From: Steroidobacteraceae bacterium
GTDB lineage: Bacteria; Pseudomonadota; Gammaproteobacteria; Steroidobacterales; Steroidobacteraceae
Assembly (NCBI GenBank): GCA_019187185.1
Contig: JABAQU010000002.1
Location: 186,001 to 250,000 of the forward strand
Direction of reading: 5' to 3'
Length of the DNA: 64,000 bases
Positions 1-64,000 of this stretch are shown in pieces. A program made the position numbers and the translations under genes. The stretch's first letter is position 1. Every line of letters starts with the position of its first letter. The notes below the pieces were generated by a model. It did not search any database, had not been told where the DNA came from, and saw only the letters and a list, made by a program, of their open reading frames with translations.

Positions 1-2
1 GG

Positions 3-428
3 TATGCACCGCGCGGCCCGCGCTTCGTCGTGGTCGCTCCGCCGGTGGGTCTCTTCGTCGGCGTGTTGCCGATGTTCCACACGACACTGTGGTTCGGCGG
101 CATCCCCTACTATTACGCCGACGACGTGTATTACCGCTGGCGCCCCGACCTCGGCGGCTACGCCGTCGTGGATCCGCCCGGCACCGAGGACAGCACACCT
201 CCGCCCACCGGCACAGACGATCTCTTCGTGTACCCGAAGAACGGCCAGTCGCAGGCACAGCAATCGGCAGATCGCTACGAGTGCCACTCCTGGGCGCGTG
301 GCCAGACCGGCTTCGATCCGACCGAACCGCGGGGTGGCGTGCCGGCTTCCGAGACCGCCTCGCGCCGCTCGGACTACCTGCGGGCCATGACCGCGTGCCT
401 CGAGGCCCGCGGCTACAGCGTGCGCTGA
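3..428 (+). CDS. Hypothetical exported/surface protein, 5'-truncated by window edge
   Basis: The reading frame is open from the first bases of the window, so the true start lies upstream. The visible part begins with a Pro/Val/Gly-rich hydrophobic stretch (VVVAPPVGLFVGVLP), then an aromatic segment (IPYYYADDVYYRW) and a polar C-terminal part with Cys pairs near YECHSWA and TACLEARG. This resembles the DUF6515-type small proteins of Proteobacteria, which have a Tyr-rich middle and a short soluble tail. The function is unknown. An internal GTG at 30 is a possible but unlikely start, because coding continues upstream of it. It converges on the UrcA-like gene. Confidence 0.6.
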   Translation, partial: YAPRGPRFVVVAPPVGLFVGVLPMFHTTLWFGGIPYYYADDVYYRWRPDLGGYAVVDPPGTEDSTPPPTGTDDLFVYPKNGQSQAQQSADRYECHSWARGQTGFDPTEPRGGVPASETASRRSDYLRAMTACLEARGYSVR

Positions 429-435
429 CAGGCGC

Positions 436-852
436 TCAGCCGACACCCTTTGCCGCCGCGATCATCGCCTCGACCTGCGGCATCGCGGCGTGCGCGGTGA
501 TGTGCGCGCATTCATAGTCGTCCGGCTCGGACAGCGGATAGAGCTTGCCGATCTCGCGGCACGCCGAGGCGGCGGCGTCATCGACACGCTTCTCGAGCGC
601 GCTGGCGCCCTCCTTCGTCTTCAGATCGAGGCCCCTCGCGCTGACGCGGTAGCTCAACGTGATTTCGTCGACGGGAAACGGGCTCGACGGGTCCATGACG
701 CGCTGCTTGTGTATGCGCATGGCCTGCACGTGAATGCTCGGCGTTTCGTCCGCGAGCGCGCCGCCACTCGACAGCGCACCCGCCGCGAGAACCGCCGCAG
801 CCGCGATCGCGAGGTGCCGCTTCGGCCATTGGTTCCGGTGACTTGTATTCAT
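436..852 (-). CDS. UrcA family protein
   Basis: This is a 138-residue exported protein. I chose the ATG at 852 because AGGAG precedes it at good spacing and it opens a signal peptide: a basic start (NQWPKRH), a hydrophobic Ala/Leu core, then cleavage near ALADE. The longer frame to 906 has no such signal. The mature part has the UrcA-like pattern DLKTKEGASALEKRVDDAAASAC followed by a second Cys in YECAH, so a disulfide is plausible. UrcA proteins are small periplasmic proteins of unknown role, common in Proteobacteria. Assignment is by motif resemblance only. Confidence 0.65.
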   Translation of the reverse strand: MNTSHRNQWPKRHLAIAAAAVLAAGALSSGGALADETPSIHVQAMRIHKQRVMDPSSPFPVDEITLSYRVSARGLDLKTKEGASALEKRVDDAAASACREIGKLYPLSEPDDYECAHITAHAAMPQVEAMIAAAKGVG

Positions 853-1026
853 ACGGGAATCTCCTGTCTTGCGAAGGGCGCCGCGAAGCGTCACGCGAAG
901 CGTCACGCGACGCGACGCGCCTTGTGACCGATTCGACCCGGAACGATCACCGCGGGTTCCATGGCGCGCGACACCTTGAGCGCGTCATCCGCGCCGTGCC
1001 GGGCAAATTGACGTTACACTTGCTTC

Positions 1027-1767
1027 ATGTTCTTCGTTGTCCTCTCGGTCGTCATCCAGGCACTCCTGATCATCCATTGCATCAGGACCGGCCGGAACCA
1101 GATCTGGATCTGGGTGCTCGCGCTGCTGTCGTTTCCGGGCATCCTTGCCTACGTCGCCGTCGAACTGGTGCCCGATCTGCTGCGCAGCCGCACGGCGCGA
1201 CGCGCAGCGCGCGGTGTCTCGCGCGCGCTCGATCCGGGCCGCAACCTGCGGGAGGCGAAGAGCCATGCACAGATCTCGGGCGACGTGGCTTCCCGGCAGG
1301 CGTACGCGGACGAGCTCGCGAGGCAGGGCCGGCACGCGGAGGCGATCGACGAGTATCGCAAAGCGCTGACGGGCCTTTACGAGCACGACCCGAAGCTGAT
1401 GCTCGGACTCGCGCAGGCACAGTTCGACAGTGGTGATCCGGCCGGTGCGCGCGACACGCTCGATCGCCTGATCGCCGCCACGCCCGACTTCAGGAGCCCC
1501 GACGGCCACCTGCTGTATGCCCGTGCGGTCGAAGCGGCGGGCGACCTGGACAAGGCGCTCGACGAGTACGCGACGCTCGCGTCGTACTACCCCGGCGCGG
1601 AAGCGGCCGTGCGTTACGCCGCCCTGCTGCGCAAGACAAGGCGCGGCGAGGAATCCGCGCGGGTGCTGCGCGAGCTGCTCGACCAGGCGCGCATCGCGCC
1701 GGCGCATTACCGGCGCTCACAGAAGGAATGGCTGGCCGCAGCCGAGCGCGATCAGAACAGCCGGTAG
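1027..1767 (+). CDS. Membrane-anchored tetratricopeptide repeat protein
   Basis: This 246-residue protein opens with two hydrophobic helices (residues about 1-20 and 25-48) joined by a short basic loop (RTGRNQ), resembling the PLDc_N-type anchor. A basic linker (about 55-85) and a helical TPR-like region (about 88-240) follow, with repeated segments such as RQGRHAEAIDEYRKAL, LMLGLAQAQFDSGDPAGA and YARAVEAAGDLDKALDEYATL. It is probably an inner-membrane scaffold with the TPR face in the cytoplasm. The partner is unknown. It stands alone between the UrcA-like gene and aguA, convergent with aguA. Confidence 0.7.
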   Translation: MFFVVLSVVIQALLIIHCIRTGRNQIWIWVLALLSFPGILAYVAVELVPDLLRSRTARRAARGVSRALDPGRNLREAKSHAQISGDVASRQAYADELARQGRHAEAIDEYRKALTGLYEHDPKLMLGLAQAQFDSGDPAGARDTLDRLIAATPDFRSPDGHLLYARAVEAAGDLDKALDEYATLASYYPGAEAAVRYAALLRKTRRGEESARVLRELLDQARIAPAHYRRSQKEWLAAAERDQNSR

Positions 1768-1788
1768 CGTTGCGGACGAGCCCGCCAC

Positions 1789-2886
1789 TCAGCCGCGCGC
1801 CGGCACCTGCTGGGTGATGCAGTGAATGTTGCCGCCACCGAGCAGGATCTCGCGTCCGGGCACGCCGACGATCCGCCGGCCGGGGAACAGTGCGCGGAGC
1901 TTGCGCAGCGCGGCGCCGTCGGTATGCGGGTCGAGCAGCGGCACGACGACCCCGCCGTTCGCGATGTAGAAATTCACGTAACTGCCGGCGAGGCGCACCC
2001 CCGCGCGGCGAGCCTTGGCTCCGTCGCGCGTCAGCACGCCGCGCGCCTCGCGCGCGCTCATCCGCAGCGGACCGGGCATCGGCAGCTTGTGTACCGCGAG
2101 TCGCCGGCCGCGCGCGTCGCGCGCGTCGTTGAGCCGCTCCCAGGCATCGCGCGAGATGCGGTACTGCGGATCGCGGCGGTTGTCCGTCCACGTGAGTGCG
2201 ACGACTCCGGGGCGCACGAAGCATGCGAGATTGTCGACGTGGCCGTCCGTCTCGTCGTTGAACACACCCTCGCCGAGCCACAGGACCGTGTGCACGCCGA
2301 GCCAGGCACGGAACTCCGCTTCGAGCTGCGCGCGGGACAGTGTCGGGTTGCGGTTCGGGTTCAGCACGCACTCCTCGGTCACGAGCAGCGTGCCCTCGCC
2401 GTCCACGTGGATCGCACCGCCTTCGTTCACGATCGTCGCGCGATAGCGATCGGCCCGCTCGACCTCGAGCACCTTGCGCGCGACGAGGTCGTCCGCATCC
2501 CACGGGAAGTAGAGGCCGCCGTCGAGGCCGCCCCAGGCATTGAAGCGCCAGTCGACGCCGCGAATTTCCCCGCGGCCGTTCACGACGAAGGTCGGGCCGA
2601 CGTCACGCATCCAGCTGTCGTTCGACGAGAGCTCGACGAGGCGGATGTGCGCCGGGACGCGCGCCCGCGCGAACTCGAACTGCGCGGCACCGACGCCGAT
2701 CGTGACCGGCTCGAACGCGGCGATCGCCGTCGCCACGGCGACGAATGCGTCCTGGGCAGGGCGCGCGCCGTCGCGCCAGTTGTCGGGGCGTTCGGGCCAC
2801 AGCATCCAGCAGCCGTCGTGAGGCGCAAACTCCGCCGGCATCCGGAAGCCGTCGGCCGCGGGGGCCGTATTCAGCGTGCGACTCAT
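1789..2886 (-). CDS. aguA: Agmatine deiminase
   Basis: It hydrolyses agmatine to N-carbamoylputrescine and ammonia in the cytoplasm, one arm of the arginine-to-putrescine route. The 365 residues match the family length. The guanidine-modifying fold is marked by NDSWMRDVGPTF at 89-100, EGGAIHVDGEG near 155, DETDGHVDN with His216, and the catalytic Cys356 in GGGNIHCITQQ at the C-terminus. The partner N-carbamoylputrescine amidase (aguB) is not next to it, so the route must be completed elsewhere. The placement agrees with the large putrescine catabolic region downstream. It is divergent from icd with a very short shared promoter region. Confidence 0.95.
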   Translation of the reverse strand: MSRTLNTAPAADGFRMPAEFAPHDGCWMLWPERPDNWRDGARPAQDAFVAVATAIAAFEPVTIGVGAAQFEFARARVPAHIRLVELSSNDSWMRDVGPTFVVNGRGEIRGVDWRFNAWGGLDGGLYFPWDADDLVARKVLEVERADRYRATIVNEGGAIHVDGEGTLLVTEECVLNPNRNPTLSRAQLEAEFRAWLGVHTVLWLGEGVFNDETDGHVDNLACFVRPGVVALTWTDNRRDPQYRISRDAWERLNDARDARGRRLAVHKLPMPGPLRMSAREARGVLTRDGAKARRAGVRLAGSYVNFYIANGGVVVPLLDPHTDGAALRKLRALFPGRRIVGVPGREILLGGGNIHCITQQVPARG

Positions 2887-2894
2887 GGGGCCGC

Positions 2895-2911
2895 ATTCTA
2901 CATGCTAGAAT
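2895..2911. promoter_or_regulatory. Overlapping divergent -10 boxes (aguA / icd)
   Basis: The sequence ATTCTA-CATGC-TAGAAT is a perfect inverted repeat in the 51-bp gap between aguA and icd. TAGAAT at 2906-2911, preceded by TG at 2903-2904, reads as an extended -10 box for icd, 27 bp before its ATG. An AAGGAG ribosome site follows at 2925-2930. The same hexamer on the other strand (2895-2900) lies 9-14 bp upstream of the aguA ATG and would give a nearly leaderless aguA transcript. The -10 reading is inference from sequence likeness. Confidence 0.45.
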
Positions 2912-2937
2912 TTCGCGGTTTACCAAGGAGCCGCTGA

Positions 2938-4245
2938 ATGTCCACCGCCCCGAGCCTCAAGATCGTCCCGCCCGCCGGCGGCGAGAAGATCACCATCAGG
3001 AACGGCAAGCTCGCCGTACCCGACCGGCCCATCATTCCGTTCATCGAGGGCGACGGCACGGGCCCCGACATCTGGCGCGCCAGCGTGCGCGTGCTCGATG
3101 CCGCGGTCGCCAAGGCGTACGGCGGCCGGCGCCGCATCCAGTGGCTCGAAGTCTATGCGGGCGAAAAATCGAACAAGCTCTTCAACACCTGGCTGCCGGA
3201 CGAGAGCGTCGCGGCGTGCCGCGAGTACCTGGTGTCGATCAAGGGCCCGCTGACGACCCCGGTCGGCGGCGGCATCCGTTCGCTGAACGTCGCGCTGCGC
3301 CAGCTGCTCGACCTGTACGTCTGCCTGCGCCCCGTGCAGTGGTTCAAGGGTGTGCCCTCTCCCGTCAAGAATCCCGGCAAGGTGAACATGGTGATCTTCC
3401 GCGAGAACACCGAGGACATTTACGCGGGCATCGAGTTCGAGCAGGGCAGCGAAGAGAACCGCAGGTTCAAGGAAATGTTCAAGCAGGCCTTCCCGAAGGC
3501 CTACGCGAAGATCCGCTTCCCCGACACCTCGGGAATCGGCATCAAGCCCGTGTCGCAGGAAGGCACCGAGCGCCTGTTCCGCGCGGCCGTCGAGTACGCG
3601 ATCGTGAACCGGCGCAAGAGCGTCACGATCGTGCACAAGGGCAACATCCAGAAGTACACCGAGGGCGCATTCCGCAACTGGAGCTACGCGCTCGCCGAGC
3701 GCGAGTTCGGCGACAAGGTCTACACCTGGGAGCAGTGGGAGCGGACCAAGGCGAAGAGCGGCGAGAAGGCGGCAAACGACGAGCAGGACGCGGCGAAGAA
3801 GGCCGGCAAGGTCATCATCAAGGACGCGATCGCCGACATCACGCTGCAGCAGGTGCTGACGCGGCCCGACGAGTTCGACGTGCTCGCGACCTGCAACCTG
3901 AACGGCGACTACCTCTCGGATGCCCTCGCCGCGCAGGTCGGCGGCATCGGCATCGCGCCCGGCGCCAACATCAACTATGTCACGGGCCACGCGGTGTTCG
4001 AGGCGACCCACGGCACGGCGCCGAAGTACGCCAACCTCGACAAGGTCAACCCGGGCTCGGTCATCCTGTCCGGTGAAATGATGCTGCGCTACATGGGCTG
4101 GACCGAGGCGGCGGACGCGATTCTCGGCGCGATGGATCGCACGATCGGCCAGAAGACCGTCACCTACGATTTCGCGCGCCTGATGGAGGGCGCCACCGAG
4201 GTGAAGTGCAGCGAGTTCGCCGACGCACTGATCAAGAACCTCTGA
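2938..4245 (+). CDS. icd: Isocitrate dehydrogenase (NADP-dependent)
   Basis: It oxidatively decarboxylates isocitrate to 2-oxoglutarate in the TCA cycle. The 435 residues carry the family features: [14 protein letters not shown] at 33-46, [13 protein letters not shown] at 110-122, [13 protein letters not shown], a THKGNIQK-like segment ([12 protein letters not shown]), and a C-terminal NLNGDYLSD / [12 protein letters not shown] region for cofactor binding. Ser115 in GIRSLN corresponds to the serine that AceK phosphorylates (Ser113 in E. coli). The kinase gene lies directly downstream, which makes regulation by reversible phosphorylation very likely. The start is fixed by AAGGAG seven bases upstream. 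Confidence 0.97.
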
Positions 4246-4265
4246 GTGCCGCCGGAACGCGCTGC

Positions 4266-5996
4266 GTGACCGCAGACTCCGCGCTGGCCGAGGACTGCGC
4301 GCGGCATATCGCCGCCGCGTTCGCGGACTACAACGCCGAGTTTCGCGCGATCACGCGGCGCGCGCCGCAGCGCTTCGACGCGCGCGACTGGAAGGGCAGC
4401 CAGCGCGATGCCGTCGAGCGCATCGAACTCTACGACCGCTGGGTCGACCGGGCGATCGCGGAAATGCGCCTGAAGCTCGGCCACCGTGCCCACGACCGGG
4501 ACCTGTGGCGCACGATCCGGGCACACTTCAGTGACCAGATCGATGCGCTGCCGGATCGCGAGTTCACCAAGACCTATTTCAGTTCGATCACGCGCCGTCT
4601 GTACGGCACCGTGGGTGTCGCGCCCGAAATCGAGTTCGTCGCCGCCGACCTCGACCCGCTCGCGAGCGTGACGAGCGAGGTCGTCACCAACACATATCTC
4701 AATCGTGGCTCCCTGCCGCTGCTGTTCGAGGACCTGCTCGGCGACCTGCGCTTCCACTCGCCGTGGAAGGACTTCGACCGCAGCGTGGGACACGTGGCCG
4801 CCGAAGTCGCCGCGCACCTCGCCACCCTCGGCGAACGCCGCACGCTGACCCGCCTCGACATGATCCGTCCCGTCTTCTACCAGATGACCCGCGCCTTCCT
4901 CGTCGGGCGCATCACCGGGCGGGGCTTCACGGTGCCGCTCGTGATCGCCCTCAAGAACACGGAAAGCGGCATCCACGTCGATGCCGTGATGCTCGCGGAA
5001 GCCGACGTCAGCATCGTGTTCGGGTTCACGCGCTCGTATTTCCACGTCGACCTCGACCGGGTCGGCGAGGCGGTCGTGTTCCTGAAGTCGCTGCTGCCGA
5101 AAAAGCCCGTCAGCGAGCTGTTCACCGTGCTCGGCCGTGCCAAGCAGGGCAAGACCGAGCGGTTCCGGGAACTGCTGCGCCACATGGAGCAGACGACCGA
5201 CCGCTTCGTGCACGCACCCGGCGAGCGCGGACTCGTGATGGTGTGCTTCACGCTGCCCTCTTTCGACGTCGTCTTCAAGGTGATCCGCGACCGTTTCCCG
5301 TACCCGAAGACCGTGCTGCGCGAGGAAGTGCTCGCGAAATACGCCTATGTCTTCCGGCACGACCGCGCCGGACGGCTGGTCGATGCGCAGGAATTCAAGC
5401 GCCTGCGCATCCCGCGTGCGCGCTTTGCGCCGGAGCTCCTCGAGGAACTCGCCACCGAGACTGCGGGCACCGTGCACTTCGAGGGCGACGATGTCATCCT
5501 CGATCACCTGTACATCGAGCGGCGCATGACGCCGCTCAACCTCTACCTGCGCACCGCCTCGCCGGCGCAGGCCGAACTCGCGGTGCTCGACTACGGCCAG
5601 GCGATCCGCGACCTCGCGTACACCAACATCTTCGCGGGCGACCTGCTGCTGAAGAACTTCGGCGTCACCCGCCACGGCCGCGTGATCTTCTACGACTACG
5701 ACGAGCTGTGCCAGGTGACCGACTGCCGGTTCCGCGAGCTGCCGCAGGCGTCCAACGAAGAAGACGAGATGCGCGCCGAGAGCTGGTTCTATGTCGCCGA
5801 CCACGACGTGTTCCCGGAGACCTTCATCAACTTCCTCGCGTTCGACGATGCGCAGCGCGCCGCCTTCGTGCGCGTGCACGGCGAGATCCTGACGGCGGCT
5901 TTCTGGCGCGCGGTGCAGCAGCGGCACGCCGACGGGGAACTGATGGAAGTGCTGCCCTACCACATGCACCGGGTGCGGGTGGCGGGGAGCCTCTGA
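4266..5996 (+). CDS. aceK: Isocitrate dehydrogenase kinase/phosphatase
   Basis: It phosphorylates and dephosphorylates Icd, switching carbon between the TCA cycle and the glyoxylate bypass. The frame is open to an ATG at 4206 inside icd. I take the GTG at 4266 because it gives 576 residues, almost the E. coli length (578), and avoids a 40-bp overlap. The kinase-type active site is visible near residues 457-475 as GDLLLKNFGVTRHGR and VIFYDYDELC, including the conserved catalytic Asp residues, after LDHLYIERRMTPLNLYL. It probably shares the icd transcript (20-bp gap). No aceA or aceB is in the window; in enterobacteria aceK follows those genes instead. Confidence 0.95.
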   Translation: MTADSALAEDCARHIAAAFADYNAEFRAITRRAPQRFDARDWKGSQRDAVERIELYDRWVDRAIAEMRLKLGHRAHDRDLWRTIRAHFSDQIDALPDREFTKTYFSSITRRLYGTVGVAPEIEFVAADLDPLASVTSEVVTNTYLNRGSLPLLFEDLLGDLRFHSPWKDFDRSVGHVAAEVAAHLATLGERRTLTRLDMIRPVFYQMTRAFLVGRITGRGFTVPLVIALKNTESGIHVDAVMLAEADVSIVFGFTRSYFHVDLDRVGEAVVFLKSLLPKKPVSELFTVLGRAKQGKTERFRELLRHMEQTTDRFVHAPGERGLVMVCFTLPSFDVVFKVIRDRFPYPKTVLREEVLAKYAYVFRHDRAGRLVDAQEFKRLRIPRARFAPELLEELATETAGTVHFEGDDVILDHLYIERRMTPLNLYLRTASPAQAELAVLDYGQAIRDLAYTNIFAGDLLLKNFGVTRHGRVIFYDYDELCQVTDCRFRELPQASNEEDEMRAESWFYVADHDVFPETFINFLAFDDAQRAAFVRVHGEILTAAFWRAVQQRHADGELMEVLPYHMHRVRVAGSL

Positions 5997-6018
5997 GTGT
6001 CGCGGCGGGTCGCCGCCG

Positions 6019-6690
6019 TCAGATCGACACGACCTGCGCGGGATCGATGCCGAGCTCGACTGCGACGCTGCGAAGGAGCCCGGGCACGAAGAACTCGGGG
6101 TGCAGCTGCTCGCTCGCGAGGAGGTGTGCGTAGTAGACGACCGCTGCGGCGAGCGAGACGGTCGGGCGGAATTGCCGCCAGCTGCGCAGCACCTCGGCCA
6201 CCTGCGCCGGGAGCGCCCATTCACGGATCAGTTGCTCCGTGTACTCGCCCTGGTGACGCGCACAGAGCTCTGCGCGTGCGGGGGCATCGAGCCGCAGCGC
6301 GACTCCCGATTCGGCGAGTACCAGCGCGCGCAGCGCGCAAGCCTCTCCCGCGCGATGCAGCAGTGCTGCAGTGCCGACCGTACCGCGCGATACGGGGAGC
6401 AGCTGCGAGAGTCTGAGCGCCTTCTCCCGCGTGACGAACGCACCGGCCCGCAGCAGCGCCGCTTCGCGATCGTGGCCTCCGACGGTGAACACGAGGTCCG
6501 CGATCGTCCGCGCGGCGGCATCGTCCGCATCCGTTGCATCACCGCAGAGCAGCGCGTCGAGTGCCGCGGGCCTCGCGGGTACGGCGAGCCCCTGCGATGC
6601 GAAGCTCGCGAGCACCGATTCGCGAACAGCCGATGGTGACGGCGCCGACACTCCGGCATTCGCCACGCGCTGCGCCGACCGATTGAACAT
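6019..6690 (-). CDS. HDOD-like domain protein
   Basis: This 223-residue soluble protein has the helical layout of HDOD domains: a helix bundle with FVTREKALRLSQLLPVSRG near the middle, VGTAALLHRAGEACALRAL, then the C-terminal signature region ALPAQVAEVLRSW and AAAVVYYAHLLASEQ. The metal-binding His-Asp pair of true HD phosphohydrolases is not seen, as is usual for HDOD. Proteins of this kind take part in signalling output, but no partner receiver or GGDEF domain is present here. The gene follows the trans-sulfuration operon on the same strand and overlaps no neighbour. Confidence 0.55.
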   Translation of the reverse strand: MFNRSAQRVANAGVSAPSPSAVRESVLASFASQGLAVPARPAALDALLCGDATDADDAAARTIADLVFTVGGHDREAALLRAGAFVTREKALRLSQLLPVSRGTVGTAALLHRAGEACALRALVLAESGVALRLDAPARAELCARHQGEYTEQLIREWALPAQVAEVLRSWRQFRPTVSLAAAVVYYAHLLASEQLHPEFFVPGLLRSVAVELGIDPAQVVSI

Positions 6691-6694
6691 AAGG

Positions 6695-6725
6695 CCTGAT
6701 CCCTGAAACTGACGGGACCATCAGG
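6695..6725 (-). promoter_or_regulatory. Hairpin in the leader of the HDOD-like gene
   Basis: Read on the minus strand, CCTGAT and ATCAGG arms pair around an inner CCC/GGG stem, with a three-base bulge. The loop ends just before AGGCCTT and the ATG of the HDOD-like gene. It could terminate or attenuate readthrough from the upstream operon (there is no U-tract), or it could affect translation. It is short and may be incidental. Confidence 0.25.
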
Positions 6726-6776
6726 CAACGCCGGACGCAAACTGTAAAGCGCGGGCGCCGAAATCCGCCGCCTGCC

Positions 6777-7949
6777 TCACGTTTCGGCGGCTGCGAGCCC
6801 CCGGTCGATGTCGGCGCGCAGGTCGTCTTCGTCCTCGAGGCCGAGCGAGAGCCGCACCGTGCCGTCGGTCACGGCGGAAATCGCGAGCTGCTCGGCGCTC
6901 AGGTCCCGCGACTTCAGCATCTGCGGCGCCATCACGAGCGACTCCGTCGAACCGAGACTCGCGGTCTTCGCGAAGAGTGTCAGTGCCTCCGTGAAGCGTC
7001 GGCCCGCTTCGGCGCCACCCCGCAGGTCGAAGGTGACGATCGTGCCGAACTCGCGCATCTGCGCGCGCGCGAGCGCGTGCTGCGGGTGGCCGGGAAGGCC
7101 GGGGTAGTGCACGCGGGCCACAGCCGGATGCGCTGCGAGGCGCTGTGCGATCGCGAGCGCGCGGGCACTCTGCTCGCGATAGCGCACGAAGTAGGTACGC
7201 AGGCCCCGCTGGATCAGGAAGGCGGCGTGCGGATCGAGCACTCCGCCCAGCACCGGGAATTCCGCACGCAGCGGTCGCAGGAGTTCGGCGCGCGCAATCA
7301 CCGCGCCACCCATCACGTCGCCCGATCCCGACGCGTACTTCGTCAGGCTGTGCAGGAAGTAATCGACGTCGTATTCGCCGTGCTGATGCAGTCCGGCGAA
7401 GGTGTTGTCCATCACGGTGTGCGCACCATGGCGGCGCGCGAGGCGCGTGATCGTCGCGATGTCGGCGATCTTCGTGACCGGGTTCGTCGGCGATTCGAAG
7501 ATCACGAGCCGCGTCGGCGTGGTCGCGAGCGCCTGCTCGATGCCGGCGAGGTCCTCGACGGACAGCATCGCATGCGTCACGCCGAAGCGGCCGAGCAGGC
7601 GGCGGATGATCTGCCGCGTCGGACCGTAGGTCTCGACGAAGCACAGCACGTGGTCGCCCTGCTTCGTGAGTCCGAGCAGCGTCTGCGCAATCACGTTGAC
7701 GCCCGAGGCGGTCGCGAGGCAGTCGTCGCGGTCCTGCAGCGACGCGAGCGTCAGTTCGAGCTGGCGCGTCGTCGGATTCGACGTGCGCATGTAGTAATAG
7801 CCGGCGCGCTCGCCCCGCAGGGTCCGCACCGTCTCTTCCACCGACTCGAACTCGAACTTGACGGTCTGGTAGATCGGTGCGACGACCGGGCGGTTGTCGG
7901 CCGGAACCGGCACGGCGGGAGGATGGTTGACGCGCGTCGGCTTCTTCAT
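6777..7949 (-). CDS. Trans-sulfuration family PLP enzyme (cystathionine gamma-synthase / methionine gamma-lyase type)
   Basis: This is a 390-residue fold-type I PLP enzyme of the Cys/Met metabolism family, near the family's usual length. Visible features are YYYMRTSNPTTRQLE (51-65, Tyr and Arg of the phosphate and substrate site), VETYGPTR (105-112), FESPTNPVTK (151-160), Asp181 in VMDNTFA for the pyridine nitrogen, and the Schiff-base Lys204 in HSLTKYASGSGD. The exact reaction (gamma-synthase, gamma-lyase or sulfhydrylase) cannot be read from motifs. It starts with ATGA overlapping the end of the omega-amidase gene, so the two are translationally coupled. Neighbours point to methionine or homocysteine turnover. 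Confidence 0.85.
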   Translation of the reverse strand: MKKPTRVNHPPAVPVPADNRPVVAPIYQTVKFEFESVEETVRTLRGERAGYYYMRTSNPTTRQLELTLASLQDRDDCLATASGVNVIAQTLLGLTKQGDHVLCFVETYGPTRQIIRRLLGRFGVTHAMLSVEDLAGIEQALATTPTRLVIFESPTNPVTKIADIATITRLARRHGAHTVMDNTFAGLHQHGEYDVDYFLHSLTKYASGSGDVMGGAVIARAELLRPLRAEFPVLGGVLDPHAAFLIQRGLRTYFVRYREQSARALAIAQRLAAHPAVARVHYPGLPGHPQHALARAQMREFGTIVTFDLRGGAEAGRRFTEALTLFAKTASLGSTESLVMAPQMLKSRDLSAEQLAISAVTDGTVRLSLGLEDEDDLRADIDRGLAAAET

Positions 7950-8737
7950 GGCGGGCTCCCGGCCGGGTCGAGGGCAAAGCGGTCGGCGTCGAGTGCGACC
8001 GGAAAGCGCGCGCGCAGCTCACGCAGCGCATCGAGGTCGAGTGCCACGGTCGCAATGGCCGCCGTGTCTCCGAGTTCGACGAGCGGCTGGCCGAGCTGCG
8101 GCTCGATGGCCGCGCTGCCGCCCCGGTGTGCGACCCCGTTGCCGTCCTCGCCCACGCGGTTGACGCCGACGACGTAGGCCTGGTTCTCGATGGCGCGTGC
8201 GCGCAGCAGCTGCTGCCACGCGTGCTGGCGCGGCGCCGGCCAGTTCGCGACGTAGACGAGCAGGTCGTAGTCGTAGCCGGCGCGACGGCGGCTCCACACC
8301 GGGAAGCGCAGGTCGTAACAGACGAGCGGCGCAATGCGCGCACCGCGCCACGTGACCATGCATGGCGTCTCGCCTGCGGCGAAATGCGCGTGCTCGCCAC
8401 CCATTCGGAACAGGTGCCGCTTGTCGTAGTGTGCGAGCAGGCCGTCGGGCGTGGCCCACAGCGCGCGATTGTGCGCACCCGTGGCATCCCGGATGAACGC
8501 GCTGCCGAGGAGCGCCGCATCGAGGCGCCGCGCCGTGGCGAGCAGCCACTCGCAGGTCGGCCCGCCCATCGGCTCGGCACGTGCCGCGCCCTGCATGTCG
8601 AAGCCGGTGGTGAATGTCTCGGGCAGCACGATCAGGTCGGTCGCGCCCGCGAGCGGCGCGAGCAACTGCGCGAACCGGGCCCGGTTCGCGTCCGGATCGC
8701 CCCAGGCGAGCGTTGACTGGACGAGCGTCGTGCGCAT
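7946..8737 (-). CDS. Omega-amidase (YafV/Nit2-type carbon-nitrogen hydrolase)
   Basis: This 263-residue nitrilase-superfamily amidase has the triad Glu40 (IVLPETFTTGF), Lys106 (YDKRHLF) and Cys140 (LVCYDLRFPVWS). Enzymes of this clade hydrolyse 2-oxoglutaramate and 2-oxosuccinamate, the open-chain products of glutamine or asparagine transaminases, and so pull transamination of 4-methylthio-2-oxobutyrate to methionine. The next gene upstream is exactly such an aminotransferase, nine bases away, which strongly supports this role. A family-level amidase call is near certain. The precise substrate is inferred from context. Confidence 0.88.
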   Translation of the reverse strand: MRTTLVQSTLAWGDPDANRARFAQLLAPLAGATDLIVLPETFTTGFDMQGAARAEPMGGPTCEWLLATARRLDAALLGSAFIRDATGAHNRALWATPDGLLAHYDKRHLFRMGGEHAHFAAGETPCMVTWRGARIAPLVCYDLRFPVWSRRRAGYDYDLLVYVANWPAPRQHAWQQLLRARAIENQAYVVGVNRVGEDGNGVAHRGGSAAIEPQLGQPLVELGDTAAIATVALDLDALRELRARFPVALDADRFALDPAGSPP

Positions 8738-8746
8738 GGGCGCAGT

Positions 8747-9931
8747 CTACCGCGCAGCCCGGTCCGCAAACGCGCGAAGCCTGCGGGCCGCTTCGTCGAG
8801 CGTCGCCTCCTCCTTCGCGATGCAGAGACGCACGTACCGCAATGCCGGCGGCTCCCGGTAGAACGGTGACAGCGGAATGGTCGCAATTCCGCCCTCCTCC
8901 AGCAGGCGGCGGGAGAACCCGAGATCGTCCTCCGCCGGCGCGATCGCCGAATAGTCGAGCAGCTGGAAATAGGTGCCTTCCGCGCCCGGCGCACCGAAGC
9001 CGCTGCCCGCGAGCGCCGCGAGCAGCCGGTCGCGACGCGCCTCGAAGAACGCGGCGAGCCCCTGCCAGCATTCGGGGTGCCGCGGCAGGTAATGCGCGAT
9101 CGCCGCCTGCAGCGGCGCCGCGATGCTGAACGTATTGTACTGGTGCACCTTGCGCAATTCGCGCGTCAGCGCATCCGGCGCAACGCAGTAGCCGATGCGC
9201 CAGCCGGTCGCGTGCAGCGTCTTGCCGAACGAGAACACGACGAAGCTGCGTGCGCGCAGTTCCTCGTGCGCGAGGACCGACTCGTGGCGCCGGCCGTCGA
9301 AAATCACGTGTTCGTACACTTCGTCGGCGAGCACCGTGATCGGCCGGTCGCGCACGAGCTGCGCGAGCGCCGCGACGTCGCCGGCGCGCAGCACGGTGCA
9401 GGCGGGGTTGAGCGGCGTGTTCACGATCACGAGCCGGGTGCGCGGAGTCAGCGCCGCGCGCACGCGGTCCCAGTCGTAGCGGAATCGCGGCGGCGAGAGC
9501 GGCACGTGAACCGCGCGGCCACCGGCGAGCCGTATCGCCGGATCGTACGAGTCATAAGCCGGGTCGAACACGATCGCCTCGTCGCCAGGCCCGACGACGG
9601 CCTGGATCGCCGAGTAGATGGCCTCGGTCGCCCCGCAGGTCACGGTGATTTCGTGGGCCGGATCGACGGCGATGGCGTGGCTCGCCCGCAGCTTGCCGGC
9701 GATGGCCTCGCGCAGCGCAATCGATCCTTCCATCGGCGCGTACTGGTTGTGGCCCCCGGCCACCGCGTCGGCGAGCGCGCGTGCGAGCCGCGGGTCGATC
9801 GCGTAGTCGGGGAAGCCCTGGCCGATGTTGAGTGCGCCCAGTTCGGCCGCACGACGCGACATCACCGTGAAGATCGTCGTGCCGACGTCCGGCAACTTGC
9901 CGGGAACCGCCCCCGCGCCGACGCCGGTCAT
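8747..9931 (-). CDS. Class I aminotransferase, methionine/glutamine aminotransferase type
   Basis: This 394-residue PLP aminotransferase resembles YbdL and kynurenine/glutamine transaminase K. Key segments are LNIGQGFPDYAIDP (34-47), QYAPMEGSIALREAIA (63-78), CGATEAIY (99-106), NTPLNPACTV (171-180), LADEVYEHVIFDG (201-213) and the PLP Lys237 in SFGKTLHATGWRIGY. The ATG at 9931 forms an ATGA overlap with the stop of the ROK kinase gene. An open frame continues far upstream to 11404 but is only a shadow over the kinase and potI. With the omega-amidase it probably recycles 4-methylthio-2-oxobutyrate to methionine using glutamine. Confidence 0.88.
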   Translation of the reverse strand: MTGVGAGAVPGKLPDVGTTIFTVMSRRAAELGALNIGQGFPDYAIDPRLARALADAVAGGHNQYAPMEGSIALREAIAGKLRASHAIAVDPAHEITVTCGATEAIYSAIQAVVGPGDEAIVFDPAYDSYDPAIRLAGGRAVHVPLSPPRFRYDWDRVRAALTPRTRLVIVNTPLNPACTVLRAGDVAALAQLVRDRPITVLADEVYEHVIFDGRRHESVLAHEELRARSFVVFSFGKTLHATGWRIGYCVAPDALTRELRKVHQYNTFSIAAPLQAAIAHYLPRHPECWQGLAAFFEARRDRLLAALAGSGFGAPGAEGTYFQLLDYSAIAPAEDDLGFSRRLLEEGGIATIPLSPFYREPPALRYVRLCIAKEEATLDEAARRLRAFADRAAR

Positions 9932-10659
9932 GTCGCGGCGAGCGCAGCGCCGATGATGCCTGCCTCGGCGCCGAGTGCGGCCGGCCTCACCGGCGCGCGC
10001 GTCTCGAGATAGCGCGCAAATTGGTCGAAGTGTGTGCTCACCCCGCCGCAGAGGATCATCAGGTCGGGCCAGAACAGGCGTTCCATCTGTGCGAAATACT
10101 CCGACACGCGCGCGCCCCATTCGGCCCAGCCGAGTGCGAGCTCGGTGCGCACGCGCGCCGACGCCCACAGCTCGGCCGACCCGCCACGCATCTCGAGGTG
10201 GCCGAACTCGGTGTTCGGCAGCAGCCTGCCGTCGATGAACGGGGCCGAACCGATGCCGGTGCCGAACGTGAATACGAGCACGGTCCCCGACACGCCCCGG
10301 CCCGCACCGAAGCGCATCTCCGCGAGGCCCGCGGCATCGGCATCGTTGAGAAACGCGGCCGGTCGACCGAAGGCCTCGCGCAGCAGGCTGCCGACGTCGG
10401 TGCCGATCCACGCGGCATCGATGTTCGCCGCCGTGCACGCGCGCCCCGCCTTCACGACGGACGGAAATCCGAACCCGATCGCGTCGGCGTGAGGCAGCTG
10501 TGCATCGAGGGCGCGAATCGCCTCGACCACGGCGTGCGGCGTGGACGGATGCGGCGTGGGAACCGCCACGGTCCCGCCGACGATATGGCCGTGCGCCACG
10601 TCCACGAGACCCGCCTTGATCGAGGAGCCGCCGAAGTCGATGCCGAGATTCACGCCCAT
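9928..10659 (-). CDS. ROK family kinase, polyphosphate glucokinase-like
   Basis: This 243-residue ROK kinase has the N-terminal phosphate motif LGIDFGGSSIKAGLVD (5-20), FGFPSVVKAG, AAFLNDADAAGLAEMRFG (the catalytic Asp of LNDADAAG), VFTFGTGIGSAPFIDG and LCGGVSTHF. The GFPSVVKAG and GTGIGSA context and the short length fit the polyphosphate/ATP glucokinase (PpgK) branch better than the NagK/NanK branch, which has a zinc-binding CxCGxxGC motif that is absent here. It would phosphorylate glucose. Its place at the head of an operon with sulfur amino acid enzymes is not explained by function. Confidence 0.8.
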   Translation of the reverse strand: MGVNLGIDFGGSSIKAGLVDVAHGHIVGGTVAVPTPHPSTPHAVVEAIRALDAQLPHADAIGFGFPSVVKAGRACTAANIDAAWIGTDVGSLLREAFGRPAAFLNDADAAGLAEMRFGAGRGVSGTVLVFTFGTGIGSAPFIDGRLLPNTEFGHLEMRGGSAELWASARVRTELALGWAEWGARVSEYFAQMERLFWPDLMILCGGVSTHFDQFARYLETRAPVRPAALGAEAGIIGAALAAT

Positions 10660-10671
10660 GGAGAGCGTCGT

Positions 10672-11523
10672 CTACTTGTTCGCCGCGACCGCCATCTGGA
10701 TTTCGCGTTCGCGGCGCCGCTCCTGCCGGCGCATCCAGATCGAGGACGCGACGACGCCCGTGGCGACGATCAGCACGAGGATCGTCGCGAGCGCATTGAC
10801 GTCCGGACTCACGCCGAGGCGGACTTTCGAGAAGATCACCATCGGCAGGGTCGTCGACCCCGGACCGGCGACGAACTGCGAGACGACGACGTCGTCCCAC
10901 GACAGCGTGAAGGCGAGCAGCCACCCGGACAGGATCGCCGGCACGATCAGCGGCAGCGTGATGCGGAAGAACACCTTGGCGGGACGCGCACCGAGATCGA
11001 GCGCCGCTTCCTCGAGCGAATTGTCGAAACCCGCGAGGCGCGACTGCACGACGATCGTCACGTAGGCCATCGAGAACGTGATGTGCGCGATCGTGATCGT
11101 CGTCACGTCGCGCGTCGCGGGCCAGCCGATCAGCTGCTCGAGCGCGACGAAGAGGAGCAGCAGCGACAGGCCGGTGATCACTTCCGGCATCACGAGCGGT
11201 GCCGTGGTCATGCCGGAGAGCAGGGCCCGGCCGCGGAACGGACCGAAACGCACGAGCACGAGCCCGGCGAGCGTGCCGAGGATGACCGCACCCGTCGCCG
11301 TCATCGCCGCGATGCGGATCGACAACAGCGCCGCGCCGAGTATCTGCTCGTTGCGAAACAGTTCGCCGTACCACTTGAGCGTCGGCGAGTTCGCGGCGTC
11401 CCACACGGTCACGAGGCGCGAATTGTTGAAGGAGAACACGACCATCGAAATGATCGGCGCGTACAGGAAGAACAGCCCGAGCCAGAGGCCGGTCTTCGAG
11501 AACCAGTGGCGGCTGCGGATCAC
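10672..11523 (-). CDS. potI: Putrescine ABC transporter permease PotI
   Basis: This is one of the two inner-membrane permeases of a PotFGHI importer. The 283 residues start at a GTG whose GTGA overlaps the potH stop; the longer open frame upstream is a shadow over potH. Six hydrophobic segments are visible, for example TGLWLGLFFLYAPIISMVVFSF and VMPEVITGLSLLLLFVALE (each shorter than quoted in full). The permease EAA loop reads LEEAALDLGARPAKVFFRITLPLI, where the ATPase docks, written here in two parts: LEEAALDLGA and FFRITLPLI. It is the last gene of the importer operon. Confidence 0.93.
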   Translation of the reverse strand: MIRSRHWFSKTGLWLGLFFLYAPIISMVVFSFNNSRLVTVWDAANSPTLKWYGELFRNEQILGAALLSIRIAAMTATGAVILGTLAGLVLVRFGPFRGRALLSGMTTAPLVMPEVITGLSLLLLFVALEQLIGWPATRDVTTITIAHITFSMAYVTIVVQSRLAGFDNSLEEAALDLGARPAKVFFRITLPLIVPAILSGWLLAFTLSWDDVVVSQFVAGPGSTTLPMVIFSKVRLGVSPDVNALATILVLIVATGVVASSIWMRRQERRREREIQMAVAANK

Positions 11524-12521
11524 TTCGCGCCCGCCAGTTCGCGCGACTGGAAGTGCTGGAAGATCATGATCGGCACCATCAGCAGCAGCAGCATCGCGAT
11601 CGCGACCGCGCTCGCCACCGGCCAGTCGCGGTTCGCGAAGAACTCGTCCGCCAGCACCCGGCCGATCATCAGCTGGTCGGTGCTGCCGAGCAGCGACGGG
11701 ATCACGTACTCGCCGACTGCCGGGATGAACACGAGCAGCGAGCCCGCAATGATGCCGGGCCTCGACAGCGGCAGCGTGATGCGCAGGAACGACTTGACCG
11801 GGCCTGCCCCGAGGTCGGCCGCCGCCTCGAGCAACGTGAAATCGTGCTTCTCGAGATTGGAATACAGCGGCAGGATCATGAACGGCAGGTAGGAGTAGAC
11901 GATGCCGATGAACACCGCAAAATCCGTCTGCATCATCGTGATCGGTTCGTCGATGATGCCGAGCGCCAGCAGCACCGAGTTGATCACGCCGTTGTTCTGC
12001 AGCAGACCGATCCAGGCGTAGACGCGCAGCAGGAACGAGGTCCAGAACGGCAGGATGATCAGCATCAGGTACAGATTGCGCGTGGCCGGGCTCGACCTCG
12101 CCATCGCGTAGGCCATCGGATACGCGATCAGCAGGCAGAACACCGTCGAGATCGCCGCGACCTTGAGCGAGTACAGGTAGGCGCTGAAGTACAGGTCGTC
12201 GGTCAGCAGGTAGAGGTAGTTGCCGAAGTTGAGCCTGACATCGACCGCCTTCTCCGAGACCCACTCCCACAGCGGCGCGTAGGGCGGCATCGCGAGCCGC
12301 ACCTCGGAGAACGACATCTTGAAGACGATGATGAACGGAATCAGGAAGAACAGCAGCAGCCACAGGTACGGCACCGCGATCACGAGGCGTTCGCCGGCCC
12401 AGGCGTGGCGAACGTAGAAGGACCAGCGCGGCGGCCCGTAGCGGTAGAACAATTCCCACCAGGCCCCGAGGCGGCCTTCGACGAGGTGATGCGGGGGCTG
12501 CGGCGGCGGGATGCGTGCCAT
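11520..12521 (-). CDS. potH: Putrescine ABC transporter permease PotH
   Basis: This 333-residue integral membrane permease partners PotI. After a Pro-rich and aromatic cytoplasmic N-terminus of about 45 residues, the first membrane helix is VIAVPYLWLLLFFLIPFIIV. The EAA loop is LLEAAADLGAGPVKSF followed by LRITLPLSRPGI. The extended N-terminus is typical of PotH/PotB proteins with a large first cytoplasmic stretch. It lies 10 bp downstream of potG and overlaps potI by GTGA, so the operon order is potF, potG, potH, potI. Confidence 0.93.
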   Translation of the reverse strand: MARIPPPQPPHHLVEGRLGAWWELFYRYGPPRWSFYVRHAWAGERLVIAVPYLWLLLFFLIPFIIVFKMSFSEVRLAMPPYAPLWEWVSEKAVDVRLNFGNYLYLLTDDLYFSAYLYSLKVAAISTVFCLLIAYPMAYAMARSSPATRNLYLMLIILPFWTSFLLRVYAWIGLLQNNGVINSVLLALGIIDEPITMMQTDFAVFIGIVYSYLPFMILPLYSNLEKHDFTLLEAAADLGAGPVKSFLRITLPLSRPGIIAGSLLVFIPAVGEYVIPSLLGSTDQLMIGRVLADEFFANRDWPVASAVAIAMLLLLMVPIMIFQHFQSRELAGAK

Positions 12522-12531
12522 CGTGCGCCCG

Positions 12532-13683
<1,152 letters not shown>

Positions 13684-13717
13684 TCTTCCGGTGAAGAACG
13701 GGGTGTGCGATGCAAAC

Positions 13718-13746
13718 GGCGGGCGGACGCCTGCCCGGCGCCCGCC
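13718..13746 (-). promoter_or_regulatory. GC-rich hairpin between potF and potG
   Basis: An 8-bp perfect inverted repeat (GGCGGGCG at 13718-13725 and CGCCCGCC at 13739-13746) with a 13-base loop lies in the 73-bp gap between the binding-protein gene and the rest of the importer operon. Such intercistronic hairpins often protect the upstream message, giving more binding protein than permease. In a very GC-rich genome a stem of this size can also arise by chance. Confidence 0.35.
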
Positions 13747-13756
13747 CGCGCGCCGG

Positions 13757-14911
13757 TTACTTGCCCGTCTTGAAACGGGTCCAGCTGCGCGTCAGCTGGC
13801 GCGTGAACTCGGGGCTTTCCGCGAGGTCGGGCACGATCTTCGCCATGACCTCGGGCGTCGGGTAGATCGACGGATCGTTCTTCACGGAATCGTCGATCAT
13901 CGGCAGCGCCGCCGCATTGTTGCTCGCGTAGTTCACGTAGTTGGTGTTCTTCGCCGCGACGTCGGGCCGCATCATGTAGTTGATGAACAGGTACGCATTC
14001 TTGACGTGCTTCGCGTCCTTCGGGATCGCGAAGTTGTCGAAGAACGCGATCGCGCCCTCGCGCGGGATCGCGTACTTGATCTCGATGCCCTTGCCCGCCT
14101 CGTTGGCTCGATCGCGCGCCTGCAGCACGTCGCCGCTCCAGCCGAGTGCGAGGCAGATCTCGCCGTTGGCGAGGTCGTCGATGTACTTCGACGAATTCAC
14201 GTAGCGCACGTACGGGCGGATCTTCATCAGCACGTCTTCGGCGGCCTTCAGGTCCTCGGGCTTCTCGCTGTTGGCGTCGCGGCCGAGATAGATCAGCACC
14301 GTGCCGACCACTTCGGACGGCGCATCGAGCAGCGTGACGCCGCAGTCCTTGAACTTCGAGACGACGGCCGGATCGTAGAACATGCGCCAGCTGTCGACCG
14401 GCGCGTCGGGCATGGCCGCCTTCACCTTGGCGACGTTGTAGCCGACGCCGGAGGTTCCCCACATGTAATTGACGGAATGCTCGTTGCCCGGGTCGTGCAG
14501 CGCCACGCGCTGCGTGATCGTCGGGTCGGCGTTCGCGAGATTCGGGATCTTCGACTTGTCGAGCACCATGAACACGCCCGCCTTGATCTGGCGCGCCATG
14601 AACGAGGCCGACGGCACGACCACGTCGTAACCGGTATTGCCCGACAGCAGTTTCGTCTCGAGCACTTCGTTCGAGTCGAATACGTCGTAATTGACCTTGA
14701 TGCCGGTTTCCTTCTCGAAATCCGGAATCACGGTCGGGTCGATGTAGTCCGACCAGTTGTAGACGTTGAGGATCTTTTCCTCGTCGGTGTCGAGCGCGGG
14801 CTTGGCGGCCTCGGCCGCCGCGGGCGCCGCAGGTTCCGCCGGCTTCTTGCCGCAAGACACGACCAGCGCCGCCGCAGCGGTCGCGAACAGGATGCGCAGT
14901 GCAATCGACAT
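13757..14911 (-). CDS. potF: Putrescine-binding lipoprotein PotF
   Basis: This is the periplasmic solute receptor of the importer, 384 residues. The N-terminus is a lipoprotein signal with lipobox VVSC, giving lipidated Cys20, then an Ala/Pro/Glu-rich linker (about 21-45) before the mature fold begins at KILNVYNWSDYIDP. The spermidine/putrescine-binding family pattern continues with FEKETGIKVNYDVFDSNE, YDVVVPSASFMARQ, ALGWSGDVLQA and FFDNFAIPKDAKH. E. coli PotF is soluble, whereas this one is membrane-tethered. It heads the operon. The leader GGGGGACCCCC is directly before the ATG, with no clear separate ribosome site. Confidence 0.94.
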   Translation of the reverse strand: MSIALRILFATAAAALVVSCGKKPAEPAAPAAAEAAKPALDTDEEKILNVYNWSDYIDPTVIPDFEKETGIKVNYDVFDSNEVLETKLLSGNTGYDVVVPSASFMARQIKAGVFMVLDKSKIPNLANADPTITQRVALHDPGNEHSVNYMWGTSGVGYNVAKVKAAMPDAPVDSWRMFYDPAVVSKFKDCGVTLLDAPSEVVGTVLIYLGRDANSEKPEDLKAAEDVLMKIRPYVRYVNSSKYIDDLANGEICLALGWSGDVLQARDRANEAGKGIEIKYAIPREGAIAFFDNFAIPKDAKHVKNAYLFINYMMRPDVAAKNTNYVNYASNNAAALPMIDDSVKNDPSIYPTPEVMAKIVPDLAESPEFTRQLTRSWTRFKTGK

Positions 14912-14980
14912 ATGGGGGTCCCCCGTGTGCCCTGGACAGTAGTTATATAACAGCCGCCGTGCCGTGAACAGGCGCAGCGC

Positions 14981-16357
14981 TCAACTCCAGCCCTCGCGCG
15001 CGATGCGCGCCGCCGTCTGGTCGAGCGCGCGGCCCACCCGCGCCACGAGCTCGTCGATCTCCGCAGGGGTGATCACGAGTGGGGGGGCGGCAATCATGGT
15101 GTCGCGCACTGCCCGGGAGATGACGCCGTTTTCCACGCAAAGGTCGCGACAGACGGTGCCCACCTCGCCACGGTTGCCGAAAAAGCGCCTGGCCGGCTTC
15201 GCCGGCACGAGCTCGAGTGCCCCGAGGAGCCCGAGCGTGCGGGCCTCGCCCACCAGCGGGTGTCCGGCGAGTGTTTGCCATCGGGCGGCGAAATGGCCGG
15301 CGAGCTCGTCACGCACGCGCTCGACGACCTTTTCCCGACGCAGGATGTCGATGCACGCCACGGACACCGCACAGGCGGCCGGATGGCCGGAGTACGTGAA
15401 GCCGTGCGCAAACTCGCCACCGCGGTCGATCAGCACCTCGGCCACGCGATCGGCCACCATCAGGCCGCCGATCGGCAGGTAACCCGAAGACATCGCCTTC
15501 GCGATCGGCATGAGGTCCGGTCGCGTGCCGACGTGTTCGCAGCCGAACCACCGGCCGGTGCGTCCGAAACCGCAGATCACTTCGTCCGAGACGAGCAGGA
15601 TGCCGTAGTGGTCGCAGATGCGCTGGATCTCGGGCCAGTACGTCTCGGGCGGGATGACGACGCCGCCGGCACCCTGCACGGGCTCGCCGACAAAGGCCGC
15701 CACGCGTCGCGGGCCGATCTCCTCGATCCGGTCCGCGAGCTCGCGCGCCGCGCGCAGCCCGAACTCGGCCGGCGTCAGGTCGCCGCCCCGCTCGAACCAG
15801 TACGGCTGTCCGATGTGCGAAATTCCCGGGATCGGCAGCCCACCCTGCTCGTGCATCGCCGTCATGCCGCCGATCGACGCGGCCGCGACGGTACTGCCGT
15901 GATAGCCGTTCCAGCGCCCGATGATCACATTGCGTTCGGGCTCGCCACGCAGCTGCCAGTAGCGCCGCACGAGCCGCAGCATCGTGTCGTTCGCCTCGCT
16001 GCCGGACCCGGTGAAGAAGACGTGGTTGAACTGCGGCGGCGAGACTTCCGTCAGGCGCTGCGCGAGCTCGATTGCCGGCGGATGCGTGCACTGGAAAAAG
16101 CTGTTGTAGTACGGCAGGTCTAGCATCTGCCGATAGGCCACCTCCGCGAGTTCGCGCCGTCCATAGCCGAGCGCGACGCACCAGAGTCCCGCCATGCCGT
16201 CGAGGATGCGGTTGCCGTCGGAATCGGTGAGCCACACGCCATCGGCCTTCGTGATGACCCGCGTCCCTTTCGCGGCGAGCTGCCGCGTGTCGGTGAACGG
16301 GTGCAGGTAATGCGCGGAATCGAGCCGCTGCAGGGCGGCGGTGGTCAGTGGGGACAT
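14981..16357 (-). CDS. spuC: Polyamine-type class III aminotransferase (SpuC-like)
   Basis: This 458-residue class III PLP aminotransferase has FFTGSGSEANDTML (114-127), WNGYHGST (149-156), SDEVICGFGRTG with Asp258, and PLP Lys287 in PIAKAMSSGYLPIGG. It resembles putrescine:pyruvate aminotransferases, which turn putrescine into 4-aminobutanal. I chose the ATG at 16357, preceded by GGAG at five bases, over the GTG at 16375, which has no ribosome site. It lies between the importer and the glutamylation genes, so a direct transamination route probably coexists with the gamma-glutamyl route. The substrate is inferred from context. Confidence 0.85.
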   Translation of the reverse strand: MSPLTTAALQRLDSAHYLHPFTDTRQLAAKGTRVITKADGVWLTDSDGNRILDGMAGLWCVALGYGRRELAEVAYRQMLDLPYYNSFFQCTHPPAIELAQRLTEVSPPQFNHVFFTGSGSEANDTMLRLVRRYWQLRGEPERNVIIGRWNGYHGSTVAAASIGGMTAMHEQGGLPIPGISHIGQPYWFERGGDLTPAEFGLRAARELADRIEEIGPRRVAAFVGEPVQGAGGVVIPPETYWPEIQRICDHYGILLVSDEVICGFGRTGRWFGCEHVGTRPDLMPIAKAMSSGYLPIGGLMVADRVAEVLIDRGGEFAHGFTYSGHPAACAVSVACIDILRREKVVERVRDELAGHFAARWQTLAGHPLVGEARTLGLLGALELVPAKPARRFFGNRGEVGTVCRDLCVENGVISRAVRDTMIAAPPLVITPAEIDELVARVGRALDQTAARIAREGWS

Positions 16358-16390
16358 CTGGTCTCCGATGCTCACAGCTGACAGCTTTCC

Positions 16391-17731
16391 TCAAACATTC
16401 AGGAGCAGGTGCTCCCTCTCCCACGAACTGATGACCTGCAGGAAGACCTCGTACTCGGCCTGCTTCACGATCGTGAAGGCCGTGATGAACGGCTCACCGA
16501 GCACGCGGACCAGCGGTTCGCATTCGCGCAGCTTGCGGATGCCCTCGTCGAGCGAGCGCGGCAGCGCGAACGGCAGGTCGTGCGCGCTGCCGGCGATCGG
16601 CTCGGACGGCTTGAGGCCCTCGACCATGCCGAGGTAGCCGCAGGCGAGCGACGTCGCGATCGCGATATAGGGGTTTGCGTCGGCGCCGGAAATGCGATTC
16701 TCGACGCGGCGCGCTTCGGCGTCCGACATCGGCACGCGCAGGCCTGCGGTGCGGTTGTCGTAGCCCCACTGCACGTTGATCGGCGCGGTCTGGAAGCGCG
16801 TGATGCGCCGGTAGGAATTGACGTTCGGCGCGAGCAGCGCCATCGCGAACGGCAGGTACTTCTGCAGCCCGGCGATGTGCGAGAAAAAGAGGTCGCTCGG
16901 CGACCCGTCGGGATTCGAGAAGATGTTCCTGCGCGACTTCGCCTCGATCACGCTCTGGTGGATGTGCATCGCGCTGCCCGGTTCCTTGGCGTGCGGCTTC
17001 GCCATGAACGTCGCGTACATCTTGTGGCGCAGCGCCGCCTCGCGCGCGGTGCGCTTGAAGAGGAACGCCTGGTCGGCGAGGTCGAGCGCATTGCCGTGCA
17101 GCAGGTTGATCTCCATCTGCGCCGGCCCATCCTCATGGATCAGCGTGTCGATCTCGATGTCCTGGTCTTCGCAGAACTGGTACATGTCATCGAACATCGG
17201 GTCGAACTCGTTGACCGCCGCGATGCTGTACGACTGGCGGCCCGGCTCCGAGCGACCCGAACGGCCCACGGGCGGCTTCAGCTGGTAGTCGGCGTCGGCG
17301 TTCGGCTCGACGAGGTAGAACTCGAGTTCGGGCGCGACCACGGGCTCCCAGCCGCGCTGCGTGTACAGCTCGAGCACCTGGCGCAGCACATGGCGCGGCG
17401 CCATCGTCACGCGACGGCCATCCGCGTAGAAACAGTCGTGGATCACCTGCGCAGTGGGCTCGGCGGCCCACGGCACGCGACGCACGGTCTTCGGATCCGC
17501 GCGCAGCACGATATCGATCTCGGCGGGGCTCATCGCCGCTTCGGGCTCCTCCGGGTAATCGCCGGTCACGGTCTGCAGGAAGATGCTTTCCGGCAGCCGC
17601 ATGCCTCCCTCCTCCGCGAACTTCTCGGCGGGCATCACCTTGCCGCGCGCGATGCCCGCCATGTCCGGGATGATCGCCTCGACTTCCGAAATGCCGTGGT
17701 CGCGAAAGAACTGCTGGATCTCACCTGCCAT
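16391..17731 (-). CDS. puuA: Gamma-glutamylputrescine synthetase (glutamine synthetase family)
   Basis: This 446-residue member of the glutamine synthetase superfamily has an N-terminal beta-grasp part (GISEVEAIIPDMAGIARGK) and a catalytic barrel with APELEFYLVEP (Glu ligands), AQMEINLLHGNALDLAD, GSAMHIHQS, APNVNSYRR and NRTAGLRVP. The adenylylation loop of true GlnA is not recognisable. It would ligate glutamate to putrescine using ATP, the first step of the Puu route. Only three bases separate it from the puuD start codon side, and the order fits one operon. A second, divergent ligase lies at 18719, so labour may be split between diamines. Confidence 0.88.
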   Translation of the reverse strand: MAGEIQQFFRDHGISEVEAIIPDMAGIARGKVMPAEKFAEEGGMRLPESIFLQTVTGDYPEEPEAAMSPAEIDIVLRADPKTVRRVPWAAEPTAQVIHDCFYADGRRVTMAPRHVLRQVLELYTQRGWEPVVAPELEFYLVEPNADADYQLKPPVGRSGRSEPGRQSYSIAAVNEFDPMFDDMYQFCEDQDIEIDTLIHEDGPAQMEINLLHGNALDLADQAFLFKRTAREAALRHKMYATFMAKPHAKEPGSAMHIHQSVIEAKSRRNIFSNPDGSPSDLFFSHIAGLQKYLPFAMALLAPNVNSYRRITRFQTAPINVQWGYDNRTAGLRVPMSDAEARRVENRISGADANPYIAIATSLACGYLGMVEGLKPSEPIAGSAHDLPFALPRSLDEGIRKLRECEPLVRVLGEPFITAFTIVKQAEYEVFLQVISSWEREHLLLNV

Positions 17732-17734
17732 AAG

Positions 17735-18514
17735 TCACCGCTGTCTCAACTGGGCGCGCTCGGCGCTCGCGGCCCCGAAGGCCGCGAACAGCGCGCGCGA
17801 AAACGGATTGCCCATCACCTGCCACTCCGGATGCCACTGCACCGCGAGCGCGAAGTGCGGCGCCCCGGCGACGCGAAACGCCTCGACGAGGCCGTCGGGT
17901 GCGCGCGCTTCGATCGCGAGCCCCGGCGCGAGCGTGCGCACGCCCTGCGCGTGTACCGAGTTCACCTCGATCCGGCCTGTACCGGCGATTGCGCGCAGCA
18001 TGCCGCCTTCGGTCAGCTCGACTTCGTGCGCGGGCCCGTACTGCACCTCGAGCGGCTGCGACTTGTTCTCGCGGTGGTCCGCCAGCCCCGGCTGCGCATG
18101 CACCTTCTGCCAGAGCGTGCCGCCGAACGCGACATTCATCTCCTGGAAGCCGCGACAGATCCCGAGCACCGGCACACCCTGTGCCACGGCACGCGGAATG
18201 AGCGGCAAGGTGGTCGCGTCGCGCGCCGGATCGTGGTCCGTGCCCGGGTCGCTCGCCTCGCCCGCATAGCGCTGCGGCTCGACGTTCGAACGCGAGCCCG
18301 GGAACAGCACGCCGTCGACGTGCGCGAGCAGCTCGTCCATCGCGAGTTCCTCGCCGAGGGCCGGAATCAGCAGCGGCAGCGCGCCGGCCGCGTCGATCAC
18401 GGCGCGGATGTATTTCTCGCCGACGACATGGAACGGATGCTCGCCGAGCACGCGGCGATCCGCGGGAATGCCGATCAGTGGACGCCTCATGGCCATCGGG
18501 CTACCCGGAGACAT
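17735..18514 (-). CDS. puuD: Gamma-glutamyl-GABA hydrolase
   Basis: This class I glutamine amidotransferase-like hydrolase releases GABA and glutamate from gamma-glutamyl-GABA, the last step of the Puu route. Catalytic residues are Cys120 in LGICRGFQEMNV and His228-Glu230 in VQWHPEW. The segment VDGVLFPGSRSNVEP is typical of PuuD. The frame is open to 18604, but homology starts around RRPLIGIPADR. ATGs at 18514, 18496 and 18490 are all possible. I list 18514 (259 residues), though none has a strong ribosome site and the shared operator motif touches this start. Confidence 0.87.
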   Translation of the reverse strand: MSPGSPMAMRRPLIGIPADRRVLGEHPFHVVGEKYIRAVIDAAGALPLLIPALGEELAMDELLAHVDGVLFPGSRSNVEPQRYAGEASDPGTDHDPARDATTLPLIPRAVAQGVPVLGICRGFQEMNVAFGGTLWQKVHAQPGLADHRENKSQPLEVQYGPAHEVELTEGGMLRAIAGTGRIEVNSVHAQGVRTLAPGLAIEARAPDGLVEAFRVAGAPHFALAVQWHPEWQVMGNPFSRALFAAFGAASAERAQLRQR

Positions 18515-18532
18515 GTTTAGGATATTAGTCAC
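18515..18532 (+). promoter_or_regulatory. Putative PuuR-type operator, copy A
   Basis: GTTTAGGATATTAGTCAC lies immediately upstream of puuD. It matches copies B (18692-18709, other strand) and C (27640-27657) at the nine-base core GTTTAGGAT and at several 3' positions. All three sit in divergent promoter gaps of the putrescine genes. Confidence 0.5.
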
Positions 18533-18691
18533 GCGGCCCGCCCGAGCCGTGTGCACGCCCATTAGAACACAGGTCGCACCACCACGGATGCCGCATCGCA
18601 GCAATGGCGGCCCGGGCCTGTATCAGGCGCCAACCCATTTGCCGCGCGCGCACGCGCCCGCATAAGCTTGTGCCACGGCCATCCTCGGCGG

Positions 18692-18709
18692 GTGTCCGAA
18701 ATCCTAAAC
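18692..18709 (-). promoter_or_regulatory. Putative PuuR-type operator, copy B
   Basis: On the minus strand this reads GTTTAGGATTTCGGACAC, sharing the core GTTTAGGAT and the final CAC with copy A. It ends 9 bp before the ATG at 18719, so a bound protein would block transcription or translation of the second ligase and puuB. Copies A and B face each other across the divergent gap. Confidence 0.5.
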
Positions 18710-18718
18710 GAGGCTCTC

Positions 18719-20089
18719 ATGGTGAGCGACGCCCGCGCCGAACTCGCGCGCTTCCTCGAGGCGCACCCCGAAACGCGGCACTTCGACGTGTTCGTGAACG
18801 ACCTGAACACGGTCGAACGCGGCAAGCGGCTCGATCGCGCCGGCATCGAAGCGACCTACCGCAGCGGCATGCTGCTGCCCGGATCGATGTTCGCGCTCGA
18901 CGTCCTCGGCGGCACCGTGCAGGCGACCGGTCTCGGCTTCGACGACGGCGACGCCGACCGCCCGTGCCACCCCATCCCGGGCAGCCTGGTGCGGGTTCCC
19001 TGGCAGGAAGACCCACTCGCGCAGCTGCAGGTTACGATGCACGAAGCGGACGGGCGGGCCTTCTTCGGTGATCCGCGCCACGTACTCGCCGCCGTGCTCG
19101 AACGCGTGACGGCGCTCGGCCTGACGCCGGTCGTCGCGATCGAATACGAGTTCTATTTCGTCGACCGCGAACGGACCGCCGAGGGCCTGCCGCAGCCGCC
19201 GCGGGGCCCGTTGACGGGGCGGCGCGAGTTCCGCACGCAGATCAATGCGATGACGGATCTCAACGAATACTCGGCGGTGATCGCGCAGATTTCGCGCGAT
19301 TGCCTCACGCAGGGGGTGCCCGCAACGAGCGCGCTGCCCGAGTACGGGCCGGGGCAGTACGAGGTGAACCTGCAGCACGTGCCCGACGCGCTCGCCGCCT
19401 GCGACCAGGCGCTGCGCTTCAAGCGCATCGTCAAGAGCGTGGCGCGCGCCCACGGCCTCGATGCCACGTTCCTCGCCAAGCCGTATCGCGACATGGCGGG
19501 CAGCGGACTGCACATCCACCTGAGCCTGCTCGACGCCGCGGGCCGCAACGTGTTCGCCTGCGAGACGCCGGAGAATCATGCGCCGCTGCGTCATGCGGTC
19601 GCGGGACTGCTCGGGTCCATGGCCGACGGCATGGCCATCTGCGCGCCCGGCCCGAATTCCTATCGGCGCTTTCGCAGCGAAGCGTACGTGCCGCTGACAC
19701 CCAGCTGGTCGATCAACAATCGTGGCGCGGCAGTACGGATTCCGGTCAGCGATGCACCCAACCGCCGCATCGAGTATCGACAGGCCGGCGCCGACGCGAA
19801 CCCGTATCTCGTGCTCGCCTGGGTACTCGCCGGCATCCACGATGGCCTCACGCGGCAAACCGAGCCACCGCCCGCGCTCACCGGCAATGCGTACACCCAG
19901 GGTGCCGGCGAGTCGCTGCCGACGCACTGGGCCACCGCGATCGATCGATTCGCGCGCAGCAGCTTCGCGCGCGAGTATCTCGGCGACCGCTTTGCGCACC
20001 TGTATGCCACAGTCAAGCGCGCCGAGCTCGACGAGTTCGCAAGTTACGTGACGCCGCTCGAATGCGCATGGTATCTCGGGCCGCTATGA
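18719..20089 (+). CDS. Second glutamine synthetase-family ligase (gamma-glutamyl-polyamine synthetase-like)
   Basis: This 456-residue glutamine synthetase homologue is distinct from the 16391-17731 gene. Barrel motifs are VVAIEYEFYFVDRE, GPGQYEVNLQHVPDAL, GSGLHIHLSLLD, CAPGPNSYRRF and NRGAAVRIPVSD. I chose the ATG at 18719 because GAGG precedes it; the open frame upstream crosses the operator. It overlaps puuB by ATGA, so the two are coupled and the product of this ligase is probably the PuuB substrate. Whether it prefers putrescine, spermidine or a monoamine such as ethanolamine cannot be read from sequence. Confidence 0.83.
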   Translation: MVSDARAELARFLEAHPETRHFDVFVNDLNTVERGKRLDRAGIEATYRSGMLLPGSMFALDVLGGTVQATGLGFDDGDADRPCHPIPGSLVRVPWQEDPLAQLQVTMHEADGRAFFGDPRHVLAAVLERVTALGLTPVVAIEYEFYFVDRERTAEGLPQPPRGPLTGRREFRTQINAMTDLNEYSAVIAQISRDCLTQGVPATSALPEYGPGQYEVNLQHVPDALAACDQALRFKRIVKSVARAHGLDATFLAKPYRDMAGSGLHIHLSLLDAAGRNVFACETPENHAPLRHAVAGLLGSMADGMAICAPGPNSYRRFRSEAYVPLTPSWSINNRGAAVRIPVSDAPNRRIEYRQAGADANPYLVLAWVLAGIHDGLTRQTEPPPALTGNAYTQGAGESLPTHWATAIDRFARSSFAREYLGDRFAHLYATVKRAELDEFASYVTPLECAWYLGPL

Positions 20090-21363
20090 GCACCGGGTAC
20101 GTCGCCAGCTATTACACCGCGACCCGCCACGCGGCTGCGGCACACCCGCCCCTCGCGGGCGACGTCGACTGCGACGTGTGCGTGGTCGGCGCCGGCATCG
20201 CGGGCTGCTCGACAGCCCTGCACCTCGCCGAACGCGGCTACCGCGTCGTGGTACTCGAAGCCGCGCGCATCGGCTGGGGAGCCTCCGGCCGCAGCGGCGC
20301 ACAGGCGCTGTTCGGGGTCGCGGCTGGCGAGGAGAAGACCGAAGCGCTCGTCGGGCGAGAGGACGCGCGCCGGCTGTGGGACATGACGGTCGAGGGACTC
20401 GACCTGATGCAGGACCTGATCGCACGCCACGGCATCGACTGCGACTACGTTCCCGGGCAGATGCACGTGGCGGTCAAGCCGCGCCAGGTCGATGAACTGC
20501 GAGCGTGGGTCGAGCGGATCAACGAGCGCTACGACTACCCGAGCCTGAAGTTCGTGTCGCGCGATGAAGTGCAGCACCTGATCGCGAGCGAGCGGTATCT
20601 CGCCGGCACCCACGATGCCCGCTGCGGCCACCTGCATCCGCTCAACTACACGCTCGGGCTCGCGGCCGCGGCGACCCGGGCCGGCGCGCGCTTTTTCGAG
20701 GACAGCCGCGCGCTGTCGTTCGACGGCACGGACACCGTGCTCGTGCGCACCGCGCGGGGCAACGTGCGCTGCCGCCACCTCGCGCTGTGCGGCAACGCAT
20801 GGCTCGGCGACACGGCGCCCCGGATCGCGCGGCGGATCATGCCGGTCGGCACCTACATCGTCGCCACCGAACCGCTCGGCGCCGCGCGCGCCGGCGCGCT
20901 CATCGCCAACGACGCCGCCGTCACCGACATCAACTGGGTGCTCGACTATTTCCGCCGTTCGCGCGATCACCGCATGCTCTTCGGCGGGCGTGTCAGCTAC
21001 TCGGGCCTCGACCCGTTCAATACCGCCCATGCGACGCGCGAGCGGATGCTGCGCGTGTTTCCGCAACTGCGGGACGTGCGCATCGAGCACAGCTGGGGAG
21101 GCTATGTCGACATCACACTGAACCGCGAGCCGGATTTCGGCCGCCTCGCGCCGAACGTCTATTTCCTGCAGGGATTCTCCGGGCACGGCATCGTGCTCAC
21201 CGGCATCGCCGGCAAGGTACTCGCCGAGGCGATCGCGGGCACCGCGGAGCGCTTCGATGTATTCAGCCGCATCCCGCACCGGCAGTTCCCGGGCGGCGCG
21301 CTGCTGCGCCGGCCCGCACTCGTGCTCGCGATGGCCTGGTACCGTCTGAAGGACCTTTTCTGA
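20086..21363 (+). CDS. puuB: FAD-dependent gamma-glutamylputrescine oxidase (PuuB-like)
   Basis: This 425-residue DAO-family flavoenzyme has the N-terminal dinucleotide fold DVCVVGAGIAGCSTALHL with the acidic end VVVLEAARIGWGASGR (30-70). A C-terminal FAD-contact segment is FLQGFSGHGIVLTGIAGK. It would oxidise the free amine of gamma-glutamylputrescine to the aldehyde, with hydrogen peroxide as by-product. The ATG lies inside the stop of the preceding ligase. The aldehyde it makes is the expected substrate of the dehydrogenase at 25573. Confidence 0.87.
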   Translation: MSTGYVASYYTATRHAAAAHPPLAGDVDCDVCVVGAGIAGCSTALHLAERGYRVVVLEAARIGWGASGRSGAQALFGVAAGEEKTEALVGREDARRLWDMTVEGLDLMQDLIARHGIDCDYVPGQMHVAVKPRQVDELRAWVERINERYDYPSLKFVSRDEVQHLIASERYLAGTHDARCGHLHPLNYTLGLAAAATRAGARFFEDSRALSFDGTDTVLVRTARGNVRCRHLALCGNAWLGDTAPRIARRIMPVGTYIVATEPLGAARAGALIANDAAVTDINWVLDYFRRSRDHRMLFGGRVSYSGLDPFNTAHATRERMLRVFPQLRDVRIEHSWGGYVDITLNREPDFGRLAPNVYFLQGFSGHGIVLTGIAGKVLAEAIAGTAERFDVFSRIPHRQFPGGALLRRPALVLAMAWYRLKDLF

Positions 21364-21369
21364 CGGCTG

Positions 21370-21927
21370 TTACAGGAAGCGCCACGCGGCGCTGAGCCAC
21401 ACCGCGCCCGAATCGTCGACTTCGTCGAGATCCATGCGTTCGTACTCGAGGCGCACATTGATGTGGTCACCGAGCATCACGCCGACCCCCGCGCCGAACG
21501 TGACGGAATCGTTGCTCTCGCTGCCCGTGAGCCGCTCGGTCGCGGTCACGATCTCGAACTCGGTCGTATTGATGAAATAGCCTGCGCGGGCGACCAGCTC
21601 GATGGGACCGATCGGCCAGGTGCCGACAAGCCACGGCGTCACGCCGCGATAACCGATCGTGAGTCGGTCGGCCGCGAGGTCGTCGGTAAACTCACCGAGG
21701 TCGGAGTACGTGACCTCGAAGGCGAACCAGGGCGAGAAACGGTAGCCGGCGAACACGCGCCAGGCCGTGTCGTCGGCATCGAACGGGATCACCTCGGTGC
21801 CCGTGTCGAAATCGACGCTCGCCTGTGACCGGCCGGCCGCGAGACCGACATAGGGACCGAAGTTCTCGTAAGCCGAAGCCATGCCGGTGAAACCGGCGAG
21901 CAGAACGGCAAACACGGCCTGCCGCAT
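21370..21927 (-). CDS. Outer-membrane beta-barrel protein, OmpA/OmpW-like size
   Basis: This 185-residue protein has a signal peptide (MRQAVFAVLLAGFTGMASA, cleavage before YENFG) and an alternating amphipathic pattern: YVGLAAGRSQASVDFD, WRVFAGYRFSPWFAFEVTYSDLG, FGAGVGVMLGDHINVRLEYERMD. It ends with the aromatic C-terminus AAWRFL expected for BAM-assembled barrels. This fits an eight-stranded outer-membrane barrel. The function is unknown. It is convergent with puuB and probably unrelated to putrescine metabolism. Confidence 0.7.
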   Translation of the reverse strand: MRQAVFAVLLAGFTGMASAYENFGPYVGLAAGRSQASVDFDTGTEVIPFDADDTAWRVFAGYRFSPWFAFEVTYSDLGEFTDDLAADRLTIGYRGVTPWLVGTWPIGPIELVARAGYFINTTEFEIVTATERLTGSESNDSVTFGAGVGVMLGDHINVRLEYERMDLDEVDDSGAVWLSAAWRFL

Positions 21928-21992
21928 GCGATGCCCCCTGTGCGCCCTCCCGGGCCCCCACGCGAGTATAGCCGCGGCCTCGCGCTGCGGTG

Positions 21993-24155
21993 CTAGCGCG
22001 CGCGAATCTCGAAGCAGGTGTGGATGCGCGAATTGCGCGCGAAATCCTCCGGCAGCGTCGCACGCGTGATGTCCCGCACGTCGTACCGCTCCGCGACCTG
22101 CGGATCGAGCCGGAACTTCTGCGCATTGGTCGAGAACACGAGCAGCCCGCCCGGCGCGAGGACGCGCATGCCGGCATCGATCAACGCGGCATGGTCGCGC
22201 TGCACGTCGTGCACGCCCTGCATGCGCTTGGAATTCGAGAAGGTCGGCGGGTCGAGGAAGACGAGGTCGAACTGCTCGCCGAGTCGCGCCGCCTCCGCGA
22301 GCCACTCGCGGCAGTCGGCCTGGATGAAGCGGTGCTGGCGCCCGGTCAGCGCATTCGCGGCGAGATTCTCCTGCGCCCAGTCGAGGTAGGTGCGTGACAG
22401 GTCGACGCTCGTGGTCGTGCGGGCGCGACCGGCCGCGGCATAAACCGTGGCGCTGCCCGTGTATGCGAAGAGGTTGAGGAAGCGCTTGCGCGCGGCCGCG
22501 TCGCGCAGGCGGGCACGCGTCAGGCGATGGTCGAGGAACAGGCCCGTGTCGAGGTAATCGGTGAAATTGACCCGAAAGCGCAGCCCGCCCTCGGCGACGA
22601 TGTGGAATTCCCCGCGACTCGCCTCCTTCTCGTACTGCTCGCCGCGTGCGGTGCGGCGTCGCGTGCGCAGGTGGATGTGGCTCTCCGGCAGCGCGAGCAC
22701 GTCGGGCAGCACCGAGAGCGCTTCGCTGCGTCGCCGGCGCACGGCCTCGGCCTCGATCTCGCGCGGGGCGGCATACTCCTGCACATAGGCCCAGCGGGTG
22801 GGCGCATCGGCCGCCGTGTAGAGGTCGATGGCGAACGCGTATTCCGGCATGTCCGCGTCATACACGCGGTAGCAGCCGATCCCTGCCTTCGCCGCCCAGT
22901 CGCCGAGGCGTTTCGCATTCTTCGCGAGGCGATTGCCGAACATGCGCGCGCCGGGCGTGTCGCGTCGCGCCGGGTCGATGAGCGGACGCGGGCGGCCGAA
23001 CTCGCGCACCTGGCCGGCGGCGAGATCGAAGCGCAGGAGGCGGCACTCGATGGCACCGTTCCATACCGCATGCGTGCGCTGCGCGCGCAGGCCGATCTCG
23101 ACGCCGAGATCGGGCGCACCGGTGATCACCGCGGCGCGCCAGCCTGCAAAATGCGCGCGCAGGACGCTGCCCAGTTCGCGATGGAGGTCCCGGGCGCGCT
23201 CGCGGTCCTCGAGGCGCACACCGTACGGCGGGTTTACGCACAGGAGCCCTCGTGGCGTGACGGGCCTCGCCTCGGCGAGAGGCGCCTGCACAAAATCGAC
23301 CCACGGCGCAATGCCGGCGCGCGCCGCATTGCCCCGCGCGACCTGCACTGCGCGCGCATCGATGTCGGACCCGCGCAATCGCGGTGACGCGCCGATGTGG
23401 GGCCTGACGCGCGCCTCCGCCGCAGCGCGCACGCGCGACCAGGCGGCCGCGTCGTGGCCCTTCCAGCCGAGAAAGCCGAAATACTCGCGCCCGAGGCCCG
23501 GCGCCCTGTCGGCCGCGATCAGCGCCCCTTCGATCACGATCGTGCCCGAACCGCACATCGGGTCGAGAAGTTCCGCGCCGTCTGCCGCGAGCGCCGGCCA
23601 GCCGGCGCGCAGCAGCAGGCCGGCGGCGACGTTCTCGCGCAGCGGCGCCTCGAGCGCCCGCTCCCGGTAGCCGCGGCGGTGCAGGCCCTCGCCCGCGAGG
23701 TCGATCGACACGGTCACCTCCGCGCCGTGCGCATGTGCATGCACGCGCACCGCGGGGCGCTCGAGCGCGATGTCGGGTCGGTGCCCGTGGGCTTCGCGCA
23801 GCGCATCGCAGATCGCATCCTTCACGCGCTGTGCGCCAAAGCGCGTGTGATGGATGGCCGGATGGCGGCCGCTGAAATCGCAGGCGAGCGTGCGGTCGGG
23901 ATCGACATGCTCGCTCCACGGCAGCGCGCGCAGTGCGCCGTACAGCGCATCCGCACTGTCCGCTCGCACCCGCGCGATCTCGAGGAACACGCGGCTCGCG
24001 ACACGCGATTCGAGGCACGCGCGATAGGCCACGTCGACGGAGCCCGTGAAATCGACGCCGAGCGTGCGCTCCCGCACCTCGGTGGCACCGAGCGCCACGA
24101 GCTCGGCCGCGAGCAGGTCGCCGAAGCCGCGCGGACTGCTGGCGAGGAAACGCAT
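21993..24155 (-). CDS. rlmL: Bifunctional 23S rRNA methyltransferase RlmKL
   Basis: This 720-residue fusion methylates 23S rRNA at G2445 (m2G, N-terminal half) and G2069 (m7G, C-terminal half). An N-terminal THUMP region (about 1-165) precedes the first SAM domain, with DPMCGSG near residue 198 and NPPYGVRL near 307. The second domain has LFAYTGSATVYAA and LDPPTFSNSK near 633. The length is close to E. coli RlmL (702). The ATG at 24155 overlaps the stop of the nuclease fusion (ATGA), so it is the third gene of a coupled unit with the aldehyde dehydrogenase and the nuclease. Confidence 0.95.
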   Translation of the reverse strand: MRFLASSPRGFGDLLAAELVALGATEVRERTLGVDFTGSVDVAYRACLESRVASRVFLEIARVRADSADALYGALRALPWSEHVDPDRTLACDFSGRHPAIHHTRFGAQRVKDAICDALREAHGHRPDIALERPAVRVHAHAHGAEVTVSIDLAGEGLHRRGYRERALEAPLRENVAAGLLLRAGWPALAADGAELLDPMCGSGTIVIEGALIAADRAPGLGREYFGFLGWKGHDAAAWSRVRAAAEARVRPHIGASPRLRGSDIDARAVQVARGNAARAGIAPWVDFVQAPLAEARPVTPRGLLCVNPPYGVRLEDRERARDLHRELGSVLRAHFAGWRAAVITGAPDLGVEIGLRAQRTHAVWNGAIECRLLRFDLAAGQVREFGRPRPLIDPARRDTPGARMFGNRLAKNAKRLGDWAAKAGIGCYRVYDADMPEYAFAIDLYTAADAPTRWAYVQEYAAPREIEAEAVRRRRSEALSVLPDVLALPESHIHLRTRRRTARGEQYEKEASRGEFHIVAEGGLRFRVNFTDYLDTGLFLDHRLTRARLRDAAARKRFLNLFAYTGSATVYAAAGRARTTTSVDLSRTYLDWAQENLAANALTGRQHRFIQADCREWLAEAARLGEQFDLVFLDPPTFSNSKRMQGVHDVQRDHAALIDAGMRVLAPGGLLVFSTNAQKFRLDPQVAERYDVRDITRATLPEDFARNSRIHTCFEIRAR

Positions 24156-25576
24156 CAGGCCACGGGCGGCCACGGCGTGACACCCGCCGGCCGCGACGCG
24201 AGATAGCGCGTGAGCACGCGATAGGCGTCGACGTCGAAGCCGCCGGTTGCGCGAGGCGAACCGGCCGGTTCGATCGGCGCGAGATCGTCGATACTCGCGT
24301 CGGCACCTGCCCGCCGCGTGAGCGTGCCGAGGTAGCGCCACGCGTCGACCACATGCCATTGCTCGACGCCCTGCGCACGCTCGCGGATCGCGACGGCACC
24401 GTCGTACGGCCAGGGCTTGAGGCGCTCGCCGGCGAGCGCGAGCTTCGTGCGCGCGAGGTGCCGCGCGGCCGTTTCCCGTCCGACACAAGCACCGCGGCAA
24501 CGCTGCAGCTGGTATGCGAAGCAGGAGCCCTCACCCCGCTCGAGCCCGAGCAGTTTCGCGCACAGGGCATGTTCACGCGCGTGCGCGGCGAGCGCGCGGC
24601 GGGCCTCGCGCTCGCTGCGAAAGAGACCGAAACAATCGCCGGCCGGCCAGCCGTCATCGAGCGCGCGGAGCTCGGGCGCGGCGTCCGTATCGCCGAAACG
24701 CCAGGTGAGTGCCTCGCCACCACCCCTCAGGTGGCGGTTGTAGACCGGCGCCGCCTCGCGCACGCAGCGCGCCTCGAGCAGCAATGCCCCGAGCTCGCCG
24801 GCCGCCTCGGTCCAGTCGACGCGGGTGGTCTGGGTTGCGAGGCGGCGCGCCTTCATGGAGTGCGGCGCGCCGCGCCAGTGGGCGAGTACGCGTTCGCGGA
24901 GATTCACGGCCTTGCCCACGTAGAGCAGTGCGTCGCCCTCGCCGTAGAAGCGATAGACGCCCGCAGACTCGGGCAGTTCGTCGGCGAGCGCCGGCGGCAG
25001 CTGCGGCGGCAGCACGGTGCGGCGCGTCACGTCCTCGAGGGCGCGTTCGATCTCCGCGGCCGGCCAGCGCGCACGCAGACGGCGCCAGAATTGCCACAGC
25101 GCCATCGCGTCCGGCAGCGCGCGATGGCGCGCGGCGCACGGCAGGTCGTGATAGGCGATCAACGCGTCGAGATTGTGCCTCGCGAGCTCCGGATAGAAGC
25201 GCCGCGACAGCTTCACCGTGCACGCGAGGCGCGCGTCGAAGGCGCGCCCGAGGCGCGCGAACTCCCGCCGCACGAAGCCGTAGTCGAAGCGCGCGTTGTG
25301 CGCGATGAACAGGCGCCCCTCGAGCCGGCGCGCGAGCTCGTCCGCCACGTCCGCAAAGCGCGGCGCGCCCTCGAGCGCCGCGGGGTCGATGCCGGTCAGG
25401 TGCTGTATGGAGGCAGGCAGGCGTGTGCCGGGGTTGACCAGCGTCGTCCAGGATTCCTCGTGGCTCTCGCCGCGCGCGAGCACGACCCCGAGCTCCACGA
25501 CCCGGTGATACAGCGCATGCCCACCCGTCGTCTCGACATCGACGAACGCGAGCGGGCCATCGAGCAGCGTGGTCAC
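24155..25576 (-). CDS. DnaQ-like exonuclease / GIY-YIG endonuclease fusion
   Basis: This 473-residue two-nuclease protein starts with a DEDDh exonuclease: Asp13 and Glu15 in FVDVETTGG, Asp98 in AHNARFDYG, and His151/Asp156 in HRALPDA. A GIY-YIG domain follows from about residue 204 (ESAGVYRFYGEG, LLYVGKAVNLRERV), with a UvrC/Cho-like region and Cys motif FAYQLQRCRGACVG in the C-terminal part. Such Pol III epsilon-like/UvrC N-terminal fusions occur in several Proteobacteria and may act like Cho in repair. The GTG start overlaps the dehydrogenase stop (GTGA), so coupling is likely. Its substrate is unknown. Confidence 0.88.
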   Translation of the reverse strand: MTTLLDGPLAFVDVETTGGHALYHRVVELGVVLARGESHEESWTTLVNPGTRLPASIQHLTGIDPAALEGAPRFADVADELARRLEGRLFIAHNARFDYGFVRREFARLGRAFDARLACTVKLSRRFYPELARHNLDALIAYHDLPCAARHRALPDAMALWQFWRRLRARWPAAEIERALEDVTRRTVLPPQLPPALADELPESAGVYRFYGEGDALLYVGKAVNLRERVLAHWRGAPHSMKARRLATQTTRVDWTEAAGELGALLLEARCVREAAPVYNRHLRGGGEALTWRFGDTDAAPELRALDDGWPAGDCFGLFRSEREARRALAAHAREHALCAKLLGLERGEGSCFAYQLQRCRGACVGRETAARHLARTKLALAGERLKPWPYDGAVAIRERAQGVEQWHVVDAWRYLGTLTRRAGADASIDDLAPIEPAGSPRATGGFDVDAYRVLTRYLASRPAGVTPWPPVA

Positions 25577-27063
25577 GACAGGTCGAGCCAGGTCGTCTTC
25601 AGCTCCGTGTACTTGTCGAAGGCATGCAGCGACTTGTCGCGCCCGATACCCGACTGCTTGAAGCCGCCGAACGGCACCGTGATGTCGTCGGCGTCATAGC
25701 AGTTCACGTACACCATGCCCGCGCGCAGCGCGCGCGCCGTGCGGTGCGCAGTCGTCACGTCGCGTGTCCAGACGGCCGCGGCGAGGCCATAGTCGACATC
25801 GTTCGCGATCGCGACCGCCTCCTCGACCGTGTCGAACGTGATCGTCGCGAGCACGGGCCCGAAGATTTCCTCGCGCGCGACGCGCATCGTGCGCGTCACG
25901 CCGTCGAATACCGTCGGCTCGACGAAGTAGCCGCCGCTCTCCTCGCGCACGCGGCGCCCGCCGAATGCGACGGTCGCGCCTTCGCTGCGCCCCGTGTCGA
26001 TGTAGCCGAGCACGCGCTTCATCTGTGTTTCGTCGACGATGGCGCCGAGCTTCGTCGCGGGGTCGAGCGGGTCGCCCGGCGACATCGTGCGCCCGATCTC
26101 GGCGACCTTGCCGAGCACCGCATCGCGCGCACTGCGCTCGACGAGCAGGCGCGAGCCGGCCGAGCACATCTCGCCCTGGTTGAAGAAGATCGCGTAGGCC
26201 GCCGCGGTCGCGGCGCGCTCGAGATCCGGGTAATCGGCGAGCACGATGTTCGGCGACTTGCCGCCGCACTCGAGCGAGACGCGCTTCATGTTCGACTGCG
26301 CGGCGTACTGCATCACGAGCTTGCCGGTCGCCGTGGAGCCGGTGAACGCGATTGCATCGACGTCCATCGACAGCGCGAGCGCCTTGCCGGCCGTGTGGCC
26401 GAAACCCGGCACGACATTGAAGACGCCCGGGGGCAGGCCCGCCTCGAGCGCGAGCTGCGCGACACGGATCGCGGTGAGCGGCGACTTTTCCGACGGCTTC
26501 AGCACGAGCGAATTGCCCGCCGCGAGCACCGGGCCGATTTTCCAGGCCGCCATCACGAGCGGAAAATTCCACGGCACGATCGCCCCGACGACGCCAACGG
26601 GTTCGCGCGTCACGAGCGCGAGTGCGTCGGGACCGGTGGGCGCAATCTCGTCGTAGATCTTGTCGACGGCTTCCGCATACCACTGGATTGCGCGCGCGGC
26701 CCCCGGGATGTCGATCTTCAGGCTGTCCGAGATCGGCTTGCCCATGTCGAGCGTTTCGAGCAGCGCGAGCTCTTCGCGATGCGCGAGCAGCGCCTGCGCG
26801 AAGGCACCGAGCACCTTCTTGCGATGCGCGGGCCTCGTGCGCGCCCAGACGCCCTTCTCGAAGGCGGCTTTGGCGGCCGCGACGGCGCGCTCGATGTCGG
26901 CGGCATCGCCGGCGGCGATGCGCCCGAACACCTGACCGGTCGCGGGGTTCACATTGTCGAACTGCGCGCCCGAGAGCGCCGCGACGTATTCACCATCGAT
27001 GAAGGCGCGCGACTCCGGCGCGATCTTCGCGGCGCGTTCGTGCCAGTTGGGGTTCGTCGACAT
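25573..27063 (-). CDS. puuC: Aldehyde dehydrogenase (gamma-glutamyl-gamma-aminobutyraldehyde dehydrogenase type)
   Basis: This 496-residue NAD(P)-dependent aldehyde dehydrogenase has Asn166 in PWNFPLVMAAWK, the nucleotide loop FTGSTATGK (240-248), general base Glu265 in SLECGGKSPN and the catalytic Cys300 in NQGEMCSAGSR. It would oxidise gamma-glutamyl-gamma-aminobutyraldehyde to gamma-glutamyl-GABA, between PuuB and PuuD. The PuuR-like regulator gene lies 16 bp upstream on the same strand, as expected for a regulator with its target. I chose the ATG at 27063; the longer frame to 27300 runs into the regulator gene. Confidence 0.88.
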   Translation of the reverse strand: MSTNPNWHERAAKIAPESRAFIDGEYVAALSGAQFDNVNPATGQVFGRIAAGDAADIERAVAAAKAAFEKGVWARTRPAHRKKVLGAFAQALLAHREELALLETLDMGKPISDSLKIDIPGAARAIQWYAEAVDKIYDEIAPTGPDALALVTREPVGVVGAIVPWNFPLVMAAWKIGPVLAAGNSLVLKPSEKSPLTAIRVAQLALEAGLPPGVFNVVPGFGHTAGKALALSMDVDAIAFTGSTATGKLVMQYAAQSNMKRVSLECGGKSPNIVLADYPDLERAATAAAYAIFFNQGEMCSAGSRLLVERSARDAVLGKVAEIGRTMSPGDPLDPATKLGAIVDETQMKRVLGYIDTGRSEGATVAFGGRRVREESGGYFVEPTVFDGVTRTMRVAREEIFGPVLATITFDTVEEAVAIANDVDYGLAAAVWTRDVTTAHRTARALRAGMVYVNCYDADDITVPFGGFKQSGIGRDKSLHAFDKYTELKTTWLDLS

Positions 27064-27079
27064 GGCGGTCTCTCTCGCG

Positions 27080-27628
27080 TCAGAAGGTCGGGGGTGCGCT
27101 CGCGCTGATGATCTCACAGGGCTCGCGCCCCACATTTCTGAAGCGGTGCGGGATCGCGCTCGAGAAGTAGTACGCCTCGCCGGGACCGAGCACGCGGACG
27201 CTGCCTCCGACCGTGAGTTCGATGCGGCCACGGACGACGACGCCGCCCTCTTCGCCCCGGTGCGACAGCGCGTCGTCGCCGGTCGCGGAACCGGGCGCAT
27301 AGCGCTCGCGCAGGATCGTCAGCTGTCGCGCGGAGCGCTGCGCGGCGACCAGGCGCAGCGACACGTCTGCTGTCCCGATCTCGACCAGGTCGTCGTCGCC
27401 GTAGAAAACCTGCGGCGCCGTATCGACATCGATCGTGAAGAACTCGGCGAGCGACATGGGTACGCCGTCGAGCACTTTCTTCAGCGAGCCGACCGATGGG
27501 CTCACGCGATTCTGCTCGATCAGGGAAATGAGGCCGTTGGTGACGCCCGCGCGACGCGCCAGCTCGCGCTGCGAGAGGCCGTAGATCAGGCGCACGCTGC
27601 GCAGGCGCGCGCCGACATCGATGCTCAT
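27080..27628 (-). CDS. puuR: PuuR-like transcriptional regulator (XRE helix-turn-helix plus cupin)
   Basis: This 182-residue protein matches the E. coli PuuR size (185). The XRE helix-turn-helix occupies about residues 8-62 (LRSVRLIYGLSQRELARRAG, then LISLIEQNRVSPSVGSLKKV). The C-terminal cupin is at about 105-180 (HRGEEGGVVVRGRIEL, LGPGEAYYFSSAIPHRFRN). PuuR represses putrescine catabolic genes and is released by putrescine. It is divergent from the omega-amino acid transaminase, with motif copy C in the gap. I chose the ATG at 27628, since upstream frame extension crosses the gap. Confidence 0.88.
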   Translation of the reverse strand: MSIDVGARLRSVRLIYGLSQRELARRAGVTNGLISLIEQNRVSPSVGSLKKVLDGVPMSLAEFFTIDVDTAPQVFYGDDDLVEIGTADVSLRLVAAQRSARQLTILRERYAPGSATGDDALSHRGEEGGVVVRGRIELTVGGSVRVLGPGEAYYFSSAIPHRFRNVGREPCEIISASAPPTF

Positions 27629-27639
27629 GGGTCTCGCCT

Positions 27640-27657
27640 GTTTAGGATCATGGACGA
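27640..27657 (+). promoter_or_regulatory. Putative PuuR-type operator, copy C
   Basis: GTTTAGGATCATGGACGA starts 12 bp upstream of the regulator ATG, in the 88-bp gap divergent to the transaminase. It shares GTTTAGGAT and the following G-A-C spacing with copies A and B about 9 kb away. The position suggests autoregulation. Confidence 0.5.
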
Positions 27658-27716
27658 ATGGCGCCAAATCTCGGCCTTTCTCGCCACCGCTGTCAACTTT
27701 CCTTATCATTTGGCCC

Positions 27717-29039
27717 ATGACGACCCTGAACCGGCTGGATCTCGAAGCACTGTGGATGCCCTTCACGGCCAATCGCCAGTTCAAGCAGGCGCCGCGGCTG
27801 CTCGCGCGGGCCCAGGGCATGGAGTACTTCACGCCCGAGGGGCGGCGCGTCCTCGACGGGGTGGCAGGCCTCTGGTGCGTGAACGCCGGCCACGGGCGCG
27901 AAGAAATCACGGCGGCGGTCACCCGCCAGCTCGCGACGATGGACTACGCACCGCAGTTCCAGATGGGTCATCCGCCGGGTTTCGCCCTCGCCACCGAGCT
28001 CGCGGCGCTGATGCCCGCAGGACTCGATCGCGTGTTCTTCACGAATTCGGGTTCCGAATCGGTCGACACGGCGCTCAAGATCGCGATCGCCTACCACCGC
28101 TGCCGCGGCGACGGGGCGCGCATGCGGCTGATCGGGCGCGAGCGGGGCTACCACGGGGTGGGTTTCGGCGGCATCTCGGTCGGCGGCATCGTGGCGAATC
28201 GCCGCATGTGGTCGGCGAACCTGATTCCGGGCGTCGATCACCTGCGCCACACGCACGACCTCGCCCGCAACGCGTACTCGCGCGGCCAGCCGACGCACGG
28301 CGCGGAATTGGCGGACGATCTCGAACGCCTGGTCGCGCTGCACGACGCCTCGACCATTGCCGCGGTGATCGTCGAGCCGATCGCGGGCTCGACCGGCGTG
28401 CTCCTGCCGCCGCAGGGCTATCTCGAGCGCCTGCGCGCAATCTGCGACGCGCACGGCATCCTGCTCATTTTCGACGAAGTGATCACCGGCTTCGGTCGTA
28501 CCGGGGCGCCGTTTGCCGCGCAGGAGTTCGCCGTCACACCCGACATGATCACGATGGCGAAGGGGCTCACCAACGGCTGCGTGCCGATGGGCGCGGTGGC
28601 GGTGAAGCAGTCGATCCACGACGCCTTCATGCAGGGGCCGCCGGGCGCCATCGAGCTGTTTCACGGCTACACCTATTCGGCGCACCCGCTCGCGTGCGCC
28701 GCGGGACTCGCGACGCTCGACATCTATCGGCGCGAGGGCCTGCTGACGCGCGCCAAGTCACTGGCGAAGCGCTGGGAGGATGCCGTGCACGGCCTGCGCG
28801 GCCGGCCACACGTGATCGACACCCGCAACTACGGGCTGATTGCGGGCATCGAGCTCGAACCGCGGCCCGGCAAGCCGGGCGCGCGCGCCTTCGATGTCTT
28901 CCTCGACTGCTTCGAGCGCGGGCTCCTGATCCGCACGACGGGCGACACCATCGCGCTGTCACCGCCGCTGATCATCGAACCCGCCCACATCGACGAGATG
29001 TTCGGGCGCCTCGCCGAGGCCCTCGCCCGCGTGGCATGA
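27717..29039 (+). CDS. Omega-amino acid--pyruvate aminotransferase (beta-alanine/GABA type)
   Basis: This 440-residue class III aminotransferase has the N-terminal signature LWMPFTANRQFK (12-23) shared with beta-alanine--pyruvate transaminases. Other segments are FFTNSGSESVDTAL (107-120), GRERGYHGVGFGG (140-152), IFDEVITGFGRTG with Asp253, and PLP Lys282 in MAKGLTNGCVPMGAV. It probably removes the amino group of GABA, beta-alanine or the polyamine-derived omega-amino acid, with pyruvate as acceptor. Divergence from the PuuR-like gene across a candidate operator makes co-regulation with putrescine catabolism likely. The 33-bp-arm palindrome follows three bases after the stop. Confidence 0.88.
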   Translation: MTTLNRLDLEALWMPFTANRQFKQAPRLLARAQGMEYFTPEGRRVLDGVAGLWCVNAGHGREEITAAVTRQLATMDYAPQFQMGHPPGFALATELAALMPAGLDRVFFTNSGSESVDTALKIAIAYHRCRGDGARMRLIGRERGYHGVGFGGISVGGIVANRRMWSANLIPGVDHLRHTHDLARNAYSRGQPTHGAELADDLERLVALHDASTIAAVIVEPIAGSTGVLLPPQGYLERLRAICDAHGILLIFDEVITGFGRTGAPFAAQEFAVTPDMITMAKGLTNGCVPMGAVAVKQSIHDAFMQGPPGAIELFHGYTYSAHPLACAAGLATLDIYRREGLLTRAKSLAKRWEDAVHGLRGRPHVIDTRNYGLIAGIELEPRPGKPGARAFDVFLDCFERGLLIRTTGDTIALSPPLIIEPAHIDEMFGRLAEALARVA

Positions 29040-29041
29040 CG

Positions 29042-29114
29042 TGGTGCCGGGTTTTCGGTTATTCGGTTATTTGCCCGAAGCGCAAATAACCGAATAACCG
29101 AAAACCCGGCACCA
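29042..29114. repeat. Dispersed perfect palindrome, copy 1
   Basis: Two perfectly complementary 33-bp arms (29042-29074 and 29082-29114) flank a 7-base loop CCGAAGC. The arm begins TGGTGCCGGGTTTTCGG and contains the internal repeat GGTTATTCGGTTATTTGC. The arms are identical to those of copy 2 at 44304-44376, while the loops differ. It lies between convergent genes, where it could also act as a bidirectional terminator. Its AT-rich core differs from the surrounding GC-rich sequence. Confidence 0.9.
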
Positions 29115-29119
29115 ACGCC

Positions 29120-29839
29120 TCACTCAGACCAGGGGAATGTCGTGCTGATCTGGAACAGCACGCGCGCCTCGTTGTTGAACACGTCGTCGGTCACCTTGTC
29201 GGCGCCGCTGTTGTCGGTGCCCGTCAGCTTCAGTGCGAGGCTGAACTTGCCGACGTCGACGCCGATCGTTGCGCCGTAATCGAGATACTCGAAGCCGTCG
29301 AACGCGTCGCCCCAGTTGTAGCCGGCGTGCAGCGTGAACGAGAAGTTCTGCGGCAGCGGGAACGTGTAATTGGCCTCGGTGTAGAGCGCCGTGTCGTTCG
29401 AACCGCCGTAGTCGATCGCGAGCCACTGCTTGAGCCCGAGGCCCTTCCAGTCGACACCGGCCGAGAGTTCCGGATAGGACGAGATCTTCGACCGCGTCGC
29501 CGTGTTGTCCGAACCCGGATAGGTGTACCAGACGAGGCCGGCATTCCAGCTGAGGTCGTCATTGATCGATGCCTCGTAACCCGCATACAGGTCGAGCTCG
29601 AGCGTGCCGTCGATGTCATTGCCGTAGTCGATGTTGCTCGCCCAGGCGCCCACCGAAAAACCGGTTTCGCCAAACGCGTAGTCGAGACTCGCCTGCAGCG
29701 CAGGATTTTTCGCGCTCAGCGAGACGCCGCGAAAGTCGTAGTCGCTCGTCGCGGTCACGGTCGAGCTGAACTGCGCTTGTGCCGCGCCCGCAACACCGAG
29801 CAGTGCAACGAACAGAGAAGTTCTCGTAAGCCGATTCAT
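29120..29839 (-). CDS. TorF family putative porin
   Basis: This 239-residue outer-membrane barrel has a signal peptide (LTRTSLFVALLGVAGAAQAQ) and the N-terminal TorF-type pattern FSSTVTATSDYDFRGVSLS. Alternating aromatic strands follow (LELDLYAGYEASIND, LSWNAGLVWYTYPGSDN, NFSFTLHAGYNWGD), with a C-terminus RVLFQISTTFPWSE. Family members are probable porins of unknown substrate, often found near transport or osmotic genes. It has its own 101-bp upstream gap to the cupin gene and is convergent with the transaminase across the palindrome. Confidence 0.82.
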   Translation of the reverse strand: MNRLTRTSLFVALLGVAGAAQAQFSSTVTATSDYDFRGVSLSAKNPALQASLDYAFGETGFSVGAWASNIDYGNDIDGTLELDLYAGYEASINDDLSWNAGLVWYTYPGSDNTATRSKISSYPELSAGVDWKGLGLKQWLAIDYGGSNDTALYTEANYTFPLPQNFSFTLHAGYNWGDAFDGFEYLDYGATIGVDVGKFSLALKLTGTDNSGADKVTDDVFNNEARVLFQISTTFPWSE

Positions 29840-29940
29840 GAAGCCTCCAGTGATCAGGTACACCCCACACGGCCTTGCAACTCGCGTGCCTGCCGGTGTC
29901 GGGCGCTCAATCCCCCGATTCGCGCAATTATACGCACGGT

Positions 29941-30297
29941 TCAGGTGCGCGGAATGAATATCGCGTAGATTTTGGTGCAATCCTCGATCACGGACCAGGT
30001 GCCCGAGTAGCCTGCCGGCACGACGAAAGCATCGCCTGCGCCAAAGGACACGCGCACTCCCGAGTCGCTCACGAGCTCGACGCGGCCGGCCGTCAGGACG
30101 CACAGCTCGCATTCGGTGTAGCGCACGCGCCACACCCCTCGTGTGCTCGACCAGTATCCGGCATGGAACTGTTCGCCGGCGTCGCTGTAGGCATTCCACG
30201 CGTGTTGCACCGGGCTCCCGGCCAGCAACCGATCCGCGGCGGGCCGGGACATCTCCCCCTCCCCCGCACGGCTCAGATGAATGATTTCGGCTGTCAT
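29941..30297 (-). CDS. Cupin domain protein (Cupin_3-like)
   Basis: This 118-residue single-cupin protein has HAGYWSSTRGVWRVRYTECE, then the strand pair VLTAGRVELVSDSGVRVSFG and the second motif GDAFVVPAGYSGTWSVIED, which is typical of the DUF861/Cupin_3 group (EutQ and (S)-ureidoglycine aminohydrolase relatives). Metal-ligand His residues of classical cupins are mostly missing. One base separates it from the methyltransferase stop, so the two are probably one transcript. The role is unknown. Confidence 0.7.
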   Translation of the reverse strand: MTAEIIHLSRAGEGEMSRPAADRLLAGSPVQHAWNAYSDAGEQFHAGYWSSTRGVWRVRYTECELCVLTAGRVELVSDSGVRVSFGAGDAFVVPAGYSGTWSVIEDCTKIYAIFIPRT

Positions 30298-30298
30298 C

Positions 30299-31663
30299 TC
30301 AGAGATTCGTACGCCGCGTGGCGTCCTCCTGCATCTTCAGCATGAATGTGCGCACCGCGGGCAGCGCGTCCTCCGGCTTCATCAGCCGCTGCTCGACGAG
30401 CACCCGGGCGATGTCGTTGAGATTACGCCGGCCGTCGATCAGCGACATCACGAACGCATGGATCCGGGTGGCCCGCGCATGCGCCTGCAGGTCGGTGTGC
30501 AGCGGAACCGGCCGATTGGGGTCGACGAACCAGTCGGGCAGGCCCCGCGATGCGGGACGCGGCACATCCGCGAGCTTGCGCGTCGACCATGCGACCGTCG
30601 ACTCGAGCCGCGCATGGCGGCTCGCGGGCGACTGCATGTACGGCAGGACGGCTTCCCGGACCTCCGGTGGAGAAAAGCCGGCGTCCCGCACGATCGCGAG
30701 CACCTCGTCCAGCCCGTACTGCAGCGCCCGCTGCATGTTCATGAAACCGAATGCGACCGAACCGACATTGAGCCATCGCCCGCCCGGCGCGACGAGCGAG
30801 TTGATGTGCGCCGCGAGGCGCGGAAACGGCTCCTCCACGATGTCGATGAACCAGGGCGTGACGACCACATCGAACGCACCCGGTCGAAACGGTGCCCGCA
30901 TCGCGTCGGCCGCGACGATCTGCAGCCGCTCGTCGGCTGCAGCAGGCGCCCGCAGCGTGCGCAGGATCGCGTGCTCGCGGGCACCGCGTGGGGCGAGCGG
31001 AAATTCATACAACTCGAGCGCCCGTCCTGCGTACATCTCGCGCGCCACCGAGAGCAGCATGGGATTCAAGTCGGTCGCGACGGTGAGCGCAGGCGCGTGC
31101 CGCAGGTGCAGGTCATGGGCGAGGCGCCCCGCGCCGGCGCCGAGCACGAGCACACGCGCACCCGCGAGCGACTCGCCGGCGGCGCTGTCCAGCAGGTCGA
31201 GCGTGGCCCGGTTCTCGGCGTCACCCCACGCCCAGTCCCGGTGGATGTTGACGTAATACGTGGTCAGGGCCTGCGACACGGGCAGGCGGGTGCGCAAGGC
31301 CCGCAAGGCATCGCGGTCGGCATCTCCTGCGTGTACCTGCAGAGGCGCCAGCAAGGTCGTGAGCCGCCGGCCGTGATCCTCGAGGGCATCGGCGACCCGC
31401 GCGAGACGTTCACGGGTCGCAGCTTGCAGGTCGGGCGCGGCGAGGGCCGCACGGGTGGCCACCGCATCCCCGTGCAACTCGCCGAGCAGCAGCGCGAGAC
31501 GCGCCCGCCACTCCCCGGCGGCACCCTGCGGGTCGTGAAACAACCACGGCATGCCCCCGATCACCGGGTAGCCGGCGCTGCAGCGGGTGCAGATGTATCC
31601 TGCAGGTTCATGGCGCAGCGCGCCGCGCTCGCAGCGCGGACATTGCAGTACATCGGGCAGCAT
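30299..31663 (-). CDS. Zinc-ribbon class I methyltransferase with C-terminal PqqD-like region
   Basis: This 454-residue protein has three visible parts. A Trm112-like zinc ribbon has Cys8, Cys11, Cys25 and Cys28 (LQCPRCERG, YICTRCSAGYPVIGG). A class I SAM domain has VLVLGAGAGRLAHDL near 171-185, an acidic ATDLNPM and VVTPWFIDIVEEPF. A C-terminal helical segment, FVMSLIDGRRNLNDIARVL, resembles PqqD-type peptide-binding winged helices. The combination hints at methylation of a peptide-, natural-product- or protein-linked substrate, but this is inference. Downstream is the cupin gene. It is divergent from the GntR regulator with only 32 bp between start codons. Confidence 0.72.
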   Translation of the reverse strand: MLPDVLQCPRCERGALRHEPAGYICTRCSAGYPVIGGMPWLFHDPQGAAGEWRARLALLLGELHGDAVATRAALAAPDLQAATRERLARVADALEDHGRRLTTLLAPLQVHAGDADRDALRALRTRLPVSQALTTYYVNIHRDWAWGDAENRATLDLLDSAAGESLAGARVLVLGAGAGRLAHDLHLRHAPALTVATDLNPMLLSVAREMYAGRALELYEFPLAPRGAREHAILRTLRAPAAADERLQIVAADAMRAPFRPGAFDVVVTPWFIDIVEEPFPRLAAHINSLVAPGGRWLNVGSVAFGFMNMQRALQYGLDEVLAIVRDAGFSPPEVREAVLPYMQSPASRHARLESTVAWSTRKLADVPRPASRGLPDWFVDPNRPVPLHTDLQAHARATRIHAFVMSLIDGRRNLNDIARVLVEQRLMKPEDALPAVRTFMLKMQEDATRRTNL

Positions 31664-31695
31664 ACAACTTGGCTCCGTGCTGATAACATCGCCCG

Positions 31696-32484
31696 ATGGT
31701 CAGAAAACGCGGTCGCCCCAAGGCCAACGGCCTCGCCCTCCACCACCGGCTCTATATGATGCTGCAACAGCAGCTCGCCGATGGCACGATTCCGCCGGGG
31801 GCCGCCCTGCCGAGCGAACCCGACCTCGCGCTGAAGACCCGCCTGTCGCGCACCACCGTGCGACGCGCACTGGCGCGCCTCGCGTCCGAGGGCCTGATCG
31901 AGCGGCGCCATGGGAGCGGCACCTACGCCACGATGCAGGGCGCGCGGCGTGCGAAGGCCGCCGCCGCGTTCGATTGCGCCGCGCTGATCGGCGACCTGCG
32001 CCAGATGGCTCGCGTCACGACCGCGCGGGTGCAGCAGTTCGCCATGATCGCGACGCCGCCGCGCATCCTCGAAGCCTGCCCGGAACTCGGCCCGCGGGTG
32101 CTGTTCGTCCAGGCAACGCGCCACTATCGTGGCAAGCCCTTCGTCGTGATCAACCATTACATCCAGGAACGACAGGCGAAGCGCTTCAGCAAGTCGGTGC
32201 TGCGCAAGTCACCCGCAATCTTTGTGTTCGAGAAGGCGGGCATGGTGCCGACGCTCGGCAACCAGCAAGTCACCGCGATCGCGGCGGACCATGTGTTCTC
32301 GCGCGAGCTCGCGGTCAACATCGGCGCGCCGCTGCTCGCGATCCGCCGCAGCGTGCGCGACGCGCACGGCATGCTGCTCGAGTACCACGAGGCATTCTAC
32401 GACCCGGAGGTCTACTCGCTGCACATGGAAGTGCACCGCGAGCGTGTCGGCAAGAGCGGCATGCGCTGGCGCCCGGTGGGCTGA
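31696..32484 (+). CDS. GntR family transcriptional regulator (HutC/UTRA subfamily)
   Basis: This 262-residue regulator starts with a basic AT-hook-like KRGRPK (residues 4-9). A GntR winged helix follows (LYMMLQQQLADGTIPPGAAL, PSEPDLALKTRLSRTTVRRA, SEGLIERRHGSGTYA, about 15-78), then a UTRA ligand domain (about 100-245) ending YHEAFYDPEVYSLHMEVHRE. HutC-type regulators sense small acids, amines or sugars. The tight divergent spacing to the methyltransferase-cupin pair and the decarboxylase 49 bp downstream suggest these are its targets. Confidence 0.88.
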   Translation: MVRKRGRPKANGLALHHRLYMMLQQQLADGTIPPGAALPSEPDLALKTRLSRTTVRRALARLASEGLIERRHGSGTYATMQGARRAKAAAAFDCAALIGDLRQMARVTTARVQQFAMIATPPRILEACPELGPRVLFVQATRHYRGKPFVVINHYIQERQAKRFSKSVLRKSPAIFVFEKAGMVPTLGNQQVTAIAADHVFSRELAVNIGAPLLAIRRSVRDAHGMLLEYHEAFYDPEVYSLHMEVHRERVGKSGMRWRPVG

Positions 32485-32532
32485 CGGAGCCGCGCACTCC
32501 GCCGCGCGCCGGCGGCATGGGCTGGGTCCGCG

Positions 32533-33921
32533 ATGAGCAAGCACGATCCGCATTTCCCGGCGATCGGCACGGCGTCACTGCTGGATGACGCTGCGCACCG
32601 CGCGAGGCGCTATCTGGACGATCTCGCTCACCGCCCGGTCGCGCCGTCGGCCGCGGCATTGGCGCGCCTCGCCGAACTCGATACGCCGGTGCCGATGGCG
32701 CCGACCGATCCGGCGCGCGTGCTCGCGCAACTCGACGACATCGTCGGCCCCGCGACCATGGGCATGGCCGGGCCGCGCTTCTTCGGCTTCGTGATCGGCG
32801 GCTCGCTGCCGGTGACCGTCGCGTCGAACTGGCTCGCGACGGCCTGGGACCAGAACGCGGGGCTCGCGACCGCGACACCCGGCGTATCGCGCCTCGAGGA
32901 GATCGCCCTGCGCTGGCTGAAGGAAATCTTCGGTCTGCCGGCGATGACGCAGGGCGCTTTCGTCACCGGCGCCACCATGGCGAATTTCACGGCGCTCGCG
33001 GCTGCCCGCCACCAGGTCCTCGCGCAGGCCGGCTGGGCGGTCGAGGCCGACGGACTTTTCGGGGCACCGCCCGTCACGGTGATCGTCGGCGAGGAAGTCC
33101 ATCCGACCCTGCTCAAGTCCCTCGGGCTTCTCGGTCTCGGGCGCCGGCGCATTACACGCGTGCCGGTCGACGCGCAGGGCCGCATGCGGGCCGACCGGTT
33201 GCCGCGCATCGCGGGGCCGACGATCCTTTGCGTACAGGCCGGCAACGTCAATACGGGCGCGTTCGATCCGTTGCGTGAGCTGTGCACCGCCGCGCGCGAG
33301 GCGGGCGCCTGGTGCCATGTCGATGGGGCCTTCGGGCTCTGGGCTCGCGCCTGCCCGCAACTCGCGCCGCTGGCGGACGGCATCGAACTCGCGGACTCCT
33401 GGGCGACCGACGCGCACAAGTGGCTCAACGTGCCGTACGACAGCGGCCTCGCGTTCGTGCGCGAGCCGGGCATCCTGCCGGCGTCGATGGCGATCAGCGC
33501 TGAATACCTGCCGCCGGGCGACGGCGCACGCAACCCGTCCGATTTCACGCCGGAACTGTCGCGTCGCGCGCGCGGCGTCGATGTCTGGGCGGCGCTCGCC
33601 TCATTCGGGCGCGAGGGGCTCGCCGAGCTGTTCGAACGCAACTGCCGGGGTGCGAGACGGTTCGCCTCGGGGCTCGCAGCGGCGGGCTACGAAATCCTGA
33701 ACGACGTCGTCCTGAACCAGGTGCTCGTGTCGTTCGGCGACGCCGCACGCACCGAGCGCATCGTCCGGGCGGTGCAGGACGACGGCACCTGCTGGTGCGG
33801 CCGCACGGTCTGGCAGGGGCGCACCGCGATGCGCATCAGTGTCTGCTCGTGGGCGACGACCGACGACGACGTGGAGGCGAGCCTCGCCGCGATGTTGCGC
33901 GTTGCCGCCGCGACCCGGTAG
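32533..33921 (+). CDS. Group II pyridoxal-dependent decarboxylase
   Basis: This 462-residue PLP decarboxylase of the aromatic/glutamate-type family has FVTGATMANFTALAAARH (143-160), His190 in VGEEVHPTLLKSLGLLG stacking on PLP, Asp264 in CHVDGAFGLWA and Schiff-base Lys296 in TDAHKWLNVPYD. Substrate (an aromatic amino acid, aspartate or diaminobutyrate-like) cannot be set by motif alone. It follows the GntR-type regulator on the same strand. No other amine biosynthetic gene is adjacent. It converges on the MFS gene with two bases between stops. Confidence 0.85.
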   Translation: MSKHDPHFPAIGTASLLDDAAHRARRYLDDLAHRPVAPSAAALARLAELDTPVPMAPTDPARVLAQLDDIVGPATMGMAGPRFFGFVIGGSLPVTVASNWLATAWDQNAGLATATPGVSRLEEIALRWLKEIFGLPAMTQGAFVTGATMANFTALAAARHQVLAQAGWAVEADGLFGAPPVTVIVGEEVHPTLLKSLGLLGLGRRRITRVPVDAQGRMRADRLPRIAGPTILCVQAGNVNTGAFDPLRELCTAAREAGAWCHVDGAFGLWARACPQLAPLADGIELADSWATDAHKWLNVPYDSGLAFVREPGILPASMAISAEYLPPGDGARNPSDFTPELSRRARGVDVWAALASFGREGLAELFERNCRGARRFASGLAAAGYEILNDVVLNQVLVSFGDAARTERIVRAVQDDGTCWCGRTVWQGRTAMRISVCSWATTDDDVEASLAAMLRVAAATR

Positions 33922-33923
33922 AG

Positions 33924-35237
33924 CTAGGCGCGGGTTGCGCCGCCGTCGTACCACTCGGCCGCGAGGCGTCGCGCCGCCGCCCAGAAGAACGCGCCGCTCA
34001 CGAAGTAGAAAAGGGTCGCGATCACGATGGCGTAGCGCAGTGCGTCTGCGCCGAAGCGCGGCGCGAGGAAATCCGACAGCGCGCCGACGAACAGCGTACC
34101 GCCGCCGATGCCGATCAGGTTGATCATGAAAAGGAAGATCGCGGAGGCCGTCGCGCGCATCCGTGGCGCGACGAGATGCTGCAGGGCCGAATACACCGGG
34201 CCTGTCCAGCTCGCATTCAGCGCCATCGGCACACTGAAAAGGGCGAATGCCAGCGGCGTCGAGGGCACCAGCACGGCGGCGGCCAGGAACGGCACGATCG
34301 CGAGCAGCATCACGGCGGGCACTGCCGCATAGGCCGCCTTGCGCCGGGCGCCGAGACGATCGCCGACCCAGCCACCGAACCAGATGCCGGCGATGCCGAA
34401 TACCATTGTGCCGATGCCGACGAACCATGCGGTCTGCGCGAGCGTGAGGCCGTGGCTGCGGATGAAGAACGACGGCAACCAGAAGAGGAGCCCGTAGCCG
34501 ACGACCGACGAGCTCGCCGCACCGAGCGTGAGGAGCACGAACGAGCGCTTGCGCACGAGTCCGCGCAGGTCGTCACGCAGCGGGCGAACGCCCGCCCCCG
34601 TCGACCCGCCGTCGGGGCCTTCGGGGCCTTCGGGGCCTTCGGGGGGCCGGTCGAGCGCACCCCGCAGCGGTTCCCGGACCGTGAGGCCGAAGACCGGCGC
34701 GAGCACCAGTCCGCCGAGGCCGACCGCGACGAACGCGATGCGCCAGTCGACCGCACTCGCGACGAGACCACCGAACAACATGCCGAGGCCACTGCCGATG
34801 GGCACACCGAACGAGAACACGGCAAGCGCCCGCGCGCGCTGCTGCGGCGGGAAGTAGTCGCTGATCAACGAGAACGCGGGCGCCACGCCGCCCGCTTCGC
34901 CGACGCCGACGCCCACCCGCGCCGCGAACAGTTGCGCGAACGACAGCGCCTGGCCACAGAGCGCCGTGCAGCCGCTCCACACGGCGAGCGCCGCCGTCAT
35001 GATCCAGGTGCGGCTCGCACGGTCGGCGAGCCGCGCGATCGGGATGCCGAGGAGCGTATAGAAGAGCGCAAACGCGACTCCGCTCATCAGGCCGAGCTGC
35101 GTATCGGTGAGCGCGAGGTCCCGCTTGATCGGCTCGGCGAGGATGCCGACGATCACCCGGTCGATGAAATTGAACGTGTAGACGACGAGGAGGATGCAGA
35201 GGACGTACGCGCGGTAGAGCCGGGTCATCGCCGGCAT
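33924..35237 (-). CDS. MFS transporter (spinster-like)
   Basis: This is a transporter of about 437 residues with twelve predicted membrane helices. The first is LCILLVVYTFNFIDRVIVG, with the conserved NFIDR, and the loop 2-3 signature is GIPIARLADRASR. The central cytoplasmic loop carries a short tandem repeat (PPEGPEGPEGPDGG) coded by three perfect 9-bp units at 34612-34638. Spinster-type MFS proteins export lipids, sugars or organic anions; the substrate here is unknown. The start is uncertain: ATGs at 35237 and 35228 both lack a good ribosome site. It is divergent from the acetyltransferase gene. Confidence 0.82.
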   Translation of the reverse strand: MPAMTRLYRAYVLCILLVVYTFNFIDRVIVGILAEPIKRDLALTDTQLGLMSGVAFALFYTLLGIPIARLADRASRTWIMTAALAVWSGCTALCGQALSFAQLFAARVGVGVGEAGGVAPAFSLISDYFPPQQRARALAVFSFGVPIGSGLGMLFGGLVASAVDWRIAFVAVGLGGLVLAPVFGLTVREPLRGALDRPPEGPEGPEGPDGGSTGAGVRPLRDDLRGLVRKRSFVLLTLGAASSSVVGYGLLFWLPSFFIRSHGLTLAQTAWFVGIGTMVFGIAGIWFGGWVGDRLGARRKAAYAAVPAVMLLAIVPFLAAAVLVPSTPLAFALFSVPMALNASWTGPVYSALQHLVAPRMRATASAIFLFMINLIGIGGGTLFVGALSDFLAPRFGADALRYAIVIATLFYFVSGAFFWAAARRLAAEWYDGGATRA

Positions 35238-35291
35238 CGTACAGGAGCGCGCGTCCCGCCCGCATGCGCGCGGACGCAACCCGCGCCGCGC

Positions 35292-35297
35292 TAGAAT
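35292..35297 (+). promoter_or_regulatory. Probable -10 box of the acetyltransferase operon
   Basis: TAGAAT in the context GCTAGAATCGATGAACGAGG lies 21 bp before the chosen ATG at 35318. It predicts transcription from about 35304, which would exclude the earlier in-frame ATG at 35300. The same hexamer occurs at the icd promoter. Confidence 0.4.
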
Positions 35298-35317
35298 CGA
35301 TGAACGAGGCCCTGCCC

Positions 35318-35839
35318 ATGACCCGCAACATCACGATCCGCCGCGCGACGACCGCCGATGCGTTCACGCTCGCCGACATCGGCGGCGCGACGTTCACCGA
35401 GACGTTCGGCCACCTGTATCCGCCCGCGGATCTTGCCGCGTTCCTGAAAAGCGCGCACACGCCGGATGCGTGGCATCGGCGCCTGCAGGATGCGCACGTC
35501 GCGGTGTGGCTCGTGCATGCCGAAGACGGCGCGATCGCGGGCTATGCGTCGGCCGGCCCCTGCAAGCTGCCGGTGCCCGATCTCGAGTCGAACGCCGGGG
35601 AGCTCTTCCAGCTCTATGTGCGCGCATCGTTCCACGGGCTGCGCCTCGGCTCGCGGCTCCTCGCGACGGCACTCGCGTGGCTCGAATCGCGCGGCTTCGA
35701 TCCGCTGTATGTCGGCGTCTGGAGCCGCAACGAGGGCGCGCAGCGGCTCTACGGCCGCTTCGGCTTCACGCGCCATTCGGAATACGAGTTCCCGGTCGGC
35801 ACGCAGCGCGACCACGAATACATCCTGCGACGCGCATGA
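35318..35839 (+). CDS. GNAT family N-acetyltransferase
   Basis: This 173-residue GNAT enzyme has ITIRRATTADAFTLADIG at the start. The acetyl-CoA motif A is ELFQLYVRASFHGLRLGSRL with the pyrophosphate loop (R-G-x-x-x-G equivalent HGLRLGSRL). Motif B is YVGVWSRNEGAQRLYGRFGF. The substrate is unknown; related proteins acetylate amines or ribosomal-type N-termini. The ATG at 35318 has GAGG eight bases upstream and fits the nearby -10 box. It overlaps the aminotransferase gene by ATGA. Confidence 0.85.
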   Translation: MTRNITIRRATTADAFTLADIGGATFTETFGHLYPPADLAAFLKSAHTPDAWHRRLQDAHVAVWLVHAEDGAIAGYASAGPCKLPVPDLESNAGELFQLYVRASFHGLRLGSRLLATALAWLESRGFDPLYVGVWSRNEGAQRLYGRFGFTRHSEYEFPVGTQRDHEYILRRA

Positions 35840-36993
35840 GGGGCCCGAGCGTCACGCCCTTCTACGCGGGCGACATCGGCGTGCGCGGCGCAGCCCGCGT
35901 GCGCGCGGGCCTGCCCTTCGTGCCGATGCACTACGGACAACCGTCGGCCGGCGCGCCGGCTGCGGCGATTGCGGCCGCGCACCGGGTGATCGATCGCGAT
36001 CCGCTCGGGTACACGGAACTCGTGGAACTGCGCGAACGCATCGCGCGCCATTACGCCGAGGCGCACGGCCTCGAGGTCGATCCGGCGCGCATCCTGCTGA
36101 CCGCGGGCGCGAGCGCCGCCCTCGTCGCCGCGTACGCCACGATGTTCCGCCCGGGCGATCGGGTGGCCGTGCTGAGGCCGGGCTACCCCGCGTATCGCAA
36201 CACGCTCACCGCGCTGAACCTCATGCCGGTCGAGATTCATTGCGGGCCGGAGCAGGGTTTTCACCCGACGCGTGCGCAGATCGAAGCGCTCTCTCCCGCG
36301 CCGCAGGCCCTGCTCGTCGCGAGCCCGGCCAACCCCACCGGCGCCATGCTCGATGCCACGCAGCTCGGCGAACTGCTCGCGACCTGCCGTACGCGCGGCA
36401 TCCGCGTGATCTCCGACGAGATCTACCACGGCATCAGCTTCGGCCAGCGGGCGGTGAGCGCACTCGAGATCGACCCGCGTGCGGTCGTCATCAACAGCTT
36501 CTCGAAGCTCTACCGGATGCCGGGATGGCGGCTCGGATGGATGGTCGTGCCGCAGGACTGGGCCGCGCGGATCCATGCCGTCCTCATCAACATGTTCCTC
36601 ACGCCCTCGACCCTCGCGCAGCACGCGGCGCTCGCCGCGATGGACGAACGCGAGGATCTCGAGCGGTGGGTGCGTATCTACGCGCAGAACCGCACGCGCC
36701 TGATCGAGGGTCTCGCGGCGCTCGGCATCAGGAAGATCGTGCCGCCGGACGGCGCGTTCTACCTCTACGCCGACATCGGGCACGTGACGCGCGACAGCAT
36801 GCAGTTCTGCCTGCGCGCAGTCGACGAGTGCGGCGTTGGGCTCGCGCCGGGCATCGACTTCGACCCGGTCGATGGACAGCGTTTCGTCCGCTTCTCGTTC
36901 GCGGTGACGCCGGAGGAAGTCGTGGACGCGCTCGGGCGGCTCGCGGCCTGGCTACCCGGTTACGCCGATCACGGCGCGGGCGCCTCCGCATAG
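35836..36993 (+). CDS. Class I/II aminotransferase
   Basis: This 385-residue fold-type I PLP enzyme of the AspC superfamily has YTELVELRERIARHYAE, LTAGASAALVAAYA, a SPANPTGAML segment (310-type Asn), SDEIYHGISFG and the PLP lysine in INSFSKLYRMPGWRLGWMV. It lacks features that would set the substrate. The start ATGA overlaps the acetyltransferase stop, so the pair probably acts on related molecules. The 3' end overlaps the convergent acvB-like gene by 25 bp, so transcription of the two could interfere. Confidence 0.86.
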   Translation: MRGPSVTPFYAGDIGVRGAARVRAGLPFVPMHYGQPSAGAPAAAIAAAHRVIDRDPLGYTELVELRERIARHYAEAHGLEVDPARILLTAGASAALVAAYATMFRPGDRVAVLRPGYPAYRNTLTALNLMPVEIHCGPEQGFHPTRAQIEALSPAPQALLVASPANPTGAMLDATQLGELLATCRTRGIRVISDEIYHGISFGQRAVSALEIDPRAVVINSFSKLYRMPGWRLGWMVVPQDWAARIHAVLINMFLTPSTLAQHAALAAMDEREDLERWVRIYAQNRTRLIEGLAALGIRKIVPPDGAFYLYADIGHVTRDSMQFCLRAVDECGVGLAPGIDFDPVDGQRFVRFSFAVTPEEVVDALGRLAAWLPGYADHGAGASA

Positions 36994-38402
36994 TCGACGA
37001 TCTGCCGGGCGAGCGCGGCGTAATCGCCGTCGAAGTGATGGCCGCCCGCGAGCTTCACGACGCGCACGCCGGCGCCATGCAATGCCGGGCACGCCGTATG
37101 CTTCTCGTCGGCGCCATACAGGCACAGCACGCGCACGCCGCCGAGCGCCTCGATTTCGGGCACCGTGGGAACGCCACCGCCAGCGCCGCCCGGAATCCAG
37201 TCCGACAGATGGAACTCGAAGGTCGCGTAGTCGCTGAGGCCGAGGAGGCTGAGCGATTTCACCTGCGCCCGCGTCCCTGCCGGCAAACGCCGGTACAGGA
37301 ACGGCAGCACGTCGGCGCCGAACGAATAGCCGATCAGCAGTACGTCGTGCTTCGCCCATTTTGCCCCGTAGTGCTGCACGAGCCTGTCGAGATCGCGCGC
37401 CGCCTCGTCGGGCGTGCGCGCGTGCCAGTAGTACTTCAGTGAATTCCACGCGACGACCGGAATGCCGCGCGCGGCGAGCGCGGCCGACACGTCCTGGTCG
37501 AGCCCGGTCCATCCGCCATCGCCCGTCAGCAGGACCGCGAAGGCATTCCGGTCGGACGACGAGGCGGCAGATTCCCGGGCGGCCGGCACTTCGTGCAGCG
37601 GCAGCGCCGCGATGTCACTCGCCGGGGCGACCGCCCGCGGCGGCGGCGCAAGTTCCTGCCTCGCGAGCATGAACTGCGGCAGCCAGTGACGCTCCACGCC
37701 GAAACCGTGGCCCACCTTCGGCAGCGAGACGAGTTCGCCGTGACCGGTCGCCCCGACGAAGGCACGCGTGCCGGCGGGATCGCAGACCTGGTCGACCTCA
37801 CCCTGCAGCACGATCCAGCGCGTCGCGTTGCCGCCCGCGGGCCGGTAGACGAGCCCCTTCGGTTTCGCCGCCGTACCGGTCATGTCGTACTCGAGTCCGC
37901 TGCCGCGGCAGGGGCGTTGCACGAAATCGAGATCGGGACAGAAGCCGAGGCTCAGCACGCCCGCGAAGGTGCCGCGCGGCGCCTGTACCATTGTCGCGTA
38001 GGCGAGTGTCGCTCCCGACGAATAGCCGGCGAGGATCGGCACGTGATATTCATCGAGCCCGAGCCGCCGCTGCACGGCGTGCGAGAGTTCCTCGAAGTCC
38101 GCGCCGTAGTAGCGGCATTCGGCCGTCGGTGCATTGATCGCGGTCCGGTAGTGCCGCACATCGATGCCGACGACGAGGTCACCGGCCGCGACGAGCTGCC
38201 TCGCCATGCCGACGACGCCGAGATGCCAGCCGCCGTCGCCCGAGATGAACAGCACGACGCCCTTCGGCTTTGCGGCCGGCCGATAGGCGACCACATCGCC
38301 GAAGCGCCCGATGTCGAAATGCGCTTCGGGCATCGCAGTGGCGCTCGCCCCCGCGGAAGTCACGGCACCGAGGAGGACCAGCAGAGTGCTCACGGCCTTC
38401 AT
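36969..38402 (-). CDS. acvB: AcvB/VirJ family periplasmic hydrolase
   Basis: This 477-residue exported protein has a signal peptide (MKAVSTLLVLLGAVTSAGASA) and two alpha/beta-hydrolase-like halves. The N half has VVLFISGDGGWHLG and GYSSGATLAYA. The C half has VLLTGDGGWTGLDQ and the nucleophile elbow LIGYSFGADVLPF, with a late acidic/His pair (GADEKH, GGHHFDGD). AcvB-size members are known to hydrolyse lysyl-phosphatidylglycerol, whereas VirJ is only the C half. The ATG overlaps the mprF stop (ATGA), matching lpiA-acvB operons. It probably resets or tunes MprF-made aminoacyl lipids. Confidence 0.9.
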   Translation of the reverse strand: MKAVSTLLVLLGAVTSAGASATAMPEAHFDIGRFGDVVAYRPAAKPKGVVLFISGDGGWHLGVVGMARQLVAAGDLVVGIDVRHYRTAINAPTAECRYYGADFEELSHAVQRRLGLDEYHVPILAGYSSGATLAYATMVQAPRGTFAGVLSLGFCPDLDFVQRPCRGSGLEYDMTGTAAKPKGLVYRPAGGNATRWIVLQGEVDQVCDPAGTRAFVGATGHGELVSLPKVGHGFGVERHWLPQFMLARQELAPPPRAVAPASDIAALPLHEVPAARESAASSSDRNAFAVLLTGDGGWTGLDQDVSAALAARGIPVVAWNSLKYYWHARTPDEAARDLDRLVQHYGAKWAKHDVLLIGYSFGADVLPFLYRRLPAGTRAQVKSLSLLGLSDYATFEFHLSDWIPGGAGGGVPTVPEIEALGGVRVLCLYGADEKHTACPALHGAGVRVVKLAGGHHFDGDYAALARQIVDYAEAPAP

Positions 38403-40981
38403 TTCGTCACCAGTTCCTTCAGTCCACCCGAGATCAGTGTCGAGACGTCGAACAGCACACGCGCAAGCTGCAGTCCGCCCGGGGAAGCGAGGTAACGCGG
38501 CTCCCACACCGGATCGAACTTCTCCTTGTAGCGGCGCAGTCCCTCGAAGTTGTAGAACGACTCGCCGTGGCGATAGAGGAAGCCGCCCATGCGGTGCCAC
38601 AGCGGCGCGAGCGCGCGCGACTCGAGCCCCGACAGCGGCGCCATGCCGAGGTTGAACCAGCGATAGCCCTGCGCGCGGCCCCACAGCAGCAGTTCGATCA
38701 GCAGGTAGTCCATCGCGCCGGCCGGCGCGTCGCGACCGAAACGCATCAGGTCGATCGAGAGCTCCTCGTGGGTCGCGGTCGGCCACAGGTTGGCGAACGC
38801 GACGATGCTGCCTTCGAGCCGCACCAGCGCCACCGCGAAATTGCGCAGGTAGTCTTCGGCGAACGCCCCGACCGAGAAGCGCTTCTCCGCGGTCGCCTTG
38901 TCCTCGAGCCAGACATCCGAAATCGTTCGCAGGCGCGGCAGCAGGGGCTCGACCGCGGCCGCGGCCACCACCTCGAAACTGGCCCCGGAGCGCTCGGCCC
39001 GTCGCCGGGCCTGACGCAATTCGGCGCGCGCGCTGCCTTCGAGGCCGAAGTCCGCGAGCGCGATACGCGCCTCTTCGCCGAGCTTGACGAGCGACAGGCC
39101 GAGATCGACGTAGAGCGACAGATTCGGGCCGCCGACCTGGTAGAACACCGTGCGTCCGCCGCGCCGGTCGACGAGCTGGCGGAATGCCCAGACGAGGTCC
39201 TGCCGCTGCGATGCGGTGCCCACGGGATCGCCGAGCGCGATCCAGCTCTTGCCGGCCACCTGGTACATCAGGAACGCGTCGGCATCGCCGTGGAACAGCA
39301 CCCGCTTGTCGCCGGCGAGCACCGCGTTCGCGAGACTCGCGTCCGCATGGGCGAGCGCGGCATCGATCCGCGCACGCTCACTCGGCTGCGGCGTATGCGG
39401 CTCGGCGGGCGCCGGCTGCAGGAGGTTCGCCGCGACGAATCCCGCGAGCAGCACGATCACCGCGAGCGATGCGCGCAACATGCGCGGCGCATCACCGTGC
39501 AGCGCGAACGTCCACCACAGCTCGTTCGTGTAGGGGACGTGGCGATTGGCGAGGAAACCGACCCACACCGACAGCGCGACGATGATGCCGATGCTGACGA
39601 GCCAGCCCGGCGTGAAGCGCTGGCTCATGATCGATGCCGGCCGGTAGAACGCGGCGCCGGACATCAGCATCACGAGGAGCACGACGCCGAGGTACGTCGC
39701 CTCCTCGAAATCGAGGCCCTTCAGCAGCGAGGCACAGATGCCCGCGACGAGCAGCCAGACGGTCAGGTGCCACGCGGCGCGCAGCCGGCGATACAGGCCG
39801 CGCGCGAGCACGAGCAGCCCCACGCCGACGATGCTGCCCGCGAGGTGCGAAACCTCGAGCAACGGCAGCGGCATCACGTGCCGCAGGTCGCGCAGGCGCG
39901 TATCGATGGCCGGGGTCGCGCCCGACAGCAGCAGCACGGCGCCGGCCACGAACACGAGCACGCCGATCAACTGCGGCGCGATCGGCGACAGGAGCGGCGT
40001 GATCCAGACGCCTGCCGCCCGTCGCATGTGCGCGAGACGCGCGCGCTGGAGGTAGACCTCGTGCAGCAGCAGGGCGAGCGCAGCGAGCGCCAGCGGCGCG
40101 AGATAGTAGAGGGCGCGATAGGCGAGGAGGCCACCGAGCAGCTGCGGCGCGGGCACGTCGCGCAGTGCGAGCAGCACGATCGCTTCGAACACGCCGAGCC
40201 CGCCCGGCACCTGGCTCGCGACGCCACCGACGACCGCGATCGCGAAGACGCCGGCGAACGTGACGAAATCGAGCCCCGCCGGGTGCGGGACCAGCGTCCA
40301 GAGGACACCCGCCGCCACGGCGAGATCGACGACGCCGACGCACAGCTGTCCGATCGCGAGCCGCGCTCCCGGCGGGCGGATCTCCCATGAGCCGAGCACA
40401 AGGGATCCGCGTGCGAGGGCAGCCCACGCGAGATAGGCGCACACGGCGGCCAGCAGGCCGGCTCCAAAAAGCCTCGACCAGATGTGCCCGAGGTGCAGCG
40501 CCGTCGTGCCCGGCACCGCGGCGAGCGCCGCGAAACCGCCGAGGACCGACAGGCCGATCGCCGTCGTCAGCGCGCAGAATGATGTCACCGTCGCGACATC
40601 GAGTGCCGTGAGCCCCTGCGTCGAGTAGACGCGATACCGCACCGCGGTGCCGGTGAAGGCCGCAAAACTCATGTTGTGGCCGAATGCGAAAGCGACGAAC
40701 GCTGTCAACGCCGTGCGCCGGTACGGCACGGGCTTGCCGACGTAGCGCACGGCCATCGTGTCGTAGAGCGTGAGCAGCAGGTAGCTGAGCACGGTCAGAC
40801 CGGCGGCTGCGGCGACGCGCGCAGGTGCGATCGCGCGCAGTTCGGCGACGATGTCCCGCAGGTGGTAGCGCGCGAGCACATGGTGCACGACCGCGATCAC
40901 GAGCGCGAACGCGAGCGCCGACACGAGCGGCGCGAGCCATCGGTGCCAGGCAATCGCGGGGTCGTCTGCGACCTGTGACAT
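38399..40981 (-). CDS. mprF: Bifunctional phosphatidylglycerol lysyltransferase/flippase MprF
   Basis: This 860-residue membrane protein has an N-terminal flippase part of many helices (to about residue 500; GHNMSFAAFTGTAVRYRVYS is a conserved loop). The cytoplasmic synthase domain follows (about 530-860; VLFHGDADAFLMYQVAGKSW, WLEDKATAEKRFSVG, FANLWPT, ELSIDLMRFG and MDYLLIELLLWGRAQGYRWF). It transfers an amino acid, usually lysine, from tRNA to phosphatidylglycerol and flips the product. This lowers envelope negative charge and resists cationic peptides and acid. The specific amino acid cannot be read from sequence. Confidence 0.94.
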   Translation of the reverse strand: MSQVADDPAIAWHRWLAPLVSALAFALVIAVVHHVLARYHLRDIVAELRAIAPARVAAAAGLTVLSYLLLTLYDTMAVRYVGKPVPYRRTALTAFVAFAFGHNMSFAAFTGTAVRYRVYSTQGLTALDVATVTSFCALTTAIGLSVLGGFAALAAVPGTTALHLGHIWSRLFGAGLLAAVCAYLAWAALARGSLVLGSWEIRPPGARLAIGQLCVGVVDLAVAAGVLWTLVPHPAGLDFVTFAGVFAIAVVGGVASQVPGGLGVFEAIVLLALRDVPAPQLLGGLLAYRALYYLAPLALAALALLLHEVYLQRARLAHMRRAAGVWITPLLSPIAPQLIGVLVFVAGAVLLLSGATPAIDTRLRDLRHVMPLPLLEVSHLAGSIVGVGLLVLARGLYRRLRAAWHLTVWLLVAGICASLLKGLDFEEATYLGVVLLVMLMSGAAFYRPASIMSQRFTPGWLVSIGIIVALSVWVGFLANRHVPYTNELWWTFALHGDAPRMLRASLAVIVLLAGFVAANLLQPAPAEPHTPQPSERARIDAALAHADASLANAVLAGDKRVLFHGDADAFLMYQVAGKSWIALGDPVGTASQRQDLVWAFRQLVDRRGGRTVFYQVGGPNLSLYVDLGLSLVKLGEEARIALADFGLEGSARAELRQARRRAERSGASFEVVAAAAVEPLLPRLRTISDVWLEDKATAEKRFSVGAFAEDYLRNFAVALVRLEGSIVAFANLWPTATHEELSIDLMRFGRDAPAGAMDYLLIELLLWGRAQGYRWFNLGMAPLSGLESRALAPLWHRMGGFLYRHGESFYNFEGLRRYKEKFDPVWEPRYLASPGGLQLARVLFDVSTLISGGLKELVTK

Positions 40982-41072
40982 CGGGCGAAAGCCTACGACA
41001 TCGGCTCCGGCGCCGCCTTACGTTTCCGTAATCTTCAGGAACAGGCGGCGAGACACGGCAGTCGAACAGCAC

Positions 41073-41546
41073 ATGAACACCAGAAGCCTCATGACGCTCA
41101 TCGCCGGCGCGGTGCTGGTCACCGCGTGCGTGAGCTCGGGCCGTGGTTTCGGCGAGACCCGCCGGAGTGGCGAGCACGTCGACTTCACGTGGCAATCCAC
41201 CGGCGATCACCAGGGCACGATGACCGCGACGCTGTCGAGCGGCCAGACGCTCACGGGCCCGTGGTACCAGATCACACGTGACACGCGCATCGACCAGTTG
41301 CAGCCGCTCTGGTACGGGTGGCGACCGGCGTGGCGCGGCTGGCCGTACTGGGGCCCAGAGCCGATGCCCGCCTTCGTCACGCATTACACGGGCCGCGTCG
41401 TCGCGAACCTCGAGGGCGAAGGCCAGCTGCGCATGCGCTGCCGCTTCACGCTCGTGAGTCCCGCGTCGCAGATGGCGGGCGGCGGCACCGGCCAGTGCCA
41501 GCTCGGCAACGGCCAGACGATCGACGCGCGCTTCCCGGCCGCGTGA
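41073..41546 (+). CDS. Hypothetical lipoprotein
   Basis: This 157-residue protein has a lipoprotein signal whose lipobox LVTAC gives lipidated Cys19. The mature part is a beta-rich domain (VDFTWQSTGDHQGTMTATL, TLTGPWYQITRD, HYTGRVVANLEGEG, RMRCRFTL, GTGQCQLGNGQTIDARF), with one Cys pair that could form a disulfide. A Trp-rich loop lies in the middle (LWYGWRPAWRGWPYWGPEP). No family is recognised. The small single-helix protein gene follows ten bases later. Confidence 0.65.
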   Translation: MNTRSLMTLIAGAVLVTACVSSGRGFGETRRSGEHVDFTWQSTGDHQGTMTATLSSGQTLTGPWYQITRDTRIDQLQPLWYGWRPAWRGWPYWGPEPMPAFVTHYTGRVVANLEGEGQLRMRCRFTLVSPASQMAGGGTGQCQLGNGQTIDARFPAA

Positions 41547-41555
41547 GGCGATCCA

Positions 41556-41804
41556 GTGATCTACCGATTGATCGCTGCCGCAATCGCGGGTGCCATCGCG
41601 GTGTTCGCGTTCTATGCGTTCATGAAGCCGGAGAGCCCACCGCCCTCCGCGGAAGACCAGCTCGTCCAGAACGTCGACCTCACGCGCATCGAGTCCTTCT
41701 CGCCGATCGATTCGCAGACACTCGACATCCGCGACCTCGACCGGATCGCGGGGATCGTGCTGAACGGCCGGCTGTACACGTTCAAGGATTTCTCGCCCGC
41801 CTAG
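41556..41804 (+). CDS. Small single-pass membrane protein, hypothetical
   Basis: This 82-residue protein has one N-terminal helix (RLIAAAIAGAIAVFAFYAFM), then a Pro/acidic linker and the soluble tail DLTRIESFSPIDSQTLDIRD. It starts at a GTG, preceded by GAGGCG. The short gap to the lipoprotein suggests one transcript. Function is unknown. Confidence 0.55.
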   Translation: MIYRLIAAAIAGAIAVFAFYAFMKPESPPPSAEDQLVQNVDLTRIESFSPIDSQTLDIRDLDRIAGIVLNGRLYTFKDFSPA

Positions 41805-41898
41805 CAGTGATGCGCTGCGCCAGGCCGTGACCTCCCCGCGATGAACCGTTCACCGCGGTGCCGCGGACACCTGTGCCGCGGCGCTATGTTGGCGCCCC

Positions 41899-43200
41899 AT
41901 GACTCGGCTGATTCCGGCACTCGCCCTCGGCGCACTGCTGCCTGCCGCGATGGCGCAAGGCACCTTCCACGGCGACGTCGCTCGTACAGGCGTATACGCG
42001 ACGAGCGGCCCCGTGCAACTCTCCGGCGTCAAATGGGCCTTCGACACGGGCGGCCCCGTCTTCGCCTCACCGGTCGTCGCAGGCGGTGTCGTGTACATCG
42101 CGAGCGCGAGCGGCAAGCTCTTTGCGCTCGACCGCGACACGGGCCGGGAGCGCTGGCAGTTCACGTCCCGGATGCCGATCGCCTCGACGCCCGCCATCGA
42201 CGGCGACACGCTCTACTTCGTGTCCTCCGCGGGCTCACTGGTCGCACTTGCCCTCGCGACCGGTGAGCCGAAGTGGACCTTCGCGACGGAATACGAGCGC
42301 CGCTTCGAAGCGAAGGGGCTGCACGGCTACGGCCCCGGCGGTCAGACGATGCCCGATGCCTGGGACGTGTACACGTCGTCGCCTGCCGTTGCCTACGGCA
42401 AGGTCTACTTCGGCAGCGGCGACGGCCATGTCTATGCGGTCGATGCGCGCAGCGGTGTGCTCCTCTGGAAGCACGCGATGCGCGACGTGGTGCACGCCTC
42501 GCCGGCGATCGACAACGGCACGGTCTATGTCGGCAGCTGGGGCGGCGATTTCCGTGCGCTCGATGCTGCGACCGGCGAATCGAAGTGGGTCTTCCAGGCC
42601 GGTGAAGATCCTGCCCTTCACAACCAGGTCGGCTTCCAGTCCTCGGCCGCCGTCGTCGACGGCATTGTCTACGTCGGATGTCGCGACGCGCATGTCTACG
42701 CGCTCGACGCGAAGACGGGTCGCAGGAAGTGGGACTACCCCACCAGCAAATCGTGGGTCAACGGCACGCCGGCCGTACGCGACGGCCTCGTCTATGTCGG
42801 CACGTCGGATACATCGCGCGTGATGGCGCTCGATGCCAGGAGCGGGCGCCTGCGGTTCAATTTCGATGCGCAGGGCTTCGTGTTCTCGTCGGTGGCGCTC
42901 GCCGGCCCGCTCGCCTACGTCGGCAGCCACAACGGCAAGCTCTACGCACTCGATGCGGCGAGCGGCACGCTCGCCTGGGAGTTTCGCACGGACGGCTCGA
43001 AGGCCGACCCGCTGCACCTGCTCACCGCCGGCGGCGCCCTCGATGCCGAGGCCTTTGCGCCCGTGTTTCGCGACTTCCAGGACATGTACATCGACCTGTA
43101 CCGCTTTCGCTCGATCGGTGCGATCCTGTCCTCGCCTGCAGTCGATGCGGGCGTCGTGTACATCGGCAGCCTGGACGGCAAACTCTACGCACTGCAATGA
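41899..43200 (+). CDS. PQQ-like beta-propeller repeat protein, exported
   Basis: This 433-residue protein has a signal peptide (MTRLIPALALGALLPAAMAQ) and at least six propeller repeats recognisable as VYIASASGKLFALDRDTGRE-type units. Repeats recur as VYFGSGDGHVYAVDARSG, VYVGSWGGDFRALDAATG, VYVGCRDAHVYALDAKTG, AYVGSHNGKLYALDAASG and VYIGSLDGKLYAL. It resembles BamB and other PQQ_2 scaffolds, but it is not in the usual bamB context (no der or hisS nearby) and lacks a lipobox. A scaffold or a quinone-binding role are both possible. Confidence 0.75.
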   Translation: MTRLIPALALGALLPAAMAQGTFHGDVARTGVYATSGPVQLSGVKWAFDTGGPVFASPVVAGGVVYIASASGKLFALDRDTGRERWQFTSRMPIASTPAIDGDTLYFVSSAGSLVALALATGEPKWTFATEYERRFEAKGLHGYGPGGQTMPDAWDVYTSSPAVAYGKVYFGSGDGHVYAVDARSGVLLWKHAMRDVVHASPAIDNGTVYVGSWGGDFRALDAATGESKWVFQAGEDPALHNQVGFQSSAAVVDGIVYVGCRDAHVYALDAKTGRRKWDYPTSKSWVNGTPAVRDGLVYVGTSDTSRVMALDARSGRLRFNFDAQGFVFSSVALAGPLAYVGSHNGKLYALDAASGTLAWEFRTDGSKADPLHLLTAGGALDAEAFAPVFRDFQDMYIDLYRFRSIGAILSSPAVDAGVVYIGSLDGKLYALQ

Positions 43201-43210
43201 AGGGTCCCGC

Positions 43211-44299
43211 ATGAGCACTCGCCGTGATGTCATCCGCGCCGGCCTCGGCGCCACCGCGCTCGCCGCACTACACCGGACGCGCGCGGCCGAAAGCCACCCG
43301 AAGTCCATGCTGATCCTCGGCGGCACCGGGTTCATCGGCCCGCATCTGACCACTGCGGCGCTCGCGGCCGGCTGGAAGGTGACGCATTTCAATCGCGGCA
43401 AGCGCGACGCCGATGGCGTCGCGGGTGTCGAGACGCTGCACGGCGATCGCCGCGGCCAGCTCGACGCGCTGCGCGATCGCCGCTGGGACGTCGTGATCGA
43501 CAATACGGGCTACATCCCGAAGTACGTGCAGCAGTCGGCGCAGCTGCTCGCGCCAAATACCGGCTACTGCCTGTTCGTGTCGAGCATCTCGGCCTATGCG
43601 GGCTTCGCCCAGCCGAACGACGAGTCCTCGCCGACCGGCAAGCTCGCCGATGCCGACGAGGAGAAGATCACGAACGAGACCTACGGCCCGATGAAGGCGC
43701 TGTGCGAGCAGTACACCGCGCAGGCGTGGCAAGGACGCGCGGGCATCGTACGCCCGGGTTACATCGTCGGTCCGCTCGATCCGACCGACCGCTTCACCTA
43801 CTGGCCGGTGCGCGCCGCGCGCGGCGGCGAGATGCTTGCGCCCGGCACTCCGAAGGACCCGGTCCAGTTCATCGACGTGCGCGACCTCGTGGCCTTCATG
43901 CTCACGCTCGTCGCAAGGCGCGTCACGGGCACCTACAATGTGGTCACGCGTCCGCGCGAGTACTCGATCGGCGACCTCGTCGGCGCGAGCTTGTCGGCCA
44001 CACCCGGCGCCGGCACGACCGTGACGTGGGTGCCGGAATCGTTTCTGTTCGCACAATGGAAGCCCGAGGAAGTCGATGTGCCGCCGTGGTCGCCGATGAG
44101 CGGCGATTCCGCGGGCGCCTCGCTCACGTCGACCGACAGGGCACGCGCGGCGGGCCTTGCAACCCGGCCGCTCGCGGAAACCGTGCGCGACACGCTCGCG
44201 TGGTACCGCACGCTTCCGGACGAGCGCCAGGCGAAGCTCAAGGCGGGAATCGACCCGGCGATCGAAGCCGCCACGCTCGCGGCGTGGCACAAGGTCTGA
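43211..44299 (+). CDS. Tat-exported NAD-dependent epimerase/dehydratase-like protein
   Basis: This 362-residue protein starts with a twin-arginine signal (STRRDVIRAGLG, then ATALAALHRTRAAE). A Rossmann fold follows, with LILGGTGFIGPHLTTAAL at about 34-51 and an SDR-like active site SSISAYAGF plus YGPMK (Tyr-x-x-x-Lys). It belongs to the extended SDR group. Export after cytoplasmic folding would let it carry NAD outward. It lies ten bases after the propeller gene, so the two exported proteins may work together. A 33-bp-arm palindrome begins four bases after the stop. Confidence 0.75.
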   Translation: MSTRRDVIRAGLGATALAALHRTRAAESHPKSMLILGGTGFIGPHLTTAALAAGWKVTHFNRGKRDADGVAGVETLHGDRRGQLDALRDRRWDVVIDNTGYIPKYVQQSAQLLAPNTGYCLFVSSISAYAGFAQPNDESSPTGKLADADEEKITNETYGPMKALCEQYTAQAWQGRAGIVRPGYIVGPLDPTDRFTYWPVRAARGGEMLAPGTPKDPVQFIDVRDLVAFMLTLVARRVTGTYNVVTRPREYSIGDLVGASLSATPGAGTTVTWVPESFLFAQWKPEEVDVPPWSPMSGDSAGASLTSTDRARAAGLATRPLAETVRDTLAWYRTLPDERQAKLKAGIDPAIEAATLAAWHKV

Positions 44300-44303
44300 G
44301 CGT

Positions 44304-44376
44304 TGGTGCCGGGTTTTCGGTTATTCGGTTATTTGCGCCGCAGGCAAATAACCGAATAACCGAAAACCCGGCACCA
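44304..44376. repeat. Dispersed perfect palindrome, copy 2
   Basis: The 33-bp arms at 44304-44336 and 44344-44376 are identical to those of copy 1, with a different 7-base loop GCCGCAG. It overlaps the 3' end of the convergent TauE-type gene, which terminates inside it at 44321. Two copies with conserved arms and free loops indicate a dispersed element rather than two unrelated terminators. Confidence 0.9.
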
Positions 44377-45142
44377 CGTCGAGATCGTGCGCCAGCCGCA
44401 GCAGGCTCGTCGCGATCACCAGCAGGCCAACGGCGATCGTGAACGGCCGTAGCGCGACGCGACGCGCGAGCAGTGCAGCGAACGGCGCCGCGACCAGCGC
44501 CCCGCAGAGGAGGCCGAGCGCAATCCCCGACAGCCGCGGAAAGCCGACGTGTGATACGAGCAGGCCGAACACGGTGGCCGCGACGAAGGTCTCGGCGACG
44601 ATGCTCGTGCCGACGACGTGCCGCGGGCTCGCGCCGAGCGCCACGAGATTGCTGGTCACGAGCGGGCCCCACACTCCCGAAGTGGCCTCGAGCAGCCCGC
44701 CTGCAAAGCCGATGCCACCCTGCGCGCCTGCGGATGCCCGATTCGGAATCGCGTGCATGGCCCGCCAGACGATGAAAGCCCCCGCGAGCAGCAGATAGAA
44801 ACTGATCGCGACGCCGATCCAGCGCGAAAAACTCCGTGTCAGGAGCGTGGCCCCGGCGAAACCGCCGATCACGCCCGCCACCACGAGGACGACGAGCATC
44901 CGGCCGTCGACGTTGCGCAGCAGCGCATGCGAGAGGCCCGATGCCGTGCCGGTGAAGAGCTTCGCGCCGTTCACGGAGGCGCTCGCGAGCTCGCGCGGCA
45001 CCCCGACCGCCGCGAGCACCGCCGCGCTGATGGTGCCGAAGCCCATCCCGAGCGCGCCGTCGAAGATCTGCGCGACGAAACCCACGGCCGCGAACGCCCA
45101 CGTTTCAGGGCTGGAGAGGATCGCGAGCAGGGACTGCCACAT
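44321..45142 (-). CDS. TauE/SafE family sulfite/anion permease
   Basis: This 273-residue membrane protein has two repeated helix bundles, with family segments GFVAQIFDGALGMGFGTISA and GGIGFAGGLLEATSGVWGPL (a repeat of the G-x-x-x-G pattern). TauE-type proteins move sulfite, sulfoacetate or other sulfur organics. Being divergent from cysJIH, export of toxic sulfite is a reasonable guess. The last residues (about 254-273, VPGFRLFGYLPAAQITE) come from the palindrome, so the natural C-terminus was replaced. The ATG is at 45142, because the upstream frame runs into the promoter gap. Confidence 0.82.
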   Translation of the reverse strand: MWQSLLAILSSPETWAFAAVGFVAQIFDGALGMGFGTISAAVLAAVGVPRELASASVNGAKLFTGTASGLSHALLRNVDGRMLVVLVVAGVIGGFAGATLLTRSFSRWIGVAISFYLLLAGAFIVWRAMHAIPNRASAGAQGGIGFAGGLLEATSGVWGPLVTSNLVALGASPRHVVGTSIVAETFVAATVFGLLVSHVGFPRLSGIALGLLCGALVAAPFAALLARRVALRPFTIAVGLLVIATSLLRLAHDLDVVPGFRLFGYLPAAQITE

Positions 45143-45252
45143 AAGATCCGGCGAGCATGACGTGCGGTACGGCACCCAATGATACCTTTCGATTATGAGG
45201 CCATAGCCCCGAAGTCGACGACTGGACCCGCGCGTGACCGTAGTCTCGCCGC

Positions 45253-47094
45253 ATGTCCGCCGTCCCCGCACTGCCGCTCTACGCCCCCGAGTCGCCCCCG
45301 CTGCCGGATGCGCGACTGCGCCTGCTCGTGGAGCTCACCCACGGACTCGATGCGGGCGCCCTGCTCTACGTCTCCGGGTACGCGGCCGGGCTCGCCGCCG
45401 CACAACGCCACGGTCTCGCCGCAGTTTCCGCGCTCGACCCGACCCGCGCCGAGGCGCACGGCGCGGCAGAGGGGCTGCGCGCAACCATCCTGTACGCCTC
45501 GCACACGGGCAACGGCCGGCGCATCGCGGAAAAGCTCCTCGCAAGGCTCGAGTCACAGGGTCTTCCCGCCCGCGCCGTCGCAGCGGGTGACTACGCCACG
45601 CGCGAGCTCGCGCAGGAGCGGCTGCTGTACCTCGTCGCGAGCACGCACGGCGACGGGGACCCGCCGGACGACGCCCGCGCGTTCTTCGATTTCCTGCTCG
45701 GCCGCAAGGCGCCGCGCCTCGGCCAGCTGCGCTATGCCGTACTCGCGCTCGGCGACTCGAGCTACCCGAAGTTCTGCGAAGCCGGGCGCATCGCGGATGA
45801 GCGGCTCGCAGCACTAGGCGCGAATCCCATCTGCGCGCGGGTCGATTGCGACGTCGATTTCGACGCCGCGGCGGGCGCATGGTCGGACAGCGCCGCGCGC
45901 CACGCCGCCGACACGCTGAAGCCGGCCGGCGATGCGCCGCGACTTTCGATCGTCTCGCCGCTGCGCGCCGCCGCGCCCGCCGCCGCCCTCGCGACGCGCG
46001 AGGCTCCGGCGCGCGCCGAGGTACTCGTGCGCCAGCGCATCACCGGCCGCGCGAGCGACCACCCGGTGACGCACCTCGAGATCGAGGCGCCCGCCGACAC
46101 CCTCGCCTACGAACCGGGTGATGCCGTCGGCATCTGGCACCGCAACCCGGATTTCCTCGTCGCACAGATCACCGAGGGGCTGCGGCTCGACCCGGCGATG
46201 CGCGTGGCGCACGGCGGTGAGGACCACACGCTCGGCGAGTGGCTCGCGCAGCATCGCGAGATCACGCGCCTCTCGCGGCCGATCCTCGAAGCGCACGCCG
46301 CACGCGCGAACGACGCCACGCTGAGCGCGCTCACCGAGGGCGATGCGGAGGGGCGCGCCAGACTCCTGCGCGACTGGCAGTTCATCGATCTGCTCGACGC
46401 CTGGCCGGCCGAGTGGACCGGCGAGGACCTGGTCGCCGCGCTGCGGCCGATCACGCCGCGCCTCTACTCGATCGCCTCGAGCCGCAGCGAGGTGGGCGAC
46501 GAGCTGCACCTCACGGTCGCGGCGGTCGATTACGCGCACAACGGCGCGCGCCGTGTCGGCGCCGCCTCGCATTTCCTCGCGGCGGACACGCCCGAACTGC
46601 GCGCCTACATCGAGCCGAACACGCGCTTTCGCCTGCCGGCGGACGGCGGCCGCGATCTCGTGATGATCGGCGCGGGCACCGGGATCGCGCCCTATCGCGC
46701 CTTCCTGCAGGAGCGCGGCGCACAGGGCGCGCGCGGCCGTCACTGGCTTTTCTTCGGTGCGCGGCGCTTCTCGGGCGACTTCCTCTACCAGAGCGAGTGG
46801 CTCGCGGCGCGCAAGCGCGGGCTGCTGCAGCGGCTCGATCTGGCGACCTCGCGCGACCAGCCCGAGAAAATCTACGTGCAGCACCGTTTGCGGGAGCACG
46901 GCGCGGATCTCTGGCGCTGGCTCGAGGGAGGCGCGGTGATCTACGTGTGTGGCGACGCCACGCGCATGGCCCCCGACGTGCACGCTGCGCTGCGCGACGT
47001 CGTCGCCACGCACGACGGGCGAACTGCCGATGCGGCAGAGGAGTACCTGCGCGATCTCGCCGCCGACCGGCGCTACCTGCGGGACGTGTACTGA
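45253..47094 (+). CDS. cysJ: Assimilatory sulfite reductase flavoprotein (NADPH)
   Basis: This 613-residue diflavin reductase feeds electrons from NADPH to CysI. The N-terminal flavodoxin domain has [16 protein letters not shown] for the FMN phosphate and [14 protein letters not shown]. The FAD region has [18 protein letters not shown], and the NADPH-binding domain has [27 protein letters not shown] and [15 protein letters not shown]. It ends with the aromatic YLRDVY, as in CysJ (C-terminal Tyr). It lies 1 bp before cysI and faces the TauE-type gene across a 110-bp promoter gap. Confidence 0.95.
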
Positions 47095-47095
47095 G

Positions 47096-48769
47096 ATGGC
47101 CGACGCCCCGCTCTCCCCGGTGGAACACATCAAGGCCGCGAGTCGCGGCCTGCGCGGCACGCTCGAGGCGAGCCTCGCCGATGCGCCGACCGGCGCGCTC
47201 GCCGACGACGACACGCAGCTTCTCAAGTTCCACGGCAGCTACCAGCAGGACGATCGCGACCTGCGCGAGGAACGCCGCCTGCAGAAGCTCGAGCCGGCCT
47301 ACAGCTTCATGATCCGCACGCGCCTGCCGGGCGGCGTGTGCACGCCGCAGCAATGGCTCGCGCTCGACGAGATCGCGCGCGTGCACGGCAATGGCACGCT
47401 GCGCCTCACCACGCGGCAGGCCTTCCAGTTCCACGGGGTCGTGAAGCGCGACCTCAAGGCGACGATGGCCGCGATCAACGCGACGCTGATCGACACGATT
47501 GCGGCCTGCGGCGACGTGAACCGCAACGTGATCGCGAGCGCCAACCCGGTCGAGTCGCGCGTGCACGCCGAAGTCTACGGGTGGGCCACGCGGATCTCCG
47601 AGCACCTGCGCCCGCGCACGCGCGCCTATTACGAGATCTGGCTCGGCGAGGAGAAAGTGGCCGGCACGCCGGAGGCCGAACCGATCTACGGCCCCACCTA
47701 CCTGCCGCGCAAGTTCAAGATCGCGATCGCCGTGCCGCCGCACAACGACGTCGACGTGTTCGCGCACGACCTCGGTCTCATCGCGATCCTCGACGAAGGG
47801 CCGCAGGGCGTGCAGCTTGCGGGCTTCAATGTGGCGGTGGGTGGCGGGCTCGGTGCCACGCACGGCGACGCGACCACCTACCCCCGCATTGCGCAGGTCA
47901 TCGGCTTCGTCCAGCCGACCGACACGCTGGCCGTGATCGAGGCCGTCGTCACGACGCAGCGCGATTTCGGGGATCGGTCGAACCGCAAGCGCGCCCGCCT
48001 CAAGTACACGATCGAGACGATGGGACTCGAGGCCTTCGTCGCCGAAGTCGAGCGACGCGCAGGCGTGCGGCTCGCGCCCGCGAGGCCATACAGGTTCACG
48101 ACGAACGGCGACCGCTTCGGCTGGACCGAGGGGTTCGACGGTCGCTGGCACCTCAACCTGCGCATTCCGGCCGGGCGCATCGCGGATCGCGACAGCGCGC
48201 GGCAACTGTCGGGCCTGCGCGCCATTGCCGAAGTGCACCGCGGCGACTTCCGTCTCACTGCGAACCAGAACCTGGTCATCGCGAATGTCGCCGCCGAAGA
48301 GCGTGCGTCGATCGATGCACTCGTGCTCGATCATGGCCTCGATCTCTACACGCGCGCGCCGCCCTCGAGCCTCAACGCACTCGCGTGCGTTGCGCTGCCG
48401 ACCTGCCCGCTCGCCATGGCCGAGGCCGAGCGCTACCTGCCGGATTTCCTCGCCGCCTTCGAAGCGCGTCTCGCGCACCATGGGCTCGCGCAGCTGCCGG
48501 TGCTGGTGCGCATCTCGGGCTGCCCGAACGGCTGCTCCCGACCCTATCTCGCAGAGGTCGCGCTCGTCGGCAAGGCGCCGGGCCGCTACAACCTGCATCT
48601 CGGCGGCAATGCGAGCGGGGAGCGCCTCAACGTGCTCTATCGCGAGAACCTCGCGGAAGCCGCGATCCTCGAGGCGCTCGATCCGCTGCTGTGGCAGTTC
48701 GCGAACGAGCGTCGCCCGGGCGAACTGTTTGGAGACTTCCTGTGGCGCGCGAAGCTGTTGTCCGCCTGA
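47096..48769 (+). CDS. cysI: Sulfite reductase hemoprotein (siroheme / 4Fe-4S)
   Basis: This 557-residue enzyme reduces sulfite to sulfide with six electrons. The cluster and siroheme ligands are Cys431 and Cys437 ([11 protein letters not shown]), and Cys476 and Cys480 ([10 protein letters not shown]), in the canonical C-x5-C and C-x3-C spacing. N-terminal family segments include [26 protein letters not shown] and [13 protein letters not shown]. It requires siroheme, and all genes to make siroheme follow in the same direction. The ATG at 47096 lies one base after the cysJ stop. Confidence 0.96.
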
Positions 48770-49524
48770 TGCCTGCCGCGGGCTCGTCGCGAGGTTCGCA
48801 TGACACGCGGATCGCGCAGGCGCACGCCGGCAATGCGCAGGCGCTCGAGCACCTGAACACAATGCTCACACCGCTGTCCGCCACGGAGCGTCTGGCATTT
48901 GCCTTCGAGCAGCTGCCCGGCGCGCACGTGCTGTCCTCGAGTTTCGGCGCGCAGGCCGCCGTCGCGCTGCACCTCGCGACGCAGGTCAGGCCCGACGTCC
49001 CGGTCGTCCTCGTCGATACGGGCTACCTCTTTCCCGAAACCTACCGCTTCGTCGATGAGCTGACGCTGCGCCTGAAACTCAACCTGCATGTCGCGCACCC
49101 CGCGGTGTCCGCGGCCTGGATCGAGGCGCGGCACGGCAAGCTCTGGGAGAACGGCGTCGAAGGGCTCGACCGCTACGGCCGCATCGCCAAGGTCGAGCCG
49201 ATGCAGCGCAAGCTCGACGAACTCGGCGCCGGCACGTGGATCTCGGGCCTGCGCCGCGCGCAATCGGCGAGCCGCACGGCGCTGCCGCTCCTCAGCCTGC
49301 ACAGCGGGCGTTTCAAGCTGCACCCGATCGCCGACTGGTCCGACCGCGAAGTCGGGCAATACCTGAAGCGCCACGCGCTGCCCTATCACCCGCTGTGGGA
49401 GAAGGGTTATGTCTCGATCGGCGACTGGCACACGACAAAATCGCTCGCCGAGGCCGGCAGTGTCGAAGGCACACGCTTCTTCGGCCTGAAGCGCGAGTGC
49501 GGCCTGCACGGCCTAGAGGGCTGA
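48769..49524 (+). CDS. cysH: Phosphoadenylyl-sulfate reductase
   Basis: This 251-residue PAPS reductase produces sulfite. The PP-loop-like [12 protein letters not shown] is followed by [16 protein letters not shown] and the catalytic Cys244 in KRECGLHG. The CC/CxxC cluster ligands of APS reductases are absent, so PAPS is the likely substrate. The first bases overlap the cysI stop (TGATG). ATP sulfurylase and APS kinase genes are not in the window. Confidence 0.93.
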
Positions 49525-51065
49525 TGCGCGCACCCCGCACGATCACGATCGGCGCCCGCTCGAGCGCCCTGTCGCGCGTACAGGCGCGACTCGTCGGTGA
49601 CGCCCTCATTGCCGCGGACCCGCACGTCGCGATCCGGTATCGCTTCATCGATGCCGTGGGCGACCGTGATCTGGAGGCGGCGCTCCCGGCACTGCTGCGC
49701 GCTGGCGGCTTCACGAGCGAGCTGTCCCACGCGCTGGATGCCGCGGACATCGACCTCGCCGTGCACTCGTGGAAGGACCTGCCGTTCACCGGGTCGGCGA
49801 CGACGCACATCGCCGCGACGCTCGAGCGCGCCGATCCGCGCGACCTGCTGCTCGTGCGGCGCGACTGGTTCTTGCGCCGGCCTCGCGAAGCGCGCGAACT
49901 GCGCGTGCTGTCGTGCTCGGCGCGACGCGCGACGAACCTCGGCGACTTCCTGCCCTGGGCGCTGCCCGGCGGCGCGCTGCCCGGCGGCGTCGTGCGCGTG
50001 CACTTCGAGCCGGTGCGCGGCGACATCCTGCGCCGCCTGCGCACGCTGCTCGGCGGCGAGGCCGACGCGCTGGTCGTCGCGAAGGCGGCCATCGACCGCC
50101 TGCTCGGCGCGACCGGCGACCTTGCGCCGGCTGGCGCGACCGTGCGTGCCGCGCTCGAGGCCTGCCGCGTGATGGTGCTGCCGCTCGCCGCCAACCCCGC
50201 GGCGCCGGCACAGGGCGCGCTCGCGATCGAGGCGCGGCGCGATCGGGCCGATCTCGCGGACCGCCTCGCGGCGATCGATCACGCGCCGACCCATGCCCGC
50301 GTGCTCGAAGAGCGCGCGCAGCTCGCCGCGACGCGCGACGAAGACCACCCCTTCGGCGTCTCGATCGTGCCGCTCGAAGCGCGGACCGGCGGCGAGGCCG
50401 TCTTTCGCCGCGGCGCCCTGCAGGGTGCACGCATCGACAACGCGCACGTGCGCAGCGCCGGCCCTGCGCTGCCGCGCGCTGCGCGTCGCGCACAGGTGTG
50501 GACCGGCGAGCGCGCGGGGCCGGCGGCGTTGCGTCGCGTCGCGCTCGCGCCGAATGCCGCGGTGATCGAGGGCGCGCACCTCGGGTTCCTCGTCGCACGG
50601 GCCGATGCGCTACCCGACGCGTGCGATCCCGCGTCGGAGCAGACCCTCTGGACCGCCGGCCTCGACACCTGGCGCAAGCTCGCCGCGCGTGGCTACTGGG
50701 TAAGCGGCAGCGACGAGAGTCTCGGCGAGACGGGCGCGCTCGCGGCGCGGGCCCTTTTCCCGCAGGTGACGCGCTGGATCAAGCTGACACATGCCGCCGG
50801 CTACGACACGCCGCACGCCGAGCGTGTCGCGACCTATCGCCTCGAACGCGTCGCGCCACTCGACGATGTGAGCGCCCACACCCATTTCTACTGGCGCAGC
50901 GGCTCGCAGTTCAACGAATACTTGCGCGCCAATCCGCGGCTGCGCGATGCCTGGCACGGCTGCGGCCCCGGCAACACGCTCGCGATGATCCGCGCCGCGA
51001 TCGGGCCCGATCGCGTGCGGCCCTTCTACTCGGCCGATCAGTTCCTCGCCGAGACGGGGCCCTGA
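49524..51065 (+). CDS. hemC: HemC-HemD fusion: hydroxymethylbilane synthase-like and uroporphyrinogen-III synthase-like
   Basis: This is a 513-residue two-part protein. Residues 1-312 resemble porphobilinogen deaminase: Arg12 in ITIGARSSALSRVQ, AVHSWKDLPF (Lys84-Asp85 with the catalytic Asp), ERADPRDLLLV, Arg134-Arg135 in CSARRATN, PVRGDILRRL and PAQGALAIEARRD. The cofactor-anchoring Cys (Cys242 in E. coli, in GGCQVPIG) is replaced: the aligned stretch reads RDEDHPFG, with Glu273 at that place. The GGKGLFVKELE loop is shortened to GGFTSELS. Residues about 330-513 are HemD-like (GFLVARADALPDA, LWTAGLDTWRKLAARG, FYWRSGSQFNEYL). HemD sequences vary widely, so that half is less certain. The start overlaps the cysH stop. 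Confidence 0.82.
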   Translation: MRAPRTITIGARSSALSRVQARLVGDALIAADPHVAIRYRFIDAVGDRDLEAALPALLRAGGFTSELSHALDAADIDLAVHSWKDLPFTGSATTHIAATLERADPRDLLLVRRDWFLRRPREARELRVLSCSARRATNLGDFLPWALPGGALPGGVVRVHFEPVRGDILRRLRTLLGGEADALVVAKAAIDRLLGATGDLAPAGATVRAALEACRVMVLPLAANPAAPAQGALAIEARRDRADLADRLAAIDHAPTHARVLEERAQLAATRDEDHPFGVSIVPLEARTGGEAVFRRGALQGARIDNAHVRSAGPALPRAARRAQVWTGERAGPAALRRVALAPNAAVIEGAHLGFLVARADALPDACDPASEQTLWTAGLDTWRKLAARGYWVSGSDESLGETGALAARALFPQVTRWIKLTHAAGYDTPHAERVATYRLERVAPLDDVSAHTHFYWRSGSQFNEYLRANPRLRDAWHGCGPGNTLAMIRAAIGPDRVRPFYSADQFLAETGP

Positions 51066-51067
51066 CG

Positions 51068-52084
51068 ATGCTCGATCGGGTCGTCTCGCCATTGACCACG
51101 TCGCGCGAACCCGTCGCGCCGCCGCGGCGCCTGCAGCGCCTGCGCCGCACGGCGTCGCTGCGCGATCTCGTCGCCGAGACCGGCTTCACGCAAAGCCAGC
51201 TGATCCAGCCGCTGTTCATCGTCGAGGATCCCGCAGGCGCGGGCGCGATCCCGGGCCTGCCGGGCAACGCGCGCCTCTCTCCGGGCACTGCGTCCGCGCA
51301 GTTCGAGCGCGATCTCGAGGCCGGTGTGCAGCAGTTCATCCTGTTTCCGGTGCCCGCACGCAAGCATGCGCACGACTTCGACCCGGCGTTCATCTGCGAG
51401 GCGATTGCGACGCTGCGCCGTCGCGCGGGCGAGGATGCGAGCCTGTGGCTCGACACCTGTCTCTGCAGCTACTCGCATGATGGTCATTGCTGCCTGCACG
51501 ATGCGCGCGGCGAGCAGGACCTGCCGGCGACGCTCGATGCACTCGCCGGGCTCGCGCTCGCGTATGCCGCGGCGGGCGCCGACGGCATCGCCCCGAGCGA
51601 CATGAACGACGGCCGCGTCGCGGCGTTGCGGCTCGCGCTCGACTCCGCGGGGCACGATCTCGTGCCGATCATGAGCTACAGCGCCAAATTCGCGAGCCAG
51701 CTTTACGGCCCGTTTCGGGGCGCCGCGAACTCCGCGCCGACCCACGGCGACCGGCGCCGCTACCAGATCGACGTGCGCGCGCGGCGCGACGCGCTCGCGA
51801 GCTCGCAGCGCTGCGCCGCCGAGGGCGCCGATCTGCTGATGGTCAAGCCGGGCATGAGCTCGCTCGATCTCATCCAGCCGATCGCGACCGCGACCGGCCT
51901 CGCGGTCGGCGCCTACCAGGTGAGCGGCGAATATGCCGCGCTCGCGCTGCTCGCGCGCGAAGGGTTTGCCGACTTCGACCTCGCGCTCCTCGAAAGCTGG
52001 CACGCGCTGCGTCGGGGCGGCGCCGCGTTCATCATCACCTATGGCGCACGCCTCGGCCGCGCGCTCGGCCTCGCGGCGAGGTAA
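51068..52084 (+). CDS. hemB: Delta-aminolevulinic acid dehydratase (porphobilinogen synthase)
   Basis: This 338-residue enzyme condenses two ALA molecules to porphobilinogen. The zinc triad Cys131, Cys133 and Cys141 (DTCLCSYSHDGHC) and both active-site lysines, Lys207 (MSYSAKFASQLYGPFR) and Lys260 (LLMVKPGMSSLD), are present. The segment NDGRVAALRLALDSAG is also conserved. It lies two bases after the HemC-HemD fusion gene. A canonical, functional enzyme is expected, unlike the altered HemC next to it. Confidence 0.95.
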   Translation: MLDRVVSPLTTSREPVAPPRRLQRLRRTASLRDLVAETGFTQSQLIQPLFIVEDPAGAGAIPGLPGNARLSPGTASAQFERDLEAGVQQFILFPVPARKHAHDFDPAFICEAIATLRRRAGEDASLWLDTCLCSYSHDGHCCLHDARGEQDLPATLDALAGLALAYAAAGADGIAPSDMNDGRVAALRLALDSAGHDLVPIMSYSAKFASQLYGPFRGAANSAPTHGDRRRYQIDVRARRDALASSQRCAAEGADLLMVKPGMSSLDLIQPIATATGLAVGAYQVSGEYAALALLAREGFADFDLALLESWHALRRGGAAFIITYGARLGRALGLAAR

Positions 52085-52088
52085 TCCC

Positions 52089-53321
52089 ATGTTCGACTTT
52101 CCGGGGTTCTTCGAGGGCGCCCGTGCGAAGCTGCGGCGCGAGCACCACTACCGCGTGTTTCGCGAGCTGCGTCGATCACCCGGACGATTCCCGCACGCGC
52201 AGTGGCGCGCCGGCGACGGCACGTGGCGCGACGTCACGGTCTGGTGCAGCAACGACTACCTCGGCATGAGCCAGCACCCGACGGTGCTCGGTGCCGCGCG
52301 CGACGCACTCGAGTCGTATGGCGCCGGCGCCGGCGGCACGCGCAACATCTCGGGCACGAGCGATCTCCTCGTCGCGCTCGAGCGCGAACTCGCCGACTGG
52401 CACGCGAAGGACGCCGCGCTCCTCTTCTCCTCCGGTTACGTCGCCAACGACACCACGCTCGCGACGCTCGCGCGCGCACTGCCCGGCTGCGTCGTGTTCT
52501 CCGACGCCGCGAACCATGCGTCTATGATCCAGGGGATCCGCGCGAGCCGGCAGCGCTGCGTCGTGTTCCGCCACAGCGACGCCGCCCATCTCGATGAGCT
52601 CCTCGCCGCGCACGACCGCGCCGTGCCGAAGCTCGTCGCATTCGAGTCGCTCTATTCGATGGACGGCGACATCGCGCCGCTCTCGGGCCTCCTCGCCGTG
52701 GCGAAGCGCCACGGCGCCCTGACGTTCGTCGACGAAACGCACGCGGTCGGCGTGCACGGGCCGCGCGGCGGCGGGCTCCTTGAGGCGCACGGACTCCTCG
52801 ACGCGGTCGACATCGTGCAGGGCGGGCTCGGCAAGGGCGTCGGCGTCGTCGGCGGCTTCATCACCGGCGCCGCCCCGGTCATCGATTTCGTGCGCAGCCA
52901 TGCACCGGGCTTCATCTTCACGACGGCGCTGCCGCCGCAGGTGGCCGCTGCCGCACTGGCATCGATCCGGCATCTCAAGTCGAGCGGTGCGGAGCGCGCC
53001 GCGCTCTTTGCGCGCGTCGCAAGCGTGCGCGCCGGCCTCGGCGCGGCGGGCGTGCCGATTGCGCCGACCCCGAGCCAGATCCTGCCGCTGATCGTCGGCG
53101 ACGCAGCGACCTGCCGCGCGCTCGCTGACGAGCTCCTCGACGTCCACGGTATCTACCTCCAACCGATTGTCTTCCCCACCGTGCCGCGCGGCGCGGCGCG
53201 CCTGCGCATCACGCCCGGACCACTCCATGCGGACGAGGACGAGGCGCGGCTCGTCGCCGCGCTCGCGAGCGCCTGCGCGAACGGAACATTGCCCGCCGCG
53301 CCCGGCGCGCGCGCGGCCTGA
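52089..53321 (+). CDS. hemA: 5-aminolevulinate synthase
   Basis: This 410-residue PLP enzyme makes ALA from glycine and succinyl-CoA (Shemin route). It follows the ALAS pattern rather than KBL or BioF: YRVFRELRR (Arg22), VWCSNDYLGMSQHP, AGGTRNISGT (Thr/Asn of the substrate site), SDAANHASMIQGIR with His143, VDETHAVGVHGPRGGG with Asp215 and His218, PLP Lys249 in GGLGKGVGVVGG and IVFPTVPRGAARLRITPGP. The C5 route from glutamyl-tRNA is the usual source of ALA in Gamma- and Betaproteobacteria, so this gene looks like an added, dedicated supply. Four bases separate it from hemB. Confidence 0.94.
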   Translation: MFDFPGFFEGARAKLRREHHYRVFRELRRSPGRFPHAQWRAGDGTWRDVTVWCSNDYLGMSQHPTVLGAARDALESYGAGAGGTRNISGTSDLLVALERELADWHAKDAALLFSSGYVANDTTLATLARALPGCVVFSDAANHASMIQGIRASRQRCVVFRHSDAAHLDELLAAHDRAVPKLVAFESLYSMDGDIAPLSGLLAVAKRHGALTFVDETHAVGVHGPRGGGLLEAHGLLDAVDIVQGGLGKGVGVVGGFITGAAPVIDFVRSHAPGFIFTTALPPQVAAAALASIRHLKSSGAERAALFARVASVRAGLGAAGVPIAPTPSQILPLIVGDAATCRALADELLDVHGIYLQPIVFPTVPRGAARLRITPGPLHADEDEARLVAALASACANGTLPAAPGARAA

Positions 53322-53328
53322 GCGTCGC

Positions 53329-54837
53329 GTGCGTCATTTTCCCGTATTCCTCGACCTCGACGATCGGGATGTCCTCGTCGTGGGCGGAGGCGCCGTCGCG
53401 TTGCGGAAGATCGAGGCGCTGCGCTCGGCAGGCGCACGCGTCACCGTCGTCGCACCCGCGTTCCACGAGGAGCTGCGCGCGCTCGCGGCCGGCGGGGATG
53501 TCACCCTGATCGAGCGCCGGTTCGTCGCGCACGACCTCCGCATGGCCGATGCGCAGCGCCCGTGGCTCGTCGTCGCCGCGACGAACGACCGCAGTGTCAA
53601 TGCCGAGGTGGCGCGAGCCGCAGCGGCCGCGCGTATCGCTTGCAATGTCGTCGACGACCGTGAGCTGTCGAGCTGCCTGATGCCGGCGATCATCGACCGC
53701 TCCCCGGTGCAGATCGCGGTCTCGACCGGCGGCGCATCGCCCGTGCTCACGCGGCTCATCCGCGAACGGCTCGAGGCGCTGCTCGACGAATCGCTGGGGA
53801 CGCTCGCCGAGTTCGCCGGGCGCTGGCGCACCGCAGCGCGCAGCGTGCTCGAGGGCGCGGGCGCACGCCGCCAGTACTTTTCGTGGCTCCTCACCGGTCC
53901 CGCAGCAGCCGCCGTGCGCGCCGGGCGCCACGCCGAGGCGGAACGCCTCGCCACGCGCGAGCTCGCGCGTCGCAGTCGTTACGCCACCCCTCACGACGCC
54001 GGCAAAGGCGCGCCACCTTCCGCGGGGCACGTCACGCTCGTCGGCGCGGGCCCGGGTGATCCGGGGCTGCTGACGCTCAAGGGGCTGCGCGCGCTGCAGG
54101 AGGCCGATGTCGTCGTCCACGACCGCCTCGCGTCGCTGGAAGTACTCGATCTCGCGCGACGCGACGCCGAGCGCGTCGATGTCGGCAAGCGCCCCGGCGC
54201 GGGCACCCCGCAGGAGGCGATCAACGCCCTGCTCGTCGCCGAGGCACGCCGCGGCCGGCGCGTCGTGCGACTGAAGGGCGGCGACCCGTTCATTTTCGGT
54301 CGCGGGGGTGAGGAGATCGACGCGCTGCGCGCGGCACAAATCCCCTTCGATGTCGTACCGGGAATCACGTCCGCAGTCGCCGCCGGGGCCTACGCCGCGA
54401 TCCCGCTGACGGACCGGCGACACGCGCAGTCGGTGCGCCTGATCACCGGCAACGATGCAGGCACCCTCGATGCGTTCGACTTTTCCGACGTCGCCGCAGG
54501 GCGCGAGACGCTTGCGGTCTACATGGGCGTCGCGCAACTGCCGGCGCTGCGCGAACGCCTGCTGGCCGCGGGCGCCGTACGCTCGCTGCCGGTCGCGATT
54601 GTCGAGAACGCGAGCCGCGCGGATCAGCGCGTGATCACGACCACGGTCGAGGGGCTGGTTGCCGCTGCCGCGACACAATGGGTCTCATCACCTGCGATCG
54701 TGATCGTTGGCAGCGTCGCCACGGTGGCGAACGCGGCGCATGGATCCGGAGACGGCCATCCGTGCAATGCACGCACCGCCGGTGCGATGCTCCAGGAGCA
54801 TGGCAATCACTACTGGTCGAGTTCCTTCGGAGCCTGA
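53329..54837 (+). CDS. cysG: Siroheme synthase CysG (methyltransferase / dehydrogenase / ferrochelatase)
   Basis: This 502-residue trifunctional enzyme turns uroporphyrinogen III into siroheme. The N-terminal dehydrogenase/chelatase has VLVVGGGAVALRKIEAL, Asp109 in CNVVDDRE and SPVQIAVSTGGASPV; the E. coli Ser128 position is Thr here. The C-terminal methyltransferase has VGAGPGDPGLLTLKG with Asp244, VRLKGGDPFIFGRGGEE and YMGVAQL. The start is the GTG at 53329. The protein is about 45 residues longer than E. coli CysG, with an unrelated tail ending HYWSSSFGA that may come from a late frame change. It lies 7 bp after the ALA synthase. Confidence 0.93.
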   Translation: MRHFPVFLDLDDRDVLVVGGGAVALRKIEALRSAGARVTVVAPAFHEELRALAAGGDVTLIERRFVAHDLRMADAQRPWLVVAATNDRSVNAEVARAAAAARIACNVVDDRELSSCLMPAIIDRSPVQIAVSTGGASPVLTRLIRERLEALLDESLGTLAEFAGRWRTAARSVLEGAGARRQYFSWLLTGPAAAAVRAGRHAEAERLATRELARRSRYATPHDAGKGAPPSAGHVTLVGAGPGDPGLLTLKGLRALQEADVVVHDRLASLEVLDLARRDAERVDVGKRPGAGTPQEAINALLVAEARRGRRVVRLKGGDPFIFGRGGEEIDALRAAQIPFDVVPGITSAVAAGAYAAIPLTDRRHAQSVRLITGNDAGTLDAFDFSDVAAGRETLAVYMGVAQLPALRERLLAAGAVRSLPVAIVENASRADQRVITTTVEGLVAAAATQWVSSPAIVIVGSVATVANAAHGSGDGHPCNARTAGAMLQEHGNHYWSSSFGA

Positions 54838-54888
54838 CCCACCGCACAATAGCCGTCCCATTCGGGGAGAGGCCCGGTACTCGGTGTC

Positions 54889-56088
54889 GTGAGCGATCGC
54901 AGCTGGCTCTACATCGCGGTATCCGTGCGCTCGCTCGCGACGGGCATGATGGGCGTGCTGCTCGGGCTCTACCTCGCGGAGCTTCGCCTCGGCGCGGACG
55001 CGATCGGCGTGATCGTCGCGGTGGGGCTGGGCGGCGCGGCGGTCGCGACCTTGCTCGTCACGCTCTTTGCCGACCGCATCGGGCATCGCAGGACGCTGCT
55101 CCTCGTCACGCTCGCGAGCTTCGTCGGCGCCCTGCTCCTGTCGTTCAGCACGCATCCGCTCGCCCTCGGCTTCGCGGCCCTCGTCGGCATGGTCAATGGC
55201 ATGGGGCGCGACCGGGGCGCGGCGCTCGTCGTCGAACAGGCGGCGCTGCCCGCGACCACGACGGATCGCGAGCGCACGATGGTGTTCGCGAAGTACAACG
55301 TGCTGCAGGACGTCGGCCATGCGCTCGGTGCGCTGCTCGCCGGATTGCCGACACTCCTTCAGCACGGCGGGGTCGGCGCGCTGCCGGCGTTTCGCGGCAC
55401 GGCTGCGCTCTACGCCCTGCTGTCGCTCCTTCCCGTGCTCGCGTACTGGCGGCTCTCGCCGGGGGTCGAGGCGCCACGCGTCACCCGCGCGCAGCAGGTT
55501 TCGCCGGACACCCGCCGCATCCTGTGGCGGATTTCGTCGCTGTTCGCGCTCGACAGTGTCGCGGGCGGATTCCTGACGACGGCGCTGCTCTCGTTCTTCT
55601 TCCATCGACGATTCGGCGTGGGTGTCGAGACGATCGGCCTCCTCTTCTTTGCAGCCCGGATCGCAAACGCTGCGTCACATATCGGCGCAGCGTGGCTCGC
55701 ACGGCGGATCGGACTCGTCAACACGATGGTGTTCACGCACATCCCGTCGAGCCTGCTGCTCGCGACCGTCCCCTTCATGCCGAGCTTTCCGGTCGCGGCG
55801 GCGCTCTTCCTCGCGCGCGAGGGCCTCGTCGAAATGGATGTGCCGACGCGCCAGTCGTACGTGATGGCGGTCGTGCGGCCGGAGGAGCGCGCGTTCGCAT
55901 CGGGCGTCACGCATCTCGTGCGCCTCGCCGGCTGGGCCATTGCGCCAGCCATCGCGGGCTACTGGATGGGTGGCGGCCATCTCGCGCTGCCGCTCGTGAT
56001 CGGCGCGGCGATGAAGGTCGTGTATGACCTGCTGCTGTGGCGCGCGTTCCGGCGCGTGCGACCGCCGGAGGAAATCAGGACTAACTGA
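54889..56088 (+). CDS. MFS transporter, unknown substrate
   Basis: This 399-residue major facilitator protein has twelve predicted helices and the loop motif LFADRIGHRRTLLLVTLA between helices 2 and 3. A motif GRDRGAALVVEQAAL is in helix 4. It starts at a GTG 51 bp after cysG and may be cotranscribed with the sulfur/siroheme cluster, which would suggest a role in sulfur or tetrapyrrole traffic, but this is only positional. It ends in an 8-bp overlap with the convergent toxin gene. Confidence 0.8.
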   Translation: MSDRSWLYIAVSVRSLATGMMGVLLGLYLAELRLGADAIGVIVAVGLGGAAVATLLVTLFADRIGHRRTLLLVTLASFVGALLLSFSTHPLALGFAALVGMVNGMGRDRGAALVVEQAALPATTTDRERTMVFAKYNVLQDVGHALGALLAGLPTLLQHGGVGALPAFRGTAALYALLSLLPVLAYWRLSPGVEAPRVTRAQQVSPDTRRILWRISSLFALDSVAGGFLTTALLSFFFHRRFGVGVETIGLLFFAARIANAASHIGAAWLARRIGLVNTMVFTHIPSSLLLATVPFMPSFPVAAALFLAREGLVEMDVPTRQSYVMAVVRPEERAFASGVTHLVRLAGWAIAPAIAGYWMGGGHLALPLVIGAAMKVVYDLLLWRAFRRVRPPEEIRTN

Positions 56089-56422
56089 CGTGCGCAATCA
56101 GATCGGGATCGTGCATCCACGAAGGAATGTCGCGCATGCCGTGGAGCACGCGCCACACATCGATGTAATCGCTCCGCTCGCAGTACGAAATCAGGTGTGG
56201 GTAGTTTTCCAAGCGCCGGAAACGCAGGTCGGGCAGGCTCAGCTCGCCGGCGAAGCGTGACGAGCCGGTGCCTGGATAGCGCCCGATATGGCGATATCCG
56301 TCCTCCAGGGCAGCAATGAAGCCCAAGGCCGCGCCCGGCGCGTTGTCGCTCAAGTACTGGTCGTTCGCCTCACCGACGTCGCGCACGGCCCGCTCACGCG
56401 GGACGACAGACTTCGCCTTCAC
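56081..56422 (-). CDS. parE: ParE/RelE-type toxin
   Basis: This 113-residue toxin of the RelE/ParE superfamily has LRFRRLENYPHLISYCERSD and IDVWRVLHGMRDIPSW, typical of the C-terminal beta-hairpin and helix. The N-terminal helices include DYLSDNAPGAALGFI-like ALGFIAALEDGYRHIGRYPG. ParE toxins poison DNA gyrase, but gyrase or ribosome targeting cannot be told from sequence. The GTG start overlaps the antitoxin stop (GTGA). Confidence 0.88.
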   Translation of the reverse strand: MKAKSVVPRERAVRDVGEANDQYLSDNAPGAALGFIAALEDGYRHIGRYPGTGSSRFAGELSLPDLRFRRLENYPHLISYCERSDYIDVWRVLHGMRDIPSWMHDPDLIAHVS

Positions 56423-56667
56423 CGGCGAATGGCAGACTTTGCCGACTTCGCTTTCCGGCGCAGCTTGTCAAAATACGCAGCATCAGCCGGCCTGGTCGGG
56501 GCGGAGGTCGCGCCATCGAGCAGAAGACCGTGCAACTTCAGCCGATCCTCGTCGTTCCGTATCAGCTCGCGCACGTACTCGCTGCTCGTGCCGTAACCGC
56601 GTTCGCTGACCTGCCGGCCTACAGAATCCTTGAGCGACTCGGGCAGGGAGATGTTCATCGTACTCAT
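56419..56667 (-). CDS. parD: ParD-type antitoxin (ribbon-helix-helix)
   Basis: This 82-residue protein starts MSTMNISLPESLKDSVGRQV, the beta strand and first helix of a ribbon-helix-helix fold. GTSSEYVRELIRNDEDRLKL follows, typical of ParD family antitoxins. The C-terminal tail (PADAAYFDKLRRKAK) would wrap the toxin. It is upstream of, and coupled to, parE. A direct repeat lies upstream. Confidence 0.9.
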   Translation of the reverse strand: MSTMNISLPESLKDSVGRQVSERGYGTSSEYVRELIRNDEDRLKLHGLLLDGATSAPTRPADAAYFDKLRRKAKSAKSAIRR

Positions 56668-56684
56668 GCCGGAACCGTAGTGCG

Positions 56685-56702
56685 CTTGGCAAAACTTGGC
56701 AA
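56685..56702 (+). promoter_or_regulatory. Direct-repeat operator candidate of parDE
   Basis: CTTGGCAA occurs twice (56685-56692 and 56695-56702) with a 10-bp period, one helical turn, ending 18 bp upstream of the antitoxin ATG. ParD-type RHH proteins bind such spaced sites and repress their own operon. Confidence 0.45.
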
Positions 56703-56747
56703 CGCGCTGACCGGCGGCGCACAGAGGCGTGGGCGAGCTGCGATAAT

Positions 56748-56771
56748 TGGTGGAAAGGGAGGGATTCGAAC
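56748..56771 (-). other. Distal attachment-site copy (tRNA-Met 3' fragment with CCA)
   Basis: On the minus strand GTTCGAATCCCTCCCTTTCC is followed by A and encoded CCA (56748-56750). The 21-bp core matches the 3' end of the tRNA-Met gene at 61439 with one mismatch. The remaining 56772-56800 does not pair as a tRNA, so this is a remnant att site, not a gene. The tRNA copy at 61439 lacks encoded CCA, as expected if integration swapped its 3' flank. Confidence 0.65.
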
Positions 56772-57127
56772 TCCACCGTAACCGACTGTTCTAGGAGCAG
56801 TATGGTCAGTGCTGCGATTTTCGATTCCGCCACAGGTACCGACAGATCGCACCTACATCAAACCACCCACCGCCTGCTCGAGCTGCTCTCGGCAACCTTT
56901 CGGCATTGCAGCCCAATCGCGGACTACTGGACCACCAGTACCATCACAGTCAGCATGTCGGCATCGGTGCTGTTGAACTCGACGTTGTAGACGAGACGTC
57001 ATCTTATACACGGGGGGTCATCATTCTCGATCCCCGAGGCCATGATAGTCGGTGGCGATGGACAACATCGGACTCTACTCACCTCCTCGTGGCACTGAAA
57101 ATCGGGAGCAGGTCAGCGACTGCGACT
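56772..57127. other. Gene-free stretch inside the island
   Basis: I see no credible gene here. On the minus strand a 24-codon open run ending about 56928 (RLVYNVEFNSTDADMLTVM then VLVVQ and stop) could be the tail of a lost gene. The rest shows no motif, tRNA or clear hairpin. Confidence 0.3.
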
Positions 57128-59170
57128 TTACTGTTGCGTCGAGTCGTACGATTGACCGTCGTCGATCGGCTGCGCTTGCTGGCTCCTGTCATGCGGCACG
57201 CCGACGCTGACCGCGCCGGTGCAGGTTTCACCTTTACCGTCATCGCCAGTGAATGCAATGCGATAAACACGACCGTTGGCCGTGCCCGACCGCTCCGATC
57301 GGATTTGCGCCTGCGACGTCCCCACACCGAATCCATCTGGCGCCGTGTCGCCGTCACCGAGGCCGTTGACCGGCTCGTCCTGCGTGATGGCGGAAATGCG
57401 CAATGTGACATGATCACCATCCGGATCCGTCACACCTGCTATTTCGATGACCTTCAGTTTGTGATTCGGTGGCCACAAGAGCGGCGGGTCCGCAGCGGCG
57501 TTGGTGCAAACAGGGGGCGCATTGGTTATGGTGCCCGGCTCAAAGGGTGCCACGACCGACAGGTAGCCCTCGACTTCGCCGAACGAGCAGTTGTTCAATT
57601 CGTTCAGCTCGACGACGCTCTGCGGCGCATCGGCGCACGCCGCGAGATAGTAAGTGCCCGCGGCGAGCCCATCGGGCAATCGAACGTGTACGGCGGGACT
57701 CATGTCTTCCGCATGTGGCTCGAGGGCGGGAATTGCCCGCTCGCCGAGTACGGCGGCGGTGCTGAGGTCCACCGGTGAAGTGTCCCCGAGAAAGTAGCGG
57801 GTGATCGAGGGTGGCGATGCGGCGATGTCACTGATGTTGACCGTCATGTCGTGAATTACGGCGTCGTTGCCGCCTTGCGAGCGAAGCACCGGCGGCGCAA
57901 AGAAGGGAATCGCGAGGTCGGGTCCGGCGGTCCATTCGACTTCGGCAACACCGGCCTCGACGTGAAAATCGCCCGGGACGCTGACGGCAATGCGATCGCG
58001 CCCCACCACCGTTCCGACGTAGCTGAATACGGCCTTGCCATTGCTGCCAGTACGCAGGGACGCGGCCCGCGACTCGTTCGGGCCCTCGATGATTTCGAAA
58101 TCCACCGGGTAGTCGTTGAGAGGGCTGCCGTCGCCCAGATTGATGGCATCCGCGGTCAGCGAGTACCGCGTTCCGATCTGCAGCGATGCCGTGTCGGGCG
58201 CAAACGTCACTTTGGGTTCGAATGGCACCGGGGTATCCGGGGTCGAGGTGATCAGGTTCTGTGCGTTCAAGGTGACGAGATCGCTCACCTCACGTCGACG
58301 CTGCTCCGGACGTGACGCGGCAATCGTGTTCAGGAGCTGCGCAAGGCGCGTCTTGGCCAGCGTGCCGTCGCGTGCATCGAGAGCCGCTCGAGCCTGCGCC
58401 AGCTCACTTGCCAAGGTTTGCGCAAGCGCGGCGTCCGATATCCAGCCGAGCGCGATGGCCCGCTGGAGGTTGTCTCGCAGCAAATCCCACTGTTCGTACG
58501 AGCCGGGGAAGACGGCAGAAGGGCCTAGCGTGAAGACGTGATCGGGCAGCTGATCTGCGATTTCCCTGGCTCGCTTTTCCTCCTCCCCGGTTATACCGTC
58601 AGGCGATGTCGATACGTAGATCCAGTCCGGAACCAAGGTCATTTCACGAATGATGGGCGTCGTGAAACTCGTGAGCACAAAGCCGGAACGGCTCTGCCCG
58701 GGCGGAAATGCATCGGGAAGCCGCCCCACCTGCGCCGGTGTGCCAGGAATGAATGCAGCGAAGCCGCGTGCACCGATAGCTGCGTACCAATTTGTTGGCG
58801 CGTCCAAGCCGACCGGAACCATGGTCGCCGCATCGGGGGGCAGCATCTGCAACATACGGCGAAATGTCAGATTGCGACTCCCGAACTCGACGATCAGTGC
58901 GTCCGGATCGCCGTAAGCGGGACCGGAACTGCGAATATCGACCTGAATGCCATCGATGCTTCCGGTGTTTGCTGCAGGATTGTTCAAGGTGTACGAGTAT
59001 TGATAAGTACCCGCCGCGTCGGACCAAGTGACCACGGCATCGACGGTGACGTTTCTCAACACCGGTATGGGAAGCGCGCCGTCCAGTTGGGCCCACGCGG
59101 CGCCACTCGCAAGCACAAGAATCATGCCGATCGAAGATAGTCGCGCGGCACGCGGGCTCCATCTTGTCAT
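57128..59170 (-). CDS. Large exported protein with FIMAH-like and CARDB-like regions
   Basis: This 680-residue secreted or surface protein has a signal sequence (SSIGMILVLASGAAWAQ). Several parts are visible: a beta-rich N-terminal domain (about 20-200); a helical FIMAH-like region (about 230-310; LARARAALDARDG-type ARAALDARDGTLAKTRLAQLLNTI); a beta-sandwich (about 320-410); a CARDB-like domain (VRLPDGLAAGTYYLAACAD, SVVELNELNNC); and a C-terminal Ig-like segment (LLWPPNHKLKVIEIAGVTDPDGD). These modules are typical of secreted bacterial hydrolases and adhesins, but no catalytic domain is seen. The ATG at 59170 has GGAG upstream. It follows the LAS-type gene, 16 bp away. Confidence 0.7.
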   Translation of the reverse strand: MTRWSPRAARLSSIGMILVLASGAAWAQLDGALPIPVLRNVTVDAVVTWSDAAGTYQYSYTLNNPAANTGSIDGIQVDIRSSGPAYGDPDALIVEFGSRNLTFRRMLQMLPPDAATMVPVGLDAPTNWYAAIGARGFAAFIPGTPAQVGRLPDAFPPGQSRSGFVLTSFTTPIIREMTLVPDWIYVSTSPDGITGEEEKRAREIADQLPDHVFTLGPSAVFPGSYEQWDLLRDNLQRAIALGWISDAALAQTLASELAQARAALDARDGTLAKTRLAQLLNTIAASRPEQRRREVSDLVTLNAQNLITSTPDTPVPFEPKVTFAPDTASLQIGTRYSLTADAINLGDGSPLNDYPVDFEIIEGPNESRAASLRTGSNGKAVFSYVGTVVGRDRIAVSVPGDFHVEAGVAEVEWTAGPDLAIPFFAPPVLRSQGGNDAVIHDMTVNISDIAASPPSITRYFLGDTSPVDLSTAAVLGERAIPALEPHAEDMSPAVHVRLPDGLAAGTYYLAACADAPQSVVELNELNNCSFGEVEGYLSVVAPFEPGTITNAPPVCTNAAADPPLLWPPNHKLKVIEIAGVTDPDGDHVTLRISAITQDEPVNGLGDGDTAPDGFGVGTSQAQIRSERSGTANGRVYRIAFTGDDGKGETCTGAVSVGVPHDRSQQAQPIDDGQSYDSTQQ

Positions 59171-59186
59171 CTCGCACTCCATCTCG

Positions 59187-60149
59187 TCAGAAGTCGATGT
59201 GCTTGAGGCCGTCTTCTTCACAATACAGGTAAGGCCGCGTGCCGCCAGCGGCTGCTAGCAGAACTGATTTTGCGAGTGCTCTGTCGTCGAGGCACTTCGC
59301 AAATGTCCCGCCAATATTTTGTCGATTGATATCCGCATCCAAGCCTTCTCTGTGTGTTTGGTGCGGTTTCTGCCAGTTGGAGTGGATGTCAAAGAGCCCG
59401 CCTGCCGGGAGGCTCAGATCGTTGACGCTGAGCATGCTGCCGGTAGCGTCGCGATAGTACCCCGCAATTTCAAGCAACTTTCGAACCGTTCCGGGCGTGC
59501 CATTCGTGCCGTCAGGGTGTTCTGCGGTTCCGCCCCGGACGACCTGATAGTCCGTGCCAGAAGCCGGTAACGATTCCAGTCCCGGAATGCCTACGTCGAT
59601 GACAGCGTAGGTGAGCAGCGTTCTCCCGGCGGGATCAAGAAAGCAGAAGAACTGGCCGGCCGGAGCGGTAATCGTCGACACGACAGCGAGGCGGCCCGAT
59701 ACCTGCGGCGCTGGATGCCGGAGTACGGCTTGCGCAAGCGGCGGAACTTCCTGAGTATTGCCGGCGACGCGGAGAGGACTGCCGTCCGCATCACGTGGAT
59801 ACAGCACGCCGCCGCCGGGGTTGCGCTCATCTGCGAGCACGAGTGGCCGAATGCCGACGTGCTCGAAATGTCCGCCGTTATTCGCTGGATCGGACTCAGG
59901 CGGCGTCAGTCCGACTACCTTGTAGGTAAACGCACAGTTGGCGAAGCCACCTGTAAAAATGCTGTAGCAACCCAACACGACGGTAATGGGACTGTACTGC
60001 GCAGGTTTCGCCGGTGAGGGGCGTGCCGACGCGTAGGCAGAGTCCGCACACTCCGCGTATGTGATGGCGCTCGTCCATGGGGCGCACACACTCAGTGCGA
60101 TTCCAACCTTGATCGCCTTCCCCACGATGTGCACTGCTCCAGCTTCCAT
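59187..60149 (-). CDS. Exported protein with LAS-type (M15/M74) metallopeptidase signature
   Basis: This 320-residue protein has a signal-like N-terminus (IVGKAIKVGIALSVCAPWTSA). The C-terminal part has HSNWQKPHQTHREGLDADIN, whose HxxGxDxD pattern matches the first metal site of LAS peptidases such as MepA and VanX. The last residues GLKHIDF supply the second H-x-D pair. It would be a zinc peptidase, possibly acting on peptidoglycan. The N-terminal half (FTYKVVGLTPPESD, HFEHVGIRPLVLADERN) is of unknown fold. Being next to the modular exported protein suggests a secreted pair. Confidence 0.5.
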   Translation of the reverse strand: MEAGAVHIVGKAIKVGIALSVCAPWTSAITYAECADSAYASARPSPAKPAQYSPITVVLGCYSIFTGGFANCAFTYKVVGLTPPESDPANNGGHFEHVGIRPLVLADERNPGGGVLYPRDADGSPLRVAGNTQEVPPLAQAVLRHPAPQVSGRLAVVSTITAPAGQFFCFLDPAGRTLLTYAVIDVGIPGLESLPASGTDYQVVRGGTAEHPDGTNGTPGTVRKLLEIAGYYRDATGSMLSVNDLSLPAGGLFDIHSNWQKPHQTHREGLDADINRQNIGGTFAKCLDDRALAKSVLLAAAGGTRPYLYCEEDGLKHIDF

Positions 60150-60246
60150 GTGGATTCAGGATGTCACGTTTATATACTAACCTCCCCCCCTCCGAGTCAA
60201 CTGACGCTGCGGTCGACGGTTCAAACACGAAGCAGCGGCAGCACAC

Positions 60247-60555
60247 TCCGATCTGTTGCGAAGCGGTGTCGCGCGCGAACGTCATTTTTGGTTCGAAAGG
60301 CACCGGGGTATCCGGCATCGAAGTGATCAGGTTCTGCGCGTTCAAGGTGACGAGATCACTCACTTCACCGCACCGCTGCTCCGGGCGGGACGCGGCTATC
60401 GTTTTCAGGAGCTGCGTAAGGCGCGATTTGCCCAGCGTGCCGTCGCGCGCGTAGAGAGCTGCCCGCGCCTGCGCCAGCTCGGTGGTCAGCGCTTGCGCGA
60501 GCGAAGCGTCCGAAATCCAGCCGAGCGTGAAGACGTGATCGGGCAGCTGAACTGA
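60247..60555 (-). pseudogene. Decayed partial duplicate of the FIMAH-like region of 57128-59170
   Basis: The minus strand reads SDLVTLNAQNLITSMPDTPV and FEPKMTFARDTASQQIG, almost the same as the intact gene at about 58180-58310. The similarity continues to about 58540, but with a deletion between CCAGCCGAGCG and GTGAAGACGTGATCGGGCAG. There is no start or complete frame. This is a broken copy left by an internal duplication in the island. Confidence 0.75.
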
Positions 60556-60665
60556 AGTGGCGGTGGGCGCGCCGGGCGCAGCTTCAAGCCATGACGCCTG
60601 CGCGCGATGCGCTGTTGATGAAGCCCGGCAGCGCGCGGCGCAAAGCCCCGGCCGCGGATGTCGTC

Positions 60666-61364
60666 CTACGTCACAGAGCCGACGGCCTTGTCACCGACCA
60701 TCTCGCACACAGTGCGCGCCATGCCCGCGAGCCTTGAGAGTGCCTTCGCGTTCATCTTGCCGCCGAGCTTCTTCGAGTCGAGCCACGCGGCAGCCGCTAC
60801 CGACAACAGCGTCGAGCCTTTCGGTGCCTGCTGTGCGGCATCAGGAGCACGCGGAGCGATCACTGTCCGGCGTATCGGCTCGCCGTCGATACCTCGAAGT
60901 TCTGCAAGGCACGCTTCGATCCTGACTTCGAGCAAGCGACGAGCGAGGATGCGCTGCGCGGAGTCAGAAAGTCCGGGCGACATCCTTCGAGCGTCGTCGA
61001 GTGTGCCTCGAAGGTCGTTATCTGCGAGTGCTTCCTGCAGCTCGTCGATCTTCTCAAGGAGCACATGCCGCGCGGTGTCGTTCCAGTGAGCGCCGTTGAT
61101 CTTCCACCCGCCGAGCGCAAGCCGCTCTTCGACTTCGTGAAGCTCGGTATCCAAAACCTGCGCGACAAGTGCCTCGATCTGTCGACTGTCCATGAAGCGA
61201 GCGTCTCTCCTCAGCTTGTGAAACAGGTTAGCGACTCTCGCTTCCGTCCTGTCTGCGGTTCGCAAGCTGCGGACGATCTCGCAGCGTTTGACGTAGCGCC
61301 GAAGGCCGCGCGGAACGGCGACCCTCGAACGGTAGTTCCGTCGAGAGCATTTCTGTACCGGCAC
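60666..61364 (-). pseudogene. Truncated tyrosine integrase (N-terminal part only)
   Basis: The 232 residues match the N-terminal region of DUF6538-type tyrosine recombinases: SRVAVPRGLRRYVKRCEIVR followed by SLRTADRTEARVANLFHKL, and the core-binding end MARTVCEMVGDKAVGSVT. Normally this leads into the catalytic domain, which carries R-H-x-x-R-Y. That catalytic domain is missing, and the frame stops at 60666. The position 75 bp from the tRNA-Met 3' end, reading away from it, is standard for an island integrase. It may still be translated, but would be inactive. Confidence 0.75.
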
Positions 61365-61438
61365 GCTGGACCCGCCTCTGTACCCGCTCGCCCGGCGAAA
61401 CGATTTCGCCTTAATTTACCGATACTTGCGAGGGGTAC

Positions 61439-61512
61439 TGGAAAGGGAGGGACTCGAACCCTCGACCCCGGCATTATGAGTGCCGTGCTCTAACCAGCTG
61501 AGCTACCTTTCC
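61439..61512 (-). tRNA. tRNA-Met (CAT), elongator type
   Basis: A 74-nt cloverleaf folds perfectly: acceptor GGAAAGG/CCTTTCC, D-arm GCTC-AGCTGGTTA-GAGC, anticodon arm CGGCA-CTCATAA-TGCCG with anticodon CAT, T-arm GAGGG-TTCGAGT-CCCTC and discriminator A. The body (GTAGCTCAGCTGGTTAGAGC, GGGGTC) matches elongator tRNA-Met rather than initiator. An isoleucine reading by lysidine cannot be ruled out. CCA is not encoded in this copy. Confidence 0.9.
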
Positions 61513-61561
61513 ATGGGGGCGCGGGATTGTCCGGGCGCGCCTCCCGGGTGTCAAGGCAGCG

Positions 61562-62440
61562 CTACCCGAGCGCCCGCGTCAGCAGCGCGAGCAGCCGCTC
61601 CCATGCTTTTTCGGCCTGGTCGTGGTCGTACACGCGCGCGTCCGGCGGGCACCAGCCGTGCTTCGTGCCGGCGTAGACCTCGATCTCCGCGGGCAGGCCC
61701 GCATCGGCGAAGGCCTTGCGCAGCACGTCCTTCGCCTCCGGCTGGCGCTGGTCGTCGTTCTCGGCGATCGCGATCAGGAACTGTGCCTTCATCTTCGGCA
61801 CGAGCAGGTGCGGGCTGTCGGGCTTGTCGGTCACGAGTCCGCCACCGTGAAACGACGCGCCCGCGCCGATGCGATCGGGCATCGCGGCCGCGGTGCGCAT
61901 CACGAGCGGGCCGCCCATGCAGTAGCCGGTCGTGCCCATCCTGCGATGCTTGTCCACGGCGCCCTGCGCATCGAGCCAGTCCACGAACGCGCGCGCGTCG
62001 ACCGCGGCGGTCGTCGCGGACAGCGAGCCCGACAGCGCCATCAGCGCCGCGCGCGTCGGCGGATCATTGAAGTCGGGATTCGGGGGCGATGTGGGTGCGT
62101 GCTGCGTACGATAGAACGGGTTGACGACCAGGACCGCATAGCCCGATCCGGCGAGCCGCCGGCCCATCTGCCTGAACGCGGGGCGCAGGCCGAAGATGTC
62201 GGGCCACACGAGGACTCCCGGATGCGTGCCCTTTGCCGGGTGCACGAAGTACGCGTCCGCCGTGCCGTCGGGTGTCTTCACCTCGACTTCGGACTCCGTC
62301 AGCCCGGCGGCCGCAGCCAGCGGCGGCAATACCGAGATCATGCCGGCCCCGAGCGTCAATGCGCTGAAGTCTCGCCGCGACAGCTCCTTCGACCTGAGCT
62401 GATACGCGACCATGTCGTCGAACGCGTCGTTGTCGCACAT
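61562..62440 (-). CDS. Dienelactone hydrolase family protein, Tat-exported
   Basis: This 292-residue alpha/beta hydrolase begins with a Tat signal after a 20-residue extension (KELSRRDFSALTLGAG then MISVLPPLAAAAG). The hydrolase domain has PGVLVWPDIFGLRPAFRQMG, the nucleophile Cys in GTTGYCMGGPL, and acid and His at IAENDDQRQ and YAGTKHGWC. This is the Cys-Asp-His pattern of dienelactone hydrolases. The substrate is unknown; export argues against a role in aromatic ring breakdown. I chose the ATG at 62440, with AGGGG upstream. It follows the tRNA on the same strand. Confidence 0.82.
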   Translation of the reverse strand: MCDNDAFDDMVAYQLRSKELSRRDFSALTLGAGMISVLPPLAAAAGLTESEVEVKTPDGTADAYFVHPAKGTHPGVLVWPDIFGLRPAFRQMGRRLAGSGYAVLVVNPFYRTQHAPTSPPNPDFNDPPTRAALMALSGSLSATTAAVDARAFVDWLDAQGAVDKHRRMGTTGYCMGGPLVMRTAAAMPDRIGAGASFHGGGLVTDKPDSPHLLVPKMKAQFLIAIAENDDQRQPEAKDVLRKAFADAGLPAEIEVYAGTKHGWCPPDARVYDHDQAEKAWERLLALLTRALG

Positions 62441-62513
62441 GGCACCCCTCCACCCATCGATCGGGAAGCCGGCATGTTGCGCCGGCGGTCGACGCTGCCG
62501 CAAGCCGCGCGAG

Positions 62514-64000
62514 TCACGTGCGCACGATCACCGCGGTGTCGATCAGCAGACCCTCGAGGCTGTACCAGCGAACCTGGTCGCCGTCGACGATCACGTGCAT
62601 CGCGAGGCGCTCCCCGTAGGCCCAGTTGTCCCACTGCCGGATCCAGCGGTTGCCCTCGATGCGCCAGACCCCCGTGTCGCGCTCCTCGTCGTGATAGCCC
62701 ACGCGTCCCGCGAGCGTGCCGTCGCGGCGCACTTCGAGCGTGCAGGGCTCGCCCCAGACGGTGTTATAGAGGAGTGACTTGCCGCCGAGCGCGCGTCGCA
62801 ACGCCGTGCCGCGCAGGGGCGGCGCTGCCTCGTCCTCGAGCCGGCGCGAACCGAGCGCAGGGTCACGCGTGAAGAGACGCGCGAGCCGGTGCACGCCTTC
62901 GCGGATCCGCTCCTTCGGCAGGCCCGTGACGCCCATCGCGAGGAGCTGCGGATCGCCCTCGCCGCCCGGCTCGATCAGCACACCCTGCGCCGCGGCCGCG
63001 CGCGCCAGCGCGAGCGCGTTCATCCCGGCCGGGCCGCGCACCCAGTGCGCGCTCGAGCGCGCGTAGACGCCGATCTGCACGAACTTGTGCAGGTAGTGGT
63101 TCAGCGCGTCGCGCAGTTCGGTGCGCCGGGCGAGCAGGATCGCGCCGCTGCGCTTGAGCGCAGCACCATAGTGGCCGAGCGCGAGGAAATGCGACCACGC
63201 GCGCTGCAGGCCGGGTGCAAACCCGGCGCCGATCACGCGCCGCGCGGCACGGACCCGCTCGATGACCGTCGCGTCCGCCTGGATGAACGCCGGCGGCGCG
63301 CCCATCGCCGCGGCCGGCGCCAGCGAGCCGACGAACAGCACCCGGCCCGCGCCATCGATCGATCGCAGCGACGGCAGGTCGCCTGCGGTCTCGCGCAATT
63401 CGATCGGCGGCGTACTCTCGACGATCCACGCATCGGCCGCCTCTGCCGCGGCGAGCCACGCGCGAGCGCGTGCCGCGCTCATCACGTTGCCCTGCTTGAC
63501 GCGCCGCGCGCCGAGCACGATCACGCTGCGCGCCGGCAGCGTCTCCGGGACGACGGGACCTTGCCGGTCGCGCTCGAGCATGAGAGTAGGTGCGCTGCGC
63601 GCGGCGAGCCGCCGGCGCGTGTCGCCATCACCCTCGTCGTCCATCACGAGCGCCGTGCTGCGTTCGAGCAGCGCCTCGGTCGCCAGATAGAGGGCCTGCC
63701 GGTGCGACGGCACGGCCAGCACCTCGTCCGGCCCCGCCTCGATATCCCAGCCGGGCAGCGCCTTGGTACGCAATTCATCGAGCAGCGCCGGGTCGTCGCT
63801 TTCGCCTCCGACCTGCGCGTGACGCATCAGTTCCTGCTTGCCGAACGCATATCGCAAGGCTTCGCGCCATTCGCCGAGCGGCAGCAGGGACGGGTCGACG
63901 CAACCGTCGAGGAAGGGATACGGATACTGGTGCCAGTTGGGCGGCCGGCGAAACTCGTCGTAGTCCGTGTCGCTGGCCGGATCCCGGAGGCGGTGCGGAC
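62514..64000 (-). CDS. MocR-type regulator with degenerate aminotransferase domain and C-terminal extension, partial
   Basis: The frame stays open to the window edge, so the N-terminal winged helix is cut off. The upstream part reads YPYPFLDGCVDPSLLPLGEW, the usual MocR linker and start of the aminotransferase-like domain. The domain continues to about 62870 (AHWVRGPAGMNALALARAAA, MGVTGLPKERIREGVHRLAR). At the PLP lysine site, MocR proteins read GTFSK-x-LAPG, but this one reads FVGSLAPAAAMG with the lysine stretch missing. A final domain of about 110 residues (LYNTVWGEPCTLEVRRDGTL, GYHDEERDTGVWRIEGNRWI, QVRWYSLEGLLIDTAVI) resembles DUF995-like folds. The role and ligand are unknown. Confidence 0.72.
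   Translation of the reverse strand, partial: PHRLRDPASDTDYDEFRRPPNWHQYPYPFLDGCVDPSLLPLGEWREALRYAFGKQELMRHAQVGGESDDPALLDELRTKALPGWDIEAGPDEVLAVPSHRQALYLATEALLERSTALVMDDEGDGDTRRRLAARSAPTLMLERDRQGPVVPETLPARSVIVLGARRVKQGNVMSAARARAWLAAAEAADAWIVESTPPIELRETAGDLPSLRSIDGAGRVLFVGSLAPAAAMGAPPAFIQADATVIERVRAARRVIGAGFAPGLQRAWSHFLALGHYGAALKRSGAILLARRTELRDALNHYLHKFVQIGVYARSSAHWVRGPAGMNALALARAAAAQGVLIEPGGEGDPQLLAMGVTGLPKERIREGVHRLARLFTRDPALGSRRLEDEAAPPLRGTALRRALGGKSLLYNTVWGEPCTLEVRRDGTLAGRVGYHDEERDTGVWRIEGNRWIRQWDNWAYGERLAMHVIVDGDQVRWYSLEGLLIDTAVIVRT

Follow-up and report, generated by a model that had tools for sequence, protein, structure and literature searches.

A MocR-derived regulator with a predicted dismantled PLP site and a Trp-rich C-terminal domain beside a shared CN-hydrolase operon

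MocR regulators are the textbook case of an enzyme fold that came to serve as a sensor by way of its cofactor. The gene at the end of the window, that is, the whole stretch of 64,000 nucleotides analyzed here, raises the question of how such a regulator may work once the residues that hold the cofactor have disappeared. The initial annotation described it as a MocR-type regulator that had lost its PLP lysine and gained a C-terminal domain, and pointed to a gene extending beyond the window.

The regulator gene and its former PLP site

According to the ORF listing, a minus-strand reading frame fills positions 62514-64000 and continues past the window end. The full gene was obtained from the adjoining stretch of the same assembly (L009:5515-7326, minus strand, equal to G000:C1:248514-250325) and encodes 603 amino acids in an unbroken frame; the window gene is real and intact. 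Since the start codon of the relative L011 is the equivalent of Met13 of the window protein, the length may be 591 rather than 603 residues. The following features, all on the minus strand, are distinguished:

62514-64000, minus: MocR-derived regulator gene, residues 110-603 and stop codon (ORF, completed outside the window)
Beyond the window end, up to G000:C1:250325, minus: first 109 residues, winged helix and linker (GntR domain match)
62865-63998, minus: fold-type-I aminotransferase-like (AT) domain, residues ~110-487, PLP site predicted to be dismantled (NCBIfam PdxR/MocR, PDB PdxR/GabR, Foldseek on a low-confidence model)
63402-63419, minus: former PLP-ring motif EDDYDS, now ESTPPI, residues 303-308 (homologue alignment)
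63291-63329, minus: former Schiff-base loop GSLAPAAAMGAPP, residues 333-345 (gap-free GabR alignment, homologue alignment)
62517-62819, minus: C-terminal Trp-rich domain, residues 503-603, predicted all-beta (alignment, AlphaFold)

The winged helix is of the GntR type that characterizes the MocR/GabR subfamily (PF00392, residues 33-94, E 3.6e-11 in Pfam). Homology of the large domain to fold-type-I aminotransferases, as in this subfamily, is indicated by NCBIfam, with matches to PdxR (E 2e-49) and MocR (E 4e-38), by matches to PDB PdxR 7pq9 and GabR 4n0b, and by Foldseek, in which PdxR, LysN and GabR rank first. The NCBIfam equivalog scores remain under the curated cut-offs (PdxR 168.7 of 320, MocR 131.4 of 650, GabR 64 of 600 bits), and the structure models are of low confidence because they were built from the window ORF and two relatives. 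The window protein is a MocR by descent.

The roles of the GabR residues at the PLP-ring motif are described in PMC6677901, where Asp279, which contacts the pyridine nitrogen, and Lys312 are conserved in all MocR clusters distinguished there. In pairwise alignment, the Schiff-base loop of GabR, GTFSKSLLPGLRISY, corresponds without a gap to GSLAPAAAMGAPPAF in the window protein, placing P337 (codon at 63315-63317) at the position of K312. Within EDDYDSE of GabR, now ESTPPIE, D279 is replaced by S304 and Y281 by P306, while P344 stands at the phosphate Arg, R319, and the PSHQ motif reads GARR in the homologue alignment. The Arg of FRLGF, which in GabR is R430 and contacts the carboxylate, has become A463. 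The absence of the PLP lysine is thus confirmed; the segment is substituted, however, and not shortened as first proposed, and the statement that the remainder aligns understates a decay that extends to D279, Y281, R319, the R430 position and PSHQ, with no aminotransferase domain found in a Pfam search of the full protein. No conserved lysine takes the place of the lost one: the alignment of homologues contains no lysine column specific to the PLP-less group, which rules out a compensating lysine elsewhere.

The same PLP-site losses occur in six relatives, L011-L016, with P, A or Q at the lysine, Cys at the D279 position and P or A at the R319 position, and the seven PLP-less proteins come from several genera. 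Whole-gene dN/dS amounts to 0.31 in the comparison with the nearest relative and to 0.12-0.51 within the PLP-less clade as a whole, with purifying selection on all three domains. Common to six relatives in a clade with such ratios, the losses are not a product of chance. The loss of many conserved aminotransferase motif residues could also be read as the decay of a pseudogene, but the intact frame and dN/dS values well below 1 rule this out, and the recurrence of the losses in seven proteins of several genera, together with a conserved operator and operon, leaves it a negligible probability. Judged from its aligned residues, the predicted PLP site is dismantled and the window protein would be free of PLP; with the PLP-binding residues replaced, it should not be classed among the PLP-dependent MocRs.

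The C-terminal domain and the order of events

The further Trp/Arg-rich domain is present, covering about 100 residues where about 110 had been estimated. Its hallmark in the alignment is D.GRWWVEGDRW.RQW..WAYGE, and AlphaFold models eight strands at low confidence (pLDDT 55). Comparison with Pfam, NCBIfam and PDB profiles assigns it to no family, the best Pfam match, DUF7713 (E 0.08-0.11), falling under its gathering score. A FABP/lipocalin-like fold was considered and not used, as Foldseek returned E 0.09 or worse on the pLDDT-55 model.

The domain also occurs in small, probably secreted proteins of other Pseudomonadota (L097-L102; ORFs of 137-171 codons), with which the fused copies have in common the core D.GRWWV.GD.LC.KW..W..G. 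Unlike the fused domain, these proteins stand alone, begin with signal-peptide-like N-termini and contain a Cys pair (LCQKW...CF) that is missing in most fused copies; they have no Pfam or NCBIfam name, and the rhizobial-plasmid copies are annotated as 'hypothetical protein' or not at all. This pattern is consistent with a secreted disulfide module that moved to the cytoplasm. Elsewhere (L095/L122 and L103/L121), the Trp-rich domain is found once with an SH3 domain and once with a caspase domain.

The search for the same architecture, suggested at the outset, covered 200 genomes of the family and returned 15 loci with the three-part arrangement, plus shorter relatives devoid of the extra domain; after domain searches, the aligned fused set comprises 36 proteins, plus L016, which is interrupted by a contig end. 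The Schiff-base Lys is kept in 21 of the 36. The others have R (L017, L018, L021), N (L106, L116, L117, L123), H (L115), S (L111), or P, A or Q at this position, and all 16 unfused proteins aligned retain the Lys. When the loop columns are excluded from the tree, the presence or absence of Lys takes five changes, at least four of them forced by well-supported branches. Because the outgroups bear Lys, these changes are read as losses, so that fused proteins appear to have lost Lys on at least four to five occasions, whereas none of the 16 unfused ones has lost it.

With the Lys still present in 21 of the 36 fused relatives, the fusion preceded its loss, the domain was not gained to replace PLP, and its acquisition after the loss is ruled out. 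The proposal that the new domain replaces PLP chemistry therefore holds in part: the disappearance of the PLP site, purifying selection and the constraint shift described below speak for it, whereas the order and causality it implied do not stand.

Loss of the rest of the PLP site is confined to the P/A/Q clade, its R sisters sharing it in part. The N, H and S lineages (L106, L115, L116, L117, L123, L111) have lost the Schiff-base Lys and kept the other PLP residues, and may possibly bind PLP noncovalently. It is conceivable that the window protein likewise still holds PLP or another B6 vitamer in a noncovalent manner; this is plausible for the N/H/S relatives, with their D279- and R319-type residues, but very improbable for the window protein, which no longer has the Asp, the Tyr or the phosphate Arg either.

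The relative evolutionary rates of the domains distinguish the PLP-less clade further. On a fixed topology, the branch length of the C-domain relative to that of the AT domain is 0.47 (0.37-0.68) in this clade and 1.27 (0.97-1.56) in the main clade of 18 mostly Lys-bearing members: the C-terminal domain is the most conserved part of the former and the least conserved part of the latter, and the AT domain is the fastest-evolving domain of the PLP-less proteins. The C-terminal domain thus appears unusually constrained where the PLP site is dismantled, a correlation within one lineage. The shift is absent from the Lys-to-Asn clade (1.22, the single N clade that could be measured), and for this reason it is not claimed as a general outcome of Lys loss.

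These rates bear on where a ligand might be sensed. The AT domain itself could act as a noncovalent sensor, its emptied PLP cleft binding a metabolite of the operon while the C-domain stabilizes the protein or mediates contacts. Such a role would fit the purifying selection on the AT domain and its 115 positions invariant in all seven PLP-less proteins, including the clade-specific R193W, T272G and H274R. With the AT domain evolving fastest in this clade and the C-domain slowed, however, we regard it as rather unlikely, though the most serious of the alternatives, and give preference to a sensing role that rests more on the C-terminal domain.

The adjoining operon and its candidate operator

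Beside the regulator gene lie a gene set just outside the window and a hydrolase gene within it:

L009:7403-15000, just outside the window end: CN hydrolase, TonB-dependent receptor, TPR-sulfotransferase, serine hydrolase and MFS transporter set
61562-62503, minus: dienelactone-hydrolase-family gene (PF01738, E 1.7e-38)

The surroundings of 28 fused loci were examined, and 26 of these loci lie next to a common gene set of CN hydrolase, TonB-dependent receptor, TPR-sulfotransferase, beta-lactamase-family serine hydrolase and MFS transporter, with contig ends interrupting some of the sets. This holds for Lys-bearing and Lys-less loci alike; the exceptions are L111 and L113. At the four unfused loci examined, the CN hydrolase was not found. 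A description of the CN-hydrolase/TonB/sulfotransferase operon was likewise not found in the open-access literature, an absence that counts as weak evidence. In L041, a MAG contig labelled Brevundimonas, a Lys-bearing regulator occurs with the CN hydrolase, the TonB receptor, the sulfotransferase and the start of the serine hydrolase, a placement due either to horizontal transfer or to mis-binning.

A direct repeat, CTGGNNCCAT-N13-CTGGNNCTAT, is located upstream of the CN hydrolase and is common to Lys-bearing and Lys-less loci. Pairs of CTGGNNCNA across 36 loci are found 35 times at 23-bp spacing and at most 7 times at any other distance. The repeat is present in all 25 CN-hydrolase promoters with 13-16 of the 16 specified bases, and 1000 shuffles gave at most 12; because the motif was derived from the same promoter sequences, these shuffles and a genome scan serve as controls. 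The strict pattern has one match in the 3.55-Mb genome of the window, at C1:250304-250335, adjoining the starts of the regulator and the CN hydrolase. In 30 other genomes, well-formed matches lie nearly all at the shared operons, and those genomes lacking a fused regulator have at most one match, which is ill-formed. The locus thus has a candidate site of the direct-repeat kind typical of MocR/GabR operators, and the recognition-helix segment SRNTV/ARNTV is retained. Between the end of the repeat and the CN-hydrolase start lie 43-91 bp, and the repeat is often followed, after ~17-20 bp, by a TGTCAA- or TTACGGT-like element; this element could be a -10 region, which would put the repeat in activator geometry.

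In the regulator tree, the window protein groups with L012-L016 with full support. In the CN-hydrolase and TonB trees, the window operon groups with L019/L020, which belong to the same genus and have Lys-bearing regulators, and a single clade of PLP-less loci is rejected in the CN-hydrolase tree (AU p 0.005), where L014 forms a long branch. The simplest reading of these trees is that regulators were exchanged on a shared operator.

The dienelactone-hydrolase-family gene lies 10 bp downstream of the regulator gene and is probably cotranscribed with it. A homologue is found next to the L043 regulator and another closes the operon of L052, while the other loci have none; the gene is an uncertain member of the regulator system.

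Proposed mode of action and known MocR systems

With the PLP residues lost and the operon and DNA site the same as in relatives that retain these residues, the signal is probably sensed in another way, perhaps with the fused domain. We consider the window protein a regulator that descends from a MocR, most likely no longer depends on PLP and acts locally on the adjoining uptake/hydrolysis operon, a reading to which we give an even chance. The loss of PLP residues in seven proteins, the lack of a replacement Lys, selection, the operator, the operon and the contrasting domain ratios speak for it, while the restriction of the constraint shift to one lineage, its absence from the Lys-to-Asn clade and the presence of the C-terminal domain in PLP-competent relatives count against it. 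The AT domain would be kept as a dimerization and allosteric scaffold, and ligand sensing would rest more on the C-terminal domain; the regulator dimer would bind the 23-bp direct repeat beside the CN-hydrolase promoter and, if the presumed sign is right, activate it when the ligand is present. Members of the MocR/GabR subfamily bind PLP and, through an external aldimine, an amine or amino-acid effector; for the relatives that bear Lys, the amine of such an aldimine could come from the CN hydrolase.

Direct-repeat operators have been reported for GabR and TauR (PMC5320631). GabR, PdxR, TauR and EnuR combine a winged helix with a fold-type-I AT domain, as does the window protein, and locally control an adjoining catabolic operon, as is proposed here. 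Unlike them, the window protein lacks the PLP lysine and other PLP contacts and has an extra C-terminal domain, and a target made up of CN hydrolase, TonB receptor, TPR-sulfotransferase, serine hydrolase and MFS transporter was not found in the MocR literature examined. The nearest relatives on plasmids include a Rhizobium MocR from a taurine operon. The closest parallel within the architecture is given by Lys-bearing fused relatives (L019, L020, L022, L023, L041 and others), which have the same domains, operon and operator; in contrast to the window protein, they keep SLSK/SFSK and most other PLP residues, and their C-terminal domain is less conserved than the AT domain.

The laboratory mutant EnuR K302H, unable to hold PLP, represses constitutively (PMC8739950). 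A regulator of this kind would thus normally become blind on losing the Lys, and natural retention with a kept operator becomes noteworthy. By analogy, PLP loss might have locked the window protein as a ligand-blind constitutive activator or repressor, possibly acting with another regulator. This appears improbable: for a blind protein, neither the strong conservation of the C-terminal domain in the PLP-less clade nor its persistence at a new place, on operons that in related loci are served by Lys-bearing regulators, would be easy to explain. EnuR K302H is, moreover, a single engineered change that leaves the protein blind to its signal, whereas the window lineage displays a natural loss of the whole site, maintained by selection. 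A naturally Lys-less MocR was not found in the open-access literature, although this absence is again weak evidence.

A PLP-independent local regulator would also fit a broader scheme, which we put forward tentatively and with somewhat less confidence: in a family of MocRs fused to an undescribed Trp-rich beta domain, PLP may have become dispensable several times, and one lineage may have dismantled the whole site, moved sensing to the fused domain and, as a PLP-free regulator, taken over from PLP-type ones at an unchanged operon and operator. The PLP site was lost repeatedly in one architecture while operator and target operon remained mostly unchanged. Matched PLP-type and PLP-less regulators of one promoter consequently offer a direct test of what PLP contributes to MocR signaling, and could show whether a fused domain can take over sensing. 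The comparison also brings to light a widespread Trp-rich domain that has no name, and an operon of the CN-hydrolase/TonB/sulfotransferase type that is conserved but uncharacterized.

Other features lie near the regulator gene. A fragment with a DUF6538 (integrase-type N-terminal) domain at 60666-61513, beside a tRNA-Met gene at ~61438-61513, is the probable remnant of an integrated element. A 284-nt direct repeat of 84% identity is found at 58172-58455 and 60247-60530, one copy inside a large Ig-like/CARDB-type protein gene and the other, as a fragment, downstream of it on the plus strand; between the copies, the gene at 59187-60149 weakly matches murein endopeptidase M74.
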